The translations under genes were made by a program, and so were the position numbers. Below, piece by piece: positions 1 to 64,000 of a stretch of 64,000 nt of DNA (positions within the stretch are counted from its first letter, which is position 1; every line of letters begins with the position of its first letter). The DNA comes from Pseudomonas oryzae. GTDB lineage: Bacteria > Pseudomonadota > Gammaproteobacteria > Pseudomonadales > Pseudomonadaceae. The notes under the pieces are model-generated. The model did not search any database and was not told where the DNA came from. It worked only from the letters and a program-made list of their open reading frames with translations. Where the stretch lies: the NCBI RefSeq assembly GCF_900104805.1, contig NZ_LT629751.1:310001-374000 (forward strand). Direction: 5' to 3'.

Positions 1-1
1 T

Positions 2-1186
2 GCCGAGATGGGCGACCGCGATGGTTTCGCCCGCCAGGAGGCTGAACTGGGCGAGATCGGTGGTGCCCAGCCGCAGATCGACCAGTTGCGTGCACGCTAC
101 CCGCACATGATCGCAGTCGCTGCAGCGGTGGCTGCAGGTGCCGCCATGGGGGGCGCTATCGACGCCCTCGATCTGGATCAGGTGCAGGAAGAAGTTGCCC
201 AGGCTGCCACCCCGAGCGACGAGTTCGCCTTCGACGATCTGTCGCTGGACAGCCTCGAGCGGGAGACTGCCGCCCCGGTCGAAGCGCGGCAGGAAGCTGC
301 ACAAGTCGCCGAGAATGATGGTTTCGATCTGAGCCTGGATGATCTGGAGGCCGAACTGGAGCGCGAGCTGGCCGCCAATCGTGATACCTCCGAGGCTCTG
401 CCCCTCGATGAGCTGACCCTGGATGGTTTTGGCGACGATTTCGCCAGCCTCGAGGTCGATGCTCAGCCGCTGGCCGCAAGCAGCGCGGACGAGTTGGACT
501 TCGATCTGGAGCTGGATGCGTTGGCCGGCACTGCTGGTCAGTCGGCGGCGGATGATTTCTCCTTCGATCTGGATGCGCCGCAGCTGGAGGCCGAAGTCAC
601 TCCGCTGGCCACTGCGCCGGCTGAGGACGATCTGCTCGCCGAGCTGGATCAGCTGAGTCTGGATGCCCCGGATGCGGCGCTGTCCGGACAGGACGACGAT
701 TTCTCCTTCGATCTGGCCGACGTGGGTCTTGCCGCCGAGCCCGTCTCTGTGGCTCAGGCCGAGGCCGAACTCGCTGCTCTGCCGGAGCTGGATGAGCTGG
801 AGCAGGAGCTGCAGGCCATGGGCGATGCCAGCGCCGCCGAACTGGATCTGGATGCGGCCTTCGACGAGTTCCTCGCCCAGGCGGATCTGGCCGAGCCGCA
901 GGCGGACGAGCCTGGTTCGTCCCCTGTGGTGCAGGCGACTGCGGCGGTGGTCGAACTGCCCTCGCTCGACGAACCGGATGTCGAGGCTGCGCCGGTGCTG
1001 ACCGGCAACGAGGACTTCAACTTCCTCGCCGACACCGACGAGACTGCCACCAAGCTCGACCTGGCGCGTGCCTACATCGACATGGGTGACGCCGAAGGTG
1101 CTCGTGACATCCTTGACGAGGTGCTCAAGGAAGGCAATGCCACCCAGCAGCAGGAAGCTCGTGAGATGATGGGGCGTATCGCCTGA
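2..1186 (+). CDS. fimV: FimV C-terminal part (5' truncated by window edge)
   Basis: This is the 3' end of a gene whose reading frame is open from the first bases of the window, so the start lies outside. FimV is an inner-membrane/peptidoglycan-associated hub protein that supports type IV pilus assembly, twitching and polar localisation. The visible part is extremely acidic and built from imperfect repeats such as DDFSFDLD and ELDQLSLD. It ends in the conserved C-terminal TPR-like FimV domain, which begins near DETATKLDLARAYIDMGDAE. It lies directly upstream of truA, as in Pseudomonas. The N-terminal LysM and membrane segments are not in view. Identification is firm because the tail domain, the acidic repeats and the neighbour all agree. 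Confidence 0.93.
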   Translation, partial: AEMGDRDGFARQEAELGEIGGAQPQIDQLRARYPHMIAVAAAVAAGAAMGGAIDALDLDQVQEEVAQAATPSDEFAFDDLSLDSLERETAAPVEARQEAAQVAENDGFDLSLDDLEAELERELAANRDTSEALPLDELTLDGFGDDFASLEVDAQPLAASSADELDFDLELDALAGTAGQSAADDFSFDLDAPQLEAEVTPLATAPAEDDLLAELDQLSLDAPDAALSGQDDDFSFDLADVGLAAEPVSVAQAEAELAALPELDELEQELQAMGDASAAELDLDAAFDEFLAQADLAEPQADEPGSSPVVQATAAVVELPSLDEPDVEAAPVLTGNEDFNFLADTDETATKLDLARAYIDMGDAEGARDILDEVLKEGNATQQQEAREMMGRIA

Positions 1187-1188
1187 GC

Positions 1189-2040
1189 ATGATTGTCAGT
1201 GAAGTAGTGCCAGCGGCAGCCGAGGTGGCTGCCGTTGGCGTTTCCAGAATTGCCCTCGGCGTCGAGTACAAGGGCGCCCGCTATCGTGGCTGGCAGCGCC
1301 AGGAGACCGGGGTGCCTTCGGTGCAGGAAGCGCTGGAAAGGGCGCTGTCGAAGGTGGCCGCCGAACCCGTTTCGGTGATCTGTGCCGGGCGCACTGATGC
1401 GGCAGTCCACGCCAGCGGTCAGGTGGTTCATTTCGATACCCGAGTCGAGCGGCCGCTCAAGGCCTGGGTCATGGGGACCAATGCCAATCTGCCCGGCGAC
1501 ATCAGCGTGACCTGGGCGCAGCCGATGCCGGCGCATTTCCATGCGCGCTTCTCCGCGGTGGCTCGCCGCTATCGCTACGTGATCTACAACGATCCGGTGC
1601 GCCCGGCGCACCAGGCCGAGGAGATCACCTGGAATCACCGCCCGCTGGATGTGGCGCGCATGCGCGAGGCGGCCGCGGCGCTGGTCGGTACCCACGACTT
1701 CACCTCGTTCCGTGCCGTGCAGTGCCAGGCCAAGTCGCCGATCAAGACCATCCATCACCTCAGGGTGATCGAGCACGGTCGCTTCATCGTTCTCGATGTG
1801 CGGGCCAACGCCTTCCTGCATCACATGGTGCGCAACATCGCCGGCGTGCTGATGAGCATCGGCGCGGGCGAGCGCGAGCCGCAGTGGGTAGCGGAGATCC
1901 TCGCGGCCCGCGACCGGCGCAGCGGCGGGGTGACGGCGCACCCCTACGGTCTGTATCTGGTGCAGGTCGAGTATCCCGACGAGTTCGCCTTGCCGGCGCG
2001 CTATCTGGGGCCGCATTTCCTTTCGGCACTCGAGGAGTGA
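1189..2040 (+). CDS. truA: tRNA pseudouridine(38-40) synthase TruA
   Basis: TruA isomerises uridines 38-40 of the tRNA anticodon arm to pseudouridine in the cytoplasm. The 283-residue product carries the motif CAGRTDAAVHASGQ, with the catalytic Asp at residue 70 (GRTD). The C-terminal half has the conserved FLHHMVRNIAGVL segment. The N-terminus has about 20 residues before the usual IALGVEYKG start of the domain, so a slightly later start cannot be excluded. The gene begins two bases after the fimV stop and precedes trpF. Length and motif order fit the family. Confidence 0.96.
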   Translation: MIVSEVVPAAAEVAAVGVSRIALGVEYKGARYRGWQRQETGVPSVQEALERALSKVAAEPVSVICAGRTDAAVHASGQVVHFDTRVERPLKAWVMGTNANLPGDISVTWAQPMPAHFHARFSAVARRYRYVIYNDPVRPAHQAEEITWNHRPLDVARMREAAAALVGTHDFTSFRAVQCQAKSPIKTIHHLRVIEHGRFIVLDVRANAFLHHMVRNIAGVLMSIGAGEREPQWVAEILAARDRRSGGVTAHPYGLYLVQVEYPDEFALPARYLGPHFLSALEE

Positions 2041-2126
2041 GCGCCGGTAGCGCGCGCCAGGCGGCGGGCTGACGGCGTTCCGGGCTTTTGTTACCATCGC
2101 GGCTTTGCCTGCAGGAGGGTCGATCG

Positions 2127-2750
2127 TTGCCTGTCGTTCGCAGCAAGATCTGCGGGATTACCCGTGTCGAGGATGCCCTGGTGGCGGCCGCAGCCGGCGC
2201 CGATGCCATCGGTCTGGTGTTCTACGCGCGGAGCCCGCGGGCGGTCAGCGTGCAGCAGGCGCGGGCGATAGTCGCGGCCCTGCCGCCCTTCGTTACTACC
2301 GTGGGGTTGTTCGTCGACGCCGCGCCTGGCGAGATCAACGAAATTCTCGACGCAGTGCCGCTGGATCTGCTGCAGTTCCACGGCGACGAGAGCGCCGCCG
2401 AGTGCTCGGGCTACCACCGTCCCTACATCAAGGCCCTGCGCGTGCGCCGGGGGGAGGACATCCGCGCGCGCTGTGCGGACTATCCGCAGGCGGCGGGTAT
2501 CCTGCTGGACACCTTCGTGCCGGGCGTACCCGGCGGTACCGGCGAGGCGTTCGACTGGAGTCTGGTCCCCGAGGATCCGGGCTGCCCGATCATCCTGGCC
2601 GGTGGCCTGACCCCGGACAACGTCGCGGCGGCAATCCGCCAGGTGCGTCCGTGGGCGGTGGATGTCAGTGGCGGGGTCGAGGCGGGCAAGGGCATCAAGG
2701 ATGCGGAGAAGGTGCGCGCCTTCGTCGGAGCGGTGCGCGCCTGCATGTGA
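2127..2750 (+). CDS. trpF: Phosphoribosylanthranilate isomerase TrpF
   Basis: TrpF performs the Amadori rearrangement of N-(5'-phosphoribosyl)anthranilate in tryptophan biosynthesis. I chose the TTG at 2127 because AGGAGG (2113-2118) lies 8 bases upstream and the product then starts [13 protein letters not shown], the expected N-terminus. This gives 207 residues. An in-frame start at 2088 exists but adds 13 residues unlike the family. The KICGITR motif contains the catalytic Cys (residue 9). The phosphate-binding GGLTP and VDVSGGVE motifs near the C-terminus are intact. It sits between truA and accD, as in other pseudomonads. Confidence 0.94.
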
Positions 2751-2786
2751 CGGTCGCCGTGGCGACGCCGTCCATACCTGATAGCG

Positions 2787-2806
2787 CGGCAAGGCTCGCC
2801 TTGCCG
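2787..2806 (+). terminator. Possible weak hairpin after trpF
   Basis: An 8-bp perfect inverted repeat (CGGCAAGG/CCTTGCCG) with a CTCG loop lies 36 bases after the trpF stop. There is no T tract, so intrinsic termination is uncertain. It could be an attenuator or an mRNA-end hairpin before accD. Confidence 0.3.
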
Positions 2807-2943
2807 ACCTGAGGTTTACGCGTGTGGCGCTTGGCGGCCGCACGCATCATGGCCGCCGGCGAGCGAGGCGGCCCAACGTGAATCTGCTCGTGGAGTCGTG
2901 CGGCTTTCGCCGCCCGACGCCGCGGGCCTACGGAGAACACAGC

Positions 2944-3822
2944 ATGAGCAACTGGTTGGTAGACAAACTGATTCCCTCGATCATGCGTTCCGAGGTGAAG
3001 AAAAGTACTGTTCCAGAAGGACTCTGGCACAAGTGCCCGTCCTGCGACGCGGTGCTCTACCGCCCCGAGCTGGAAAAGACCCTGGATGTCTGCCCCAAGT
3101 GCGACCACCACATGCGCATCAACGCGCGCACTCGCCTGAACTTCTTCCTCGACGCCGAGGGTCGCGAGGAAATCGCAGCCGAGCTGGAGCCGGTCGATCG
3201 TCTGAAGTTCCGTGACAGCAAGAAGTACAAGGACCGCCTCGCGGCGGCGCAGAAGGATACCGGCGAGAAGGATGCCCTGGTGGCCATGAGCGGCACCCTG
3301 CAGGGGCTGAAAGTGGTGGCCTGCGCCTTCGAGTTCTCCTTCATGGGCGGCTCCATGGGCTCCATCGTCGGCGAGCGTTTCGTGCGTGCCGCCAACGTCG
3401 CCCTGGAAAAGCGTTGCCCGCTGATCTGCTTCTCCGCCTCCGGTGGCGCGCGGATGCAGGAAGCGCTGATCTCGCTGATGCAGATGGCCAAGACCTCGGC
3501 GGTGATCGCCCGTCTGCGCGAAGAGGGCATTCCCTTCGTCTCCGTGCTGACTGACCCGGTCTACGGTGGCGTGTCGGCCAGTCTGGCCATGCTGGGTGAC
3601 GTCAATGTCGCCGAGCCCAAGGCGCTGATCGGCTTCGCCGGTCCGCGCGTGATCGAGCAGACCGTGCGCGAAAAACTGCCGGAAGGCTTCCAGCGCAGCG
3701 AGTTCCTCCTCGACCACGGCGCCATCGACATGATCATCCATCGTGCCGAACTGCGTCCGCGCCTTGCCCGCCTGCTGGCCCAGCTGACCCACCAGCCGAC
3801 TCCGGTCGCGGCCAGCGCATGA
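2944..3822 (+). CDS. accD: Acetyl-CoA carboxylase carboxyltransferase subunit beta
   Basis: AccD pairs with AccA to move the carboxyl group from carboxybiotin-BCCP to acetyl-CoA, giving malonyl-CoA for fatty acid synthesis. The product has 292 residues. An N-terminal four-cysteine zinc ribbon is visible (C31-x2-C34 and C50-x2-C53). The crotonase-like carboxyltransferase core includes [11 protein letters not shown] and GGVSAS. The ATG at 2944 gives the typical [13 protein letters not shown]-terminus. The frame is open further upstream to 2824, but that extension looks non-coding. The stop overlaps the folC ATG (ATGA at 3819-3822), so the two are probably translationally coupled. Confidence 0.97.
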
Positions 3823-5117
3823 GTCGCAGCCTCGCCGACTGGCTGAGTTACCTCGAGCAGCTCCATCCCGTGTCTATCGACATGGGGCTGGAGCGGGCGC
3901 GCCTGGTGCTGCAGCGCCTGGGGCTGGGTCGCCCGGCGCCGCGGGTGATCACGGTCACCGGCACCAACGGCAAGGGCTCGACCTGTGCCTTCCTCGCCTG
4001 CCTGCTGCGTGCCAGCGGGCTGCGGGTCGGCGTGTACAGCTCGCCGCACCTGCTGCGCTACAACGAGCGGGTGCAGTTGCCGGAGGGAGAGGCCAGCGAC
4101 GAGGCGCTGTGCGAGGCTTTCGCTGCCGTCGAGGCGGCACGTGGCGAAACGTCGCTGACCTACTTCGAGATGGGCACCCTGGCGGCCTTCTGGCTGTTCG
4201 AGCGTGCGGCGCTGGACGCCGTGGTGCTCGAGGTCGGGCTGGGTGGTCGGCTGGATGCGGTGAACCTGATCGACGCCGACCTGGCGGTGGTCACCAGCAT
4301 CGGCATCGATCATGTCGAGTGGTTGGGCGACAGCCGCGACAGCGTGGCCGTGGAGAAGGCCGGCATCTTCCGCGCCGGCAAGCCGGTCGTCTGTGGCGAC
4401 CTGGATCCGCCGCCGGTGCTCCTCGAGCGGGCGCGCCAGCTCGGCTGCCCGCTGCGCCTGCGCGGGCGCGACTTCGATCTGGGGGTCACAACGCAGGGCT
4501 GGTACTGGCGCGGGGTGGATGGCGCCGGTCAGCCGCTGGAGCTGGGCGATCTGCCCTTGCTCGACCTGCCGATGGAGAATGCCGCCCTCGCCCTGCAGGC
4601 CTTCGTACTGCTTGATCTGCCGCTCGAGGCGCCCCGGGTGGCCGCCGCCCTGCGCCAGACACGGGTGACCGGTCGACTGGATCGGCGCCAACTGGCATCA
4701 CAGGGGGGGGGCACGCTCGAGCTGCTGCTGGATGTCGGGCACAACCCCCATGCGGCCTGCTACCTGGCCGGTCGCCTGGCCCAGCGTCCGCCCCGGGCGC
4801 GGCGGCTGGCGGTGTTCGGTCTGCTGGCCGACAAGGATCTGGCCGGGGTGGTCGAGCCGCTGCTGGGCCTGATCGATCATTGGGCGGTGGCGCCGCTGCC
4901 GACGCCGCGCAGTCGTGGCGCGGAAGAGCTGCAGGCCGCGCTGCAGGCGCGGGGCGCCAGCGTCAGCGTCTGGCCGTCGGTGGCGACGGCGCTCGAGGCG
5001 CAGGCCGCCCAGGCCGGCGAGGGTGACGAGATTCTGGTGTTCGGCTCCTTCTACAGCGTGGCGGATGCCCTGCAGTGGCTGGAACTGCAGGTCCAGGGAC
5101 CGGATGACCAAGGATAA
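3819..5117 (+). CDS. folC: Bifunctional dihydrofolate synthase/folylpolyglutamate synthase
   Basis: FolC adds L-glutamate to dihydropteroate and then extends the polyglutamate tail of folates, using ATP. The 432-residue product has the Mur-ligase-type P-loop TGTNGKGST at residues 47-55, an [12 protein letters not shown]-like segment ([12 protein letters not shown]), and the later DVGHNPHA motif. It overlaps accD by 4 bases and is followed by a SPOR-domain gene, the standard arrangement. A run of nine G residues (4703-4711), encoding QGGGT, lies inside the reading frame and is a potential slippage site. The frame is intact here. Confidence 0.96.
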
Positions 5118-5130
5118 GGAGTATCCCGCG

Positions 5131-5748
5131 ATGGCCCTGCTGGATCGAAGACTCAAGCAACGCATCGTCGGTGCCGCCGTGCTGCTGGCCCTAGTGGTGG
5201 TGTTCCTGCCGATGCTGTTCCAGCGTCAGGACGAGCAGCGCCCGGTGCAGGTCGAGGCGCCGCCGATGCCGGCCATCCCGCCGGTGATGCCATTGCCGGC
5301 AGAACCGGTCGTAGTGCCCGAGCCGCAGGTGGCAGCCATGCCGGCCGAGTCGGCCGACTCGGCAGTCGAGGACGCAGCTCCGACCGTGGCCGGTGCGCCG
5401 TCCGATCAGCCTGCAGTCCAGGCACTGCAGCAGTCGCAGCCGACACCAGTCCAGGCCGCCGAGCCGCAGGCGACGCCTGTGGGGGCCGGTCGTCTGGATG
5501 TCGAAGGCCTGCCGCTCAGCTGGACTGTGCAGCTGGCCAGCCTGTCCAGTCGCGCGCGCGCCGAGGAGCTGCAGGGCCGCCTGCGCAAGCAGGGATACAA
5601 CGCCTACATCCGCTCGGTGGAGGGCATGAGCCGGGTCTTCGTCGGGCCGCTGATCGAGCGTGGCGAGGCGGAGCGGGTCAGTGCGCAGATCGCCCGCCAG
5701 TACAAGCTCAGCCCGATCGTGGTGCGCTTCCAGCCCGAGAGCCGCTGA
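5131..5748 (+). CDS. SPOR-domain protein (DedD-like)
   Basis: This 205-residue protein has a short cytoplasmic N-terminus, one membrane segment (about residues 11-30), and a long Pro/Ala/Glu-rich linker. A C-terminal SPOR domain (about 125-202) contains SWTVQLASLSSRARAEEL and YNAYIRSVEGMSRVFVGP. SPOR domains bind denuded septal peptidoglycan, so a role in cell division like DedD is likely. I chose ATG 5131 because AAGGAG (5116-5121) lies 9 bases upstream. The in-frame ATG at 5104 overlaps folC and has a poorer site. Its position between folC and cvpA is conserved in pseudomonads. Confidence 0.88.
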   Translation: MALLDRRLKQRIVGAAVLLALVVVFLPMLFQRQDEQRPVQVEAPPMPAIPPVMPLPAEPVVVPEPQVAAMPAESADSAVEDAAPTVAGAPSDQPAVQALQQSQPTPVQAAEPQATPVGAGRLDVEGLPLSWTVQLASLSSRARAEELQGRLRKQGYNAYIRSVEGMSRVFVGPLIERGEAERVSAQIARQYKLSPIVVRFQPESR

Positions 5749-5758
5749 GCGCGGCGGG

Positions 5759-5788
5759 CTGACTCGCCACCCGGCACTCTGCTAGAAT
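5759..5788 (+). promoter_or_regulatory. Candidate sigma70 promoter for cvpA-purF
   Basis: CTGACT (5759-5764) and TAGAAT (5783-5788) are separated by 18 bases. They lie about 40 bases before the cvpA start, in a short AT-richer patch. A small inverted repeat TAGAA/TTCTA overlaps the -10. This is pattern evidence only. Confidence 0.4.
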
Positions 5789-5827
5789 TCGCGTTCTATT
5801 TTCCGCAATTTGCCAGTGAGCAGGATT

Positions 5828-6355
5828 GTGTCATTCAACTGGGTCGACTGGGCCATCATTGCGCTGATCGCGGTTTCCGGGTTGATCAGCCTGACGCGCG
5901 GCTTCGTCCGCGAGGCGCTGTCGCTGCTGATCTGGATCGTGGCCGGGGCCGTGGCCTGGCTGTACGGCGGCGCCCTGGCGGCGCACCTGACGCCCTACAT
6001 CGAGCTGCCTTCGGCGCGGGTGATCGCGGCCTGTGCGATCCTGTTCGTGCTGACCCTGATGGTCGGTGCCCTGCTGACCCATCTGCTCGGCATGCTGGTG
6101 CAGGCCACCGGGCTCAGCGGCACCGACCGGTTGCTCGGCATGATCTTCGGCGTGGCCCGGGGCGCGCTGCTGGTGGTGATTGCGGTCGGACTGCTCAGCC
6201 TGGCACCGGTGCAGCAGGATCCCTGGTGGCAGCAGTCGGTGCTGCTGCCCGATTTTTTGATGATCGCCGACTGGTCGAAGAACCTGGTGCTCGGGTTCTT
6301 CCAGCAGTCGTCTGCAGCCGCCGGCCTGCCAGGTCGCGTCGGCTTTCCGCTCTAG
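5828..6355 (+). CDS. cvpA: CvpA family membrane protein
   Basis: CvpA is a small inner-membrane protein first linked to colicin V production. It is usually encoded just upstream of purF, and its molecular role is still unclear. Starting at GTG 5828 the product has 175 residues and begins MSFNWVDWAIIALIAVSGLISL, matching the family N-terminus. Four hydrophobic segments are visible, at about residues 7-25, 32-52, 64-85 and 105-125. The arginine-containing turn TRGFVREALSL is typical. The upstream start at 5810 would add six unlikely residues. The 25-base gap to purF suggests cotranscription. Confidence 0.93.
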   Translation: MSFNWVDWAIIALIAVSGLISLTRGFVREALSLLIWIVAGAVAWLYGGALAAHLTPYIELPSARVIAACAILFVLTLMVGALLTHLLGMLVQATGLSGTDRLLGMIFGVARGALLVVIAVGLLSLAPVQQDPWWQQSVLLPDFLMIADWSKNLVLGFFQQSSAAAGLPGRVGFPL

Positions 6356-6380
6356 CCTGACTTTTTAGGGGTTGTGTCGC

Positions 6381-7886
6381 ATGTGTGGCATCGTTGGTAT
6401 CGTCGGTAAGTCGAACGTCAATCAGGCGCTGTACGACGCGCTTACCGTCCTTCAACACCGCGGCCAGGATGCTGCCGGCATCGTGACCAGCCACGAGGGG
6501 CGGCTGTTCCTGCGCAAGGACAACGGCCTGGTGCGCGACGTGTTCCACACTCGGCACATGCAGCGCCTGGTCGGCAACATCGGTATCGGCCACGTGCGCT
6601 ACCCGACGGCAGGCAGCTCCAGCTCGGCCGAGGCGCAGCCGTTCTACGTCAACTCGCCGTACGGCATCACCCTGGCGCACAACGGCAACCTGACCAACGT
6701 CGAGCAGCTGTCGCGCGAGATCTACGAATCCGACCTGCGCCATATCAACACCAACTCCGACTCGGAAGTGCTGCTCAACGTGTTCGCCCACGAGCTGGCG
6801 GTGCGCAACAAGCTGCAGCCGAGCGCGGACGACATCTTCGCCGCGGTCGCCGGCGTGCATCAGCGCTGCCGCGGCGGTTATGCGGTGGTGGCGATGATCA
6901 CTGGTTACGGCATCGTCGGTTTCCGTGATCCGCATGGCATCCGCCCGATCGTGTTCGGCCAGCGTCACACCGACGAAGGCGTCGAGTACATGATCGCTTC
7001 GGAAAGTGTGGCACTCGACGTGCTCGGCTTCACCCTGATCCGCGACCTGGCGCCGGGCGAGGCGATCTACATCACCCCCGAAGGCCAGCTGCTGACTCGC
7101 CAGTGTGCGGAGAATCCGCAGCTCACCCCGTGCATCTTCGAGCACGTCTACCTGGCCCGCCCGGATTCGATCATGGACGGCGTTTCGGTGTACAAAGCGC
7201 GTCTGCGCATGGGCGAGAAGCTGGCCGAGAAGATCCAGCGCGAGCGTCCCGGCCACGACATCGACGTGATCATCCCGATCCCCGACACCAGCCGCACCTC
7301 CGCGCTGGAGCTGGCGAACAAGCTGGGCGTCAAGTTCCGCGAAGGCTTCGTCAAGAATCGCTACATCGGCCGCACATTCATCATGCCCGGCCAGGCGGCA
7401 CGCAAGAAGTCGGTGCGCCAGAAGCTCAACGCCATCGATCTGGAGTTCCGCGGCAAGAACGTGATGCTGGTCGACGACTCCATCGTCCGCGGCACCACCT
7501 GCAAGCAGATCATCCAGATGGCCCGCGAGGCCGGCGCGAAGAAGGTGTACTTCTGCTCCGCCGCCCCGGCGGTACGCTATCCCAACGTCTACGGCATCGA
7601 CATGCCGAGCGCTCACGAGCTGATCGCCCACGGCCGCAGCACCGAAGAGGTGGCCGAGCTGATCGGCGCCGACTGGCTGGTCTACCAGGACCTCGACGAC
7701 CTGAAGGACGCGGTCGGTGGCGGCAAGATCAAGATCGCCCAGTTCGACAGCGCGGTGTTCGACGGCAACTACGTCACCGGCGACGTCAACGAGGCCTACC
7801 TGAATCGCATCGAGCAGGCGCGCAACGACCTGGCCAAGGCCAAGCAGGGTGCCGCCAGCGCGATCATCGATCTGCACAACAACTGA
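6381..7886 (+). CDS. purF: Amidophosphoribosyltransferase PurF
   Basis: PurF makes 5-phosphoribosylamine from PRPP and glutamine, the committed step of purine synthesis. The start at 6381 gives MCGIVGIVG, so that after Met removal Cys2 is the N-terminal nucleophile of the glutaminase domain. An ATG-like start three codons upstream would destroy this and is rejected. The PRPP-binding loop [13 protein letters not shown] is at residues 361-373. The length of 501 residues is standard. AGGGG at 6367-6371 serves as the ribosome binding site. Downstream is a strong hairpin and then metZ. Confidence 0.97.
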
Positions 7887-7894
7887 GACGCAGG

Positions 7895-7922
7895 GAGCGG
7901 TATCGGCTGGCCGATACCGCTC
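7895..7922 (+). terminator. Hairpin downstream of purF
   Basis: GAGCGGTATCGGC and its exact reverse complement are separated by two bases, 9 bases after the purF stop. A T-run is missing, so it may terminate weakly or stabilise the 3' end of the cvpA-purF message. Confidence 0.55.
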
Positions 7923-7991
7923 TCCGCACAACCGGCGGCAGAGCCGGCCCGTCTGAAAGCCCGTTCCTGCCGCGCCGAGGAGAAGGCTTAA

Positions 7992-9203
7992 ATGACGCAA
8001 GAATGGCAGGCCGGGCGACTGGACAGCGATCTGCAAGGCGCCGGGTTCGATACCCTGGCGGTACGCGCCGGGCAGCAGCGGACCCCGGAAGGCGAGCACG
8101 GCGAAGCCCTGTTCATGACCTCCAGCTACGTGTTCCGCAGCGCCGCCGACGCCGCTGCGCGCTTCGCCGGCGAGCAGCCCGGCAACGTCTATTCCCGTTA
8201 CACCAACCCCACCGTGCGCACCTTCGAGGAGCGTATCGCCGCTCTGGAAGGCGCCGAGCAGGCGGTCGCCGCCGCCTCCGGCATGGGCGCGATCCTCGCC
8301 ATGGTGATGAGCCTGTGCAGCGCCGGCGACCACGTGCTGGTCTCGCGCAGCGTGTTCGGCTCGACCATCAGTCTGTTCGACAAGTACTTCAAGCGCTTCG
8401 GCATCGAGGTGGACTACCCGCCGCTGGCCGACCTCGACGCCTGGGCGGTGGCCTGCAAGTCCAACACCCGGCTGTTCATCGTCGAGTCGCCGTCCAACCC
8501 GCTGGCCGAACTGGTCGACATCGCCGCGCTGGCCGAGGTGGCGCACCGGCATGGCGCGCTGCTGGCGGTGGACAACTGCTTCTGCACTCCGGTCCTGCAG
8601 CAGCCGCTCAAGCTCGGTGCCGACATCGTCATCCATTCGGCGACCAAGTACATCGACGGTCAGGGCCGCTGCCTGGGCGGCGTGGTTGCCGGCAGCAGCA
8701 AGCTGATGCAGGAGGTGGTCGGTTTCCTGCGTACCGCCGGGCCCACCCTCAGCCCGTTCAATGCTTGGCTGTTCCTCAAGGGTCTGGAAACCCTCAAGGT
8801 GCGCATGCTCGCCCACTGCGCCAGTGCTCAGGCGCTGGCCGAGTGGCTGGAGCAGCAGCCGCAGGTGGCGCGGGTCTACTACGCCGGCCTGCCCAGCCAC
8901 CCGCAGCACGAGCTGGCCAGGCACCAGCAGAGTGGTTTCGGCGCGGTGGTCAGCTTCGAGGTCAAGGGTGGCAAGGCGGCTGCCTGGCGGGTGATCGACA
9001 ACACCCGGATGATCTCGATCACCACCAATCTGGGCGACACCAAGACCACCATCGCCCATCCGGCCAGCACTTCCCATGGCCGCCTGACGCCCGAGGCGCG
9101 TGCCGCGGCGGGGATCAGCGACAGCCTGATCCGCGTGGCGGTCGGTCTGGAGGAGCTCGAAGACATCAAGGCCGATCTGGCTCGCGGTCTGGCGGCGCTC
9201 TGA
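7992..9203 (+). CDS. metZ: O-succinylhomoserine sulfhydrylase MetZ
   Basis: MetZ is a PLP enzyme that converts O-succinylhomoserine and sulfide directly to homocysteine, bypassing cystathionine. It is the main route to methionine in pseudomonads. The 403-residue product has the Cys/Met-metabolism fold. The motifs are [18 protein letters not shown] (substrate and PLP contacts), AVDNCFCTP with Asp194, and [12 protein letters not shown] with the PLP Lys at 219. A good site (GAGGAGAAGG) precedes the ATG. The assignment to MetZ rather than a cystathionine lyase rests on conserved synteny with purF and the following SDR gene, and on length. Confidence 0.93.
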
Positions 9204-9967
9204 TGGCGTTGCGGGCGGATGGCATGCGTCCGGTGGCACTGGTCACCGGTGCTGCGCGCGGTATCGGCATGGGCATCGCTGCCTGGCTGATCGCCGAAGG
9301 CTGGCAGGTGGTGCTCGCCGATCTCGACCGGCGGCGCGGGACGCGGGTCGCCCAGGCGCTGGGCGACCAGGCCTGGTTCGTGCAGCTCGATGTTGCCGAC
9401 GAGGCGCAGGTGGCGCTGCGGGTCGCCGAGGTGCTCGGCCAGTTCGGTCGCCTCGATGCGTTGGTGAGCAACGCCGCCCTGGCCCAGCCGCACAATCCGC
9501 CGCTGGAGGGTTTCGATCTGGCGGACTGGAATCGCATGCTGGCAGTCAACCTGACCGGCGCGATGCTTCTGGCCAAGCATTGCGCGCCCTACCTGCGCGC
9601 CAGCGGCGGGGCGATCGTCAACATCGCCTCGACCCGCGCCCATCAGTCGGAGCCCGATAGCGAAGCCTATGCGGCGAGCAAGGGCGGACTGCTGGCGCTG
9701 ACCCATGCGCTGGCGCTCAGCCTCGCTCCTGAGGTGCGCGTCAACGCCGTCAGCCCCGGCTGGATCGACGCCCGCGACCCGTCCGAGCAGCGCGCCAACC
9801 CGTTGCGCGCCGTCGATCATGCCCAGCACCCCGCCGGAAGGGTGGGGACGGTGGAGGACGTCGCCGCCCAGGTCGCCTGGTTGCTGTCGCCGCAGGCCGG
9901 CTTCATCACCGGCCAGGAGTTCATCGTCGATGGCGGCATGACCCGGCGCATGATCTATCAGCCGTGA
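9203..9967 (+). CDS. Short-chain dehydrogenase/reductase (SDR)
   Basis: This is a 254-residue classical SDR. It has the dinucleotide-binding motif TGAARGIG (residues 15-22), an NAA segment after strand 4, and the catalytic triad Ser143, Tyr156 and Lys160 (YAASK). The C-terminal [11 protein letters not shown] tail is seen in the orthologue next to metZ in other pseudomonads. The substrate is unknown. The ATG at 9203 shares one base with the metZ stop (TGATG), which suggests coupled translation. A second in-frame ATG at 9224 is possible. Confidence 0.88.
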
Positions 9968-10011
9968 GTACCTCGGACAAACGGGAAAATGAAAAAAATC
10001 CTTGTGGGCTG

Positions 10012-10040
10012 TTGACTTAGCGTCGCGACCTGCGTAAAGT
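10012..10040 (+). promoter_or_regulatory. Promoter of the tRNA cluster
   Basis: TTGACT (10012-10017) and TAAAGT (10035-10040) are separated by exactly 17 bases. They are followed by a GC-rich discriminator (TCGCCCCCG), typical of stringently controlled stable-RNA promoters. They lie 22 bases before tRNA-Val. Confidence 0.75.
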
Positions 10041-10062
10041 TCGCCCCCGTCGCAAGGCGAAT

Positions 10063-10138
10063 GGCTGATTAGCTCAGCTGGGAGAGCACCTGCATCACAC
10101 GCAGGGGGTCGGCGGTTCGATCCCGTCATCAGCCACCA
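10063..10138 (+). tRNA. tRNA-Val, anticodon CAC
   Basis: This is a 76-base cloverleaf with acceptor arms GGCTGAT/ATCAGCC. The anticodon stem CCTGC/GCAGG encloses the loop ATCACAC (anticodon CAC, reading GTG). The T loop is TTCGATC and CCA is encoded at the 3' end. GTG is a preferred codon in such a GC-rich genome. Confidence 0.94.
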
Positions 10139-10183
10139 AATCTTGCGAAACTTGAAGTATTCGGACGCAAGTCCGGCCGACGC

Positions 10184-10260
10184 GCAGCGGTAGTTCAGTC
10201 GGTTAGAATACCGGCCTGTCACGCCGGGGGTCGCGGGTTCGAGTCCCGTCCGCTGCGCCA
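10184..10260 (+). tRNA. tRNA-Asp, anticodon GTC (copy 1)
   Basis: This is a 77-base tRNA with acceptor arms GCAGCGG/CCGCTGC. The anticodon loop CTGTCAC gives GTC. The T loop is TTCGAGT and CCA is encoded. The sequence is identical to the second copy downstream. Confidence 0.96.
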
Positions 10261-10364
10261 TATTTTCCGGATCTGCCCTTGAGCAGATTCGAGATCGCGG
10301 AAGCCACACCGCTCTTCGATCAGACGTTTTACAAAGTTGTACCGGACGCAAGTCCAGCCGACAC

Positions 10365-10441
10365 GCAGCGGTAGTTCAGTCGGTTAGAATACCGGCCTGT
10401 CACGCCGGGGGTCGCGGGTTCGAGTCCCGTCCGCTGCGCCA
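10365..10441 (+). tRNA. tRNA-Asp, anticodon GTC (copy 2)
   Basis: Same 77-base sequence as copy 1, with anticodon GTC and encoded CCA. It is the last tRNA of the transcript, and the intrinsic terminator starts 6 bases later. Confidence 0.96.
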
Positions 10442-10446
10442 TACAG

Positions 10447-10480
10447 AAAGCCCCTCGAGAGCGATCTCGAGGGGCTTTTT
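10447..10480 (+). terminator. Strong intrinsic terminator of the tRNA operon
   Basis: A 14-bp stem (AAAGCCCCTCGAGA and its complement) with a GCGA tetraloop runs directly into a T tract. It closes the Val-Asp-Asp tRNA transcript. Confidence 0.9.
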
Positions 10481-10578
10481 ACTTTATGCAACATTCATTT
10501 TTTCGTCATGCGGGATCTTTAGGCTGATACTCGAAGTCAGAAGACATCGAGAACATCAGACAAGCAAGAGGATTCACC

Positions 10579-10665
10579 ATGGACGACTATCAGGAAGAGT
10601 TACTGGACCTGCGCGCTGCCGAGCGCGACCTGCCGGAGCCGGCGGACGACGCCACCGAGCTGTAA
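10579..10665 (+). CDS. 28-residue acidic small protein (hypothetical)
   Basis: This short frame runs from ATG 10579 to TAA 10665 and encodes a 28-residue acidic peptide starting MDDYQEELLDLRAAERD. AAGAGGA (10566-10572) lies 6 bases before the start. The gene stands alone between the tRNA terminator and another hairpin, as expected for a monocistronic small-protein gene. No function can be assigned. The peptide has an amphipathic acidic helix character and no membrane segment. It is supported by context and the ribosome binding site, not by a recognised domain. Confidence 0.55.
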   Translation: MDDYQEELLDLRAAERDLPEPADDATEL

Positions 10666-10699
10666 TGCCAATCCGCCAGCGGCGGATCCCGTTTTCCCG

Positions 10700-10735
10700 A
10701 ACAGCCCAATGTGCACAGCCATTGGGCTGTTTCAT
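10700..10735 (+). terminator. Intrinsic terminator after the small protein gene
   Basis: A 12-bp perfect stem (AACAGCCCAATG/CATTGGGCTGTT) with an 8-base loop is followed by a short T-rich stretch, 35 bases after the TAA of the 28-residue frame. Confidence 0.7.
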
Positions 10736-11027
10736 TTGTGTCTTCGCTACCCTGTGCAAGACGCCGCCATCGTTTCGGAGCGTCGATCGGCAGGCGTTCC
10801 CGGGCTTCCGTTGAGGGCTACCAGGTCACACTTCGACGGCTGCTGCCGGCTGGTGGCGGCGAGCCTGCCGGGAGCCTGCCAACCTCTTCACATTGCCTGG
10901 CAGGGGTTTTCTCCTAGACTCTGGCCTGGAAAAACTCGGCGACAGGCAGGGTGAGTGCGCCGGAAATTGGGACACCCGATTCCGCTTGCAGGAAGCGGGG
11001 GATTGGGTGCCTGTGCGAGGGACGAGA
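10736..11027. other. Intergenic region without a recognised gene
   Basis: Together with the hairpin before it, this is about 360 bases between the small protein and the coiled-coil gene. I see no RNA gene or repeat in it. A start for the downstream gene as early as 10893 is open in frame, but that stretch lacks a ribosome binding site and coding character. It presumably carries the downstream promoter, which I could not pin down. Confidence 0.4.
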
Positions 11028-12407
11028 ATGAGCCTGCAGAAAAAACCACAGATGGTAGAAGCCGTGATGTTCTTCAACGAGCGCGGCATCTGCAAGGAAA
11101 TGCTCTATCCAGAGTTCGAAGCGCTGCTGGATGGAGTGGTCGACCTGCCGGAGTTCGCCGATCAGCAGATGCGTGCGGCCTTCGTGGTGATCAATCCGCG
11201 TCTGCTGGTCAAGGCGGCCGTGTTCTTCTATCTCGACTTCGGCGACAAGGGCGAGGCCGATCGCGGCTGGAACATCCCCTTGCGCCACCTGTCCGAGCGC
11301 AGTGGCAGTGGCCCGGATCTGGGCGCCGGTCCGGTGCGGCTGGCCTGTCGCAGCCAGTGCCCGGTGTCCTGGCACCAGATGCATCTGTGGGACCCCAACC
11401 TGTCGCCGGCGCAGAACGATCTGCTGCTGATTCGCGATGCCGTCAAGCGCAACAATCTCGGGGTGCTGGTCGAGGAGGATGCGCCGCAGGTGCCGGACTT
11501 CGGCAAGCTGAAGGTGGCATCCGAGCACAAGTGGTACATGCAGCCTGACGACCTCGAGCTGATCCGTTCAGAGGAGGCGCGCAAGGTCGAGCAGAACGAG
11601 CAGGAGGAGCGTGCCAAGGCTGCCCAACTGCTCAAGCAGCAGCGTCTGCGCATCACCAGCCTGACCCAGCAGCACGAGGAGGAACTGGCTCGCCTGCGTC
11701 TGCAGGGTGAGCAGCGCGAGCAGGAGCTTCAGCAGCGTCTGCAACAGCTGGAGCAGGCGCTGGCCACGCAGACCCAGCGCAACGATTCGCTCAAGGCGCG
11801 ACTGACCGCGCAGGCCGAAAGTTTCCAGACGGCGCGCGAGGAGTTGAACCTGCAGCTGCAGGCCGCGCACGACGGGCGCAGCGAACTCGAGGGCCTGCGC
11901 GTCCAGTTCGAGCAGGAGGCCAGGGCGCGCATCAACGCGGCCGTGCTCGAGTATCAGGAGCGCCTGAGCCGGCAGGATGCCCAACTGGCGAGTCAGGCCC
12001 AGCAGGAGGCGCAACTGCGCGCCGAGTTGGGGCGTCTGGCCGAGGAGCGCGATCGCTTGGCCTGCGAGGGCGGTGGGCAGATCCTCGAGCAACTGGCTGA
12101 GCAGGGCGTGGTGTTCGTCGCCTATCATCCGGGAGCCGGCCACCTGACCATTCCCCTGCAGGACATCGCCGCCTATCGGCAGAGCCCCATGGCCTATGTC
12201 GCCGCCAAGTGCTTCGTCACCGAGGCGCAGTACCGTCAGTGGCTGGAGCACTACCAGCAGCCGAGTTGTGTCGCCACGCTGTCCAGCGGCAATCGCTGCG
12301 GCATGCCGATCGACCGGGTCGAGTCACCCAGCCGCTTCATCCTCGGCGAGTCGGACTGCTGCAGCCGTCACCGCGCCAGTGTCCGCCAGCGCACCAGCGG
12401 TGCCTGA
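11028..12407 (+). CDS. Coiled-coil protein with Cys-rich C-terminus (unknown function)
   Basis: A 459-residue protein with three parts. Residues 1-175 are a globular region (MFFNERGICKEMLYPEFEA onward). Residues 180-344 are a long Gln/Glu/Leu-rich coiled coil. The C-terminal domain ends with cysteines and a histidine that could bind metal (C414, C424, C444, C445, H448). I chose ATG 11028, which has GAGGGA 5 bases upstream. ATG 11052 is an alternative. I do not recognise a named family. Coiled-coil scaffolds with a metal-binding tail occur in chromosome or cell-pole organisers, but that is only a guess. The stop overlaps the next gene by 8 bases. Confidence 0.8.
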   Translation: MSLQKKPQMVEAVMFFNERGICKEMLYPEFEALLDGVVDLPEFADQQMRAAFVVINPRLLVKAAVFFYLDFGDKGEADRGWNIPLRHLSERSGSGPDLGAGPVRLACRSQCPVSWHQMHLWDPNLSPAQNDLLLIRDAVKRNNLGVLVEEDAPQVPDFGKLKVASEHKWYMQPDDLELIRSEEARKVEQNEQEERAKAAQLLKQQRLRITSLTQQHEEELARLRLQGEQREQELQQRLQQLEQALATQTQRNDSLKARLTAQAESFQTAREELNLQLQAAHDGRSELEGLRVQFEQEARARINAAVLEYQERLSRQDAQLASQAQQEAQLRAELGRLAEERDRLACEGGGQILEQLAEQGVVFVAYHPGAGHLTIPLQDIAAYRQSPMAYVAAKCFVTEAQYRQWLEHYQQPSCVATLSSGNRCGMPIDRVESPSRFILGESDCCSRHRASVRQRTSGA

Positions 12408-13347
12408 CGCGCCGGCCTGGCTGCCGTCCGCAGCGCTGCAGTCGGTTTCCTGCCGCTGGCTGCAACGGGCCGGTGTCGAGCTGGCACTGCTGCGCCTCGA
12501 TCGGATCGATCCGCTGATCAGCGGCAACAAGTGGTACAAGCTCGCCCCCCATATCGCCGAGGCAAGGCGCCTTGAGGCGCCCGGGCTGATCAGCCTGGGC
12601 GGTGCCCACTCCAATCATCTGCATGCGCTGGCCGCTGCTGGCGCACGTTTCGGTTTCGCCACCGCCGGGCTGCTGCGTGGCCACGAAGTGGATACGCCGA
12701 CCGTCCGTGACCTGCGCGCCTTCGGCATGCATCTGCACTGGCTGGGCTATGGCGGTTACCGCGAGCGGCACCGGGCGGATTTCTGGATGCCCTGGCGCGA
12801 GCGTTACCCGGGCTGGCTGCCGGTGGCCGAGGGTGGCCTCGGCCAGGCGGCGGTGCATTCCTGCGCCAGCCTGGTGGGGATGATCGAGCGCGGGCTGGCC
12901 GGACTGGGCTGGCCCGATTACCACCAGCTGTGGGCCGCCGTTGGCAGCGGTACCACCCTGGCCGGTCTGGTGCTCGGCGAGGCCGGTCGCCATCCGGTGG
13001 TCGGCGCCCTGGCGGTGCCGGCGGATCATGGCGTGGCGGCGCAGCTGGCGCGCCTGCTCACCGACTGCGGGCTGGCGGCGGATACCGGCTACCGCCTGCT
13101 GGATGCCAGCCGCGGCGGCTTCGCCCGTCTGGATGGCGAGCTGGCGCGTCTGCTCCTCGACTTCGAGGACGAGACCGGCGTACCGCTCGAGCCGTTGTAC
13201 ACCGGCAAGCTGCTGCTGGCATTGCGCGAGACGCTGGAGCGGGGCGAGATCGCCCCAGGCAGCCGCATCGTCGCCGTGCACAGCGGCGGCCTGCAGGGGC
13301 GGCGGGCGCTGCAGGCGCGGCTGCTGCAGCTGTATCGCGCGGGCTGA
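12400..13347 (+). CDS. PLP-dependent deaminase/D-cysteine desulfhydrase family protein
   Basis: This fold-type II PLP enzyme is related to ACC deaminase and D-cysteine desulfhydrase. From GTG 12400 it has 315 residues. SGNKWYKL (41-48) supplies the PLP-binding Lys44, followed by GGAHSNH (substrate and cofactor contacts). A GSGTTLAG glycine-rich phosphate loop lies in the second half. The true substrate is not known for this subgroup. GTG 12400 overlaps the previous stop (GTGCCTGA). A GTG at 12379 is also in frame and would add seven residues. Overlap with the coiled-coil gene implies cotranscription. Confidence 0.82.
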   Translation: MPDAPAWLPSAALQSVSCRWLQRAGVELALLRLDRIDPLISGNKWYKLAPHIAEARRLEAPGLISLGGAHSNHLHALAAAGARFGFATAGLLRGHEVDTPTVRDLRAFGMHLHWLGYGGYRERHRADFWMPWRERYPGWLPVAEGGLGQAAVHSCASLVGMIERGLAGLGWPDYHQLWAAVGSGTTLAGLVLGEAGRHPVVGALAVPADHGVAAQLARLLTDCGLAADTGYRLLDASRGGFARLDGELARLLLDFEDETGVPLEPLYTGKLLLALRETLERGEIAPGSRIVAVHSGGLQGRRALQARLLQLYRAG

Positions 13348-13349
13348 AC

Positions 13350-14300
13350 TCAGCGCCCCAGCAGCGTCTGCGGCCAGTGGTCGTCGACCAGGAACACCCG
13401 GGCCACCTCCTGCCAGTCGTCGCGCCCGTAGGCAGCCAACTGCACCAGCATGCGCGGAGCGGCATCAGCGGGCAGTTCGTCGAGCCAGCTGGCGAAGCTG
13501 GCACTGCTCCAGCAGTCGCCGGCCGGGCAGCTCGCCGGCGCCAGCCAGCTCATGCGTTGCAGCGGTTGCCAGCATCCGGGATGGCTGGCCTGCCAGGCGG
13601 GCCAGTCGCTGCGCCGCAGCCACAGGCCTCGCAGGTGATCGTCGTCGGTTCCGACGGGGGCGGTGCAGCCCTCCGGCCACGGATAGAACAGGTAGCCGCC
13701 CAGCCACAGGCTGGCGCTGGCGCTGCGCGTGCTCAGCCGCCGCAGCGGCTCGCGGGCCGCGGGCAGGCGGGTCAGGCGCAGCTGGTGCTGCAGCAGACGC
13801 TCCAGCTTGAGGTCGAGGCGGTCGAGGCGTCCCGGGCCGAGCCAGTTGGCCGCCTGCAGGCCGTCGTTCTGGCTGGGACCGAGGTAGAACTTCACCGCCA
13901 GCTCGATGTGCTGCAGTCCCTCGTCGTCCTCCACCAGCAGGTCCAGCTCGCCGAGGGTGTGGCCATGCTCGCGGATCGTCAGGTTGGCGGCCAGCAGGCG
14001 GACGTCCGGCGCCGCATTCAGGGCGAACTGCCAGAGCTGTTCGTAGTAGCGGCCCAGGCGGTTGCCGCGGAGCGCCGACAGCTGCTCGAGCAGCGTCTGT
14101 GGCCCGCGGTCCAGCTCGTGCAGCCAGCGTTCCAGGCGCTTCGGGCTGGCCGCCCAGGCACTGGCGCGCAGCGGATGGCGTGGCCGCTCGCCGTCCACGT
14201 GCGCCAGCAGCGGCGGGCTGAGCAGGGTCCAGGCCAGGTCGCGCACCGCGGGGTGGCGCAGGCGACGGGGCAGGTCGACAAGATCGGCGAACGGGCTCAT
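13350..14300 (-). CDS. DUF1853 family protein, nuclease-like fold candidate
   Basis: A 316-residue protein matching the DUF1853 family, for which I know no demonstrated function. The central segment GELDLLVEDDEG followed by HIELAVKFYL (residues 117-140) resembles the PD-(D/E)xK nuclease core. Asp120 and Lys137 are in the expected places, but Ala135 sits where the canonical acidic residue would be, and Glu133 is two positions earlier. Activity is therefore uncertain. The frame is open upstream; ATG 14300 gives the usual MSPFADL start. It is convergent with the PLP gene (2-base gap) and divergent from nadK. Confidence 0.75.
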   Translation of the reverse strand: MSPFADLVDLPRRLRHPAVRDLAWTLLSPPLLAHVDGERPRHPLRASAWAASPKRLERWLHELDRGPQTLLEQLSALRGNRLGRYYEQLWQFALNAAPDVRLLAANLTIREHGHTLGELDLLVEDDEGLQHIELAVKFYLGPSQNDGLQAANWLGPGRLDRLDLKLERLLQHQLRLTRLPAAREPLRRLSTRSASASLWLGGYLFYPWPEGCTAPVGTDDDHLRGLWLRRSDWPAWQASHPGCWQPLQRMSWLAPASCPAGDCWSSASFASWLDELPADAAPRMLVQLAAYGRDDWQEVARVFLVDDHWPQTLLGR

Positions 14301-14361
14301 GCCAGCGAGCATAGCCGCTGCCGGGCGCGAGTGTCGCGGTTTGCCGCTGGCGCGGCGCATC

Positions 14362-14375
14362 CCCCATAATCGGGG
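14362..14375 (+). promoter_or_regulatory. Candidate nadK -10 region inside a GC palindrome
   Basis: CATAAT (14365-14370) is flanked by CCCC and GGGG, 36 bases before the nadK ATG. No convincing -35 is visible. The arrangement resembles the ccmA promoter region. Confidence 0.35.
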
Positions 14376-14405
14376 TCTTCCGCAGTCGCAGCCGGCAGGA
14401 TCTCC

Positions 14406-15296
14406 ATGGAGCAATTCCGCAACATCGGCATCATCGGGCGCATGGGCAGCTCGCATGTGCTGGATACCATTCGTCGCCTGAAACGCTACCTGACCGAGCG
14501 TCACCTGCACGTGATCCTCGAGGAGACCATCGCCGAGATGCTGCCCGGCCACGGCATGCAGACCTGCTCGCGCAAGCTGATGGGCGAGATCTGCGACCTG
14601 GTCATCGTGGTCGGCGGTGACGGCAGCCTGCTCGGCGCGGCGCGCGCCATGGCCCGTCACGGCACCCCGGTGCTGGGCATCAACCGCGGCAGCCTGGGCT
14701 TTCTCACCGACATCCGCCCCGACGAGCTGGAGGTCAAGGTCGGCGAGGTGCTGGCCGGCCGCTACCTGATGGAGAGCCGCTTCCTGCTCGAGGCGCTGGT
14801 GCGCCGCGGCGAGGAGGCGATCGGCCAGAGCGACGCGCTCAACGACGTGGTGCTACACCCCGGCAAGTCGACGCGGATGATCGAGTTCGAGCTGTTCATC
14901 GACGGCCAGTTCGTCTGCAGCCAGAAGGCCGACGGCCTGATCGTTTCCACTCCCACCGGCTCCACCGCCTACGCACTGTCGGCCGGCGGCCCGATCATGC
15001 ATCCCAAGCTGGACGCCATCGTCATCGTGCCGATGTACCCGCACACCCTGTCCAGCCGGCCGATCGTGGTCGACGGCAACAGCGAGCTGAAGGTCGTGGT
15101 GGCCAGCGACATGCAGATCTACCCGCTGGTCTCCTGCGACGGCCAGAACCACTTCACCTGCGCCCCCGGCGATACCCTGACCATCCGCAAGAAGGCGCAG
15201 AAGCTGCAGCTGATCCACCCGCTGGGACACAACTACTACGAGGTCTGCCGGACCAAGCTGGGCTGGGGCAGTCGCCTCGGCGGGGGGCACGACTAG
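14406..15296 (+). CDS. nadK: NAD kinase
   Basis: NadK phosphorylates NAD to NADP with ATP. The 296-residue product has the signature GGDGS (residues 70-74, catalytic Asp72), the NRGSLGFLTD loop, and the TPTGSTAYALSAGGPI NAD-binding motif. Length matches pseudomonad NadK. It heads a tight + strand block (phosphoesterase, rhomboid, DUF1315, DUF2797, pepN) in the order known from P. aeruginosa. Its stop shares one base with the next start (TAGTG). Confidence 0.97.
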   Translation: MEQFRNIGIIGRMGSSHVLDTIRRLKRYLTERHLHVILEETIAEMLPGHGMQTCSRKLMGEICDLVIVVGGDGSLLGAARAMARHGTPVLGINRGSLGFLTDIRPDELEVKVGEVLAGRYLMESRFLLEALVRRGEEAIGQSDALNDVVLHPGKSTRMIEFELFIDGQFVCSQKADGLIVSTPTGSTAYALSAGGPIMHPKLDAIVIVPMYPHTLSSRPIVVDGNSELKVVVASDMQIYPLVSCDGQNHFTCAPGDTLTIRKKAQKLQLIHPLGHNYYEVCRTKLGWGSRLGGGHD

Positions 15297-16270
15297 TGCT
15301 GCTCGATCCGGCACGCGGCTACGACCTGATCGGCGACGTGCACGGCTGCGCGCGGGCCCTCGAACGCTTATTGTCCGGCCTCGGCTACAGCCGCCGGGAC
15401 GGCGTCTGGCGCCACCGCGAGCGCATGGCGCTGTTCCTCGGCGACATCGTCGACCGCGGCCCGCACATCCGCGAGGCGCTGCACCTGGTGCACGACATGG
15501 TCGAGGCCGGCGAGGCGCTGTGCCTGATGGGCAACCACGAGTGGTACGCCCTGGGCTGGACCACCCCGGCGCTGCCCGGCAGCGGCCAGGAGTTCGCCCG
15601 CGAGCACAACCCGCGCCACGAGCGGCTGATCCGCGAGACCCTCGACCAGTTCGAGGGCCATCCGGGCGACTGGCACGACTTCCTCGCCTGGTTCTACCGC
15701 CTGCCGATGTTCGTCGACGCCGGGCGCTTCCGCATGGTGCACGCTTGCTGGGACGCCGGCCTGATCGCCCGTCTGCGCCGCGACTACCCCGACGGGCGCA
15801 TCGACCGCACCTTCGTCCAGCAGGCCGGCCAGGCCGACAGCTTCGCCGCGCACTGCTGCCAGCGCCTGCTGCGCGGCATCGACATGCCGTTGCCGGCGGG
15901 ACTGACGCTGACCAGCCACGACGGCTTCGTGCGCAACGTGTTCCGCACCAAGTTCTGGGCAGAGGCGCCGCAGACCTACGGTGACCTGGTGTTCCAGCCC
16001 GACGCGTTGCCCGACGAGGTGGCCAACCTGCCGCTGAGCAACCGGCAGAAGGCCGAACTGCTGCACTACGGCGCCGACGAGCCGATGCTGTTCGTCGGCC
16101 ACTACTGGTGCCGCGGCACGCCGGCGCCGCTGCGCCCCAACCTGGCCTGTCTCGACTACAGCGCGGTGCGTCGCGGCAAACTGGTGGCCTACCGTCTGGA
16201 TCAGGAAACCCGCCTCGATCCGGCCAAGTTCTGCTGGGTCGAGGTCAAGCGCATGGAGGCCGACTCGTGA
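15296..16270 (+). CDS. Calcineurin-type metallophosphoesterase
   Basis: This protein resembles bacterial PrpE/ApaH-like phosphatases. The metal-binding signature is complete: GDVHG (13-17), GDIVDRG (49-55), GNHE (79-82), and later histidines including GHYW near the C-terminus. It has 324 residues. A diadenosine tetraphosphatase or protein phosphatase role is possible but not determined. Translation starts at GTG 15296, overlapping the nadK stop by one base. Its own stop overlaps the rhomboid start (GTGA). Confidence 0.87.
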   Translation: MLLDPARGYDLIGDVHGCARALERLLSGLGYSRRDGVWRHRERMALFLGDIVDRGPHIREALHLVHDMVEAGEALCLMGNHEWYALGWTTPALPGSGQEFAREHNPRHERLIRETLDQFEGHPGDWHDFLAWFYRLPMFVDAGRFRMVHACWDAGLIARLRRDYPDGRIDRTFVQQAGQADSFAAHCCQRLLRGIDMPLPAGLTLTSHDGFVRNVFRTKFWAEAPQTYGDLVFQPDALPDEVANLPLSNRQKAELLHYGADEPMLFVGHYWCRGTPAPLRPNLACLDYSAVRRGKLVAYRLDQETRLDPAKFCWVEVKRMEADS

Positions 16271-17136
16271 GCCCGATCGCCGCCTTGCGCCTGCCGCTCG
16301 ACGAGGATCTCGGCGCTTTCGTCGGTCTGTTGCAGCGCCTCGGTGTGCCGCACCGGGTCAGCGAGGAGTCCGGCGAGCTGGTGCTCTGGGTGCCGGACGA
16401 GAGGCTGGCCGAGCAGGTCCGTCAGCTCTACGGCCAGTATCCGGGCGGCATCACCGCCAGCGAGTTGCCGCCGTCGCCGGCCCAGGCGGCCGGCCGCACC
16501 GGCGAGGTGCTGGCGCGCCTGCGCAGCCTGCCGGTCACCGTGCTGGTGTTGCTGGCGACCTTCGCCGTGGCGCTGGCCAGCTGGTTCGGCGACAACCTGC
16601 AACTGGTCAGTTGGCTGACCTTCACCGATTTCCGCATCGAGGGCGACTACGCCTGGTTCCTGCCGCTGGGCGACAGCCTGGCCGCCGGTCAGTGGTGGCG
16701 GCTGATCACTCCGGTGCTGGTGCACTTCGGCGTGCTGCACCTGGCGATGAACAGCCTGTGGTTCTGGGAACTGGGGCGGCGCATCGAATGGCGCCAGGGC
16801 AGCCTGATGCTGCTGGCGCTGACCCTGCTGTTCGGCCTGGTGTCCAATTTCGCCCAGTACCTGTTCGGCGGGCCGGCGATCTTCGGCGGCCTGTCCGGCG
16901 TGCTCTACGGCCTGCTCGGCCACTGCTGGCTGTTCCAGCGCCTGGCGCCCAACCCCTGGTACCGTCTGCCGTCGGGGGTGATCGGCATGATGCTGGTCTG
17001 GCTGCTGGTCTGCCTGAGCGGCCTGGTCGACGCGCTCGGCCTCGGCCAGATCGCCAATGCCGCCCACGTCGGCGGGCTGCTGGCCGGCTGCGTCACCGGC
17101 GTGCTGGGCGGGCTGCTGGCGCGCCGGCGAGGCTGA
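16267..17136 (+). CDS. glpG: Rhomboid family intramembrane serine protease (GlpG-like)
   Basis: Rhomboids cut transmembrane helices within the membrane. From GTG 16267 the product has 289 residues. It has an N-terminal soluble domain (1-75) of the GlpG type and six hydrophobic segments. The HFGVLHLAMN motif supplies His158 and Asn162 of the oxyanion site. The catalytic dyad is Ser210 (GGLSG) and His267 (NAAHVGG). All key residues of an active protease are present. An earlier in-frame start would run into the phosphoesterase and is rejected. Confidence 0.9.
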   Translation: MSPIAALRLPLDEDLGAFVGLLQRLGVPHRVSEESGELVLWVPDERLAEQVRQLYGQYPGGITASELPPSPAQAAGRTGEVLARLRSLPVTVLVLLATFAVALASWFGDNLQLVSWLTFTDFRIEGDYAWFLPLGDSLAAGQWWRLITPVLVHFGVLHLAMNSLWFWELGRRIEWRQGSLMLLALTLLFGLVSNFAQYLFGGPAIFGGLSGVLYGLLGHCWLFQRLAPNPWYRLPSGVIGMMLVWLLVCLSGLVDALGLGQIANAAHVGGLLAGCVTGVLGGLLARRRG

Positions 17137-17147
17137 ATGAAATATCC

Positions 17148-17227
17148 GTAGGGTGGACAACGGCGCAGCCTTGTCCGCCGGGGCGCGCCAAACGGTGGCA
17201 AAGACCTGCGGTCGTTTTCCACCCTAC
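17148..17227. repeat. Intergenic inverted-repeat element
   Basis: GTAGGGTGGA (17148-17157) and its exact complement TCCACCCTAC (17218-17227) bound an 80-base element. Nested arms GGACAA/TTGTCC (17155-17160 and 17171-17176) lie inside. Such elements are common between pseudomonad genes. It lies between the rhomboid and DUF1315 genes. Confidence 0.6.
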
Positions 17228-17275
17228 TGCTATCCGGCCCCGCTAGAATCACTTCTTTTTCCCTGGAGGCTACCC

Positions 17276-17539
17276 ATGACGTCCTTCGCCGAAATGATCG
17301 AGAACATCACCCCCGAGATCTACCAGAGCCTCAAGCTCGCCGTGGAGATCGGCAAGTGGCCGGACGGCCGCAAGCTGACCCAGGAGCAGAAGGAGCTCAG
17401 CCTGCAGGCGATGATCGCCTGGGAGATCAAGAACCTGCCCGAGGAAGAGCGCACCGGCTACATGGGCCCGCAGGAGTGCAAGTCGAAGTCCTTCGAAGTG
17501 CCGAACATCCTGTTCAAGAGCTCGGACACCCTGCACTGA
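17276..17539 (+). CDS. DUF1315 (YeaC-like) family protein
   Basis: A small 87-residue acidic/basic protein of the DUF1315 family. Recognisable motifs are KWPDGRKLTQEQKELSLQA and YEIKNLPEEERTGYM-like sequence (WEIKNLPEEERTGYM). Its function is not known. GGAGG before ATG 17276 is a good ribosome binding site, and a TAGAAT hexamer (17244-17249) may be its -10. The stop overlaps the next ATG by one base (TGATG). Confidence 0.88.
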   Translation: MTSFAEMIENITPEIYQSLKLAVEIGKWPDGRKLTQEQKELSLQAMIAWEIKNLPEEERTGYMGPQECKSKSFEVPNILFKSSDTLH

Positions 17540-18372
17540 TGATCGAGCTCGGACGCGGCGCGCTGACCAAGATGGCGGTGCGCCTGGACAACCCGGTGCA
17601 GTACGCCCTGCGCCTGGACGACGCCGAGGTGGCGGTCAATCCGCTGCTCGGCAAGACCCTGCGCCTGGAGTTCCTCGGTGCCATCCACTGCAGCCACTGC
17701 GGCCGACGTACCAGGAAGAGCTACGCCCAGGGCTACTGCTATCCGTGCATGACCCGGCTGGCGCAGTGCGACAGCTGCATCGTCAGCCCGGAGAAGTGCC
17801 ACTACGACGCCGGTACCTGCCGCGAGCCGAGCTGGGGCGAGCAGTTCTGCATGACCGACCACGTGGTCTACCTGGCCAACTCCTCCGGGGTGAAGGTCGG
17901 CATCACCCGCGCCACCCAGCTGCCGACCCGCTGGCTCGACCAGGGCGCCAGCCAGGCGCTGCCGATCCTGCGCGTGGCGACCCGCCAGCAGTCCGGACTG
18001 GTCGAGGACCTGTTGCGCAGCCAGGTGGCGGACAAGACCAACTGGCGCGCGCTGCTCAAGGGCGACGCCGCGCCGGTCGACCTGCCGGCGGTGCGCGAAC
18101 AGTTGTTCGATACTTGTCGCGAAGGCCTCGAGGCCCTGCAGCAGCGCTTCGGCCTGCAGGCCATCCAGCCGCTGGCCGACGCGGAGGTGGTGACGATCCG
18201 CTACCCGGTCGAGGCCTACCCGAGCAAGATCGCCACCTTCGACCTGGACAAGAACCCGCTGGTCGAGGGCACCCTGCTCGGCATCAAGGGCCAGTACCTG
18301 ATCCTCGACAGCGGGGTGATCAACATCCGCAAGTACACCGCGTACCAGCTGGCGGCCAGCTGCCAGCCTTGA
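17539..18372 (+). CDS. DUF2797 protein with zinc-binding and GIY-YIG-like parts
   Basis: This 277-residue protein has paired CxxC-type cysteines in its first third (CSHCGRRT, CYPCMTRL, CDSC, plus CHYDAGTC), suggesting two structural metal sites. They are followed by VVYLANSSGVKVGITR, which looks like the start of a GIY-YIG nuclease fold. I know of no demonstrated function for the family. It is translationally coupled to the DUF1315 gene and precedes pepN, as in P. aeruginosa. Confidence 0.85.
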   Translation: MIELGRGALTKMAVRLDNPVQYALRLDDAEVAVNPLLGKTLRLEFLGAIHCSHCGRRTRKSYAQGYCYPCMTRLAQCDSCIVSPEKCHYDAGTCREPSWGEQFCMTDHVVYLANSSGVKVGITRATQLPTRWLDQGASQALPILRVATRQQSGLVEDLLRSQVADKTNWRALLKGDAAPVDLPAVREQLFDTCREGLEALQQRFGLQAIQPLADAEVVTIRYPVEAYPSKIATFDLDKNPLVEGTLLGIKGQYLILDSGVINIRKYTAYQLAASCQP

Positions 18373-18490
18373 GCCAGAGGCCGTCAGCAGGCACTCTTGG
18401 CTTCATCTCCCGAAGGCGCCGGGGTTGCCCGGCGCTGTCACCTTCCGCCTGCGGCGCCACGCCGTCGCGGGCTGCCAAGCCGAGGTTCCC

Positions 18491-21148
18491 ATGCGCAGCG
18501 AGCAACCGAAGACCATCCATCTCAAGGACTACCGGGTTCCCGACTACCTGATCGACGAGACCCATCTGACCTTCGAGCTGTTCGAGGACCATACCCTGGT
18601 CCATGCGCAACTGATCATGCGCCGCAACCCCGAGGCCGGCGCCGGCCTGCCGCCGCTGGTGCTCGACGGCCAGCAGCTCGAGCTGCTCTCCCTGGCCATG
18701 GACGACGTGCCGCTCGGCGGCGCCGACTACCTGCTCACCGACAGCCACCTGACCCTGCAGCCCAAGCGCGGCGAGTTCGTCATCGACAGCAGCGTGCGCA
18801 TCCACCCCGAGCGCAACACCGCGCTGGAGGGCCTGTACAAGTCCAGCGGGATGTTCTGCACCCAGTGCGAGGCCGAGGGCTTCCGCAAGATCACCTTCTA
18901 CCTCGACCGCCCGGACGTGATGAGCCGGTTCACCACCACGCTCAGCGCCGACAAGCAGGCCTATCCGATCCTACTGTCCAACGGCAACCCGATCGCCAGC
19001 GGCGAGGAAGAGGGCGGCCGCCACTGGGCCACCTGGCAGGACCCGTTCAAGAAGCCCGCCTACCTGTTCGCCCTGGTCGCCGGGGATCTGTGGTGCATCG
19101 AGGACAGCTTCCGCACCATGAGCGGCCGCGACGTCGCCCTGCGCATCTACGTCGAGCCGGAGAACATCGGCAAGCTGCAGCACGCCATGGACAGCCTGAA
19201 GAAGTCGATGCAGTGGGACGAGGAGGTCTACGGTCGCGAGTACGATCTGGACATCTTCATGATCGTCGCGGTCAACGACTTCAACATGGGCGCCATGGAG
19301 AACAAGGGCCTCAACATCTTCAACTCCAGCTGCGTGCTGGCCCACCCGGAAACCGCCACCGACGCCGCCCACCAGCGCGTCGAGGCGGTGGTCGCCCACG
19401 AGTACTTCCACAACTGGTCGGGCAACCGCGTCACCTGCCGCGACTGGTTCCAGCTGTCGCTGAAGGAAGGCTTCACCGTGTTCCGCGACGCCGAGTTCTC
19501 CGCCGACATGAACTCGCGCACGGTCAAGCGCATCGAGGACGTCGCCTTCCTGCGCACCCACCAGTTCGCCGAGGACGCCGGCCCCATGGCCCACCCGGTG
19601 CGCCCGGACGCCTACATGGAGATCTCCAACTTCTACACCCTGACCATCTACGAGAAGGGCGCGGAAGTGCTGCGCATGATCCACACCCTGCTCGGCGCCG
19701 AGAAGTTCCGCCAGGGTTCCGACCTGTACTTCGCCCGCCACGACGGCCAGGCGGTGACCTGCGACGACTTCGTCAAGGCCATGGAGGACGCCAGCGGCCA
19801 GGATCTGGCCCAGTTCAAGCGCTGGTACACCCAGTCCGGCACCCCGCGCCTCGCCGTGCAGGACTGCTACGACGCCCACGCCAAGACCTACACCCTGACC
19901 TTCCAGCAGAGCTGCCCGGCCACCCCCGGCCAGGAACACAAGCAGCCCTTCGTCATCCCGGTGGCCATGGGCCTGCTCGACGCCCACGGCCACGAGCTGC
20001 CGCTGCGCCTCTCCGGCGAGGCCGAAGCCGGCGGCACCTCGCGCGTGCTGGCGGTGACCGAGGCCGAGCAGAGCTTCACCTTCGTCGACGTGCCGACCCA
20101 GCCGCTGCCCTCGCTGCTGCGCGGGTTCTCCGCGCCGGTCAAGCTGAGCTTCCCCTACGGCCGCGACCAGCTGATGTTCCTCATGCAGCACGATTCCGAC
20201 GGCTTCAACCGCTGGGAAGCCGGCCAGCAGCTCGCCGTGCAGGTGCTGCAGGAGCTGGTCGGCCAGCAGCAGCGCAGCGAGCCGATGCACCTCGACCGCC
20301 GCCTGATCGAGGCGCTGCGCCACGTGCTGGCCGACCAGACGCTGGATGCGGCGATGGTCGCCGAGATGCTCGCCCTGCCGGCCGAGGCCTATCTCGCCGA
20401 ACTCAGCGAGGTGGCCGACATCGACGCCATCCACATCGCCCGCGAGTTCACTCGCCGGGAAATCTCCCGCGAGCTGTTCGACCTGCTGTGGGCGCGCTAC
20501 CAGGCCTGCCGCGAGGCCTCGCGCAGCACCCCGTATGCCGCCGACGCCACGCAGATCGCCCGCCGCAGCCTGCAGAACATCATCCTGTCCTACCTGATGC
20601 TGGCGCAGAGCGAGGAGGTCCTCGACGCCTGCGAGGAGCAGTTCGAGCACGCCGACAACATGACCGAGCGCCTCGCCGCGCTGGCCGTGCTGGTCAACTC
20701 GCCGTTCGACGCCGAGAAGGCCGGGGCGCTGGCCAAGTTCGCCGAGCACTTCAAGGACGACGCCCTGGTCATGGACCAGTGGTTCAGCGTGCAGGCCGGC
20801 TGCCCGCTGCCGGGCGGTCTGGAACGCGTGCAGGAGCTGATGCGCCACCCGGCCTTCACCCTGAAGAACCCCAACAAGGTGCGCGCGCTGATCGGCGCCT
20901 TCGCCAACCAGAACCACGTCAACTTCCACCGCATCGACGGCGCCGGCTACCGCTTCCTCGCCGACCAGGTGATCGCCCTCAACGCCCTCAACCCGCAGAT
21001 CGCCGCCCGCCAGCTGACCCCGCTGACCCGCTGGCGCAAGTACGACAACGCCCGTCAGGCGCTGATGCGCACCGAGCTGGAGCGCATCCTGGCCAGCGGC
21101 GAGCTGTCCAGCGACGTGTTCGAGGTGCTGAGCAAGAGCCTGGCGTAA
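18491..21148 (+). CDS. pepN: Aminopeptidase N (M1 family)
   Basis: PepN is a cytosolic zinc aminopeptidase that finishes ATP-dependent protein turnover by trimming peptides from the N-terminus. The 885-residue product has GAMEN (267-271) for the peptide N-terminus. The zinc motif HEYFH starts at His303, and the downstream Glu (LKEGFTVFRDAEFS) is the third ligand. Total length equals that of pseudomonad PepN. The start at 18491 gives the expected MRSEQPKTIHLKDY. The frame open to 18425 has no coding support. Confidence 0.97.
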   Translation: MRSEQPKTIHLKDYRVPDYLIDETHLTFELFEDHTLVHAQLIMRRNPEAGAGLPPLVLDGQQLELLSLAMDDVPLGGADYLLTDSHLTLQPKRGEFVIDSSVRIHPERNTALEGLYKSSGMFCTQCEAEGFRKITFYLDRPDVMSRFTTTLSADKQAYPILLSNGNPIASGEEEGGRHWATWQDPFKKPAYLFALVAGDLWCIEDSFRTMSGRDVALRIYVEPENIGKLQHAMDSLKKSMQWDEEVYGREYDLDIFMIVAVNDFNMGAMENKGLNIFNSSCVLAHPETATDAAHQRVEAVVAHEYFHNWSGNRVTCRDWFQLSLKEGFTVFRDAEFSADMNSRTVKRIEDVAFLRTHQFAEDAGPMAHPVRPDAYMEISNFYTLTIYEKGAEVLRMIHTLLGAEKFRQGSDLYFARHDGQAVTCDDFVKAMEDASGQDLAQFKRWYTQSGTPRLAVQDCYDAHAKTYTLTFQQSCPATPGQEHKQPFVIPVAMGLLDAHGHELPLRLSGEAEAGGTSRVLAVTEAEQSFTFVDVPTQPLPSLLRGFSAPVKLSFPYGRDQLMFLMQHDSDGFNRWEAGQQLAVQVLQELVGQQQRSEPMHLDRRLIEALRHVLADQTLDAAMVAEMLALPAEAYLAELSEVADIDAIHIAREFTRREISRELFDLLWARYQACREASRSTPYAADATQIARRSLQNIILSYLMLAQSEEVLDACEEQFEHADNMTERLAALAVLVNSPFDAEKAGALAKFAEHFKDDALVMDQWFSVQAGCPLPGGLERVQELMRHPAFTLKNPNKVRALIGAFANQNHVNFHRIDGAGYRFLADQVIALNALNPQIAARQLTPLTRWRKYDNARQALMRTELERILASGELSSDVFEVLSKSLA

Positions 21149-21160
21149 GCCGGGCAGACC

Positions 21161-21205
21161 CGAGGCCGCGTCGGCACCTGTTGCCGGCGCGGCCTCGGCG
21201 TTTCT
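21161..21205 (+). terminator. Terminator-like hairpin after pepN
   Basis: A 15-bp stem with one G-T pair and a 7-base loop (ACCTGTT), 12 bases after the pepN stop, is followed by GCGTTTCTG. The T tract is short. Confidence 0.6.
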
Positions 21206-21228
21206 GTCGTCCGCTCGGCGGCGACGTC

Positions 21229-21672
21229 TCAGTCGGGAGTCTCCGCCTCGACCAGCGCGGCCAGCTGGAGCAGCGACTCCTGCCAGCCGAGGTAGCACTC
21301 TTCGGAGGGAATGGCGTCGGGGATGCCTTCCTGCACGATGCTCAGCTCGGTGCCGCAGGACGCCGCACGCAGCTCGACCGTGGTGTGCATGGCGCCGGGC
21401 AGGCTTGGGTCGTCGAACTGGTCCGAGTAGCGCAGGCGCTGATGGGGCACCAGCTCGAGGTAGTCGCCGCCGAAGGCGTGCTCCTTGCCGGTGGTGAAGT
21501 TGCTGAACGACATCCGGTAGCTGCCGCCGACCCTGGCGTCGAGATGGTGGACCTTGCCGGTGAAGCCGCTGGGTGGCAGCCACTTGGCCAGGGCGTCGGC
21601 ATCGAGGAAGGCGCGGTAGATGCGTTCGGGTGTCGCCCGCAGGACGCGGTGCAGTCGAATGGTGGAGGGCAT
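21229..21672 (-). CDS. SRPBCC/AHSA1-like protein
   Basis: A 147-residue START-like protein of the AHSA1 (activator of Hsp90 ATPase homologue) type. Family features are IRLHRVLRATPERIYRAFLDADALAKWLPP at the N-terminus and GTELSIVQEGIPDAIP plus a C-terminal amphipathic helix (YLGWQESLLQLAALVE). These domains bind hydrophobic ligands, and the ligand here is unknown. I chose ATG 21672 because GGAGAA lies 7 bases upstream. The long in-frame extension toward gcvT is not coding. Confidence 0.88.
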   Translation of the reverse strand: MPSTIRLHRVLRATPERIYRAFLDADALAKWLPPSGFTGKVHHLDARVGGSYRMSFSNFTTGKEHAFGGDYLELVPHQRLRYSDQFDDPSLPGAMHTTVELRAASCGTELSIVQEGIPDAIPSEECYLGWQESLLQLAALVEAETPD

Positions 21673-21770
21673 GCTGACTTCTCCTCTCGCTGTCGGTAGC
21701 CGGGATGGGGGCCGGCGGGCTCCCGGACAGTTGAGGATAGTTCGCGCCCCCGGCGGGTCCCGGGGGCAGC

Positions 21771-21795
21771 GACCGGCGGCAGTGCGCCGCCGGTC
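21771..21795 (-). terminator. Hairpin downstream of gcvT
   Basis: A 10-bp perfect inverted repeat (GACCGGCGGC/GCCGCCGGTC) with a 5-base loop lies 12 bases beyond the gcvT stop. It has no T tract. Confidence 0.4.
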
Positions 21796-21806
21796 CGGTG
21801 CGGCCT

Positions 21807-22931
21807 TCAGCCGCGGTAGTAGCGCTGCGGCACGAACGGGGTCCTGACCACCTGCATGGCCACGCGCTTGCCGCGCACCATGGCCCAGACCGCGCTGCCC
21901 AGTTCGGCGTGGGCGCTGGCGACGTAGCCCATGGCCAGCGGCGCGCCCAGGCTGGGGCCGAAGCCGCCGCTGCTCACCTTGCCGATCACGGCGCCCTCGG
22001 CGTCGACGATCTCCGCGCCCTCGCGCACCGGCACGCGCTCCTGCGGCAGCAGGCCGACGCGCTTGCTGGCCACGCCGTCCCGCTGCTGGGCGAAGATCTG
22101 CGCCGCGCCGGGGAAGCCGCCTTCGCGCGCACCGCCCACGCGGCGGGCCTTGGAGATCGCCCACTGCAGGCTGGCCTCGACCGGCGTGGTGGCGGTGCTC
22201 ATGTCGTGGCCGTACAGGCACAGGCCGGCTTCCAGGCGCAGCGAGTCGCGCGCGCCGAGGCCGATCGGCTGGACTTCCGCCTCGCCGAGCAGGGCGCGGG
22301 CCAGGGTTTCGGCATGCTCGACCGCCACGGAGATCTCGAAGCCGTCCTCGCCGGTGTAGCCGGAGCGGCTGACGTAGCAGTCGACGCCGAGCAGGGCCAC
22401 GCTGGCGAACTGCATGAAGGTCATCTGCGCCACCTGCGGCGCCAGGCGGGCGAGCACGTCCACCGCCTTCGGCCCCTGCAGGGCGAGCAGGGCGCGCGAC
22501 TCGAACAGCGACTCGACGGCGCAGTCGGCGCCGAGATGCCGCTGCAGGTGGGCGAGGTCCTGCTCCTTGCAGGCGGCGTTGACCACCAGGAACAGGCAGT
22601 CGGGGGCGAGGCGGGCGACCATCAGGTCGTCGAGGATGCCGCCGTCGTCGGCGGTGAACAGCGCGTAGCGCTGCAGGCCCACCGGCAGGTCGAGGATGTC
22701 CACCGGCACCAGGCGCTCCAGCGCCGCGGCGGCCTGCGTACCGCGCAGGATGATCTGGCCCATGTGCGAGACGTCGAACAGGCCGGCCTGCTCGCGGCAG
22801 TGCAGGTGTTCCTTGAGTACGCCGAGCGGGTACTGCACCGGCATCTCGTAGCCGGCGAAGGGCACCATCTTGGCGCCGAGCTCTAGGTGCAGGGCGTGCA
22901 GCGGGGTACGGGCGAGGCTTGCGGTGGTCAC
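21807..22931 (-). CDS. gcvT: Aminomethyltransferase (glycine cleavage T protein)
   Basis: GcvT transfers the methylene group of glycine from the lipoylated H protein to tetrahydrofolate, releasing ammonia. The 374-residue product starts at GTG 22931 ([17 protein letters not shown]), preceded by GGAG. Conserved pieces are [31 protein letters not shown] and [12 protein letters not shown]. The C-terminal [13 protein letters not shown] barrel segment is present. It lies downstream of sdaA on the same strand, as in the P. aeruginosa gcv2 cluster, but gcvP, gcvH and glyA are not adjacent here. Confidence 0.94.
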
Positions 22932-23077
22932 GTGACGCTCTCCAGTGGGGTGCGCGCGGGCGCACCGGGGGGGAATGCCCGGCGCGGCGCCGGGACTGTC
23001 GGGGGAAGGATAGTCACAGGCCGGCGCGGCGCTGTGAAGAGGGCACGACGCGGCCGGTGGCGGTCGCGTCGCACGGA

Positions 23078-24439
<1,362 letters not shown>

Positions 24440-24539
24440 GGCGAGGCCTCCGTGTTGCCTGACACTCTACCCCTTCACGGGCGTCCGTGCCGGCATGGCT
24501 CGGCCGTCTGTCGGAGGAGTCGCGTCGCCGGCGCCCGGC

Positions 24540-24845
24540 TCAGTCGCACTTCACCTCTTCCTTGAACTCGTCGTACTTGACGTCCTGCTTGATCCGGCAG
24601 CGGCCGTCGCGGAACTCGTCCTTCCACTCGCCGTGCCACCAGGCGCCGCGGCCGCCCTTGCACTTGATCTCGCGCTTGAATTCGTCGTCTTCGGACTCGA
24701 GCTTGACCCGGCAGGGGCCGTCCCAGAACTCTTCCTTGCGCTCGTCGCCCCAGTCGCGCCACCAGCGGCGGTCGTGGTCGGCGAGCGCGGCGTTGGCGGT
24801 GCAGAGCAGGCAGAGGCCGAGCAGGGCGGGGAAAGGCTTGGTCAT
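24540..24845 (-). CDS. Small secreted protein with two 25-residue Cys repeats
   Basis: A 101-residue protein with a clear signal peptide (about 1-22, ending ANAALA). It has two tandem 25-residue repeats at 38-62 and 76-100. Each repeat follows the pattern EF-x-DG-x-CR-x-K ... DEFK-x-E-x-KC, with cysteines 17 apart (C45/C62 and C83/C100). Charged residues dominate. The four cysteines suggest two periplasmic disulfides, one per repeat. Function is unknown. The gene stands alone between sdaA and csiR. Confidence 0.75.
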   Translation of the reverse strand: MTKPFPALLGLCLLCTANAALADHDRRWWRDWGDERKEEFWDGPCRVKLESEDDEFKREIKCKGGRGAWWHGEWKDEFRDGRCRIKQDVKYDEFKEEVKCD

Positions 24846-24867
24846 GGCGGGTTCCAGGAGTCTGCAG

Positions 24868-24892
24868 GACAGGGCCGACGAGCGGCCTGTCC
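24868..24892 (-). terminator. Possible terminator of csiR
   Basis: GGACAGG and CCTGTCC with further GC pairs form a hairpin with a single bulge in the 83-base gap after csiR. No T tract is present. Confidence 0.3.
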
Positions 24893-24928
24893 ATCAGACA
24901 GCGGCAACGGCGAAAGTGCTGCAGGCGT

Positions 24929-25645
24929 TCAGGCGCGCGCGGCGACCGCCTCGCGGCTGGCCAGGCCCTGCGCCTTCATCAGCTCGGTGATGATCGGCAC
25001 CGGCCCCATCAGGTGCTCGCGCATCAGCCGGCAGGCGCGCTCCTGGTCACGGGCGAGGATCGCCTCGATCAGCGTGGCGTGTTCGCGGCGCTTGGCCTCC
25101 AGCGCCTGCTCGGAGAACACCGTGTGCTGCAGCCACAGGTGGCGGTAGCGCTCGGCCTGGTCGAACAGGTAGGCGCGCACCTGCAGCAGCTGTGCCGAGC
25201 CACAGCCGGCGACGATGGCCGTGTGGAACGCCTTGTGACGGGCATCCCAGAGACTGAGCTGCTCCTCGGCGTTGCGCACCTCGACCACCTTGGTCAGGGT
25301 GTGGGCGCGGGCAAGGATTTCCGCCTCCCAGGCGTCGTCGCCGCGCTCGATGGCCAGGCCGAGCAGCATGGCCTCGAGGTTGGCGCGGGCGTCGTAAATA
25401 TCGAACAGCTCATCCAGTGACATCGGCGCCACCCGGTAGCCGCGCTGGCTGATCGCCACCACCAGGCGCTCGGCCACCAGTTGCGACAAGGCTTCGCGCA
25501 GCGGGCCGACGCCCAGCCCGTAGCGGGCCTTCAGGCCACTCATCAGCAGCTTCTCACCGGGGCTGAACACGCCGCGAATGATGTCGCGCTTGAGCAGCTG
25601 ATGCCCGCGGATCGCCAGATTCTCTTGGGAAACAAGGGTTTCCAT
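24929..25645 (-). CDS. csiR: GntR/FCD family regulator, CsiR type
   Basis: A 238-residue GntR-family regulator. The N-terminal winged helix-turn-helix (about 10-75) contains LLKRDIIRGVFSPGEKLLMSGLKARYGLGVGPLREALSQLV. The C-terminal FCD ligand-binding domain (about 85-225) has the metal-binding Asp/His pattern. It is divergent from csiD, as the glutarate-responsive repressor CsiR is in other bacteria, which supports the name. I chose ATG 25645 because GGAAGG lies about 9 bases upstream; ATG 25654 has the site directly abutting it. It probably represses the csiD operon and is relieved by glutarate (inference from family). Confidence 0.86.
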   Translation of the reverse strand: METLVSQENLAIRGHQLLKRDIIRGVFSPGEKLLMSGLKARYGLGVGPLREALSQLVAERLVVAISQRGYRVAPMSLDELFDIYDARANLEAMLLGLAIERGDDAWEAEILARAHTLTKVVEVRNAEEQLSLWDARHKAFHTAIVAGCGSAQLLQVRAYLFDQAERYRHLWLQHTVFSEQALEAKRREHATLIEAILARDQERACRLMREHLMGPVPIITELMKAQGLASREAVAARA

Positions 25646-25729
25646 GCTCGCCATCCTTCCTCGTGATGCCCGGCCATCATACCCAAAGGCGGGCGGAGTG
25701 GGCCTTTCGTCCGCACGTGTTGGAAATTT

Positions 25730-25758
25730 TTGACATCAGTAAAAAATGTCGATATTTT
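25730..25758 (+). promoter_or_regulatory. csiD promoter with overlapping operator-like inverted repeat
   Basis: A perfect -35 TTGACA (25730-25735) is followed after 17 bases by TATTTT (25753-25758). The inverted repeat GACAT-N9-ATGTC (25732-25750) starts in the -35 and fills the spacer. The region is AT-rich against a very GC-rich background. The location between divergent csiR and csiD makes it the likely CsiR operator. Confidence 0.65.
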
Positions 25759-25822
25759 TCGAATACGCCGACAGTAAACAAAAACATCTCACTCATCCGT
25801 CGACCTGTCCAGGAGCGCCACC

Positions 25823-26794
25823 ATGAGCACCGTCGTCCAACTCAAGCCCGCCGCCCAGCCGATCGAACCCCAGGGCTTCACCCTGGCGCCGTCCGCCATC
25901 TCGCCGCGCCTGCTGCAGCTGACCTTCCCGCGCAGCATCGTCGAGGCTTACCTCGCCGCGACCGCCGAGTACCCGGTGCAGGCGCTGGAGTACAAGTCGT
26001 TCCTGCGCTTCCGCTGCGCGCGACTGCTCGACGAGCTGTGTGCCCACACCCTGCAGCCGCTGCTGATCGAAACCCTGGCCGACCGCGACACCGGTGCCCT
26101 GCTGATCACCCCCGAGGGGCTGGATTCGGTCGAGCAGGCCGAGGACATGGTCAAGTTCACCACCGCCGTGGCCCACCTGTTCGGCCGCTCCAACTACGAC
26201 GCCATGAGCGGGCAGTACTACGCGCGCTTCGTGGTGAAGAACGAGGACAACTCCGACAGCTACCTGCGCCAGGCCCACCGCGTGATGGAACTGCACACCG
26301 ACGGCACCTTCGTCGAGCAGGACACCGACTACGTGCTGATGCTGAAGATCGACGAGCAGAACATGGAAGGCGGCAACTCGCTGCTGCTGCACCTGGACGA
26401 CTGGGAGGGCCTGGAGCACTTCTACAGCCACCCGCTGGCTCGCCGCGAGATGCGCTGGAGCGCGCCGCCGAGCAAGAACGTGACCAAGGACATCTACCAC
26501 GCGGTGTTCGATACCGACGTCGCCGGTCGCCCGATCATCAGCTACATCGACCAGTTCGTGCAGCCGAAGAACTTCGAGGAAGGCAACTGGCTTGCCGATC
26601 TCGGTGACTCCATCGAGAACAGCCCGGCCAAGCTGTCGGTGCGTGTGCCGGTAGGCAGCTTCCTGCTGATCAACAATCACTGCTGGCTGCACGGCCGCGA
26701 CCGCTTCATCGCCCATCCGGGCCTGCGCCGTGAGCTGATGCGCCAGCGCGGCTACTTCACCCACAAGAAGGTGCTGCGCCAGCCGCGTCAGTAA
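25823..26794 (+). CDS. csiD: Glutarate 2-hydroxylase CsiD/GlaH
   Basis: CsiD is a non-haem Fe(II)/2-oxoglutarate oxygenase that hydroxylates glutarate to L-2-hydroxyglutarate, giving succinate and CO2. The 323-residue product keeps the iron facial triad: His158 and Asp160 (ELHTDG) and His290 (CWLHGRDRF). The following arginine-rich segment would bind 2-oxoglutarate. AGGAG precedes the ATG. It is first in an operon with lhgO and an aminotransferase. Together they allow degradation of glutarate arising from lysine or cadaverine breakdown. Confidence 0.93.
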
Positions 26795-26803
26795 CACCTT
26801 CGC

Positions 26804-26846
26804 GCCCGTTCATGCTCTGCTAGGCGCCTGCAGGGCATGAACGGGC
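26804..26846 (+). promoter_or_regulatory. Large hairpin between csiD and lhgO
   Basis: A 12-bp perfect stem (GCCCGTTCATGC/GCATGAACGGGC) with a 19-base loop lies 9 bases after csiD. It has no T tract, so it may protect the csiD 3' end or attenuate lhgO rather than fully terminate. Confidence 0.55.
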
Positions 26847-26926
26847 CTTGAGCCATTCGCTGGGGCGGAAACCTGCGTGCGTCGCCCCGCGTGCCCCATA
26901 ACCATCACTCGACAAGGGCAGACAAG

Positions 26927-28156
26927 GTGTACGACTTCATCATCATCGGCGGCGGCATCATCGGCATGTCCACCGCCATGCAACTGCTCCGCGCCTACCC
27001 GGACTGCCGTATGCTGCTGCTGGAGAAGGAATCCGCTCCGGCGCGCCATCAGACCGGCCACAACAGCGGTGTGATCCACGCCGGCGTCTACTACACCCCC
27101 GGCAGCCTCAAGGCGCGCTTCTGCCTGGCCGGCAACCGCGCGACCAAGGAGTTCTGCACCGAGAACGGCATCCGCTTCGACGAGTGCGGCAAGCTCCTGG
27201 TCGCCACCAACGAGCTGGAGATGCAGCGCATGAAGGCGCTGTGGGAGCGTACCGCCGCCAACGGCCTGGAGCGCGAATGGCTGAGCGCCGAGCAGCTGCG
27301 CGAGCGCGAGCCGAACATCACCGGCATCGGCGGCATCTTCGTGCCGTCCAGCGGCATCGTCAGCTACGCCGAGGTCGCCGCGGCCATGGCCCGCGAGTTC
27401 CAGATGCGTGGCGGCGAGATCCGCTACGGCACCGAGGTGGTCGGTCTCGAGGAGCGCCCCACCGAGATGGTGGTGAAGACCTCCGCCGGCGAGTTCAGCA
27501 GCCGCTTCATGGTTTCCTGCTCGGGGCTGATGGCCGACCGCGTGGTGCGCATGCTCGGCCTCGACCCGGGCTTCAGCATCTGCCCGTTCCGCGGCGAGTA
27601 CTACCTGCTGCCGGCCGAGCACAACCGCATCGTCAACCACCTGATCTACCCGATCCCCGACCCGTCCATGCCGTTCCTCGGCGTGCACCTGACGCGGATG
27701 ATCGACGGCACCGTCACCGTCGGCCCCAACGCGGTGCTGGCGCTCAAGCGCGAGGGCTACCGCAAGCGCGACATCTCGCTGTCCGACACCTTCGCCATGC
27801 TCACCGACCCGGGCATCCTCAAGGTGCTGAAGAACAACCTGCGCCCCGGCCTGGTGGAGATGCGCAACTCGCTGTTCAAGCGCGGCTACCTGCAGGAAGT
27901 GCGCAAGTACTGCCCGAGCATCGAACTCAAGGACCTCAAGCCCTACCCGGCGGGCGTGCGCGCCCAGGCGGTATCCCGCGAGGGCAAGCTGATCGAGGAC
28001 TTCCTGTTCCGCAACACGCGGCGCAGCGTCAACGTGTGCAACGCGCCGTCGCCGGCGGCCACCTCGGCCATCCCGATCGGTGCCTACATCATCGAGCAGA
28101 TCGACGCCCAGCTCGCCGACCTGCCCGGGTTCAACAGGCAGCGCCAGACCGCCTGA
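26927..28156 (+). CDS. lhgO: L-2-hydroxyglutarate dehydrogenase/oxidase LhgO
   Basis: LhgO is an FAD enzyme that oxidises L-2-hydroxyglutarate to 2-oxoglutarate and passes electrons to the respiratory chain. From GTG 26927 the product has 409 residues. It begins MYDFIIIGGGIIGMSTA with the dinucleotide motif GGGIIG at 8-13. RHQTGHNSGVIHAGVYY and the C-terminal NVCNAPSPAATSAIPIG motif are typical. AAGGG lies 8 bases upstream of GTG. A GTG at 26891 is in frame but adds a non-family leader. The product of CsiD is its substrate. Confidence 0.92.
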   Translation: MYDFIIIGGGIIGMSTAMQLLRAYPDCRMLLLEKESAPARHQTGHNSGVIHAGVYYTPGSLKARFCLAGNRATKEFCTENGIRFDECGKLLVATNELEMQRMKALWERTAANGLEREWLSAEQLREREPNITGIGGIFVPSSGIVSYAEVAAAMAREFQMRGGEIRYGTEVVGLEERPTEMVVKTSAGEFSSRFMVSCSGLMADRVVRMLGLDPGFSICPFRGEYYLLPAEHNRIVNHLIYPIPDPSMPFLGVHLTRMIDGTVTVGPNAVLALKREGYRKRDISLSDTFAMLTDPGILKVLKNNLRPGLVEMRNSLFKRGYLQEVRKYCPSIELKDLKPYPAGVRAQAVSREGKLIEDFLFRNTRRSVNVCNAPSPAATSAIPIGAYIIEQIDAQLADLPGFNRQRQTA

Positions 28157-28195
28157 GCCCCGAATGCCTTGCCCAACCCCCATGGAGCGTGCGTC

Positions 28196-29554
28196 ATGAG
28201 CCAATCGCTGCAAGAGAAGGACATCCACTACCAGCTGCACCCCTACACCAACGCCCGCCTGCACCAGGAGCAGGGCCCGCTGATCATCGAGCGCGGCGAA
28301 GGCGTGTTCGTCTACGACGAACAGGGCAAGGACTACATCGAAGGCATGTCGGGGCTGTGGAGCGCTGCCCTGGGCTTCAGCAACCAGCGCCTGATCCGCG
28401 CCGCGCAGCAGCAGCTCGAGACCCTGCCGTTCTACCACCTGTTCAGCCACAAGGCGCACCGGCCGAGCATCGAATTGGCCGAGAAGCTGATCCAGGTGGC
28501 GCCGGTGCCGATGAGCAAGGTGTTCTTCACCAACTCCGGCTCCGAGGCCAACGACACCGTGGTCAAGCTGGTGTGGTACCGCAACCACGCCCTCGGCAGG
28601 CCGGAGAAGAAGAAGTTCATCGCCCGCACCAACGCCTACCACGGCATCACCGTGGCCAGCGCCAGCCTCACCGGCCTGCCGGCCAACCACCGCGGCTTCG
28701 GCCTGCCGCTGCCGGGCTTCCTGCACGTCGGCTGCCCGCACCACTACCGCTACGCCCTGCCGGGCGAGAGCGAGGAACAGTTCGCCGACCGCCTGGCCGC
28801 CGAGCTGGAGCAGCGCATCCTCGCCGAGGGCCCGGAAACCATCGCCGCCTTCATCGGCGAGCCGCTGATGGGCGCCGGCGGCGTCATCGTGCCGCCGCAC
28901 ACCTACTGGACCAAGGTCCAGCAGGTCTGCCGCAAGTACGACATCCTGGTGATCGCCGACGAGGTGATCTGCGGCTTCGGTCGTACTGGCAACATGTTCG
29001 GCAGCCAGACCTTCGGCATCCGCCCGGACATCATGGTGGTGTCCAAGCAGCTGTCCTCGTCCTACCAGCCGATCGCCGCGGTGCTGATCAACGACGCGGT
29101 GTACCAGCCGATCGAGGCGCAGAGCGGCGAGCTCGGCACCCTCGGCCACGGCTTCACCGCCAGCGGCCACCCGGTGGCCACCGCGGTGGCGCTGGAGAAC
29201 CTGAAGGTCATCGAGGAGGACAACCTGGTTGCCCACGCCGCCGCCATGGGCGAGCGCATGCACGCCGCGCTACGCCGCTTCTCCGACCACCCGCTGGTTG
29301 GCGAGGTACGCGGCAGCGGCCTGATCGCCGCGGTCGAGCTGGTCGGCGACAAGGACAGCAAGGCGCCGTATCAGAGCACCGGCACCCTCGGCCGCTACCT
29401 GGCCGGCCGCGCCCAGCAGCACGGCCTGATCACCCGCGCCATGGGCGACGCCATCGCCTTCTGCCCGCCGCTGATCATCGACGAGCAGGAAATGGGCCTG
29501 CTGCTCGAGCGCTTCGAACGCGCGCTGGAGGACACGGCGCAGTGGGCGAAGTGA
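28196..29554 (+). CDS. Class III (omega-type) aminotransferase
   Basis: A 452-residue PLP aminotransferase of the subgroup acting on omega-amino groups of polyamines, 5-aminovalerate or similar compounds. It has NSGSEANDT for phosphate binding, IADEVICGFGRTG with the PLP-contacting Asp, and VVSKQLSSSYQP with the PLP Lys at 284. ATG 28196 gives the normal start. Its place in the csiD-lhgO operon suggests it feeds an amino acid such as 5-aminovalerate toward glutarate. That is inference, and a polyamine:pyruvate activity is an alternative. A strong hairpin follows. Confidence 0.88.
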   Translation: MSQSLQEKDIHYQLHPYTNARLHQEQGPLIIERGEGVFVYDEQGKDYIEGMSGLWSAALGFSNQRLIRAAQQQLETLPFYHLFSHKAHRPSIELAEKLIQVAPVPMSKVFFTNSGSEANDTVVKLVWYRNHALGRPEKKKFIARTNAYHGITVASASLTGLPANHRGFGLPLPGFLHVGCPHHYRYALPGESEEQFADRLAAELEQRILAEGPETIAAFIGEPLMGAGGVIVPPHTYWTKVQQVCRKYDILVIADEVICGFGRTGNMFGSQTFGIRPDIMVVSKQLSSSYQPIAAVLINDAVYQPIEAQSGELGTLGHGFTASGHPVATAVALENLKVIEEDNLVAHAAAMGERMHAALRRFSDHPLVGEVRGSGLIAAVELVGDKDSKAPYQSTGTLGRYLAGRAQQHGLITRAMGDAIAFCPPLIIDEQEMGLLLERFERALEDTAQWAK

Positions 29555-29563
29555 GCTGAACGG

Positions 29564-29590
29564 GAGGGCCGGCGCAAGCCGGCCCTCTTG
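29564..29590 (+). terminator. Terminator of the csiD-lhgO-aminotransferase operon
   Basis: A 10-bp perfect stem GAGGGCCGGC/GCCGGCCCTC with a GCAA tetraloop starts 9 bases after the stop and is followed by TTG. Confidence 0.75.
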
Positions 29591-29672
29591 CATCTGCGGA
29601 CGCAGCCGAGCGGCAGGCGTCGACTCAGGCGCCTGTCCGCACCATGGAGCGCTACCCGAAAAGGAGGTCCCC

Positions 29673-30116
29673 TTGAACATCCAGGTCGTGCCGATCACGG
29701 CAGACAACACCGCCAGCGCGGTCGACGCCTTGCGCGAACTCTGGCCGCACTACGCGCCGGAGGACATGCTGCGGGTGATCGACCAGCAGCTGCGGCCCAA
29801 CGGCTACCAGCTGGTCGGCATCTTCGCCGACGACTCCCCCGTGGCCGCCGCCGTGCTCGGCTACCGCATCCAGCACTCGCTTTGGCTGGGCCAGTCGCTG
29901 TACATCGTCGACATCGCCACCCTGCCGAAGTGGCGCGGGCGCGGTTTCGGCGACCGCCTGATGGCGTGGGCCGAAACCGAGGCCGCCCGCCTGGGCTGCA
30001 GCGCCGTGCACCTGGACTCCGGCGTCGGCCGGGAGAGGGCGGCGGCGCATCGGCTGTACATGCGCCATCACTACCAGATTGGCTGCCATCACTTCGTCAA
30101 GAGGCTTGGGGGTTAG
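29673..30116 (+). CDS. GNAT family N-acetyltransferase
   Basis: A 147-residue GNAT protein. The acetyl-CoA site appears as IVDIATLPKWRGRGFGDRLM (the R/Q-x-x-G-x-G/A motif is RGRGFG), followed by AVHLDSGVGRERAAAHRLY and a C-terminal FVKRL tail. The substrate is unknown. The start is TTG 29673, which has AGGAGG (29662-29667) 5 bases upstream, and no better ATG exists. It stands between the operon terminator and a decayed aminotransferase fragment, at the edge of an accessory patch. Confidence 0.8.
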   Translation: MNIQVVPITADNTASAVDALRELWPHYAPEDMLRVIDQQLRPNGYQLVGIFADDSPVAAAVLGYRIQHSLWLGQSLYIVDIATLPKWRGRGFGDRLMAWAETEAARLGCSAVHLDSGVGRERAAAHRLYMRHHYQIGCHHFVKRLGG

Positions 30117-30137
30117 TCGGCGCGCGGGTATCCCGGA

Positions 30138-30312
30138 TTGGTCAGCGACAGAGGTGGCAAGGTGCCGTACCAGACGCCGAGCACCCCCGGTCGCTACCTG
30201 GCCGGCCGCGCCATGGGTGACGCCATCACCCTCTGTCCGCCGCTGATCATCGACAAACAGGAGATGAGCCTACGGCTCGAACGCTTCGAGCTCGCTGGAG
30301 GATATGCTGTAG
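30138..30312 (+). pseudogene. Remnant of a class III aminotransferase C-terminus
   Basis: The translated frame contains PGRYLAGR-AMGDAITLCPPLIIDKQEM, which aligns with the last 70 residues of the intact aminotransferase at 29338-29543. Relative to it, an in-frame 8-residue segment (QQHGLITR) is missing. Near the end a 2-base deletion shifts the frame, after which the old frame reads LEDML and stops at 30310-30312. About two thirds of aligned residues match, so this is the remnant of a diverged paralogue rather than a recent copy. No start or N-terminal part survives. Confidence 0.8.
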
Positions 30313-30363
30313 GAGGGGCGGTGAGATGGTTTTAGTGAAAATATATCTGCTCTTTTGTAGGTA

Positions 30364-31323
30364 TTATTGGAGTAGCTCTCGCACGAACTTTCCAAAATTT
30401 GAAAAGTTGACTGATGCTATTGCTAGTGGGCTTAAAACAACAATTGTGGTGTAGATTGGATGTTCCTTCATGGCCTCCAGAATTACCACGGGATGGGCAC
30501 CGTGTCTATCCCACCAGCTTGATGCGGTTTTAAGGGTCTTGTCGTGAGTGCGCTCGAAGAAGTTTGCGAATAGATCTAGCTTTCTTAGCGTAGACTGGTG
30601 CATTTTTATGTATTCGGCGTTTACAAATGCTGCTGCCTCATCAGCGCCAGGAAGGGCATCTTGATCGCTTGCATTGTTGAGTTCAGCCAAAGCCATAATT
30701 CGTCCCTTGCGTCCCCTGGAGTCCTTGTGTGGCGCATAGTTGCGTCCGTACAAGGTTACAAGTTCTCTCGCTAAGTCTACTTTTTTGTCGTCTTGAAGTT
30801 CAAATGGCTTTCCACCAAGTACCCGATATCTATGCTCAAGGGCGTAAAAGCCAAAGTTTTCGTCGCGCATGTTCCAATGCAGGAATCGACAGTCCTTATG
30901 TTTTTCAAGGAATGCGAAGTATCCTTTCAGCATGGATTTTTCGAACTTATCAAGGTCGCTTGATATTTTTTCTAGTTGCTTGTTTAGTTCGGCTTCCTTA
31001 TGGATTGACCATGACTTGGTCTGTCCGGATTTTAGATTTCTGATGGCTATGGATGTTACGCGCTTGGATTCTCCTGTTGCGTTCTCGTAGAAAGATTCGC
31101 AGGAGTAGTGGATTACATAGACACGGCTCGATTCCTGATAAAGGTCTTCGATTAATGCTCTGCTTTTCTTTCGGTCCTTGACCTTGTCAAGCTCAGCTCC
31201 CACTTCCTTCCCCTTAGCCAGCGAATGCAAGTATGGCGCTGAGTTTGCCGCTAAAGCTCTCCAGTTTCCAGTGTGGTACAGCGCTCCGCTTTGGTCGGTA
31301 GATGAGACTATGCAGCCATCTGT
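30364..31323 (-). CDS. AT-rich foreign gene, unknown function, 5' end disrupted
   Basis: The coding frame is open from 31323 down to the stop at 30364. The only usable start codon is TTG 31230 (288 residues), yet the 30 codons before it look coding. An in-frame ATG at 31344 is separated from the rest by a TGA at 31324-31326. The gene may thus be 5'-damaged or use a rare start. Base composition is far more AT-rich than the neighbours, indicating transfer. I recognise no named domain. The spacing of YSCESF, HWNMRDENFG and YAPHKD vaguely recalls a DEDD exonuclease without its first Asp. A hydrophobic stretch (IYTTIVVLSPLAIASVNF) lies near the C-terminus. Confidence 0.6.
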   Translation of the reverse strand, partial: TDGCIVSSTDQSGALYHTGNWRALAANSAPYLHSLAKGKEVGAELDKVKDRKKSRALIEDLYQESSRVYVIHYSCESFYENATGESKRVTSIAIRNLKSGQTKSWSIHKEAELNKQLEKISSDLDKFEKSMLKGYFAFLEKHKDCRFLHWNMRDENFGFYALEHRYRVLGGKPFELQDDKKVDLARELVTLYGRNYAPHKDSRGRKGRIMALAELNNASDQDALPGADEAAAFVNAEYIKMHQSTLRKLDLFANFFERTHDKTLKTASSWWDRHGAHPVVILEAMKEHPIYTTIVVLSPLAIASVNFSNFGKFVRELLQ

Positions 31324-31393
31324 TCAATTAAGCCGTCGCTTCATACAAAAACCATGGCCCTCCCTGGCCGCAGTTTCCAATCGACCGCCGCCC

Positions 31394-32359
31394 TCACTCC
31401 CCCCGCCTCTGCAACCCCCCACGCACCTCCCGTGCAGTACAGCCGTACTGCTGGCGGAAGGCGCGGGTGAACTGGGCCTGGTCGTTGAAGCCCCAGCGGA
31501 ACGCCAGTTCGCCGATCGACAGGTGACAGTGCGGATCGCGCAGCTGGCGGTGTACCGCCTCCAGGCGCTGCAGGCGAACCCACTCGCCGAGGGTGTAGGG
31601 CGTGGCGGCGAACAGCTTGTGCAGGTAGCGCAGCGACAGGCCGCAGGCCTCGGCGATCTGCGCCGGGGCTAGTTCGGGGTTGGCCAGGTGGCGCTCGATG
31701 TACTGCTCGACGCGCTGCAGGTGCACGGCGGCGAGGGTCGAGGTCTCGCTGTTGAGCACCCGCTCGTCCTGGCGCAGGGCCATCAGCAGGGTGGCCAGCG
31801 CCTGTTCCAGCAGCAGGTGGCGGGCGCTCGCGTCGCACTCGTCGAAGCGCGCCGCGCACAGGCCGAGCTGTTCGACGAAGATCCGCCCCAGGCCGCGGCG
31901 GGCGTCGAAGCAGAAGCGGGTGTAGCGTTCCGCGCCGCGCAGCTGGCCGTGCAGGGCGCGCTCGGGCAGCTTGAACACCCAGAGGTCGTTGTCGGCGGCG
32001 TATTGGAAGCGGTAGGGCGCATCGCCGCGCTCGACGATGAAGCCGCCCGGCTGGCAGCGCAGGGCGCGGCCGTCCTGTTCGAAGTGCACCTCGGTCTGCC
32101 GCGGCACGGTGACCAGGTAGCAGGCTTCCGGGTCCTGGCTGACCTGGGCCTTGCTGCGCGAGTAGGCGAGCTGGCTGGAGCGCAGGCGGGAGAGGGTGAG
32201 CGGCGTGCTGGGCGTGTCCCAGACGTGCAGGCTGCCCTGGAAGGTGGCGCCGGGAGCGAACTCCAGGCTGAGGGGGAAGTAGGTGGTGCCGATAGCTTCT
32301 GCCCAGCGGAGCTGGCGTTCCTGTTGCGGCCAGTAACGGGTTGAGAGCTGTTGAGCCAT
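31394..32359 (-). CDS. AraC family transcriptional regulator
   Basis: A 321-residue regulator. The N-terminal half (about 20-200) is an AraC-binding-like cupin domain of the FeaR type. The C-terminal AraC domain (about 215-315) has two helix-turn-helix motifs, LAPAQIAEACGLSLRYLHKLF and LSIGELAFRWGFNDQAQFTRAF. It is downstream of hyuA on the same strand (98-base gap) and is the natural candidate to control the hydantoinase, porin and permease genes in response to their substrate (inference from location). Confidence 0.88.
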   Translation of the reverse strand: MAQQLSTRYWPQQERQLRWAEAIGTTYFPLSLEFAPGATFQGSLHVWDTPSTPLTLSRLRSSQLAYSRSKAQVSQDPEACYLVTVPRQTEVHFEQDGRALRCQPGGFIVERGDAPYRFQYAADNDLWVFKLPERALHGQLRGAERYTRFCFDARRGLGRIFVEQLGLCAARFDECDASARHLLLEQALATLLMALRQDERVLNSETSTLAAVHLQRVEQYIERHLANPELAPAQIAEACGLSLRYLHKLFAATPYTLGEWVRLQRLEAVHRQLRDPHCHLSIGELAFRWGFNDQAQFTRAFRQQYGCTAREVRGGLQRRGE

Positions 32360-32457
32360 GGCCGGTCCTCACGATTATCGTTGTTATGAGGACAGTGCGG
32401 CAGGGAAATCCCTGCCGCACTGTTATTTCGCCATCATTGGCCGGGGTGACCGGGTGG

Positions 32458-34542
32458 TCAAGTCCTTGGGGTCACCCGGTAGGTGGCTGACGGGGTGAGC
32501 GTCGCCTGCCAGCCCGGCGGGATGACGATGTTGGTGGTGCTTTCCTCGATCACGCACGGACCCTGCACGGTCTGGCCGGCCTGCAGCTGGTTGCCGTCGT
32601 ACACCGGGGTGGCCTGCCAGTCGCCGTCGGCGCTGAACAGCATCTTGCGCAGGCTGGACGGGGCGGCCTCGCCGACCTCGGCCGGCTGCGGCAGTTCCGG
32701 CAGCGGCGGGCGGGGCAGGCGGCCGATCACCGAGCACTCCAGGTTGACCAGCTCCACCGGGCTGCCCGGCTCGCTGTAGGAGTACAGCGCCTGGTGGCGG
32801 CGGTGGAAGGCGTCGCACAGCGCGGCGAGGCCCTGGTCGTCGAGCTGGCTGCTGGCCAGTTCCACGCTGCACTCGTGGATCTGCCCGAGGTAGCGCATCT
32901 CCAGAGTGTAGTGGCACTCGATGGTGTCGGCGGCGAAGCCGTCCTCGCGCAGGTTGCCCAGGCCCTTGTCGCGCAGCTCGGCCAGCGCCTGGTTGAGGCG
33001 CACGAGGTCGACGTGGCCGGCGTCCAGGCGCATCGGCAGGCTGGTCAGCTGGTCGTAGCGCATGTCGGAGAGGATCTGGCCGAAGGCGCACAGGCCGGAG
33101 GCGACCTTGGGGATCAGCACGGTGTGGATGCCGATCTCCTCGGCCAGGCGCACCACGTGCATGCCGGCCGCGCCGCCGGCGCCGATCAGGGCGAAGTCGC
33201 GCGGGTCGTGGCCACGCTCGATGGACACCCGGCGGATGCCGTTGACCATGTTCAGGTTGACCAGGGTGGTGATGCCGTAGGCGGCGCGTTCGATGCTGAT
33301 GCCCAGCGGGTCGGCGATCTTGCTGCGGATGGCGTCCAGCGCCGCCTGGCGGTTGAGGCGGATGCTGCCGCTGAGCAGGGCGCCGTCGGGCAGGTAGCCG
33401 AGCACCAGGTTGGCGTCGGTCACCGTGGGCTCGGTGCCGCCCTTGCCGTAGCACACCGGGCCGGGCTTGGCGCCGGCGCTGCGCGGGCCGACCTGGAGCA
33501 TGCCGAACTCGTCGAGGTGGGCGATCGAGCCGCCGCCGGCGCCGAGGGTTTCCACCTGGATCATCGGCACGCCGATGCGCTGGCGCAGGAAGTCGACGTC
33601 CTTGCTGAAGTTGGTGCGCCCGGCGTTGGTCAGGGTGATGTCGAACGAGGTGCCGCCCATGTCGACGGTGATCACGTTGTCGATGTCGAACGGCTTGGCC
33701 ACCGACAGGCCGGCCTGCGGCGCCGAGGCCGGGCCGGAGTTGATCGCGTTGACCGCGCGCTCGCGCATCATGCCGCCCGGCGCCAGGCCGCCGTTGGACT
33801 GGAAGTAGCGCACTGGCTGCTGGGCGCCGAGTTCCTCGAACAGCGCGTCGATGCGCTCGACGTAGCGCGCCATCACCGGGCTCAGGTAGGCGTTGACCAC
33901 GGTGGTCGAGGTGCGGGTGTACTCGCGGATCTGCGGGAACACCTCGACGCCGGTGCAGACGAACACCCCGGGCAGGGCGGCGCGCACCATCTCGGCGGCG
34001 CGCCGCTCGTGGGCCGGGTTGCGCACCGACCAGACGAAGGAGATCGCCACCGCCTCGACGCCCTCGGCGCGGAAATACTCGATGGCCTCGCGTACCGCGT
34101 CCTCGTCCAGCGGGCTGTACTCGCGGCCGTCGCTGAGGATGCGCCCGCCGATCGGGCGGCGCAGGTGGCGCGGCACCAGCATGTGCGCCGGCGGGTAGTG
34201 GGCGTCGTAGCGGTGGCCTTCCTCCTTGTGGCCGAGGCGGATCTCCAGGCTGTCCTCGTGGCCCTCGGTGCACAGCAGGCCGACCTTGACCCCGGTGCGC
34301 TCGATCAGCGCGTTGAGCGCCACGGTGGTGCCGTTGATGCACAGGTCGCAGTCGGCAATGATCTCGGCCGGCGAGCGGCCGGTGGCGTCGGCGATCTGCG
34401 CGAGACCCGCGCGGATCGCCAGGGTGCCGTCCTGCGGGGTGGACGGCGCCTTGAACAGCTGCACGCCGCCGTCGCGGTCGGCGAGGATGAAGTCGGTGAA
34501 GGTGCCGCCGGCGTCGATGCCCAGACGATATTGGTTACGCAT
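32458..34542 (-). CDS. hyuA: Hydantoinase/oxoprolinase subunit A (HyuA)
   Basis: A 694-residue member of the ATP-dependent N-methylhydantoinase A/5-oxoprolinase/acetone carboxylase beta family. The N-terminus has the actin-like nucleotide motif IDAGGTFTDF, then CINGTTVALNALIER, and a second phosphate motif VDMGGTSFDI. GAGGGSIA and GPVCYGKGG are family hallmarks. It opens cyclic amide rings together with HyuB. GAGGAA precedes the ATG, and hyuB ends 21 bases upstream, so the two are cotranscribed. The exact substrate (hydantoin, N-methylhydantoin or 5-oxoproline) cannot be read from sequence. Confidence 0.9.
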   Translation of the reverse strand: MRNQYRLGIDAGGTFTDFILADRDGGVQLFKAPSTPQDGTLAIRAGLAQIADATGRSPAEIIADCDLCINGTTVALNALIERTGVKVGLLCTEGHEDSLEIRLGHKEEGHRYDAHYPPAHMLVPRHLRRPIGGRILSDGREYSPLDEDAVREAIEYFRAEGVEAVAISFVWSVRNPAHERRAAEMVRAALPGVFVCTGVEVFPQIREYTRTSTTVVNAYLSPVMARYVERIDALFEELGAQQPVRYFQSNGGLAPGGMMRERAVNAINSGPASAPQAGLSVAKPFDIDNVITVDMGGTSFDITLTNAGRTNFSKDVDFLRQRIGVPMIQVETLGAGGGSIAHLDEFGMLQVGPRSAGAKPGPVCYGKGGTEPTVTDANLVLGYLPDGALLSGSIRLNRQAALDAIRSKIADPLGISIERAAYGITTLVNLNMVNGIRRVSIERGHDPRDFALIGAGGAAGMHVVRLAEEIGIHTVLIPKVASGLCAFGQILSDMRYDQLTSLPMRLDAGHVDLVRLNQALAELRDKGLGNLREDGFAADTIECHYTLEMRYLGQIHECSVELASSQLDDQGLAALCDAFHRRHQALYSYSEPGSPVELVNLECSVIGRLPRPPLPELPQPAEVGEAAPSSLRKMLFSADGDWQATPVYDGNQLQAGQTVQGPCVIEESTTNIVIPPGWQATLTPSATYRVTPRT

Positions 34543-34563
34543 GTCGATGTTCCTCAGCAGTGC

Positions 34564-36309
34564 TCAGTGGGGGGCGCGGGCGGCGCGGGTGGCGGCTTCG
34601 TCGAGATGGCCGGCGGCGTCGACGATCACCCCGTACTCCAGGCGGGCGCCCTCGGCGGAGACCAGGCCGTTGCGCAGGTCGTCGAGGACCGCGGCGACCG
34701 GGCGGCGCAGCGGATCGCCGTAGCCACCGCCACCGGGGTTGACGTTGATCACCCGCTCGCCGGGGCGCACGGTCAGCACTGGGTTCTGGATGTAGTGGGT
34801 TTCCTCGCCGTCGGCGCGGCGGTGGATCAGGCGGCCGAGCTTGGGTTCGATCAGCGCGTTGCGTGCCCCGGCGGCGCCGGCGGTGGCCAGCTGGCGACCC
34901 TCGCCAAAGCCGACCACGGTCATCTCGTGCTCCAGCGGTTCGATCTCCAGGCGGGTGCCGGAGCCGCCGCGCAGCTCGCCGGCGCCGCCGCTGTCGCTCA
35001 TCAGGCTGTAGCGGTGGATGACGATCGGGTAGGAGTACTCGAGCAGCTCGATGTCGCCGCTCATCAGCGCGCCGAAGCAGCACAGCGGGCCGCAGGCGTG
35101 CCAGCCGTCCATCACCTTGTTGGCGCCGGCGCCGGAGATGACCGAGGCGAGCACCATGGTCACGTACTCGTCGCCCTCGCGGCGCGGGTCGTGGCCGGCG
35201 ATGTTGATGCCGCTGGCGTGGCCCCAGGAGGCGGTGACGCGCTCGGGCGCGGCCTGCTCCAGCGCCTGGCGCACGGCGTCGGCCAGGGTTTCCATCGGCG
35301 TGGTGGTGCAGTTGACGTGCGGCGCCGGTTCCTCGGCGTTGCACAGGGTGCCCTTGGGCCCGAGGTCGACGCTGACGCAGCGGTACAGGCCCTCGTTGTA
35401 GGGCGGCGGCACCTGGGCGAACATCATCAGGCCGAGGTAGACGCCGGATACCGAGTTGCCCTCGTAGGAGTTGATGAAGTAGGGCACCTGCGGCGGGCTT
35501 TCGATGCGCACGTGGGCCTCGTCACCGCGGATCTCGACGTGGGCGGTGATCTCAAGCTCGCCGAGGCCGTGGCCGGAGTCCTCGAGGATCGCGGTGCCGC
35601 TGTAGTGGCCGTCCGGCACGTCGCGCAGCAGGGCGCGCATGTGGCGGTCGGCCATGTTCTTCAGCTCGGCGATGCAGGCGCGCACCTGCTCGACGCCGTA
35701 CTTCTCGACCAGCTCCAGCAGGTGGCGCTCGCCCACGCAGCAGGCGCCGTACTGGGCGTTGAGGTCGCCCTCCTGGTAGGGGCGGGCGCGCATGTTGGTG
35801 AGCAGCAGGTTGAACACGTCCTCGCGGCGGCGGCCCTTCTCCCACAGCTTGACCGGCGGGATGCGCAGGCCCTCGGCGTAGATCTCCTTGGCGTCCGGGT
35901 TGTAGCCGGCCGGCACCGGGCCGCCGATGTCGGTGAGGTGGCCCTTGCACACGGTCCAGAACACCAGCTCGCCCTTGAAGAACACCGGCTTGTACATGCA
36001 GCAGTCGAGGATGTGGCTGCCCTTGTAGGCCGGGTCGTTGTGATAGATCACATCGCCTTCGGCGATGTCGCCGTCGAAGAACTCGGCCACGCACTTCATC
36101 GCCGGGATCAGCGAGCCCAGATGGATCGGGATGTCCTGGCCCTGCAGGATCATTTCCGGGAAGTGGTCGAACAGGGCGTTGGAGTAGTCGTGGGCCAGGT
36201 TGAACACGCTGGACCGGCCGGTCTTCTCCAGGGTCAGGGTCATCTCGCGCTGGGCCGTTTCCAGCGCCCCGCGCACGACCGCGAGGGTGATCGGATCTAC
36301 TGTACTCAT
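34564..36309 (-). CDS. hyuB: Hydantoinase/oxoprolinase subunit B (HyuB)
   Basis: A 581-residue HyuB subunit. Characteristic segments are DPITLAVVRGALETAQREM at the N-terminus, MILQGQDIPIHLGS, and YHNDPAYKGSHILD with metal-coordinating Asp/His. Near the C-terminus is NVNPGGGGYGDPLRRP. It forms the active complex with HyuA. Some 300 bases with the porin terminator lie upstream, so hyuBA probably has its own promoter. Confidence 0.9.
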   Translation of the reverse strand: MSTVDPITLAVVRGALETAQREMTLTLEKTGRSSVFNLAHDYSNALFDHFPEMILQGQDIPIHLGSLIPAMKCVAEFFDGDIAEGDVIYHNDPAYKGSHILDCCMYKPVFFKGELVFWTVCKGHLTDIGGPVPAGYNPDAKEIYAEGLRIPPVKLWEKGRRREDVFNLLLTNMRARPYQEGDLNAQYGACCVGERHLLELVEKYGVEQVRACIAELKNMADRHMRALLRDVPDGHYSGTAILEDSGHGLGELEITAHVEIRGDEAHVRIESPPQVPYFINSYEGNSVSGVYLGLMMFAQVPPPYNEGLYRCVSVDLGPKGTLCNAEEPAPHVNCTTTPMETLADAVRQALEQAAPERVTASWGHASGINIAGHDPRREGDEYVTMVLASVISGAGANKVMDGWHACGPLCCFGALMSGDIELLEYSYPIVIHRYSLMSDSGGAGELRGGSGTRLEIEPLEHEMTVVGFGEGRQLATAGAAGARNALIEPKLGRLIHRRADGEETHYIQNPVLTVRPGERVINVNPGGGGYGDPLRRPVAAVLDDLRNGLVSAEGARLEYGVIVDAAGHLDEAATRAARAPH

Positions 36310-36551
36310 GGTTCACCACACATCATGTTGTTGTCGGAGAGGGGCGTCTCGCAAGGCGCCGCCCTGACCTACAAGCTACGCGGCGCGCGGCGGGCGGGCT
36401 TGTCGCGGGGTGCACCCTTTGTTGCGTCTGCGTGCACTCGGGGATGGCGCGTTGGAGCCGGCTGGCTGGCGCCCCCCGGGCGGCACAGGGAGGATCGCCG
36501 GCAGGCTGGCTCCTCCGGGGGAGGTCGGCGCCCACTACCGTGGCGCGGACG
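36310..36551. other. Intergenic region upstream of hyuB
   Basis: The roughly 300 bases between the porin and hyuB contain the porin terminator at one end. The rest shows no gene. It must hold the hyuBA promoter and probably the AraC-type binding sites, but I could not identify convincing boxes. Confidence 0.4.
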
Positions 36552-36578
36552 AAAAAAAGGCCAGCGCGAGGCTGGCCT
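36552..36578 (-). terminator. Intrinsic terminator of the porin gene
   Basis: On the minus strand an 8-bp stem AGGCCAGC/GCTGGCCT with a 5-base loop is followed by a run of seven T residues, 34 bases after the porin stop. Confidence 0.85.
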
Positions 36579-36611
36579 GAACAGGGGACTAGGGGTTGGC
36601 GCTGCGGTGGA

Positions 36612-37802
36612 TCAGAAGTAGTAGCCGACGTTGCTGTACACCTGGTTCTCCCAGCGGTCGCTGCCGCCGGCGCCGAGGCTCTGGGTGTAGCTGCCGCCGC
36701 CGATGTACGGGTCGTGCTTGCCGTGCAGCCATTCCAGGGCGATCCACAGCGGGCCGAAGGTGAACGAGCTGCCGGCGATGAAGCGCTGCGAGTCCTCGAA
36801 GCCGCTGGCGTCCTTGGTGAAGTGGCTGTAGTTGGCGTACAGCTTGACCCCGGAGAACCAGCCGTACTGGCCGGGCAGGGTGTAGCTGAGGTCGGCGACG
36901 TACAGGTTGCCCTTGGCGGCGACGTTGAAGGTGCCGTCGAAGCTGCCGAAGGACACCAGGTGGTCGCTGCCGGGGTTCTCTGGGCTCATCGACTGGCGCG
37001 CGGCGAGGAACTGCACGCCCCACGGGCCGTTCTGGCCGAGGTAGTGCACGGCGAAGGCGCGGCGGTCGCCGTCCTTGCCGGTGTCCTGGTTCTCCAGGGT
37101 CGAGGTCAGCCCTGACACGCCCACTTCCGAGGCCCAGTCGCCGAGCTGCAGGTTGCGCGCCAGGCGGGCGACCACGATGTTCTCCTCGTGGTTGTCGCTG
37201 CCGTCGACCACGTAGGCGTCGGCGCTGGCCACGCTGGTGCCGTAGGTGCGGCCGCCGCGGCTGGTGCCCTTGCCCTGTTCGGCGGGCATGCCGAACCAGG
37301 CGGCCTGCAGGTCCCAGTCGTCGTTCTTCTGGGTGTACTTGATGCCGATGTCCTGGGTGTCCTCCAGGCCGATCACGTTGCCCAGCGATAAGAAGAAGGT
37401 GCTGCCGAAGTAGGGCTGCAGGCCGAACGGAATCGGCATCAGGCCGGCCTGCACCTGGCGTTCGGCGTCGAGCTTGTAGCCCAGCCAGGCGTACTCGGCG
37501 AAGGAGATGTCGCCGATCTTGTCGGTGTAGTCGAACGGGCGGTGCTTGCCGTAGAAGCGGTACTTGGCCGCGCCGATCCAGCTGTCCGAGGTATAGGTGG
37601 CGGTGAGGAAGGCGGTGTCGAAGCCGAACTCGGCGATGTCGCGGTCGGGGTCGTAGTCCAGGCGGCCGCGGATCGCGCCGCCGAGGTCGAGGTTGTCGGT
37701 GACCTGCACGGCGGCGGCCGGCAGGGCAAAGGCGGTCAGCAGCGGCGCGGCCAGCAGCGGGCACAGCAGCAGGGAAGTGCGGCGGGTGAGCGGGTGACGC
37801 AT
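36612..37802 (-). CDS. Outer membrane porin (substrate unknown)
   Basis: A 396-residue protein with a signal peptide (about 1-31, ending PAAA) followed by alternating beta-strand sequence. It ends in NVGYYF, the terminal aromatic signature recognised by the BAM complex. Two-residue periodicity and strands such as WIALEWLHG and GVKLYANYSHF support a beta barrel. It lies between the permease and hyuBA, so it probably admits the hydantoinase substrate to the periplasm. It does not look like a classical OprD. The in-frame upstream extension is a shadow of the permease gene. Confidence 0.85.
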   Translation of the reverse strand: MRHPLTRRTSLLLCPLLAAPLLTAFALPAAAVQVTDNLDLGGAIRGRLDYDPDRDIAEFGFDTAFLTATYTSDSWIGAAKYRFYGKHRPFDYTDKIGDISFAEYAWLGYKLDAERQVQAGLMPIPFGLQPYFGSTFFLSLGNVIGLEDTQDIGIKYTQKNDDWDLQAAWFGMPAEQGKGTSRGGRTYGTSVASADAYVVDGSDNHEENIVVARLARNLQLGDWASEVGVSGLTSTLENQDTGKDGDRRAFAVHYLGQNGPWGVQFLAARQSMSPENPGSDHLVSFGSFDGTFNVAAKGNLYVADLSYTLPGQYGWFSGVKLYANYSHFTKDASGFEDSQRFIAGSSFTFGPLWIALEWLHGKHDPYIGGGSYTQSLGAGGSDRWENQVYSNVGYYF

Positions 37803-37912
37803 CGGGTGTCTCCGGGTGTTGTCGTTGTTTTGCGGGCACACCGGAAGCGCACCGCCGGGAGGCGGCGCGTTCCGTGATGGGGAAGATAGGCAGGCGGGCG
37901 CCTGCCCCAGGC

Positions 37913-39247
37913 TCAGAGGCTGTCGGTGCCGGCCGACCAGGCGCGGCGGCGGCCGCTGGCCAGCAGGCGGTAGCCGGCGAAGGCGACGACGAAGGTGGCT
38001 GGCGCCGAGAAGGTCGCCAGGCTGGCGTCGCCGGCCTTGAGCAGGACGATGCCGGTCGCGGCGGCGGCGAACCAGGCGAGCAGGCCGCGGGCGTCGATGG
38101 CCGGCAGGCTGGCGTCGTCGGCCACGGGCACGCCGCGGGCGGCGAAGATGTGCGCCAGGGCGATGGCCACCCAGGCGACGATGAAGATGCTCTGCCAGGC
38201 CAGCGCCTGGAGGATGTAGCTGAACACGTCGAAGCGCATCAGCAGGTAGACAGTGAGGCCGGTGAGCGCCGCCCACACCACGTAGGGCACGCGACCGAGG
38301 CCGAGGCTGGCGCCCAGCGCCTGCAGGTTGGTGGCGCCGAGGAAGAAGTTGCCGGTGTTGATGCGCGTCTGGGTGACCCACACGAACAGCAGGCCCCAGA
38401 GGCCCATCAACTGGACGATCGACAGCACCACCGACACCTCGCTGACACCGCCCTCGGTGGGGATGGTGGCGGCGAGGAAGATCCCGGCCAGGCCGTTGAG
38501 CAGGAAGGCCACCGCGTAGAACGGCATGCCGAAGTTGACGCGCGCGTGGTAGTCGCTGTCCTCGGCGCGGCCGAAGCGGGCGTAGTCCCAGGTGTACATC
38601 ATCAGCACCCAGACGCCCATGAAGTAGGTGAAGCAGTTCCACCAGCCGTACGCGGGCGCGCCGCCTTCCGGCGCCAGCTCCAGCCAGGCGGAGGAATAGC
38701 CGTACTGGTCCACCGCCATCAGCAGCGCCGCGACCAGGCCGAGCAGGTACAGCGGCAGCAGCACGCCGTTGAGCTTGTCCAGCCAGCGCATGGCGTGGCC
38801 GAAGATCAGCAGCACGCTGTACACCACCACGATCAGGTAGGCCTGCCCGAGGCTCACCGCGCCGGCGTAGTGGTTGAGCGCCACGGCCATCACCGAGCCC
38901 TCGAAGGCGGCGTAGTAGATGGCGGTGGCGCTGAACAGCAGGGTCGCCAGCGCGGCGCCGGCGCGGCCGAACAGATGGCGCGAGAACTGCGCCACCGACA
39001 GTCCGCAGGCGATGGCGTAGCGGCTGATCACCGCGTTGATCGCCCCGTAGCAGACCACCGACAGCAGCAGGCCGATGATCGCGTTGCGCGTGCCGAAGCC
39101 CATCGCCAGGGCGGCGCCGACCACCAGGTAGAACATCGCGCTGCAGATGCCCCACCAGGCCATGGTCAGCGAGCCGCGGCTGAGACGTTGATCGAGGGGC
39201 ACCGCGCTATCGGTACCCGAATGCTGGTTTGCAGGTTTTCCGGCCAT
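37913..39247 (-). CDS. NCS1 family purine-cytosine permease-like transporter
   Basis: A 444-residue inner-membrane transporter with about 12 hydrophobic segments. It resembles the NCS1 (cytosine, allantoin, hydantoin) family: the N-terminal SRGSLTMAWWGICSAMFYLVVGAALAMGFG and the WNCFTYFMGVWVLMMYTWDYARF segment fit. Hydantoin transporters such as Mhp1 belong to this family, which suits its place upstream of a porin and hyuBA. The substrate is inferred from context. A modest AAGAGA site precedes ATG 39247. Confidence 0.85.
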   Translation of the reverse strand: MAGKPANQHSGTDSAVPLDQRLSRGSLTMAWWGICSAMFYLVVGAALAMGFGTRNAIIGLLLSVVCYGAINAVISRYAIACGLSVAQFSRHLFGRAGAALATLLFSATAIYYAAFEGSVMAVALNHYAGAVSLGQAYLIVVVYSVLLIFGHAMRWLDKLNGVLLPLYLLGLVAALLMAVDQYGYSSAWLELAPEGGAPAYGWWNCFTYFMGVWVLMMYTWDYARFGRAEDSDYHARVNFGMPFYAVAFLLNGLAGIFLAATIPTEGGVSEVSVVLSIVQLMGLWGLLFVWVTQTRINTGNFFLGATNLQALGASLGLGRVPYVVWAALTGLTVYLLMRFDVFSYILQALAWQSIFIVAWVAIALAHIFAARGVPVADDASLPAIDARGLLAWFAAAATGIVLLKAGDASLATFSAPATFVVAFAGYRLLASGRRRAWSAGTDSL

Positions 39248-39438
39248 GACAGATCTCTTGTTGTTGTTGGAAGAAGCGAGAGGTCATGACAGTAGAAAAA
39301 TCGGCGCGTCCGGGCTTGCCGCTGCGGGCCCGGGCTTTTGTCGCTGGGTGTACTGGAATGGCGCGGCATTTGCCGCGCGGGGTATGGCAAGTAGGGGCAA
39401 CTGTGCGAATGACTGGTGTGAGGCTACAGCAAGCGTCT

Positions 39439-40878
39439 TTATTGCTTGCTACTTGGCTTGACCCCACCCCGTCGGCCCAGCCCGAAGCCGACGCGGTACA
39501 GGTCGGGCATGTCGATCCGGCCATCCTTCTTGCGCTCGAGCAGACCGAGGCGCTGCAGGTCTTCACAAATGCCGTCCCAGCCGCGTTCGGCATGCTGTGG
39601 TGGGAGGCGATCATCCAGCGAGGCAGAGGCCGGCCCGGACGGGAAGGCATCTTGCCAGCGCTCCAGAATCAGCTCGTAGTTGCAGGGCACAGTGAGACCT
39701 TTCAGGCATCCGAGGAAGGTCCTGATCCACGGAAACTCTTCGGCAAGTTCTTCGACCCGATTGTCCGATGCCTCTCGAATTCCACGCTTGATGCTTTCGT
39801 GGTGGATTGGCAGCTCTTCGGCCGAATAGCGCTGAACCGAATCTTCTACCGCCTGGCGGATGGCGGCCAGGAACGAGCGTGGTGAGGTCTGACCACGGCC
39901 ATCGGCCAGATGACTGACGGACCAGATATAGGGCACGCCTCGACGAGGATCACGTCCCATCCATGGGCCGGCCAGTTTCTCGAATAGGGTGCGTTGCAGC
40001 GGTGTTTCCCGGCGTGCTTCATCGGGCAGTTGCCAGATGCCTTCACGTTGGCTCGGCTGGCAGCCCGCGACAGTCTGGAAAAGGGTGCGCAGCTGTTCAC
40101 CCGCGCTATCGGGTGCATTGATCAGGCGCTGCCAGAGCAGACCATGCAGGTCGTGACGCTCCCAGTTCAGGGTGGCCCGGCTGGCCAGCAGTTTGGAGGC
40201 GTCCGCGAAGTTGGTCACATTGCGCTCCATCTGGTCTTCCCGCAGGAAGACCTTGGCATGCAGATGCGAAAAGGACTTCAGCCAGAGGGCGGCTTCCAGC
40301 AGGCCGCGCACGATTTCGTCCATGCTGCGCCAGTCGTTACTGGTGCGGTCCAGTGCATCGAATACAAACAGGGCATGGCGGTTCTCACCAGCGAATTTCT
40401 GGTTGGCCTGCACCATCAGCCGGGAAACGTCTTCCGGGTTCTGTTTCAGCCATTCGACTCGCGCCGGCCACCGGGAGGCCGGTAGCGGGTGGTCGAGCCG
40501 CTCGGCAAGCCAGTGCAGGATGACGGTGCGCCAGATGTCATAGGGTGCATGACCGGCCGTCCGTAGCTGGAAAAAGCTGTCGCGGTTCGGATGTCGGTCG
40601 ATGTTCTCATTGAGCGAAAAGCCGATGCAAACCTCGGCCCGGTCCAGCTGGCGCACGCTGCTGCCGATCAGACTGCGCAGCCCGCTATCACCCAGCACTG
40701 CAGTCCAGAAGGACTTGCCGACTCCCCGCCCCCCGACCACCAGTGTCGACTCCAGATTGAGCGCCTTGATGTGTGCCGGAGGAATGTACAGGTTGCTGGC
40801 TGCCGGGGTTTCCCCGTAGTTGCTGGTTTCCAGCTGAGCTTCCAGCATTGCCTCTCGAAGGGCTTGGGCCTGGGTCAT
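39439..40878 (-). CDS. P-loop ATPase, third gene of HEPN/KGGVGR cassette
   Basis: A 479-residue P-loop NTPase with Walker A GGRGVGKS (49-56) and a Walker B-like FVFDALDR (171-178). Long alpha-helical regions follow. A small C-terminal winged-helix-like segment (WDGICEDLQRLGLLERKKDGRIDMPDLYRV) follows these. The layout recalls STAND-type signalling ATPases, but I do not recognise a named family. Its ATG overlaps the stop of the KGGVGR ATPase by 4 bases, so the two are made together. Composition is somewhat less GC-rich than the flanking core genes. Likely role: sensor or effector regulator in a defence module (inference). Confidence 0.78.
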   Translation of the reverse strand: MTQAQALREAMLEAQLETSNYGETPAASNLYIPPAHIKALNLESTLVVGGRGVGKSFWTAVLGDSGLRSLIGSSVRQLDRAEVCIGFSLNENIDRHPNRDSFFQLRTAGHAPYDIWRTVILHWLAERLDHPLPASRWPARVEWLKQNPEDVSRLMVQANQKFAGENRHALFVFDALDRTSNDWRSMDEIVRGLLEAALWLKSFSHLHAKVFLREDQMERNVTNFADASKLLASRATLNWERHDLHGLLWQRLINAPDSAGEQLRTLFQTVAGCQPSQREGIWQLPDEARRETPLQRTLFEKLAGPWMGRDPRRGVPYIWSVSHLADGRGQTSPRSFLAAIRQAVEDSVQRYSAEELPIHHESIKRGIREASDNRVEELAEEFPWIRTFLGCLKGLTVPCNYELILERWQDAFPSGPASASLDDRLPPQHAERGWDGICEDLQRLGLLERKKDGRIDMPDLYRVGFGLGRRGGVKPSSKQ

Positions 40879-42182
40879 GCGTCTGTCCGGGTCTTTTGCT
40901 GAACGAATGCGGAAATGTACTGGATGAGTTCGGCAAAGACATGGTCGACCTGCCGCTGATCCAGACTGCCCATCCGCTCATGGAGTGATTGCAGGGCAAA
41001 AAAACCCCGATTCCAGCTGATCGGCAGGGGATAGTGCTGGCCGGTGATGTCGTCGACATCGAATGTCCAGCAATTCTCGCCTATCTCCCCTGCGGGGATT
41101 TCATCGTAGAGCGCTTCGAGAAACAGCTCGTGGCTGCGTTCGCGCAGGCCATCGAAGTACTCGGTGCGACGTTCGTCATCCGGCAGCATGGCGCCGACCA
41201 CCTTCAGGCGCTCACGAATGGTCGGAGCGACATCGTACTGCTGCCAGTGCTCGAACAGGATGCGATAGCCTGTCCAGGTCTGCTCGCCGTCGATGGCAAA
41301 CAGCAATACCAGGCCGGCTCCCAGATCGGTCACGCAGCTGGAGGCCACTTCGTCGATGCCTGCGCGCGAGTCGAGCAGGATCACGTCGGGACGATGGCTT
41401 TGCTCCAGCTCGGCAATCAGGCGAGACAGGCGTGTCGACCAGCCTTCGCGGTTGCCATCGGCGAACACCTTGGGCATCCATACCCGTCCGAGCTTGTTGA
41501 TGTATTCCCCGGGATGGCTGCCGTGTGCGGGCACGACCCGAATTTCGCCATCATGGCTCAATGGGCTGATGCTGACCATTTCTCCCAAGATTGCCGCGCC
41601 ATTATCGACCAGATCCTCGACCAGCCAGTCGGTGATGCCGAAGGCCGGTCGGTAGTCCTCCGGCAGCAGGGCCGAGGACAGGCCCGGCGATTCCAGGTCC
41701 AGGTCAAGCACCAGTACCCGCTTGCCGGCTTGCGCTAGTGACCAGGCTGTCGCCGCCAGTGCGGTCGAGCGGCCTACTCCTCCCTTGATGGAAAAGAACA
41801 CGATGCGGGGAGCACCTGTGGACTTGGCGGATATGCGTGCCCAGTCGCCTTCGGTAGCCAGCCGGTCGACAACCCACACCTGCGGGAAATCGCGCAGGGA
41901 GAAGCTCGGGGCGTCGCTTCTGGCCTGCTGCAGATCATCTTCGAACAGGATTGCGCGCTCCACCGGCCAGGCATGTGGCCCGAGCCGTTCAGCCAGTTGC
42001 GCGCAGATGTCCTTCAGTGCCTGTATGGCTTGTGGATCGCTGCGGACCGTCTCCAGAGCGATCAACCGTACCCGGCCATTGAGATCACGGTTGATCAGCA
42101 ATTCTCCGATGGTGTGCAGGTTGGGTGCGCTCTGCTGTAGAACAGCATGAATGGTGGTCAGAATCTGGTCGAAAGTGCTCAT
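40875..42182 (-). CDS. KGGVGR-type ParA/MinD-like ATPase
   Basis: A 435-residue ATPase of the SIMIBI (ParA/MinD) class with a variant deviant Walker A, KGGVGRST (133-140), where the usual KT/KS is replaced by RS. It has a switch motif LDLDLESPG (Asp160, Asp162) and Walker B ILLDSRAGID (Asp271). An N-terminal helical domain of about 120 residues precedes the ATPase. This KGGVGR variant occurs in accessory, probably defence-linked operons. It overlaps the upstream HEPN-like gene and the downstream ATPase by 4 bases each. Confidence 0.85.
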   Translation of the reverse strand: MSTFDQILTTIHAVLQQSAPNLHTIGELLINRDLNGRVRLIALETVRSDPQAIQALKDICAQLAERLGPHAWPVERAILFEDDLQQARSDAPSFSLRDFPQVWVVDRLATEGDWARISAKSTGAPRIVFFSIKGGVGRSTALAATAWSLAQAGKRVLVLDLDLESPGLSSALLPEDYRPAFGITDWLVEDLVDNGAAILGEMVSISPLSHDGEIRVVPAHGSHPGEYINKLGRVWMPKVFADGNREGWSTRLSRLIAELEQSHRPDVILLDSRAGIDEVASSCVTDLGAGLVLLFAIDGEQTWTGYRILFEHWQQYDVAPTIRERLKVVGAMLPDDERRTEYFDGLRERSHELFLEALYDEIPAGEIGENCWTFDVDDITGQHYPLPISWNRGFFALQSLHERMGSLDQRQVDHVFAELIQYISAFVQQKTRTDA

Positions 42183-42595
42183 AGCAGCCCCTCACGTCTG
42201 GCCTTGCGAATCAGGTTGCAGACAAGCTCGGCGCCGGTCCGGTGATCGGTCACACGTGGCGTACTGAAACCCGCCTGGCTGGAATAGCGCTGCGAGGCAT
42301 GCCAGTTGGAAAAGGGGTTGTCAGATGGCAGGGCATAGCCCGTGCCTTGGCGATGCCCTGTCCGATAGTCTTCATAGCGCATCCAGAGCTTATCGACATG
42401 CTGCTGATCCTTTCTGTCAGAAGGGAGACTCTTCTGAAAGTCATATTTCATGCCAAACGCGAGCATCAGTCTCTTCAGGCCACACTCGGCGCTCATACCA
42501 TATAGATGATCGGCATTCGCCAGTCGCTGATTGGTCAGCAGCAGTTCGGCATCCTGCCAGTGACGTTCATGGGCATCGAGAAAGTCGACCTGCAT
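42179..42595 (-). CDS. HEPN-like small protein, first gene of the cassette
   Basis: A 138-residue mostly helical protein. The segment HERHWQDAELLLTNQRLANADHLYGMSAECGLKRLM (9-44) matches the HEPN pattern, with a conserved AEC-x2-K turn. R61-KDQQ-H66 is a good fit to the R-x4-6-H motif of HEPN ribonucleases. It could therefore be an RNA-cutting effector. This is my reading of the sequence, not a database call. It is the promoter-proximal gene, with AAGGAG 6 bases before the ATG, and it overlaps the next gene by ATGA. Confidence 0.7.
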   Translation of the reverse strand: MQVDFLDAHERHWQDAELLLTNQRLANADHLYGMSAECGLKRLMLAFGMKYDFQKSLPSDRKDQQHVDKLWMRYEDYRTGHRQGTGYALPSDNPFSNWHASQRYSSQAGFSTPRVTDHRTGAELVCNLIRKARREGLL

Positions 42596-42660
42596 GAAGG
42601 CTCCTTGATGGGGGCGGTACGCTCGGTGCAGCCGATTATGGCATGCGAGCCCTCAAGCGC

Positions 42661-44334
42661 TCAGCGCGGATACAGCGGCGGCAGCGAGCCCGGCTTGGGC
42701 GGGCGGGCGCTGTCGCTCTGCGGCGGGGGCGGCAGGCTGCCGATCGCCTGCCACAGCGCCTCGCCCTGCCAGGAGTGGCCGCTGGCGCTGTACAGCGCGC
42801 CGTTGAGTCCGTCGAGGGCGTCGGACAGCGGCACGTAACGGGCGGCCATGTCGGCCAGGGTTTCCGGCTGCTGGCGCGCCCAGGCGTCGAGCGCCTGGCG
42901 GGTGGCCTGCGGGTCGTTGCCCTGGCAGGCGCGCCGCAGGTCGTCCTGCAGGGTACGCGGGCTGGGGCCGCTGGCGGCGGCGCGGATCACCGCCGGCAGG
43001 CGCCGCGCGCGCCACCACAGGCCGAAGCCGAGCAGGCTGGTCAGGCTCAGCAGGGCGGTGGCCAGTTGCCAGGGCCACAGCAGCACCTCGCCCTCGTTCA
43101 GGTCGGCCGGCAGCACCGGCGCGGTCTCGACGATCAGGCTCGGGTTGTCCTCCACCTCCAGGCTGTGCGCCGGCAGGCGGCTGCGCACCAGGCGGTCCTC
43201 GACGGTGTTCCACCACACCACCTCCAGCGCCGGTAGCTCGATACGCCCGGCGGCGGTGGGTACCAGGGCGACGCTTTCCTCGCGGCTGCCGATCAGCCCC
43301 TGGGCGCCCTGCCGGTTGTGCAGGCGCGGCTGCTCGGGGTAGCTGCGCAGCCACTGTTCCTGTTCCGGCGCCTTCAGCACCGGCAGCTGCGCGCTGGCCA
43401 GGCCTTCGGCGCGCAGCAGGATGCTGCGGGTCAGCGAGTCGCCGACGCGCAGCGTGCCCTGCGCGGGGCTCCAGTGTTCGCTGAGGGTCAGCACCCGCGC
43501 CGGCAGCCAGGGGGCTTCGGCCGGGTAGTCGGCCGGCTTGGGCTTGACCCGCAGGATCAGCTCCGGCGACTGCACCTGCAGCGGCTTGCCGCTGCGCGGA
43601 CCGAACGGCTGGGCGCCGCCGTCGCCGGTGTCGAGCGCGGTGGCGTCGAAGCGCAGGGCGGGAATGCGCAGCTCGCCGCTGTGCTGGGGGAACAGTGCGT
43701 AGCGGGTCTCGATCACGCCGTGGCGCACGCCGTCGAGCATCACCTCGTGGGTGCGCGGCGCGCCCAGCGCCTCGACCCGCGCGTCGCCCAACTCCAGCGG
43801 GCTGAGCCGGCTGTCGTCGTAGAGGGGCACCGAGTGGTAGACGCGCAGGGTGAGGATGGCCTGGGCCTGCACGTAGACGCTGTCGCTGTCCAGGCTGGCG
43901 TCGATGAACACCGGGGCCTGGCTGGCGGCCGTCACCGGCCGGGCTTCGCTGACCTCCAGTTCGATGGCGGCCGAGCGCGCGCTGCCGACCTGCAGCGGCG
44001 GGATCAGCAGACGGCCGGCGATCTTCGGCTGCAGGCCGATCACCAGGCGGCTGTCGAGGTCGCCCGGAGCCTTGCCCTCGTCGTGGTAGGTCAGCAGGCG
44101 GGTGTCGAGCACCTCGAACTGCGCCGCCAGCACGCTCAGGTCGGGGCGTCCGCTCGGCGCGGGGTCGTCGCTCTCCAGGTTGAGCTCGACGATCTCGCCG
44201 ACCGCCAGTTCGCTGCGGTCGACCCAGGCGCGCAACTGCTCGGCCCGCGCCGGCTGGCCGAGCAGCAGGAGCGCGGCGGCGAGCAGCAGGGCGTGGACGG
44301 CGCGGCTACGGAGACAGTGGGTCGTGGCGGTCAT
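42661..44334 (-). CDS. BatD-family protein
   Basis: A 557-residue protein with a signal peptide (about 1-31, ending QPARA). It has tandem immunoglobulin-like/oxygen-tolerance domains of the BatD type (for example LRAWVDRSELAVGEIVELNLES and APVFIDASLDSDSVYVQAQAILTLRV). One membrane segment lies near 440-460, with a cytoplasmic tail. It is the last gene of a MoxR-VWA operon and overlaps the preceding VWA-TPR gene by 29 bases. Such operons have been tied to envelope stress and metal or oxygen tolerance, but the precise role is unsettled. Confidence 0.87.
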   Translation of the reverse strand: MTATTHCLRSRAVHALLLAAALLLLGQPARAEQLRAWVDRSELAVGEIVELNLESDDPAPSGRPDLSVLAAQFEVLDTRLLTYHDEGKAPGDLDSRLVIGLQPKIAGRLLIPPLQVGSARSAAIELEVSEARPVTAASQAPVFIDASLDSDSVYVQAQAILTLRVYHSVPLYDDSRLSPLELGDARVEALGAPRTHEVMLDGVRHGVIETRYALFPQHSGELRIPALRFDATALDTGDGGAQPFGPRSGKPLQVQSPELILRVKPKPADYPAEAPWLPARVLTLSEHWSPAQGTLRVGDSLTRSILLRAEGLASAQLPVLKAPEQEQWLRSYPEQPRLHNRQGAQGLIGSREESVALVPTAAGRIELPALEVVWWNTVEDRLVRSRLPAHSLEVEDNPSLIVETAPVLPADLNEGEVLLWPWQLATALLSLTSLLGFGLWWRARRLPAVIRAAASGPSPRTLQDDLRRACQGNDPQATRQALDAWARQQPETLADMAARYVPLSDALDGLNGALYSASGHSWQGEALWQAIGSLPPPPQSDSARPPKPGSLPPLYPR

Positions 44335-46057
44335 CGGGGGCTTCCTGACGGCGTTGCTGCTCGTACCAGAACTTGCGGCGCAGCAGTTCGGCCGGATTGT
44401 CGGGGATCTGGCGCAGCCATTGCTCCAGGGCCTGGCGCTGCTCGCCCTGCTCGGGCGCTGCGCCAGCCTGGGCGGCGGCCTCTGGCGTCGGGCTGGAGGC
44501 GCCGGCCAGGCGTTCGTCGCGGGCGGCGCCGGCGCCGAACAGCGGTGCGCTGACGGCGCCGGGATTCGTCTCCGGCTCGGCTTGCCCTGCGGGCGGCGTC
44601 GCCGCCGAGGCGCCGGTCTGTGGCGCCGGGCTGCCTGCGCCGGCGTCCTGCTGGCCGTTTGCGCCGTTCTGCGCGGCGGCGGCGGCCGCGGCCTGGCGCT
44701 CCTGCAGCAAGCGCTGGACCAGCGCGCGGTTGCTCTGGGCCGCCTGCAGCCGCGGCGCCAGGCGCAGTGCCTCGGCGTAGGCGTCCAGCGCGCCTTCCAG
44801 TTCGCCGCCCCGGGCCAGGGCGTTGCCACGGTTGTAGTGGGCGGCGGCGTCGCCGCTCTGGGCGAAGGCGTCGGCGGCGGCGGCGTAGTCGCCGGCCTGA
44901 TAGTGGGCGATGCCGCGCCACTGCGGATCGACGAAGCGCTGCGCGGCCGCGGCCGGCGCGCCGGCCTCGAGCAGGCGGCGGCCCTGCTGGTCGGCGCGCC
45001 ACCAGAGGTCGGCGAACTCGAAGGCGTAGGCCGGCGGCGGCTGGACCAGCAGCAGGGCGAAGGCGAACAGCCAGCCGCGGCGGCCGGCGCAGGCGGCCAG
45101 CAGGAGCAGCGGCAGCAGCAGCCAGTGGCCCTGGTCGGCCCAGCCGGCGAGGGCCTGCAGCTGACCGGCCGCTTCGCGGCGCCCGCCGCGCTGGCCGAGC
45201 AGGCCGAGGCTGGCGAGGTCGCCGTCGTCCAGGCGCAGGTTGCTGTAGCCGCCGTCCAGGCTGGCGGCGAAGGCGGCCAGCTGTTCGCCGGCCAGGCGCG
45301 GCAGGACGATGCCGCCGTCGGCGTCGCGCAGGAAGCCGCCATCCTCGAGGCGCACCGGCGCGCCGGCCGGGGTGCCGACGCCGAGCAGCAGCAGCGGGTT
45401 GTCGCGCCGTGCCAGGATGCCGCGGATGCCGCTCTGCTCGGCGACGGAGAGGCCGCCGGTGAGCAGCAGCAGGCGGCCCTGGCCGTTGGCGCCCTGGTCG
45501 AGCAGGGCGAGGGCGCGCTGCACGGCGAGGTCGGCGCGCTGGCCGGGCTCGGGCATCAGCGCGGGGGTCAGCGCGGCGAGCAGGTTCTGCGCGGTGGCCA
45601 GATCGTTGGACAGCGGCACCAGCACGTGGGCGCTGCCGGCGTAGACGACGATGGCGGTCTGCGCCTCGCCGCGCGCGGCGAGCAGGTCGAGCAGCTTGCG
45701 CCGCGCCACCTCCAGGCGACTGGGCGCCAGGTCCTCGGCGAGCATCGCCGGGGTCAGTTCGAGGATCGCCACCAGCGGATCGCTGCGCCGCTGCGCCGGC
45801 TGCTCCAGGCGCTCCCAGCCGGGGCCGAGCAGGGCCAGCAGGGCGAGCAGCCAGGCCAGGCCGAGCAGCAGCCACGGCCGGCGGTTCTGCCGGCCGCGCC
45901 CGCCGCGCAGCAGCCAGGGCTGGAAGGCCGGCGGCAGCAGCACCTGCCAGCGACCGAGGCGCTGCTTGCGGTGCCACAGGCGCCACAGCAGCCAGGCGCC
46001 GAGCGGCAGCAGGAGCAGCCAGAGCGGGCGGGCCAGGTGCGGTAGCAGCTCGTTCAT
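44306..46057 (-). CDS. VWA-TPR membrane protein (BatB/BatC-like)
   Basis: A 583-residue protein with N-terminal membrane segments (about 10-26 and 58-75) and a von Willebrand A domain. The VWA metal site is degenerate: the usual DxSxS is replaced by ELTPAM. A further hydrophobic stretch near 315-350 is followed by TPR repeats (about 395-445, GDAAAHYNRGNALARGGELEGAL) and a Pro/Ala/Gln-rich tail. It thus combines features of BatB and BatC. The start overlaps the upstream VWA gene by 4 bases. Confidence 0.87.
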   Translation of the reverse strand: MNELLPHLARPLWLLLLPLGAWLLWRLWHRKQRLGRWQVLLPPAFQPWLLRGGRGRQNRRPWLLLGLAWLLALLALLGPGWERLEQPAQRRSDPLVAILELTPAMLAEDLAPSRLEVARRKLLDLLAARGEAQTAIVVYAGSAHVLVPLSNDLATAQNLLAALTPALMPEPGQRADLAVQRALALLDQGANGQGRLLLLTGGLSVAEQSGIRGILARRDNPLLLLGVGTPAGAPVRLEDGGFLRDADGGIVLPRLAGEQLAAFAASLDGGYSNLRLDDGDLASLGLLGQRGGRREAAGQLQALAGWADQGHWLLLPLLLLAACAGRRGWLFAFALLLVQPPPAYAFEFADLWWRADQQGRRLLEAGAPAAAAQRFVDPQWRGIAHYQAGDYAAAADAFAQSGDAAAHYNRGNALARGGELEGALDAYAEALRLAPRLQAAQSNRALVQRLLQERQAAAAAAAQNGANGQQDAGAGSPAPQTGASAATPPAGQAEPETNPGAVSAPLFGAGAARDERLAGASSPTPEAAAQAGAAPEQGEQRQALEQWLRQIPDNPAELLRRKFWYEQQRRQEAPDDRHDPLSP

Positions 46058-47064
46058 CGGCGCCTCCGCTGCAGGCGTTGCGGCCAGTTCGGCCACAGGT
46101 CGTGCATCACCAGCAGCAGGCTGAGCAGCACGGCGGCGCCCAGTGGCCAGGGATACAGCGGCGCGGCGCGGTACACGGTGGTCGGTGCCTGGGTGACCGG
46201 CTCGAGCTGGTCGAGGGTCCGCGCGATGGCGCGCAGCTCGTCCGGCGAGCGCGCGCGGAAGTATTCGCCGCCGGTGATCGCCGCCAGCTCGCGCAGCAGC
46301 GGCTCGTCGAGGTCGAGGCCGGGATTGAGGCCGTACAGGCCGATGGCGCCGGCCTGCTCGGCATCGGCGCCGATGCCGATGGTGTAGATGGTCACCTGCT
46401 CGCCGGCGGCCAGCCGCGCGGCGGTCAGCGGTGCCACCTCGCCGCCGGTGTTGGCGCCGTCGGTGACCAGGATCAGCACGCGGCTGTCGGCCGGCTGCAG
46501 GCGCAGGCGCTTGACCGCCAGGCCGATGGCGTCGCCGATGGCGGTGTTCTTGCCGGCGATGCCGACCACCGCCTCCTCCAGCCACTGGCGCACGCTGTGG
46601 CGGTCGAAGGTCAGCGGCGCCTGCAGGTAGGCCTGGCTGCCGAACAGGATCAGGCCGAGGCGGTCGCCGTTGCGTCCGGCGATGAACTCGCCGAGCAGTT
46701 GTTGCACCAGGGTCAGGCGGCTGACCGTTTCGCCCTGCCAGTACATGTCGCGATAGTCCATGGAGCCGGAGACATCCACCGCCAGCAGCAGGTCGCGGCC
46801 GCTGGTCGGCAGCGGCAGCGGTTCGCCCAGCCACTGCGGGCGGGCGCTGGCCAGCACCAGCAGCAGCCAGAGCAGGGCGAACGGCGCCTGGCGCCGCCAG
46901 CCGGGCAGCTTCGGCCGGGCGCGGCGGCCGGCGAGGCTTTCCAGCTCGTCGAGGAAGGTCACCTTGAGCGCCGCCTCGCCGCTGTCGGCAGGCGGCAGCA
47001 GCTGGCGCAGCAGCCAGGGCAGCGGCAGCAGGAGGAACACCCAGGGCCAGGCGAACTCAAGCAT
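46054..47064 (-). CDS. VWA domain protein (BatA-like)
   Basis: A 336-residue inner-membrane protein with two N-terminal hydrophobic segments, a VWA domain with an intact MIDAS (DVSGS at 97-101, then TDGANTGG), and a C-terminal membrane segment. This is the BatA-type partner whose metal site probably binds a ligand under MoxR control (family knowledge). It overlaps both neighbours by 8 and 4 bases, so the operon is tightly coupled. Confidence 0.9.
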   Translation of the reverse strand: MLEFAWPWVFLLLPLPWLLRQLLPPADSGEAALKVTFLDELESLAGRRARPKLPGWRRQAPFALLWLLLVLASARPQWLGEPLPLPTSGRDLLLAVDVSGSMDYRDMYWQGETVSRLTLVQQLLGEFIAGRNGDRLGLILFGSQAYLQAPLTFDRHSVRQWLEEAVVGIAGKNTAIGDAIGLAVKRLRLQPADSRVLILVTDGANTGGEVAPLTAARLAAGEQVTIYTIGIGADAEQAGAIGLYGLNPGLDLDEPLLRELAAITGGEYFRARSPDELRAIARTLDQLEPVTQAPTTVYRAAPLYPWPLGAAVLLSLLLVMHDLWPNWPQRLQRRRR

Positions 47065-47563
47065 GCTTGCGGATCCAGGTTTCCACCGCCTGCTGCAGGC
47101 CGTCGATGGCCTTGTCGTCCAGGCGGCAGTCGGCGCGGTAGGCGCCTTCGACGAGGATCATCCAGCGGGTCAGGCCGGCGGCCGGGCAGCGGTTGTCGAG
47201 GAACGCCAGCCAGGCGCGCCCGCTCAGGGTATGGCTGTGGCTGTCCGGGTAGTGCGCGCGGCACAGACGCTTGAGCAGGCCGTTGAGCGCCTGCAGCCAG
47301 GGGCCGGCCGGCGCGCCCTGGTAGGGCCGCGGCAGGCGGTTGAGTTCGTCGAGCGCGGCCTGGCGCTGCGGGTCGAGGCCGGGCGGCGGCGCGGCCGGCT
47401 CGACCGGGCGGTGCCACCAGGCGCGCAGGCGTTCACGCAGCAGCCAGAACGCGGCGCCGGCGCCGAGCAGCAGGGCGGCGAGCAGCCACCAGCCGGGCGC
47501 TGGCGGCCAGAACGGCGGCGGCGGCGGCAGGATCGGCGGGGCCAGCTGGTCGAGCGGGTTCAT
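47057..47563 (-). CDS. DUF4381 family membrane protein
   Basis: A 168-residue protein with a Pro-rich start (LAPPILPPPPPFWPPAPGWW), one membrane helix (about 25-45) and a cytoplasmic helical domain ending WILVEGAYRAD-like sequence (WMILVEGAYRAD). This is the DUF4381 family found in MoxR-VWA operons. Its role is unknown. It overlaps the DUF58 gene by 4 bases and BatA by 8. Confidence 0.88.
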   Translation of the reverse strand: MNPLDQLAPPILPPPPPFWPPAPGWWLLAALLLGAGAAFWLLRERLRAWWHRPVEPAAPPPGLDPQRQAALDELNRLPRPYQGAPAGPWLQALNGLLKRLCRAHYPDSHSHTLSGRAWLAFLDNRCPAAGLTRWMILVEGAYRADCRLDDKAIDGLQQAVETWIRKHA

Positions 47564-48519
47564 GCCGGCGGCGTCCCGGAGGCGGCGGGCTGCTGCGGCT
47601 CGACCAGTTCGCGCAGCTGCTCGATCAGTTCGCGCTGGGTGGACAGCGGCAGCAGCAGCACGCCGAGCTTCTGCGCCAGGCGCTGCCAGCGCAGCACGCG
47701 CGCGGCGGCGCGTTCGCGCCAGGTCTGGCGCAGCTCGGCATCCGCGGTGTCCAGCTCCAGGCGCGCGTGGGCGTCGGCGAAGCGCAGCAGGCCGGCGGCC
47801 GGCAGGGCGTGGTCGAGCGGGTCGGACAGCGGCAGCAGGATCAGGTCGCAGTGGCGGGCGAGCAGGGCCAGCTGCTGCTCGGCGACGTCGCCGAGGGCGC
47901 GCTCGTCGCAGATCACCAGCACCAGGCTACCCGGGCGCAGCACCTCGCGGGCGCGGCGCAGCGCCTGGCCGAGGCCCTCGCCGGTGGCTTCCTCGGCCAG
48001 CGGCGCGCCGAGCGCCTGGTTGGCGCGCACCAGGCGGCCGAGCAGCTGCAGCAGGCTCTGCTTGCTGCGCCGCGGACGGATCTCGCTGCACTGGCTGCCG
48101 GTGAACACCAGGCCGCCGATGCGGTCGTTGTGCGCCAGCGCGGCCCAGCCGAACAGCGCGGCGGTCTGCGCGGCGAGCACCGACTTGAAGCACAGGCCGC
48201 TGCCGAAGAACAGCCGCGGACTCTGCTCGACCAGCAGGAACACCGGGCGCTCGCGCTCCTCGTGGAACAGCTTGGTGTGCGGCTCGCGGGTGCGCGCGGT
48301 GACCCGCCAGTCGATGTTGCGCACGTCGTCGCCGGCCTGGTAGACGCGCACCTGGTCGAAGTCGACGCCGCGGCCGCGCAGCTTGGAGTGGTGCAGGCCG
48401 ATCAGCGGGCTGCGCCGGCCGGGGCGGGAGAACAGCTGCACCTCGCCCAGGCGATGGCGCATTTCCAGCAGTTCGGCGAGGCTGACCATCACCCCCGGCG
48501 GCAGCATGTCGGCTTGCAT
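47560..48519 (-). CDS. DUF58 domain protein
   Basis: A 319-residue cytoplasmic protein with the DUF58 core (RGVDFDQVRVYQAGDDVRNIDWRVTARTREPHTKLFHEERERPVFLLVEQSPRLFFGS in several conserved blocks), a VWA-like fold usually encoded after MoxR. It probably acts as a MoxR partner or client. ATG 48519 (MQADMLPPG) is 9 bases from the moxR stop and has GAGG upstream. ATG 48507 is a second option. The enormous upstream in-frame extension is a shadow of moxR and gdhB. Confidence 0.88.
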   Translation of the reverse strand: MQADMLPPGVMVSLAELLEMRHRLGEVQLFSRPGRRSPLIGLHHSKLRGRGVDFDQVRVYQAGDDVRNIDWRVTARTREPHTKLFHEERERPVFLLVEQSPRLFFGSGLCFKSVLAAQTAALFGWAALAHNDRIGGLVFTGSQCSEIRPRRSKQSLLQLLGRLVRANQALGAPLAEEATGEGLGQALRRAREVLRPGSLVLVICDERALGDVAEQQLALLARHCDLILLPLSDPLDHALPAAGLLRFADAHARLELDTADAELRQTWRERAAARVLRWQRLAQKLGVLLLPLSTQRELIEQLRELVEPQQPAASGTPPA

Positions 48520-48527
48520 GGCGCGCC

Positions 48528-49487
<960 letters not shown>

Positions 49488-49662
49488 GTCGGGACTCGGG
49501 TGGGCGGTGGCCGGCAGGAAGCGCCGGATAGGACTCACACTTTAAAGCATCTGCCCCCGCCGCGACCAACGGCGACTGGTCGCAGGCGCCTCCGCCCAAC
49601 GGCTGGGCCGGCGGCGATCGCCCTGCTAACGTGAGAGAAAGCCAGGCCAGGGGAGAGGAGCC

Positions 49663-52600
49663 ATGGGTTTTTTCACCGCTGCGGATCGTGACGACTTCCA
49701 TCGCCAGTTGCAGGAGGTGCTGGCCCGCCAGGTCGGTGCGGCGTCGCTCGACCAGGTGCTGCTGTTCGCCCGCCAGTTCTTCGCCATCGTCGGTGTCGAC
49801 GAGCTGAGCGAGCGGCGTCTGGCCGATCTCGCCGGTTGCTGCCTGTCGGCCTGGAAGCTGCTCGAGCGCTTCGACCCGCAGGCGCCGCAGGTGGTGCTGT
49901 TCAGCCCCGACTACGAGCGCCACGGCTGGCAGTCGCCGCACACCGTGCTGCAGGTGCTGCACGCCGACATGCCGTTCCTGGTCGATTCGCTGCACATGGA
50001 GCTGCGCCGCCGCGGCCACACCGTGCACAGCCTGCAGAACTGCGTGCTGAGCCTGCGCCGCGGCGCAAGCGGCGAGCTGCTCGAGGTGCTCGAGCCGGGC
50101 GTGCGTGGCCCGGAAGTGCGCCGCGAGGCGCTGATCAGCCTGGAGATCGACCGCTGCGCCAGCGCCGGCGAGCAGCACATGCTGGCCAAGGCGCTGCACG
50201 AGGTGCTCGCCGACGTGCGCCTGGCGGTCGGCGACTTCGCGCCGATGCAGGCGCGCGTGCGCGCCCTGCTCGCCGAACTGCAGCCTTCCTGCGAGGCGGT
50301 GCACGAGCACGACTGCGCCGAGGTGGGCGCCTTCCTCGAATGGATGCTGGACAACCACTTCACCTTCCTTGGCTACGAGGAGTTCAGCGTCGAGAGCCGC
50401 GAGGACGGCAGCGGCCTGCTGGTCTACGACGAGCAGGCCCTGCTCGGCCTGTCGCGGCGCCTGCGCAGCGGGCTGCCCGAGGCGCAGCGCTGGGTGTCGG
50501 CGCAGGCACTGGCCTGGCTGCGCGCGCCCAGCCTGCTGTCGTTCGCCAAGGCCGACCAGCCGGCGCGGGTGCACCGCTCGGCCTACCCGGACTACGTGTC
50601 GCTGCGCCAGTTCGACGAAGGCGGGCGCCTGCTGCGCGAGTGCCGCTTCATCGGCCTGTACACCTCGCCGGTGTACACCGAGAGCATGCGCCACATTCCC
50701 TGCGTGCGTGGCAAGGTCGCCGAGGTGGAGCGCCGCGCCGGTTTCGAGGCCAGCGCCCACCTGGGCAAGAGCCTGGTCCAGGTGCTCGAGGTGCTGCCGC
50801 GCGACGACCTGTTCCAGACGCCGGTGGAGGAGCTGACCGCCACCGCGGTGGCCATCGTCCAGCTGCAGGAGCGCAACCGCCTGCGCCTGTTCCTGCGCCG
50901 CGACCCGTTCGGCCACTTCTGCTACTGCCTGGTCTACGTGCCGCGGGAGATCTACTCCACCGAGATCCGCCTGCGCATCGAACGGGTGCTGCGCCAGCGC
51001 CTGGGTGCCAGCGACTGCGAGTTCTGGACCTGGTTCTCCGAGTCGGTGCTGGCGCGGGTACAGTTCATCCTGCGCGTCGATCCGCACGAGGCGGTGCCGG
51101 TCGATCCGCGGAGCCTCGAACAGGAGGTCGTCCAGGCCTGCCGCAGCTGGCAGGACGACTGCGCCAGCCTGGTGGTGGAGAGCTTCGGCGAGGCGCAGGG
51201 CACCGACCTGCTGGCCAGTTTCGCCGGCGGCTTTCCGGCCAGCTACCGCGAGCGCTTCGAGCCGCACATGGCGGTGGTCGACCTGCGCCACCTGCTCGGC
51301 CTGTCGGCCGAGCAGCCGCTGGCGATGAGTTTCTACCAGCCGTCCCTCGATCACGAGGAGCGGTTGCACTGCAAGATCTACCATGCCGACGCGCCGCTGC
51401 CGCTGTCGGACATGCTGCCGATCCTCGAGAACCTCGGCCTGCGCGTGCTCGGCGAGTTTCCCTACCGCCTGCGCCGTCAGGACGGCCGCGAGTTCTGGAT
51501 CCACGACTACACCTTCACCTACGCCGAGGGCATCAGCGTCGATCTGCAGCAGCTCAACGTCATTCTCCAGGATGCCTTCATCCACATCGTCCAGGGCGTC
51601 GCCGAGAACGACGGCTTCAACCGCCTGGTGCTCGGCGCCGGCCTGCCCTGGCGCGAGGTGGCGCTGCTGCGCGCCTACGGCCGCTACCTCAAGCAGATCC
51701 GCCTGGGCTTCGACCTCGGCTACATCGCCGCGACCCTGAACAACCACGCGGACATCGCCCGCGAGCTGGTGCGCCTGTTCAAGACCCGCTTCTACCTGGC
51801 GCGCAAGCTGGATGCCGAGCAGCTCCAGGACAAGCAGCAGCGCCTGGAGCAGGCCATCCTCGGCGCCCTGGAGCGGGTCCAGGTGCTCAACGAGGACCGC
51901 ATCCTGCGCCGCTACCTGGAGCTGGTGCGCGCCACCCTGCGCAGCAACTTCTACCAGGCCGCCGAGGGCGGCGGGCTCAAGGACTACCTGAGCTTCAAGC
52001 TCGACCCGCAGCTGATCGGCGAGATGCCGCGGCCGGTGCCGCGCTACGAGATCTTCGTCTACTCGCCGCGGGTCGAGGGCGTGCACCTGCGCGGCGGCAA
52101 GGTGGCGCGCGGCGGCCTGCGCTGGTCGGATCGCGAGGAGGACTACCGCACCGAGGTGCTCGGCCTGGTCAAGGCGCAGCAGGTGAAGAACGCGGTGATC
52201 GTGCCGGTCGGCGCCAAGGGCGGCTTCGTGCCGCGCCGCCTGCCGCTGGGCGGCACGCGCGACGAGATCCAGGCCGAGGCGATCGCCTGCTACCGGATCT
52301 TCGTCAGCGGACTGCTCGACCTGACCGACAACCTGGTCGACGGCCAGCTGCTGCCGCCGCCGAACGTGGTGCGCCACGACGAGGACGATCCGTACCTGGT
52401 GGTGGCGGCGGACAAGGGCACCGCCACCTTCTCCGACATCGCCAACGCGCTGGCCGCCGACTACGGCTTCTGGCTGGACGACGCCTTCGCCTCCGGCGGT
52501 TCGGCCGGCTACGACCACAAGGGCATGGGCATCACCGCGCGCGGCGCCTGGGTCGGCGTGCAGCGCCACTTCCGCGAGCGCGGCATCGACGTGCAGCAGG

Positions 52601-54528
52601 ACAGCATCAGCGTGGTCGGCATCGGCGATATGGCCGGCGACGTGTTCGGCAACGGCCTGCTGCGGTCGGACCGGCTGCTACTGATCGGCGCCTTCAACCA
52701 CCTGCACATCTTCCTCGACCCCGACCCCGATCCGGCGGCCAGCTTCGCCGAGCGCCAGCGCCTGTTCGACCTGCCGCGCTCGACCTGGGCCGACTATGAC
52801 GCCGCGCTGATTTCCGCAGGCGGCGGGGTCTACCCGCGCAGCGCCAAGAGCATTCCGCTCAGCCCGCAGATCCGCGAGCGCCTGGGCATCGACGCCGAGC
52901 AGCTGGCGCCCAACGAGCTGATCAGCGCGCTGCTGCGGGCACCGGTCGACCTGTTGTGGAACGGCGGCATCGGCACCTACGTGAAGTCCGTCCACGAGAG
53001 CCACACGGACGTCGGCGACAAGGCCAACGACGCCGTGCGGGTCAATGGCCGCGAGCTGCGCTGCAAGGTGGTGGGCGAGGGCGGCAACCTCGGCATGACC
53101 CAGCTCGGCCGCGTCGAGTACTGCCTGAACGGCGGCGCCTGCAACACCGATTTCATCGACAACGCCGGCGGGGTGACCTGCTCGGACCACGAGGTCAACA
53201 TCAAGATCCTGCTCGGCGAGGTGGTGCGCGCCGGCGACCTGACCCTGCGCCAGCGCAACGAACTGCTGCGCGAGATGACCGAGGCGGTGGCGCAACTGGT
53301 GCTGAACATCAGCTACCGCCAGGTCCAGGCGCTGTCGCTGGCGCAGCGCTATGCCCGCGGTCGCCTCGGCGAATTCCGCCGGCTGATGATGGATCTGGAA
53401 AGTCGCGGGCGCCTGGACCGGGCGCTGGAGTTCCTCCCCGCCGACGAGGAGCTGAACGCCCGCGCCGTGCAGCACCTGGGGCTGACCCGCCCGGAACTGG
53501 CGCTGCTGCTGTCCTACAGCAAGTTCGACCTCAAGGAGGCGCTGCTGCACTCGAGCCTGGTCGACGATCCCTACCTGCTCGAGGAGCTGCATCGCGCCTT
53601 CCCGGCGCAGCTGGTCGAGCGCTTCCCGGCGGCGATGGAGCACCATCGCCTGCGCCGCGAGATCGTCAGCACGCGCATCGCCAACGACCTGGTCGACCAC
53701 ATGGGCATGACCTTCGTGCAGCGTCTCAACGAATCCACCGGGCTGTCGCCGGCGCACATCGCCGCCGGTTGGGTGGTGGTGCGCGATCTGTTCGAGCTGC
53801 CGTACTGGTGGCAGCAGATCGAGGCGCTGGATCATCGCATCGACCCCGAGCTGCAGCTCCGGCTGATGGAGGAGCTGATGCGCCTGGGCCGCCGCGCCAC
53901 CCGCTGGCTGCTGCGCAACCGCCGCGGCGATCTCGACTTGGCGCGCGACGTCGCCCACTTCGCTCCCAGCGTCAGGGCGCTTTCCGAGAACATCGAGGAA
54001 CTGCTAGAAGGACCGGTGCTGGAGGCCTGGCAGGCGCGTCGCGCGGAGCTGGAGGCGGGTGGGGTGCCGCCGGTGCTGGCGCGGCAGATGGCCAGCGGCG
54101 GCGATCTGTACACCCTGCTGCCGATCATCGAGGCCGCCGACGTCACCGGTCAGCCGCCGATGCGGGTAGCCGCCTGCTACTACGCCCTGTTCTCCGAGCT
54201 GGAGCTGGGCTGGTACCTGCAGCAGCTGCATGCGCTGCCGGTGGAGAACAACTGGCAGGCGCTGGCCCGCGAGTCGCTGCGCGACGAGCTGGATGCCCAG
54301 CAGCGGGCGCTGACCATCGCGGTGCTGCAGATGGCCGAGGGCCCAGTGGAGGTCGACGAGCGTCTGACCCGCTGGCTGAGCCTGAACCAGCCCCTGGTGG
54401 CGCGCTGGCGTCATCTGCTCGCCGAACTGCGCGCCAGCAGCGCCAGCGACTATGCGGTGTACGCGGTGGCCAACCGCGAATTGCAGGATCTGGCGCAGAG
54501 CGTGCTGCGGGTGGAGGGCGACGCCTGA
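49663..54528 (+). CDS. gdhB: NAD-dependent glutamate dehydrogenase, 180-kDa class
   Basis: A 1621-residue enzyme of the large L_180 class that deaminates glutamate to 2-oxoglutarate with NAD. A long N-terminal regulatory part with ACT-like segments precedes the catalytic core at about 700-1250. Core motifs include GGKVARGGLRWSDREEDYRTEVLGLVKAQ and KGGFVP. GIGDMAGDVFGNG and the dinucleotide region GEGGNLGMTQ are also present. In P. aeruginosa this enzyme is arginine-activated and serves arginine catabolism. GAGAGGAG precedes the ATG. Confidence 0.97.
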   Translation: MGFFTAADRDDFHRQLQEVLARQVGAASLDQVLLFARQFFAIVGVDELSERRLADLAGCCLSAWKLLERFDPQAPQVVLFSPDYERHGWQSPHTVLQVLHADMPFLVDSLHMELRRRGHTVHSLQNCVLSLRRGASGELLEVLEPGVRGPEVRREALISLEIDRCASAGEQHMLAKALHEVLADVRLAVGDFAPMQARVRALLAELQPSCEAVHEHDCAEVGAFLEWMLDNHFTFLGYEEFSVESREDGSGLLVYDEQALLGLSRRLRSGLPEAQRWVSAQALAWLRAPSLLSFAKADQPARVHRSAYPDYVSLRQFDEGGRLLRECRFIGLYTSPVYTESMRHIPCVRGKVAEVERRAGFEASAHLGKSLVQVLEVLPRDDLFQTPVEELTATAVAIVQLQERNRLRLFLRRDPFGHFCYCLVYVPREIYSTEIRLRIERVLRQRLGASDCEFWTWFSESVLARVQFILRVDPHEAVPVDPRSLEQEVVQACRSWQDDCASLVVESFGEAQGTDLLASFAGGFPASYRERFEPHMAVVDLRHLLGLSAEQPLAMSFYQPSLDHEERLHCKIYHADAPLPLSDMLPILENLGLRVLGEFPYRLRRQDGREFWIHDYTFTYAEGISVDLQQLNVILQDAFIHIVQGVAENDGFNRLVLGAGLPWREVALLRAYGRYLKQIRLGFDLGYIAATLNNHADIARELVRLFKTRFYLARKLDAEQLQDKQQRLEQAILGALERVQVLNEDRILRRYLELVRATLRSNFYQAAEGGGLKDYLSFKLDPQLIGEMPRPVPRYEIFVYSPRVEGVHLRGGKVARGGLRWSDREEDYRTEVLGLVKAQQVKNAVIVPVGAKGGFVPRRLPLGGTRDEIQAEAIACYRIFVSGLLDLTDNLVDGQLLPPPNVVRHDEDDPYLVVAADKGTATFSDIANALAADYGFWLDDAFASGGSAGYDHKGMGITARGAWVGVQRHFRERGIDVQQDSISVVGIGDMAGDVFGNGLLRSDRLLLIGAFNHLHIFLDPDPDPAASFAERQRLFDLPRSTWADYDAALISAGGGVYPRSAKSIPLSPQIRERLGIDAEQLAPNELISALLRAPVDLLWNGGIGTYVKSVHESHTDVGDKANDAVRVNGRELRCKVVGEGGNLGMTQLGRVEYCLNGGACNTDFIDNAGGVTCSDHEVNIKILLGEVVRAGDLTLRQRNELLREMTEAVAQLVLNISYRQVQALSLAQRYARGRLGEFRRLMMDLESRGRLDRALEFLPADEELNARAVQHLGLTRPELALLLSYSKFDLKEALLHSSLVDDPYLLEELHRAFPAQLVERFPAAMEHHRLRREIVSTRIANDLVDHMGMTFVQRLNESTGLSPAHIAAGWVVVRDLFELPYWWQQIEALDHRIDPELQLRLMEELMRLGRRATRWLLRNRRGDLDLARDVAHFAPSVRALSENIEELLEGPVLEAWQARRAELEAGGVPPVLARQMASGGDLYTLLPIIEAADVTGQPPMRVAACYYALFSELELGWYLQQLHALPVENNWQALARESLRDELDAQQRALTIAVLQMAEGPVEVDERLTRWLSLNQPLVARWRHLLAELRASSASDYAVYAVANRELQDLAQSVLRVEGDA

Positions 54529-54544
54529 GGCGCGCTTGAAATTA

Positions 54545-54575
54545 TGCACGGCCGGTGAGAGATTCTGCACGGTCG
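54545..54575. promoter_or_regulatory. Direct repeat TGCACGG(C/T)CG, possible regulator site
   Basis: TGCACGGCCG (54545-54554) and TGCACGGTCG (54566-54575) lie 21 bases apart, two helical turns, in the gap before the glutamine-synthetase-like gene. This spacing suits a dimeric regulator. No regulator is identified. Confidence 0.35.
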
Positions 54576-54587
54576 AGCTGGCAGGAT

Positions 54588-54705
54588 GGGTGGGGCGGGC
54601 GAGCCGCGTAGCGGCGTGACCCGCCAAGGATGCCGAAGGCGTCCCCTGGCCGGCCTGGCGGCCGGTTGGTGGGTTACGGACAACCCTACGGGGTGCAGGG
54701 CATCG
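54588..54705. repeat. GC-rich inverted-repeat cluster between gdhB and the GS-like gene
   Basis: Several imperfect stems lie here: GGCGGGC...GACCCGCC with inner GCCGC/GCGGC, CCGGCC...GGCCGG, and a GTGGGTTACGGACAACCCTAC stretch. The composition resembles REP-type intergenic elements of pseudomonads. Whether it terminates gdhB is unclear. Confidence 0.45.
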
Positions 54706-54733
54706 ATGCCGAAGAGTCGGGGGGAAGGAAACG

Positions 54734-56074
54734 ATGAAGAGCCCGGAGGAGTTGCTGCAGTTCGCCGAGCGTCTGGCGGCGGTCGACGAGGTCGAGTGCG
54801 TGACGCCGGACCTCAACGGCATCCCGCGCGGCAAGACCATGACTGCCGAGGGCTTCCTGTCCGGGCGCCGCCTGCAACTGGCGCGCGGCGTGCTCCTGCA
54901 GTGCCTGATGGGCGGCTATCCGCCGGCCCGCTTCTACGGCAGCGACGATGGCGACGTGGCCCTGCGTGCCGATCCGCAGCAGATCCACATCCTGCCGTGG
55001 AGCGACACGCCGCGTGCGCTGGCGATCTGTGACGCCGTCGAGATCGACGGCCGGCCCTGTGCGCTGTCCACCCGCGGCCTGCTGCGCCAGGTGCTCGACG
55101 GCTATGCCGAGCTGGGGCTGCGTCCGGTGGTGGCCACCGAACTGGAGTTCTACGTCTTCGCGCCCAACCCCGACCCGCGCGACGGCTTCCTGCCGCCGGT
55201 GGGCAGCGACGGGCGCCGCGAGGTCGGCGCTTCGGCCTTCACGGTGTCCTCCGGCAACGGCCTGCGGCCGTTCTTCGCCGAGGTCTATCGCTGCATGGCG
55301 GCGCTCGGCCTGCCGCGCGACACCTTCATGCACGAGATGGGCACCAGCCAGTTCGAGATCAACTTCCCGCACGGCGACGCCCTGCGGCTGGCCGACCAGA
55401 CCTTCCTGTTCAAGCATCTGCTGCGCGAGGTGGCGCTCCGCCACGGGCTGATCGCCGTGTGCATGGCCAAGCCGCTGGGCCAGGTGCCGGGCAGCTCCAT
55501 GCACATCCACCAGAGCCTGGTCGACGAGCGCGGCCGCAATGTGTTCAGCGACGCCGACGGCGAGCCCAGCGCGGCCTTCGCCCATTTCATCGGCGGCCTG
55601 CAGGCCAGCCTCGCCGAGTTGACCCTGCTGCTGGCGCCCAACGTCAACTCCTACCACCGCCTGGCGCATCCCTACGCTTCGCCGAACAACGCCTGCTGGG
55701 CGCACGACAACCGTGCCGCCGGCCTGCGCATCCCGGCCAGCGGTCCGGAGGCACGGCGGGTGGAGAACCGTCTGCCGGGCGCCGACGCCAATCCCTACCT
55801 GGCGCTGGCGGTGAGCCTGGGCGCGGGCCTCTACGGCCTGTTGCGCGGCCTGCAGCCGAGCCTGCCGGCGCGCGGCGAGTTCGAGGTGCCGGATGCCCTG
55901 CGCCTGCCGACCAGCATGAACGAGGCGCTGCACCGTCTGCAGCGCAGCACCCTGGCCCGCGAGCTGTTCGGCGACGAGTTCATCGACGGCTACCTGGCGA
56001 CCAAGAGTATCGAGCTGGCCGACTTCCTCGAGGAGATCACCCCATGGGAACGTCGCCAGCTGGCTTCGATCTGA
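54734..56074 (+). CDS. Glutamine synthetase family protein (glutamyl-polyamine synthetase-like)
   Basis: A 446-residue GS-fold ligase of the subgroup that glutamylates polyamines or other amines (PuuA/PauA/SpuB type). GS motifs are present: ATELEFYVF, GTSQFEINFPHGD, PLGQVPGSSMHIHQS and RIPASGPEARRVENR-like ATP/glutamate-binding sequence. The adenylylation-loop Tyr of housekeeping GS is not apparent. GGAAGGAA precedes the ATG. It stands alone except for the downstream MFS gene. The amine substrate is not determinable. Confidence 0.88.
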   Translation: MKSPEELLQFAERLAAVDEVECVTPDLNGIPRGKTMTAEGFLSGRRLQLARGVLLQCLMGGYPPARFYGSDDGDVALRADPQQIHILPWSDTPRALAICDAVEIDGRPCALSTRGLLRQVLDGYAELGLRPVVATELEFYVFAPNPDPRDGFLPPVGSDGRREVGASAFTVSSGNGLRPFFAEVYRCMAALGLPRDTFMHEMGTSQFEINFPHGDALRLADQTFLFKHLLREVALRHGLIAVCMAKPLGQVPGSSMHIHQSLVDERGRNVFSDADGEPSAAFAHFIGGLQASLAELTLLLAPNVNSYHRLAHPYASPNNACWAHDNRAAGLRIPASGPEARRVENRLPGADANPYLALAVSLGAGLYGLLRGLQPSLPARGEFEVPDALRLPTSMNEALHRLQRSTLARELFGDEFIDGYLATKSIELADFLEEITPWERRQLASI

Positions 56075-56171
56075 ATCTGTCGATCTAACACGAATTTCGC
56101 GGTGGCCTCGGCCGCCGCTCCCGGCGCGGCAAGTGTGCTTGCCGGTTGTCCCGGTCTGCTGGAGCCTGACC

Positions 56172-57518
56172 ATGCCCCGTTCGATGTTCGCTTTTCCCTC
56201 GCTGTACACCGCGACCCTGCTGATGCTGCTGGGCTCGGGCCTGCTCAGCACCTACATTGCCCTGCGCCTGGCCGCCGATGGCGCGGCCAGCCAGGCCGGC
56301 TGGCTGATGGCCGCGCACTACGCTGGCCTGGTGCTCGGTGGCAAGTTCGGCCATCGGCTGATCAGCCGGGTCGGCCACGTGCGTGCCTACGTCGCCTCCG
56401 GCGGCGTGGTGACCGCGGCGGTGATCGGCCACGGCCTGCTCGACTGGATTCCGGCCTGGATGGTGCTGCGCTTCCTCATCGGCCTGGGCATGATGTGCCA
56501 GTACATGGTGGTGGAGAGCTGGCTCAACGAGAAGGCCGAGCCGCACAAGCGCGGTCGGGTGTTCTCGGTGTACATGGCCGCCTGCTACCTGGGCCTGACC
56601 CTCGGCCAGCTGGTGCTGACGGTGCGTCCGGGGCTCGGTCTCGAGCCGCTGCTGCTGGTGGCGCTGTGCTTCGCCCTGTGCCTGGTGCCGGTGGCTACCA
56701 CCCGGCAGATCCACCCGGCGCCGCTCAAGCCGGCGCCGCTGGAGCCGCGCTTCTTCCTCAAGCGGGTGCCGCAGTCGATGACCACCGTGGCGGTGGCCGG
56801 CCTCACCTTGGGTGCCTTCTATGGTCTGGGGCCGATCTATGGTCAGGGCCTGGGCCTCAGCACCGAGCAGGTCGGCCTGTTCATGGGTACCTGCGTGTTC
56901 GCCGGCCTGGTGGTGCAGGCGCCGCTCGGCCGCCTGTCCGATCGCTTCGACCGCAGTCGGCTGATCCAGCTGATCTCCCTGGCGCTGGCGCTGACCTGCC
57001 TGCCGCTCGGCCTGCTCACCGACATGCCCCTGCCGGCGCTGCTGGGGCTCGGCTTCGTGGTCAGCCTGCTGCTGTTCTCCCTCTATCCGCTGGCGGTGGC
57101 GCTGTCCAACGCCCACATCGAGCAGGAACGTCGTGTCGCCCTGTCGGCGATGCTGCTGGTGGTGTTCGGCATCGGCGCCTGCGTGGGGCCGCTGATCGCC
57201 GGCGAGCTGATGAACTACGGTGGTCCCGGCCTGCTCTACCTGTTCGTCGCCGGTTGCGCGCTGATCCTGGTCTGGCGCGTGCGGCCGAGTCCGGCTGCAC
57301 GGCGCGACCAGGTCGATCAGACCGAGCAGACGGAACCCGATCCGGTCGCCGTGCCCCTGGCGATGGCTGGCGCCTCCCTGTCCACTGCGCGGGATGCGCG
57401 CAGCGATGAACCGGGCCCGCCGGCGCCGGCCAGCGGTGATCTTGACGCCGGTGCCTCGACGGCGGAAGGCTCCGATTCCGCGGCGTCATCGGAGGAAAAA
57501 CCGAAAGCCGCAGAGTAG
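56172..57518 (+). CDS. MFS transporter with long disordered C-terminal tail
   Basis: A 448-residue major facilitator with 12 hydrophobic segments across residues 1-375. It resembles the YcaD-type subgroup: GKFGHRLISRVGHVRAYVASG between helices 2 and 3, and VVESWLNEKAEPHKRGRVFSVY in helix 5. The last roughly 75 residues are Ala/Asp/Pro/Ser/Glu-rich and probably disordered, longer than usual for the family. TGGAG precedes ATG 56172. An export role is plausible, but the substrate is unknown. It lies 97 bases after the GS-like gene. Confidence 0.87.
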   Translation: MPRSMFAFPSLYTATLLMLLGSGLLSTYIALRLAADGAASQAGWLMAAHYAGLVLGGKFGHRLISRVGHVRAYVASGGVVTAAVIGHGLLDWIPAWMVLRFLIGLGMMCQYMVVESWLNEKAEPHKRGRVFSVYMAACYLGLTLGQLVLTVRPGLGLEPLLLVALCFALCLVPVATTRQIHPAPLKPAPLEPRFFLKRVPQSMTTVAVAGLTLGAFYGLGPIYGQGLGLSTEQVGLFMGTCVFAGLVVQAPLGRLSDRFDRSRLIQLISLALALTCLPLGLLTDMPLPALLGLGFVVSLLLFSLYPLAVALSNAHIEQERRVALSAMLLVVFGIGACVGPLIAGELMNYGGPGLLYLFVAGCALILVWRVRPSPAARRDQVDQTEQTEPDPVAVPLAMAGASLSTARDARSDEPGPPAPASGDLDAGASTAEGSDSAASSEEKPKAAE

Positions 57519-57559
57519 AGCGCATTTATTACGGGAAGTGATGGCGTTTTGAAAATCGC

Positions 57560-57573
57560 GTCATAAAATTGAC
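57560..57573 (+). promoter_or_regulatory. FleQ-box-like operator upstream of the fleQ paralogue
   Basis: GTCATAAAATTGAC matches the published FleQ consensus GTCAATNAATTGAC at 11 of 13 defined bases; the two mismatches are an AT/TA swap. It overlaps the -35 hexamer of the candidate promoter, so binding would be expected to repress. The consensus is recalled from the literature on P. aeruginosa FleQ. Confidence 0.55.
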
Positions 57574-57597
57574 TGGTGTGGACGTTTTGGTTTTACT
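57569..57597 (+). promoter_or_regulatory. Candidate sigma70 promoter of the fleQ-fleN-like pair
   Basis: TTGACT (57569-57574), a 17-base spacer and TTTACT (57592-57597) lie 72 bases before the start codon, in an unusually AT-rich patch. Confidence 0.5.
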
Positions 57598-57668
57598 GCC
57601 AGCGCCGTGCCGGCGACAAGCTGTTGTCGCCGGCTGTCCAGTTACTTCATTCCTGCCCCGGGCCGACC

Positions 57669-59138
57669 ATGTGGCGTGAATCGCGAATCCTCCTGATTGA
57701 TGACAATCCGCAACGACGCCACGATCTGGTGGTGATCTTCGAGTTTCTTGGCGAGGCCTGCTCCAGTGGCACCAGCACCGAGGTGGTTGCCGGCCTGCCG
57801 GCCGAAGAGCTGGCCCAGCTGTCCTGCGTGCTGCTCGGCCAGGTCGACAGCAAGGGCGGGGTGCCGCGCCTGCTCAAGCAGCTGGGCGCGCCGGCAGCCA
57901 ACCTGCCGCTGCTGCTGATCGGCGAGCAGAGCACCCTCGACTGGTCGGAAGACCTGCGCCGTCGCGTGCTGGCCCGCCTGGACATGCCGCCGAGCTACAA
58001 CCAGCTGCTCGACTCGCTGCACCGGGCCCAGGTCTACCTGCAGGTCTACGACGTCGCCATCGAGCGCGGCCTGCAGCGCGAGTCCAACCTGTTCCGCAGT
58101 CTGGTCGGTACCAGCCGGGCGATCCTCCAGGTCCGCCAGCAGATGCAGCAGGTGGCCGGGACCGAGGTGGGGGTGCTGCTGCTCGGCGAGGCCGGTACCG
58201 GCAAGGAAGTGGTGGCGCGCAACCTGCACTACCATTCGGCGCGCCGCGAGTTCCCCTTCGTGCCGTTCAGCTGCACGGCGATCGATCCGGAGCTGCTGGA
58301 CAGCGAGCTGTTCGGCTACGAGGAAGGCGCCTTTCCGGGCGCCATCGCCAGTCGCCGCGGCCGCCTCGAGCTGGCCAACGGCGGCACCCTGTACATCGAC
58401 GAGGTGGCCGACCTGCCGGCGGAGCTGCAGGTGCGCCTGCTGCGCGTGCTGCAGGAAGGCAGCTTCAAGCGCCTGGGCAGCGACCAGGTACACCCGGTGG
58501 ACGTGCGCCTGATCGCCGCCAGTCGTCACGATCTCGATCGGCGGGTGGCGGAAGGTAGCTTCCGCGACGATCTCTATTACCGCCTCAACCAGTTCTCCAT
58601 CGAGCTGCCGCCGCTGCGCGAGCGGGTGGAGGACATTCCCCTGCTGCTCAACGAGCTGATCGCGCGCCTCGAACACGAGAAGCGCGGTTCGATCCGCTTC
58701 AGCTCGGCGGCGCTGATGTCGCTGTGCCGCCACGACTGGCGCGGTAACGTGCGCGAGCTGGCCAACCTGGTCGAGCGCCTGGCGATCATGCATCCCTACG
58801 GCGTGATCGGCGTCGGCGAGTTGCCGAAGAAGTTCCGTCACATCGAGGAGGAGGTGACCCTGGCCGGCAACGTCGTGGCCGAACAGGGCTCCAGCGTGCT
58901 GCCGCCGGGCGCCCTGCCGGGGCTGGATGTGCCGGCGCTGCTGCCGGTCGGTGGGCTCGATCTCAAGGATTACCTGAACAATCTCGAGCGCTCGCTGATC
59001 CAGCAGGCGCTGGACGACGCCGGCGGGGTGGTCGCCCGCGCCGCCGAGCGCCTGCGGGTGCGCCGTACCACTCTGGTGGAGAAGATGCGCAAGTACGGCA
59101 TGGGCCGGCGCGATGACGACGAAGGAGATCTCGCGTGA
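57669..59138 (+). CDS. FleQ-like enhancer-binding protein with altered sigma54 loop (GAFPGA)
   Basis: This 489-residue protein is clearly homologous to FleQ, the c-di-GMP-responsive master regulator of flagella and exopolysaccharide. The N-terminal receiver-like domain lacks a standard phosphorylation pocket (MWRESRILLIDDN). The AAA+ domain has Walker A GEAGTGKE (173-180) and Walker B TLYIDE. The residues corresponding to c-di-GMP contacts are kept (LFRS 141-144, R184/N185, E329, R333). The Fis-type helix-turn-helix at 440-475 is nearly identical to FleQ. The sigma54-contact loop reads GAFPGA at 220-225 instead of GAFTGA, so activation of sigma54 promoters should be lost. It overlaps a FleN-like gene by 4 bases. 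Confidence 0.88.
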   Translation: MWRESRILLIDDNPQRRHDLVVIFEFLGEACSSGTSTEVVAGLPAEELAQLSCVLLGQVDSKGGVPRLLKQLGAPAANLPLLLIGEQSTLDWSEDLRRRVLARLDMPPSYNQLLDSLHRAQVYLQVYDVAIERGLQRESNLFRSLVGTSRAILQVRQQMQQVAGTEVGVLLLGEAGTGKEVVARNLHYHSARREFPFVPFSCTAIDPELLDSELFGYEEGAFPGAIASRRGRLELANGGTLYIDEVADLPAELQVRLLRVLQEGSFKRLGSDQVHPVDVRLIAASRHDLDRRVAEGSFRDDLYYRLNQFSIELPPLRERVEDIPLLLNELIARLEHEKRGSIRFSSAALMSLCRHDWRGNVRELANLVERLAIMHPYGVIGVGELPKKFRHIEEEVTLAGNVVAEQGSSVLPPGALPGLDVPALLPVGGLDLKDYLNNLERSLIQQALDDAGGVVARAAERLRVRRTTLVEKMRKYGMGRRDDDEGDLA

Positions 59139-59989
59139 ACGGCGCGCCTGCGCAGAAGCGCGCGGCGCCGCAGGTGATCGCCATCGCCAGCGGCAAGGGT
59201 GGCGTCGGCAAGACCCAGGCGGCGATCAATCTGGCCTGGGCGCTGGCCGCGCGCGGGCGGCGGGTGATGCTGCTGGATGCCAGCTTCGCCCTGCCCAACG
59301 TCGACGTGGCTCTCGGTCTGACCCCGCGGCGCACCGTGCAGGATGTGCTGGCCGGGCGCTGCCGTCTGGTCGAGGCGCTGAGCCACGCCACGGCGGGCGT
59401 GCAGGTCATCGCCGGCTCCTCCGCGGCGGACTCGCCGTGCGAGCCGGGGATGCGCCAGCTGGCCGGTCTGGTCCAGGCCTTCACTGCCCTGCCGCAGGCC
59501 CCCGAGGTGCTGCTGATCGACTGCGCGCCGGGTATCGGCCCGGCGGTGACCACCCTGCTGCATGCCGCCAGCGAGGCGCTGCTGGTGGTCAACGATGAGC
59601 CGGCCGCGCAGGCCGATGCGCTGGCGCTGATCAGCCGGCTCAACCAGCGCTACGGCATGAGCCGTTTCCGTCTGCTGGCCAGCATGACCTTCGCCCAGCA
59701 GGAGGGCAGGGGGCTGCACGAGTCGTTGCTGCGCCTGACCGAGCCGCTCTCCGGCGTATCGCTCGACTATGTCGGCGCCATTCCCTTCGACGAGTCGCTG
59801 CGCCGCGCCGTGCAGCGCCAGCGTCCGCTGTTCGAGGTGTTCCCGCGCAGCCGCGCGGCCCAGGCCTACGCGGCGCTGGCCGAGAAGGTCGACGGCTGGG
59901 CGCTGCCCGGCTCGCCACGCGGGCACCTGGAGTTCTTCGTCGAGCAACTGATCGCGATGCAGACGGCGCCGCGCCGGGCGAAGGCCTGA
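59135..59989 (+). CDS. FleN-like MinD/ParA-family ATPase with altered switch motif
   Basis: A 284-residue homologue of FleN, the ATPase that binds FleQ and limits flagellar number. The deviant Walker A is intact (GKGGVGKT, 20-27). The switch I motif reads LDASFALPNVDV, where FleN has LDADLGLANVDV. The second Asp (position 50), needed for hydrolysis in MinD-type ATPases, is Ser here. Walker B is VLLIDCAPGIG. The C-terminal PRGHLEFFVEQL matches FleN. Translation starts at GTG 59135, overlapping the FleQ-like stop (GTGA). fleQ and fleN are normally in separate flagellar operons. Confidence 0.87.
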   Translation: MNGAPAQKRAAPQVIAIASGKGGVGKTQAAINLAWALAARGRRVMLLDASFALPNVDVALGLTPRRTVQDVLAGRCRLVEALSHATAGVQVIAGSSAADSPCEPGMRQLAGLVQAFTALPQAPEVLLIDCAPGIGPAVTTLLHAASEALLVVNDEPAAQADALALISRLNQRYGMSRFRLLASMTFAQQEGRGLHESLLRLTEPLSGVSLDYVGAIPFDESLRRAVQRQRPLFEVFPRSRAAQAYAALAEKVDGWALPGSPRGHLEFFVEQLIAMQTAPRRAKA

Positions 59990-60065
59990 GCCGGCCTGCG
60001 ACAGCCTGCCGCATCTCCTCCTTAAGCTGGTCATAACCTGTCGAAAATACGATCTGCGGCGCTGT

Positions 60066-60088
60066 GGGGCGCATGTATAATGCGCCCC
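60066..60088 (+). promoter_or_regulatory. ccmA promoter -10 inside a 9-bp palindrome
   Basis: A perfect TATAAT (60076-60081) sits across the loop and start of the right arm of the inverted repeat GGGGCGCAT/ATGCGCCCC (arms 60066-60074 and 60080-60088). The -35 is poor, which suggests activator dependence. The ccmA start is 67 bases downstream. Confidence 0.55.
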
Positions 60089-60148
60089 GACTCCATCCCG
60101 GCAGGTCCGGGTGTGTTTTCGATCGCTCTGCAGACGGGTAGCCATGCA

Positions 60149-60796
60149 GTGACCAGTCCCTTCCTCGAAGCCGTTGCGCTCGCCTGCGAGCGGGACCTGC
60201 GCATGCTGTTCGAGCGGCTCGACTTCGCGCTGCATCCCGGCGAAATGCTGCAGATCGCCGGCCCCAACGGCAGCGGCAAGACCAGCCTGCTGCGCCTGCT
60301 GGCCGGGCTGATGCAGCCGACCGAGGGGGAGATCCGTCTGGCCGGCAAGCCGCTGGCCGAGCAGCGCGGCGAGCTGACCCGCAACCTGCTGTGGATCGGC
60401 CATGTCGCCGGCATCAAGGGCCTGCTCAGCCCCGAGGAGAATCTCGCCTGGCTGTGCGCCCTGCACACCATGGAAACCCGCGACGCCATCTGGCAGGCGC
60501 TGGCCGCGGTCGGCCTGCGCGGCTTCGAGGACGTGCCCTGCCACACCCTGTCCGCCGGCCAGCAGCGCCGTGTCGCCCTGGCCCGCCTGTACCTCGATCC
60601 GCCGCCGCTGTGGGTGCTCGACGAACCCTTCACCGCCCTCGACAAGTACGCCGTGGCCCAGCTCGAGGAGCATCTGGCCGACCACTGCGAGCAGGGCGGC
60701 ATGGTGGTGCTGACCACCCACCACACCCTGACGCGCAAGCCGGCCGGCTACCGCGAACTGGATCTGGCCCGCGCAGGAAGCGTCGCCGATGAGTAA
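60149..60796 (+). CDS. ccmA: Haem exporter ATP-binding protein CcmA
   Basis: CcmA is the ATPase of the CcmABCD complex that releases holo-CcmE during cytochrome c maturation. The 215-residue product has Walker A GPNGSGKT (38-45), ABC signature LSAGQ (134-138) and Walker B VLDEP (156-160). I chose GTG 60149, which gives [16 protein letters not shown]. The frame is open to 60080, but that part carries the promoter. The stop overlaps ccmB by 8 bases. Confidence 0.93.
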
Positions 60797-61460
60797 CGTG
60801 TTCACCCAGCTGCTGGTGCGCGAGGCGCGCCTGCTGTGCCGCCGCCCGGCCGAGCTGCTCAACCCGCTGGTGTTCTTCGGCATCGTGGTGGCGTTGTTCC
60901 CGCTGGCCGTCGGCCCGGAGAGCAAGCTGCTGGAAACCCTGTCGCCGGGCCTGGTGTGGGTCGCCGCGCTGCTCGCCGTGCTGCTGTCGCTGGACGGCCT
61001 GTTCCGCAGCGATTTCGAGGACGGCTCGCTGGAGCAGTGGGTCCTTTCGCCGCACCCGCTGCCCCTTCTGGTGCTGGCCAAGGTGCTGGCACACTGGCTG
61101 TTCTCCGGCCTGGCGCTGGTCCTCCTGGCGCCGCTCCTGGCGCTGATGCTCGGCCTGCCGGCGCGCTGCGTGCCGGTGCTGCTGCTTTCCCTGCTGCTCG
61201 GCACGCCGATCCTCAGTCTGCTCGGCGCGGTCGGCGCGGCGCTGACCGTCGGCCTCAAGCGCGGCGGCCTGCTGCTGGCGCTGCTGATCCTGCCGCTGTA
61301 TATCCCGGTGCTGATCCTTGGCAGCGGCGCCCTGCAGTCGGCCCTGCAGGGATTGCCGGCGGCCGGCCACCTGTTGTGGCTGGCCAGCCTCACCGCCCTG
61401 GCGGTGACCCTGACTCCCTTCGCCATCGCCGCCGGCCTGAACATCAGCGTCGGCGAATGA
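60789..61460 (+). CDS. ccmB: Haem exporter membrane protein CcmB
   Basis: CcmB is the membrane partner of CcmA. The 223-residue protein has six hydrophobic segments and typical family sequence: [23 protein letters not shown] at the start, [21 protein letters not shown] in the middle, and a C-terminal [16 protein letters not shown]. It overlaps ccmA by 8 bases. Confidence 0.95.
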
Positions 61461-61613
61461 AGTGAGGCATGGGCAAACCGATGAAAAGCGTCGCGCGCAC
61501 AGCCGGGACCGGGCGGCAACGGGCGGGGGCGCGGCGTGTGCAGACAGTCATGAGCAGGCCGGGCCTGTTCCCAACGCAGTATCGGCAAGTGCAGCAGTTT
61601 TGAGGCGGTTTTC

Positions 61614-62357
61614 ATGAATTGGACGTGGTTTCACAAGCTCGGCTCGCCCAAATGGTTCTACGACATCAGCGGCCGCTGGCTGCCCTGGCTGAGCGTGGCC
61701 GCGGCGCTGCTGCTCGCCGTCGGCACCGTGTGGGGGCTGGCCTTCGCGCCGCCGGACTACCAGCAGGGCAACAGCTTCCGCATCATCTACATCCACGTGC
61801 CGGCGGCGATCCTCGCCCAGTCCTGCTACATCATGCTGGCGGTGGCCGGGGTGGTCGGCCTGGTGTGGAAGATGAAGCTGGCCGACGTTGCGCTGCAGTG
61901 CGCCGCGCCGATCGGCGCCTGGATGACCTTCGTCGCCCTGCTCACCGGTGCGGTGTGGGGCAAGCCGACCTGGGGCGCCTGGTGGGTGTGGGACGCGCGG
62001 CTGACCTCGATGCTGATCCTGCTGTTCCTCTACTTCGGGGTGATCGCCCTCGGCCAGTCGATCAGCAACCGCGACAGCGCGGCCAAGGCCTGCGCCGTGC
62101 TGGCCATCGTCGGTGTGATCAACATCCCGATCATCAAGTACTCGGTGGAGTGGTGGAACACCCTGCACCAGCCGGCCACCTTCAAGATCACCGAGAAGCC
62201 GGCGATGCCGCCGGAGATGTGGATCCCGCTGCTGATCATGGTGCTCGGTTTCTACTGCTTCTTCGTCGTCAGCCTGCTGCTGCGCATGCGCCTCGAGGTG
62301 CTCAAGCGCGAATCGCGGGCCAGCTGGGTCAAAGCCGAAGTGGAGCGCAGCCTGTGA
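61614..62357 (+). CDS. ccmC: Haem lyase/handling protein CcmC
   Basis: CcmC loads haem onto CcmE in the periplasm. The 247-residue protein has six membrane segments and the tryptophan-rich WWD motif (about 116-131, [12 protein letters not shown]). Two conserved periplasmic haem-axial histidines are visible, His61 (YIHVPAA) and His185 (NTLHQP). A 153-base gap separates it from ccmB. Its stop overlaps the ccmD GTG by 4 bases. Confidence 0.96.
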
Positions 62358-62530
62358 GTTTCGAGTCCTTCGCCGATTTCCTCGCCATGGGCAAGCATGG
62401 CCTGTACGTGTGGACCTCCTACGGCATCAGCCTGGCGGTCCTGGCCCTCAACGTCGCGCTGCCGATCCTGGCGCGCCGCCGTTACCTGCAAGACGAGGCG
62501 CGCCGTCTGCGCCGGGAGAGCAAGCAATGA
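62354..62530 (+). CDS. ccmD: Haem exporter protein CcmD
   Basis: A 58-residue single-pass membrane protein that joins CcmC and CcmE and helps release holo-CcmE from the CcmABC complex. Family features are [20 protein letters not shown] followed by one hydrophobic segment (about 22-40) and a basic tail [10 protein letters not shown]. It starts at GTG 62354 (GTGA overlap with ccmC) and its stop overlaps the ccmE ATG (ATGA). Confidence 0.93.
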
Positions 62531-63006
62531 ACCCTGTCCGCAAGAAGCGTTTGTTCATCATCCTCGGCATCCTCGCCGGCGTCGGCGTGGCGGTAGGCCT
62601 GGCGCTCAGCGCCCTGCAGCAGAACATCAACCTGTTCTACACGCCGACCCAGATCGCCGCCGGCGAGGCGCCGCAGGACACCCGCATCCGCGCCGGCGGC
62701 ATGGTCAAGGAGGGTTCGGTGAGCCGCTCCAACGACTCGCTGGACGTGCAGTTCGTGGTTACCGACTACGCCAAGGACGTGACCATCCAGTATCGCGGCA
62801 TCCTCCCCGACCTGTTCCGCGAGGGACAGGGCATAGTCGCGCTCGGTCGCCTCAACGAGTCGGGCGTGCTGGTCGCCGACGAGGTGCTGGCCAAGCACGA
62901 CGAGAACTACATGCCGCCGGAAGTGACCAAGGCGCTGCAGGACAGCGGCAAGCTGCCGGCCGGCATGCCGCCGGCGGCCATGGGCGGCGCGGAGGGCAAG
63001 CAATGA
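62527..63006 (+). CDS. ccmE: Cytochrome c maturation haem chaperone CcmE
   Basis: CcmE binds haem covalently in the periplasm and hands it to CcmF. The 159-residue product has an N-terminal signal anchor (about 9-30), an OB-fold beta barrel, and the haem-binding HDENY motif with His124 and Tyr128. A flexible Gly/Pro/Ala tail ends the protein. It overlaps ccmD and ccmF by 4 bases each. Confidence 0.96.
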
Positions 63007-64000
63007 TCCCCGAACTCGGACACCTGGCGCTGATCCTCGCCCTGTGCCTGGCGGTGGTGCAGGCCACCCTGCCGATGGTCGGCGCCTGGCGCGGCGACGC
63101 GCAGTGGATGGGCCTGGCCCGGCCGGCGGCCTGGGGCCAGTTCGCCTTCCTGCTGTTCTCCTTCCTGTGCCTGACCCAGGCCTTCCTGGTCGACGACTTC
63201 TCGGTGGCCTACGTGGCCAGCAACTCCAACAGCGCGCTGCCCTGGTACTACAAGTTCAGCGCGGTGTGGGGCGCCCACGAGGGCTCGCTGCTGCTGTGGG
63301 CGCTGATCCTCGGCAGCTGGACCTTCGCCGTGTCGGTGTTCTCCCGCCAGCTGCCGGAGGTGATGCTGGCCCGGGTGCTGGGTGTGATGGGCATGATCAG
63401 CGTCGGCTTCCTGCTGTTCCTGATCGTCACCTCGAACCCGTTCGAGCGCCTGCTGCCCAACGCGCCGAGCGACGGCCGCGACCTCAATCCGCTGCTGCAG
63501 GACTTCGGCCTGATCGTCCACCCGCCGATGCTGTACATGGGCTACGTCGGCTTCTCGGTGGTGTTCGCCTTCGCTATCGCCGCGCTGCTCGGCGGCCGCC
63601 TCGACGCCGCCTGGGCGCGCTGGTCGCGGCCGTGGACCATCGTCGCCTGGGCCTTCCTCAGCATCGGCATCGTGCTCGGCTCCTGGTGGGCCTACTACGA
63701 GCTGGGCTGGGGCGGCTGGTGGTTCTGGGACCCGGTGGAGAACGCCTCGTTCATGCCCTGGCTGGTCGGCACCGCGCTGCTGCACTCGCTGGCGGTGACC
63801 GAGAAGCGCGGCGTGTTCAAGAGCTGGACGGTGCTGCTGGCCATCGCCGCCTTCTCGCTGAGCCTGCTCGGCACCTTCCTGGTGCGTTCCGGCGTGCTGA
63901 CCTCGGTGCACGCCTTCGCCGCCGACCCCGAGCGTGGCACCTTCATCCTGATCTTCCTGCTGTTCGTGGTGGGCAGCTCGCTGACCCTGTTCGCCCTGCG
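63003..64000 (+). CDS. ccmF: Cytochrome c haem lyase CcmF (3' truncated by window edge)
   Basis: CcmF takes haem from CcmE and ligates it to apocytochrome c. The frame starts at ATG 63003 (overlapping the ccmE stop) and is open to the end of the window, about 332 codons. It contains many membrane segments, [33 protein letters not shown] and the periplasmic WWD motif [16 protein letters not shown]. The rest of the gene, and presumably ccmG/H, lies downstream. Confidence 0.96.

Follow-up and report, generated by a model that had tools for sequence, protein, structure and literature searches.

A Three-Gene HEPN and ATPase Cassette of Pseudomonas oryzae Is an Intact Copy of the Candidate Antiviral System PDC-M28

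Three adjacent genes of Pseudomonas oryzae, here called A, B, and C, are an intact copy of PDC-M28, a cataloged and apparently untried candidate antiviral system. They lie in a stretch of 64,000 nucleotides (the window; contig NZ_LT629751.1, positions 310,001 to 374,000, with coordinates below counted from its first letter) that sits within a single-contig genome of 4.64 Mb. New here are a corrected active-site assignment for the HEPN protein, an NLR-like reading of the third protein, a description of fused forms and of forms linked to NACHT, and instances of the genes embedded in defense operons. The cassette is real and conserved and is probably a defense system, of the cataloged candidate kind, and an antiphage function is very likely. 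To the more specific reading, that it is an abortive-infection module in which two NTPase switches gate a HEPN RNase by the mechanism proposed in the Discussion, we assign a probability of about 0.52.

Results

The cassette (39439..42595, 3.2 kb) consists of three adjacent, intact genes on the minus strand. Gene A (42179..42595) encodes a HEPN-fold protein of 138 amino acids, gene B (40875..42182) a KGGVGR-variant MinD/ParA-like (SIMIBI) ATPase of 435 amino acids, and gene C (39439..40878) an AAA+/STAND-like P-loop ATPase of 479 amino acids. An ATGA joins the A stop codon to the B start codon (42179..42182, minus strand) and another joins the B stop codon to the C start codon (40875..40878, minus strand). 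Coordinates and sequence agree in this with the initial annotation, which had described three minus-strand open reading frames with two such overlaps, and the motifs that it picked out (AEC-x2-K, KGGVGRST, GGRGVGKS, and FVFDALDR) are all present in the translations. Its statement that the cassette is less GC-rich than its flanks is also borne out by the composition: the GC content, 60.7%, is the minimum of 244 sliding windows of cassette length (step 250; mean 68.5%, SD 3.1), and GC3 is 0.64–0.72 versus approximately 0.96 in both flanking genes. These flanking genes, named by eye, encode a BatD-like protein, on the side of A away from B, and an NCS1-type permease. A promoter scan of positions 39200–42900 found none, with 0.8 expected.

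The PDC-M28A, PDC-M28B, and PDC-M28C models of PADLOC-DB v2.0.0 match proteins A, B, and C, respectively, over nearly their full length, with 184.3 bits for A (PDLC04558), 600.6 bits for B (PDLC04559), and 678.5 bits for C (PDLC04561). The three-gene composition of PDC-M28 is identical to that of the cassette in the window, and we found no difference between them. The suggestion that no described system has this composition was thus mistaken, because PADLOC-DB already lists the triad, albeit as a candidate system only; a match to a named system had been set down at the outset as a refuting outcome, and this one occurred, if only with a candidate. PDCs reportedly originate from a preprint. They are characterized, in excerpts of one source, as unpublished putative candidates that come from “guilt by embedding” and are mostly unvalidated (PMC12988326). 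A search of published papers found no article naming PDC-M28 or Sll1717, its only match to KGGVGR was a review of mushroom lectins, and a wider search yielded no paper that could be tied to a triad of HEPN protein, KGGVGR ATPase, and P-loop ATPase. No experimental test of PDC-M28 was found in the published papers searched, although one may be in print: of the 31 systems that DefensePredictor is described as having validated, which may include the triad, HEPN domains occur in four and P-loop NTPase domains in seven (PMC13092281, in excerpt).

The triad recurs as a unit, as a defense cassette of this kind had been expected to do. A, B, and C occur together at 32 of the 37 loci that were read (36 regions and the window), a fraction that is not an unbiased rate, since the loci were picked through matches to A or C. 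The order A-B-C on one strand was found in 33 sets, and one locus (L048) holds two convergent triads within 8 kb. Among the five loci without a full triad, one is decayed (L051), one is cut by the contig start (L052), two carry distant C homologs alone (L060 and L062), and the last (L082) has an A-like gene and, as its only “B,” an Mrp-type ATPase on the opposite strand. When the B domain was used for searching, 38 of 299 genomes, in a sample that overlaps the earlier ones, had matches at 1e-15, and among the 30 loci fetched, every one of the 15 B proteins of 435–480 amino acids lay next to A and C. Three further open reading frames are of B size: one (G687:C81) is that of the L073 triad, and two (G709:C156 and G762:C218) fall outside the count. 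Distances across 23 loci correlate (r = 0.81, 0.84, and 0.93; permutation p 0.0005), which shows common inheritance rather than contact.

The distribution of the triad is patchy and mobile. With the genome of the window included in each count, a C profile matches 3 of 8 genomes of the genus and 11 of 369 of the class (8 of them at E < 1e-100), and an A profile matches 6 of 298 genomes of the family and 23 of 398 of the phylum, some of them weakly. A scan of genome contigs with the C sequence alone, beyond which an alignment query might reach further, detected one close relative, in Pseudomonas sp. A-1. C has matches in 21 of 72,556 plasmid records and none in phage records. Four plasmids were read: those of Enterobacter, Burkholderia, and Sphaerotilus have A, B, and C by profile, and the Streptomyces plasmid has C only. 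The Enterobacter and Burkholderia plasmids are conjugative, and an integrase gene adjoins the Enterobacter set.

The insertion site was compared across related genomes. The cassette lies between the batD-like and permease genes in two of them (G000 and G005); in three (G002, G006, and G007) the gap between these genes is approximately 140 bp and the site is empty, and in two more (G003 and G004) gaps of approximately 2.2 and 1.0 kb contain other genes, by eye an AraC-like regulator and a VOC-like gene. G001, with no permease match, is outside this comparison. Since the batD flank of G005 is like that of the empty G006, and that of G000 is like that of G003, insertion or loss at this site has probably happened repeatedly. 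The stop codon of the batD-like gene marks one border of the insert (approximately 39320..42660, minus strand, with borders drawn by eye); at the other, the insert stops short of a hairpin that precedes the permease gene and that trails the batD-like gene in empty sites; no terminal repeats were seen by eye at its borders. Between G000 and G005, A, B, and C are 91%–96% identical in amino acids despite differences at 14%–18% of fourfold sites, and all three genes therefore look kept by selection. Rows for G002, G003, and G004, which are out of frame (nucleotide identities of 0.32–0.47), were left out of the divergence comparison.

The AlphaFold model of A (pLDDT 96.0, pTM 0.90) has HEPN domains as its closest solved structures, with AbiV among them, and on this model we confidently assign A the HEPN four-helix fold, in keeping with its first description as HEPN-like. 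The protein carries E37-x3-K41, H66, W98, and R103-Y104; E37, K41, H66, R103, and Y104 are each invariant in 30 of 30 relatives, a set that reaches down to 18% identity with the A protein of the window. The R61-x4-H66 string that had been taken for a ribonuclease-like motif is present, but by chance, as R61 is unconserved and only H66 is kept; R61-x4-H66 was dropped as the active site. The classical Rx4-6H of the HEPN RNase subgroup is not conserved in A, where it ends at H66 in 9 of the 30 relatives and starts from R103 in 3, and because it is missing, A may be non-catalytic.

An alternative pattern, found in AbiV and AF0298-type HEPN-T proteins, has been proposed as a HEPN active site (PMC3710099, in excerpt), and A fits it. 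A shares with these proteins the HEPN fold, E-x3-K (E-x3-[KR] in the pattern), an arginine without the motif histidine, and a second conserved histidine in the stretch that links helix 2 to the following one. In the model of A, H66 comes after helix 25–46 and just before helix 67–79, which we take as helices 2 and 3. The entry for the solved AbiV structure bears a PDB title that calls it the RNase of a two-component antiphage system. A differs from AbiV in that its partners are two ATPases and in that it scores 13.3 bits against Pfam AbiV (PF18728), below the cut-off of 27.1, and for the latter reason it is not filed as AbiV. A does not have the adjacent minimal nucleotidyltransferase gene of HEPN-MNT toxin-antitoxin systems, B and C matching ATPase families only. 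Sequence searches of solved structures with A, C, and their profiles returned nothing usable. From its fold and invariant residues, A is likely the effector of the cassette, a putative RNase.

B scores 200 bits against NCBIfam NF047398 (KGGVGR-motif variant ATPase; curated cut-off, 90) and is a MinD/ParA-like SIMIBI ATPase with an N-terminal extension of approximately 120 amino acids. KGGVGRS is kept in 31 of 34 B open reading frames, and a near-fixed arginine replaces the P-loop lysine. As MinD/ParA-like domains of other conflict systems are predicted to be inactive (PMC7159879, in excerpt), B may, by analogy, not hydrolyze ATP. Its gene position and its fusion to C make relaying the signal, or restraining A, its most likely role.

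C scores 89.1 bits against NCBIfam NF047389 (Sll1717-family P-loop ATPase; curated cut-off, 75). Its AlphaFold model (pLDDT 92.2, pTM 0.90) has an AAA+ core and a helical and winged-helix C-terminal part, which backs the winged-helix-like C terminus of the initial annotation, and the closest folds are PAB2304, SSO1545, CED-4, NRC4, and Cdc6/ORC. The modeled fold, together with the fusions described below, suggests that C is likely a STAND-type (NLR/CED-4-like) ATPase and a putative sensor switch. Compared with NLRs and bacterial NACHT-type STAND switches, C appears in its model to have the AAA+ core and the helical and winged-helix parts of CED-4 and NRC4, and a NACHT module was found in one checked C protein (L074). 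In contrast to these switches, the C protein of the window is only 479 amino acids long, family searches recognized neither a repeat sensor nor an effector domain in it, and the candidate effector is a separate small gene, with the SIMIBI ATPase gene in between.

At some loci, the components are joined differently. L067 encodes B and C as a single chain, as do the divergent L061 and L083 (L083 and L152 are one and the same place). In L146–L151, proteins of approximately 950 amino acids, truncated at the locus edge, contain the KGGVGR domain and also match C weakly in that frame (E 1.7e-15 to 8e-7); the PADLOC C model detects L146 at 1e-5, but not L148 or L151. A first profile placed an A-like open reading frame directly upstream in L148, L150, and L151 (E 8e-5 to 8e-4), and a widened profile, itself built with those reading frames, found one in five of the six loci, all but L149. 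At 1e-5, the PADLOC A models miss all three A-like proteins tested (L147, L148, and L061). This two-gene sibling, which consists of a HEPN protein and one fused B-C protein, with A remaining a separate small gene, was found in no listing. In L074, C extends over two further domains, a calcineurin-like phosphoesterase (3e-15) and NACHT (9.6e-12); L070, L072, L073, and L074 are of one genus, and the long C open reading frames of the first three are similar by eye.

A defense setting, which the initial annotation had suggested looking for, is seen for some copies. In L053 and L055, the triad is flanked by a DUF1156 methylase (1432 and 1419 bits) on one side and a PLD-helicase (1395 and 1364 bits) on the other. 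HsdS and HsdM of a type I restriction-modification (R-M) system enclose it in L058, and in L159, on the Sphaerotilus plasmid, it separates pglX from the DUF6079 and pglZ genes of BREX-2. When large neighbors were tested singly against PADLOC, 5 of 10 had matches at 1e-60, including an FtsK matching the SspH model, and in a second set 1 of 10 did so at 1e-20. A pooled scan of 112 neighbors returned 261 families versus 24 for 112 control proteins; this tally is rough support only, as the control genes were hand-picked and the count is inflated because one HsdS alone matches 55 families. At two loci (L076 and L080), the triad adjoins a gene for a PEP-utilizing enzyme.

Discussion

How might the three proteins work together? 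We favor a mechanism in which C would be a STAND-type sensor switch and B its nucleotide-dependent partner, either holding A inactive or relaying the signal. A would be held in check by B and C and released upon viral attack or when a neighboring R-M or BREX system is blocked; once released, it would cut host or viral RNA, so that translation and phage growth stop. Catalysis would be by H66 with R103 and E37, replacing the classical Rx4-6H. We infer the antiphage and RNase activities, the trigger, and, by analogy, the order in which B and C signal. Because the triad is found inside R-M and BREX operons, it may act as a back-up when these systems fail, much as PrrC is a back-up that responds to failure of PrrI (PMC3710099, in excerpt). 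The immediate neighbors of the window copy are core-like rather than defense genes, which counts against this explanation, as do the lack of PADLOC matches for most of the flanking genes tested singly, the unconserved Rx4-6H of A, and the possible inactivity of B as an ATPase.

If A is not an enzyme, the genes could still form a defense module in which A is a HEPN adaptor that binds RNA or protein, and B and C act through STAND assembly or fused domains. Of 30 A proteins, 21 lack Rx4-6H at H66 and 27 lack it at R103, which is consistent with such an adaptor, as is the persistence of A as a small gene of its own at loci with a B-C fusion, and in L074 it is C that gains an enzyme-like module, the metallophosphoesterase, together with NACHT. 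We nonetheless consider an adaptor unlikely, given that all 30 sequences, some as little as 18% identical to the window protein, keep five residues unchanged in the alternative HEPN active-site pattern, and that the solved AbiV entry is titled as an RNase. It is less likely still that A is a toxin and B, with C, its antitoxin, maintaining mobile DNA with phage defense secondary. Tightly overlapping genes in one operon and copies on conjugative plasmids would suit such a role, whereas the embedding in R-M and BREX operons and the NACHT fusion point to immunity. A STAND ATPase would, to our knowledge, be an uncommon antitoxin partner. A precedent is the dyad of a HEPN protein (MAE_18760) and ParA/Soj, a pairing of HEPN and ParA-like proteins that has been proposed as a toxin-antitoxin module (Anantharaman et al., 2013; PMC3710099, in excerpt). 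Like the cassette, this dyad has a HEPN gene adjoining a ParA-like ATPase gene. However, the MAE_18760 HEPN keeps Rx4-6H and the A family does not conserve it, so that the cassette matches the dyad in its ParA-like neighbor and not in this motif, and the cassette adds a third component, the AAA+/STAND-like ATPase, which is encoded separately or fused as a domain.

That the genes form a housekeeping or metabolic operon uninvolved in conflict appears highly improbable. The position of the window copy between core-like genes, the signs of selection (identity 0.91–0.96 with a fourfold difference of 0.14–0.18), and the PEP-utilizing enzyme beside L076 and L080 could be read in its favor. Against it stand the patchy presence (C in 3 of 8 genomes of the genus, A in 6 of 298 of the family), the low GC content, the empty or alternative sites in sister genomes, the broken copies, and the embedding in defense operons.

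Returning to the favored reading, in which two NTPase switches gate a HEPN RNase, we tentatively extend it to a wider class, of which PDC-M28 would be the type. In members of this class, which would include the two-gene sibling and the metallophosphoesterase-NACHT forms, an NLR-like STAND ATPase and a KGGVGR SIMIBI ATPase in series might gate a separate AbiV-like HEPN RNase, serving as a second line upon defeat of R-M or BREX.

With these findings, PDC-M28, until now apparently a mechanistically blank candidate, gains a testable anatomy, with a proposed effector site at H66, R103, and E37, a switch that is probably NLR-like, and a SIMIBI ATPase, and the copy in the window is compact and easily cloned. 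If the proposed mechanism is true, an immune RNase would be under the control of a MinD/ParA-type switch, and there would be a link between small HEPN toxins and NLR-like signaling.

Variant forms of the cassette

At six loci read in other genomes (L146–L151), the cassette has a two-gene sibling in which a small A-like HEPN gene is followed by a single fused B-C protein. The KGGVGR proteins of these loci are approximately 950 amino acids, and the A-like gene was found in five of the six using an A profile widened to include A-like proteins of sibling loci. At 1e-5, the PADLOC PDC-M28A models did not match the A-like proteins of L147 and L148, those tested. Directly upstream in L151 is an ORF that, by eye, is HsdS-like.

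The C ORFs of L070, L072, L073 and L074 are long (1337–1803 amino acids), and that of L074 contains calcineurin-like phosphoesterase and NACHT domains. Close to the C terminus, those of L070, L073 and L074 also carry repeats of low complexity that resemble RDWARD or ASDFAS. In L076 and L080, from two genomes of one genus, the triad is near a PEP-utilising enzyme (900–925 amino acids) and an unannotated protein of 784–790 amino acids that has no Pfam match at 1e-5.

The PADLOC B model also matched a second MinD/ParA-like ATPase in the window (284 amino acids; 59135–59986, plus strand), at 33.4 bits and only around the P-loop (residues 8–51).

Turnover of the cassette and its site

The gap between batD and the permease gene, where the cassette resides, is a variable spot, as seen in two sister genomes (L100 and L101). 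By eye, it holds an AraC-like gene in G003, and a VOC-like gene and a duplicated flank copy in G004. Decayed cassette copies occur at L051, L054, L071 and L078, the damage among them comprising fragments, an A-B deletion, a stop within A and a C gene split over two frames. Such decay is of the kind known from the turnover of defence genes.
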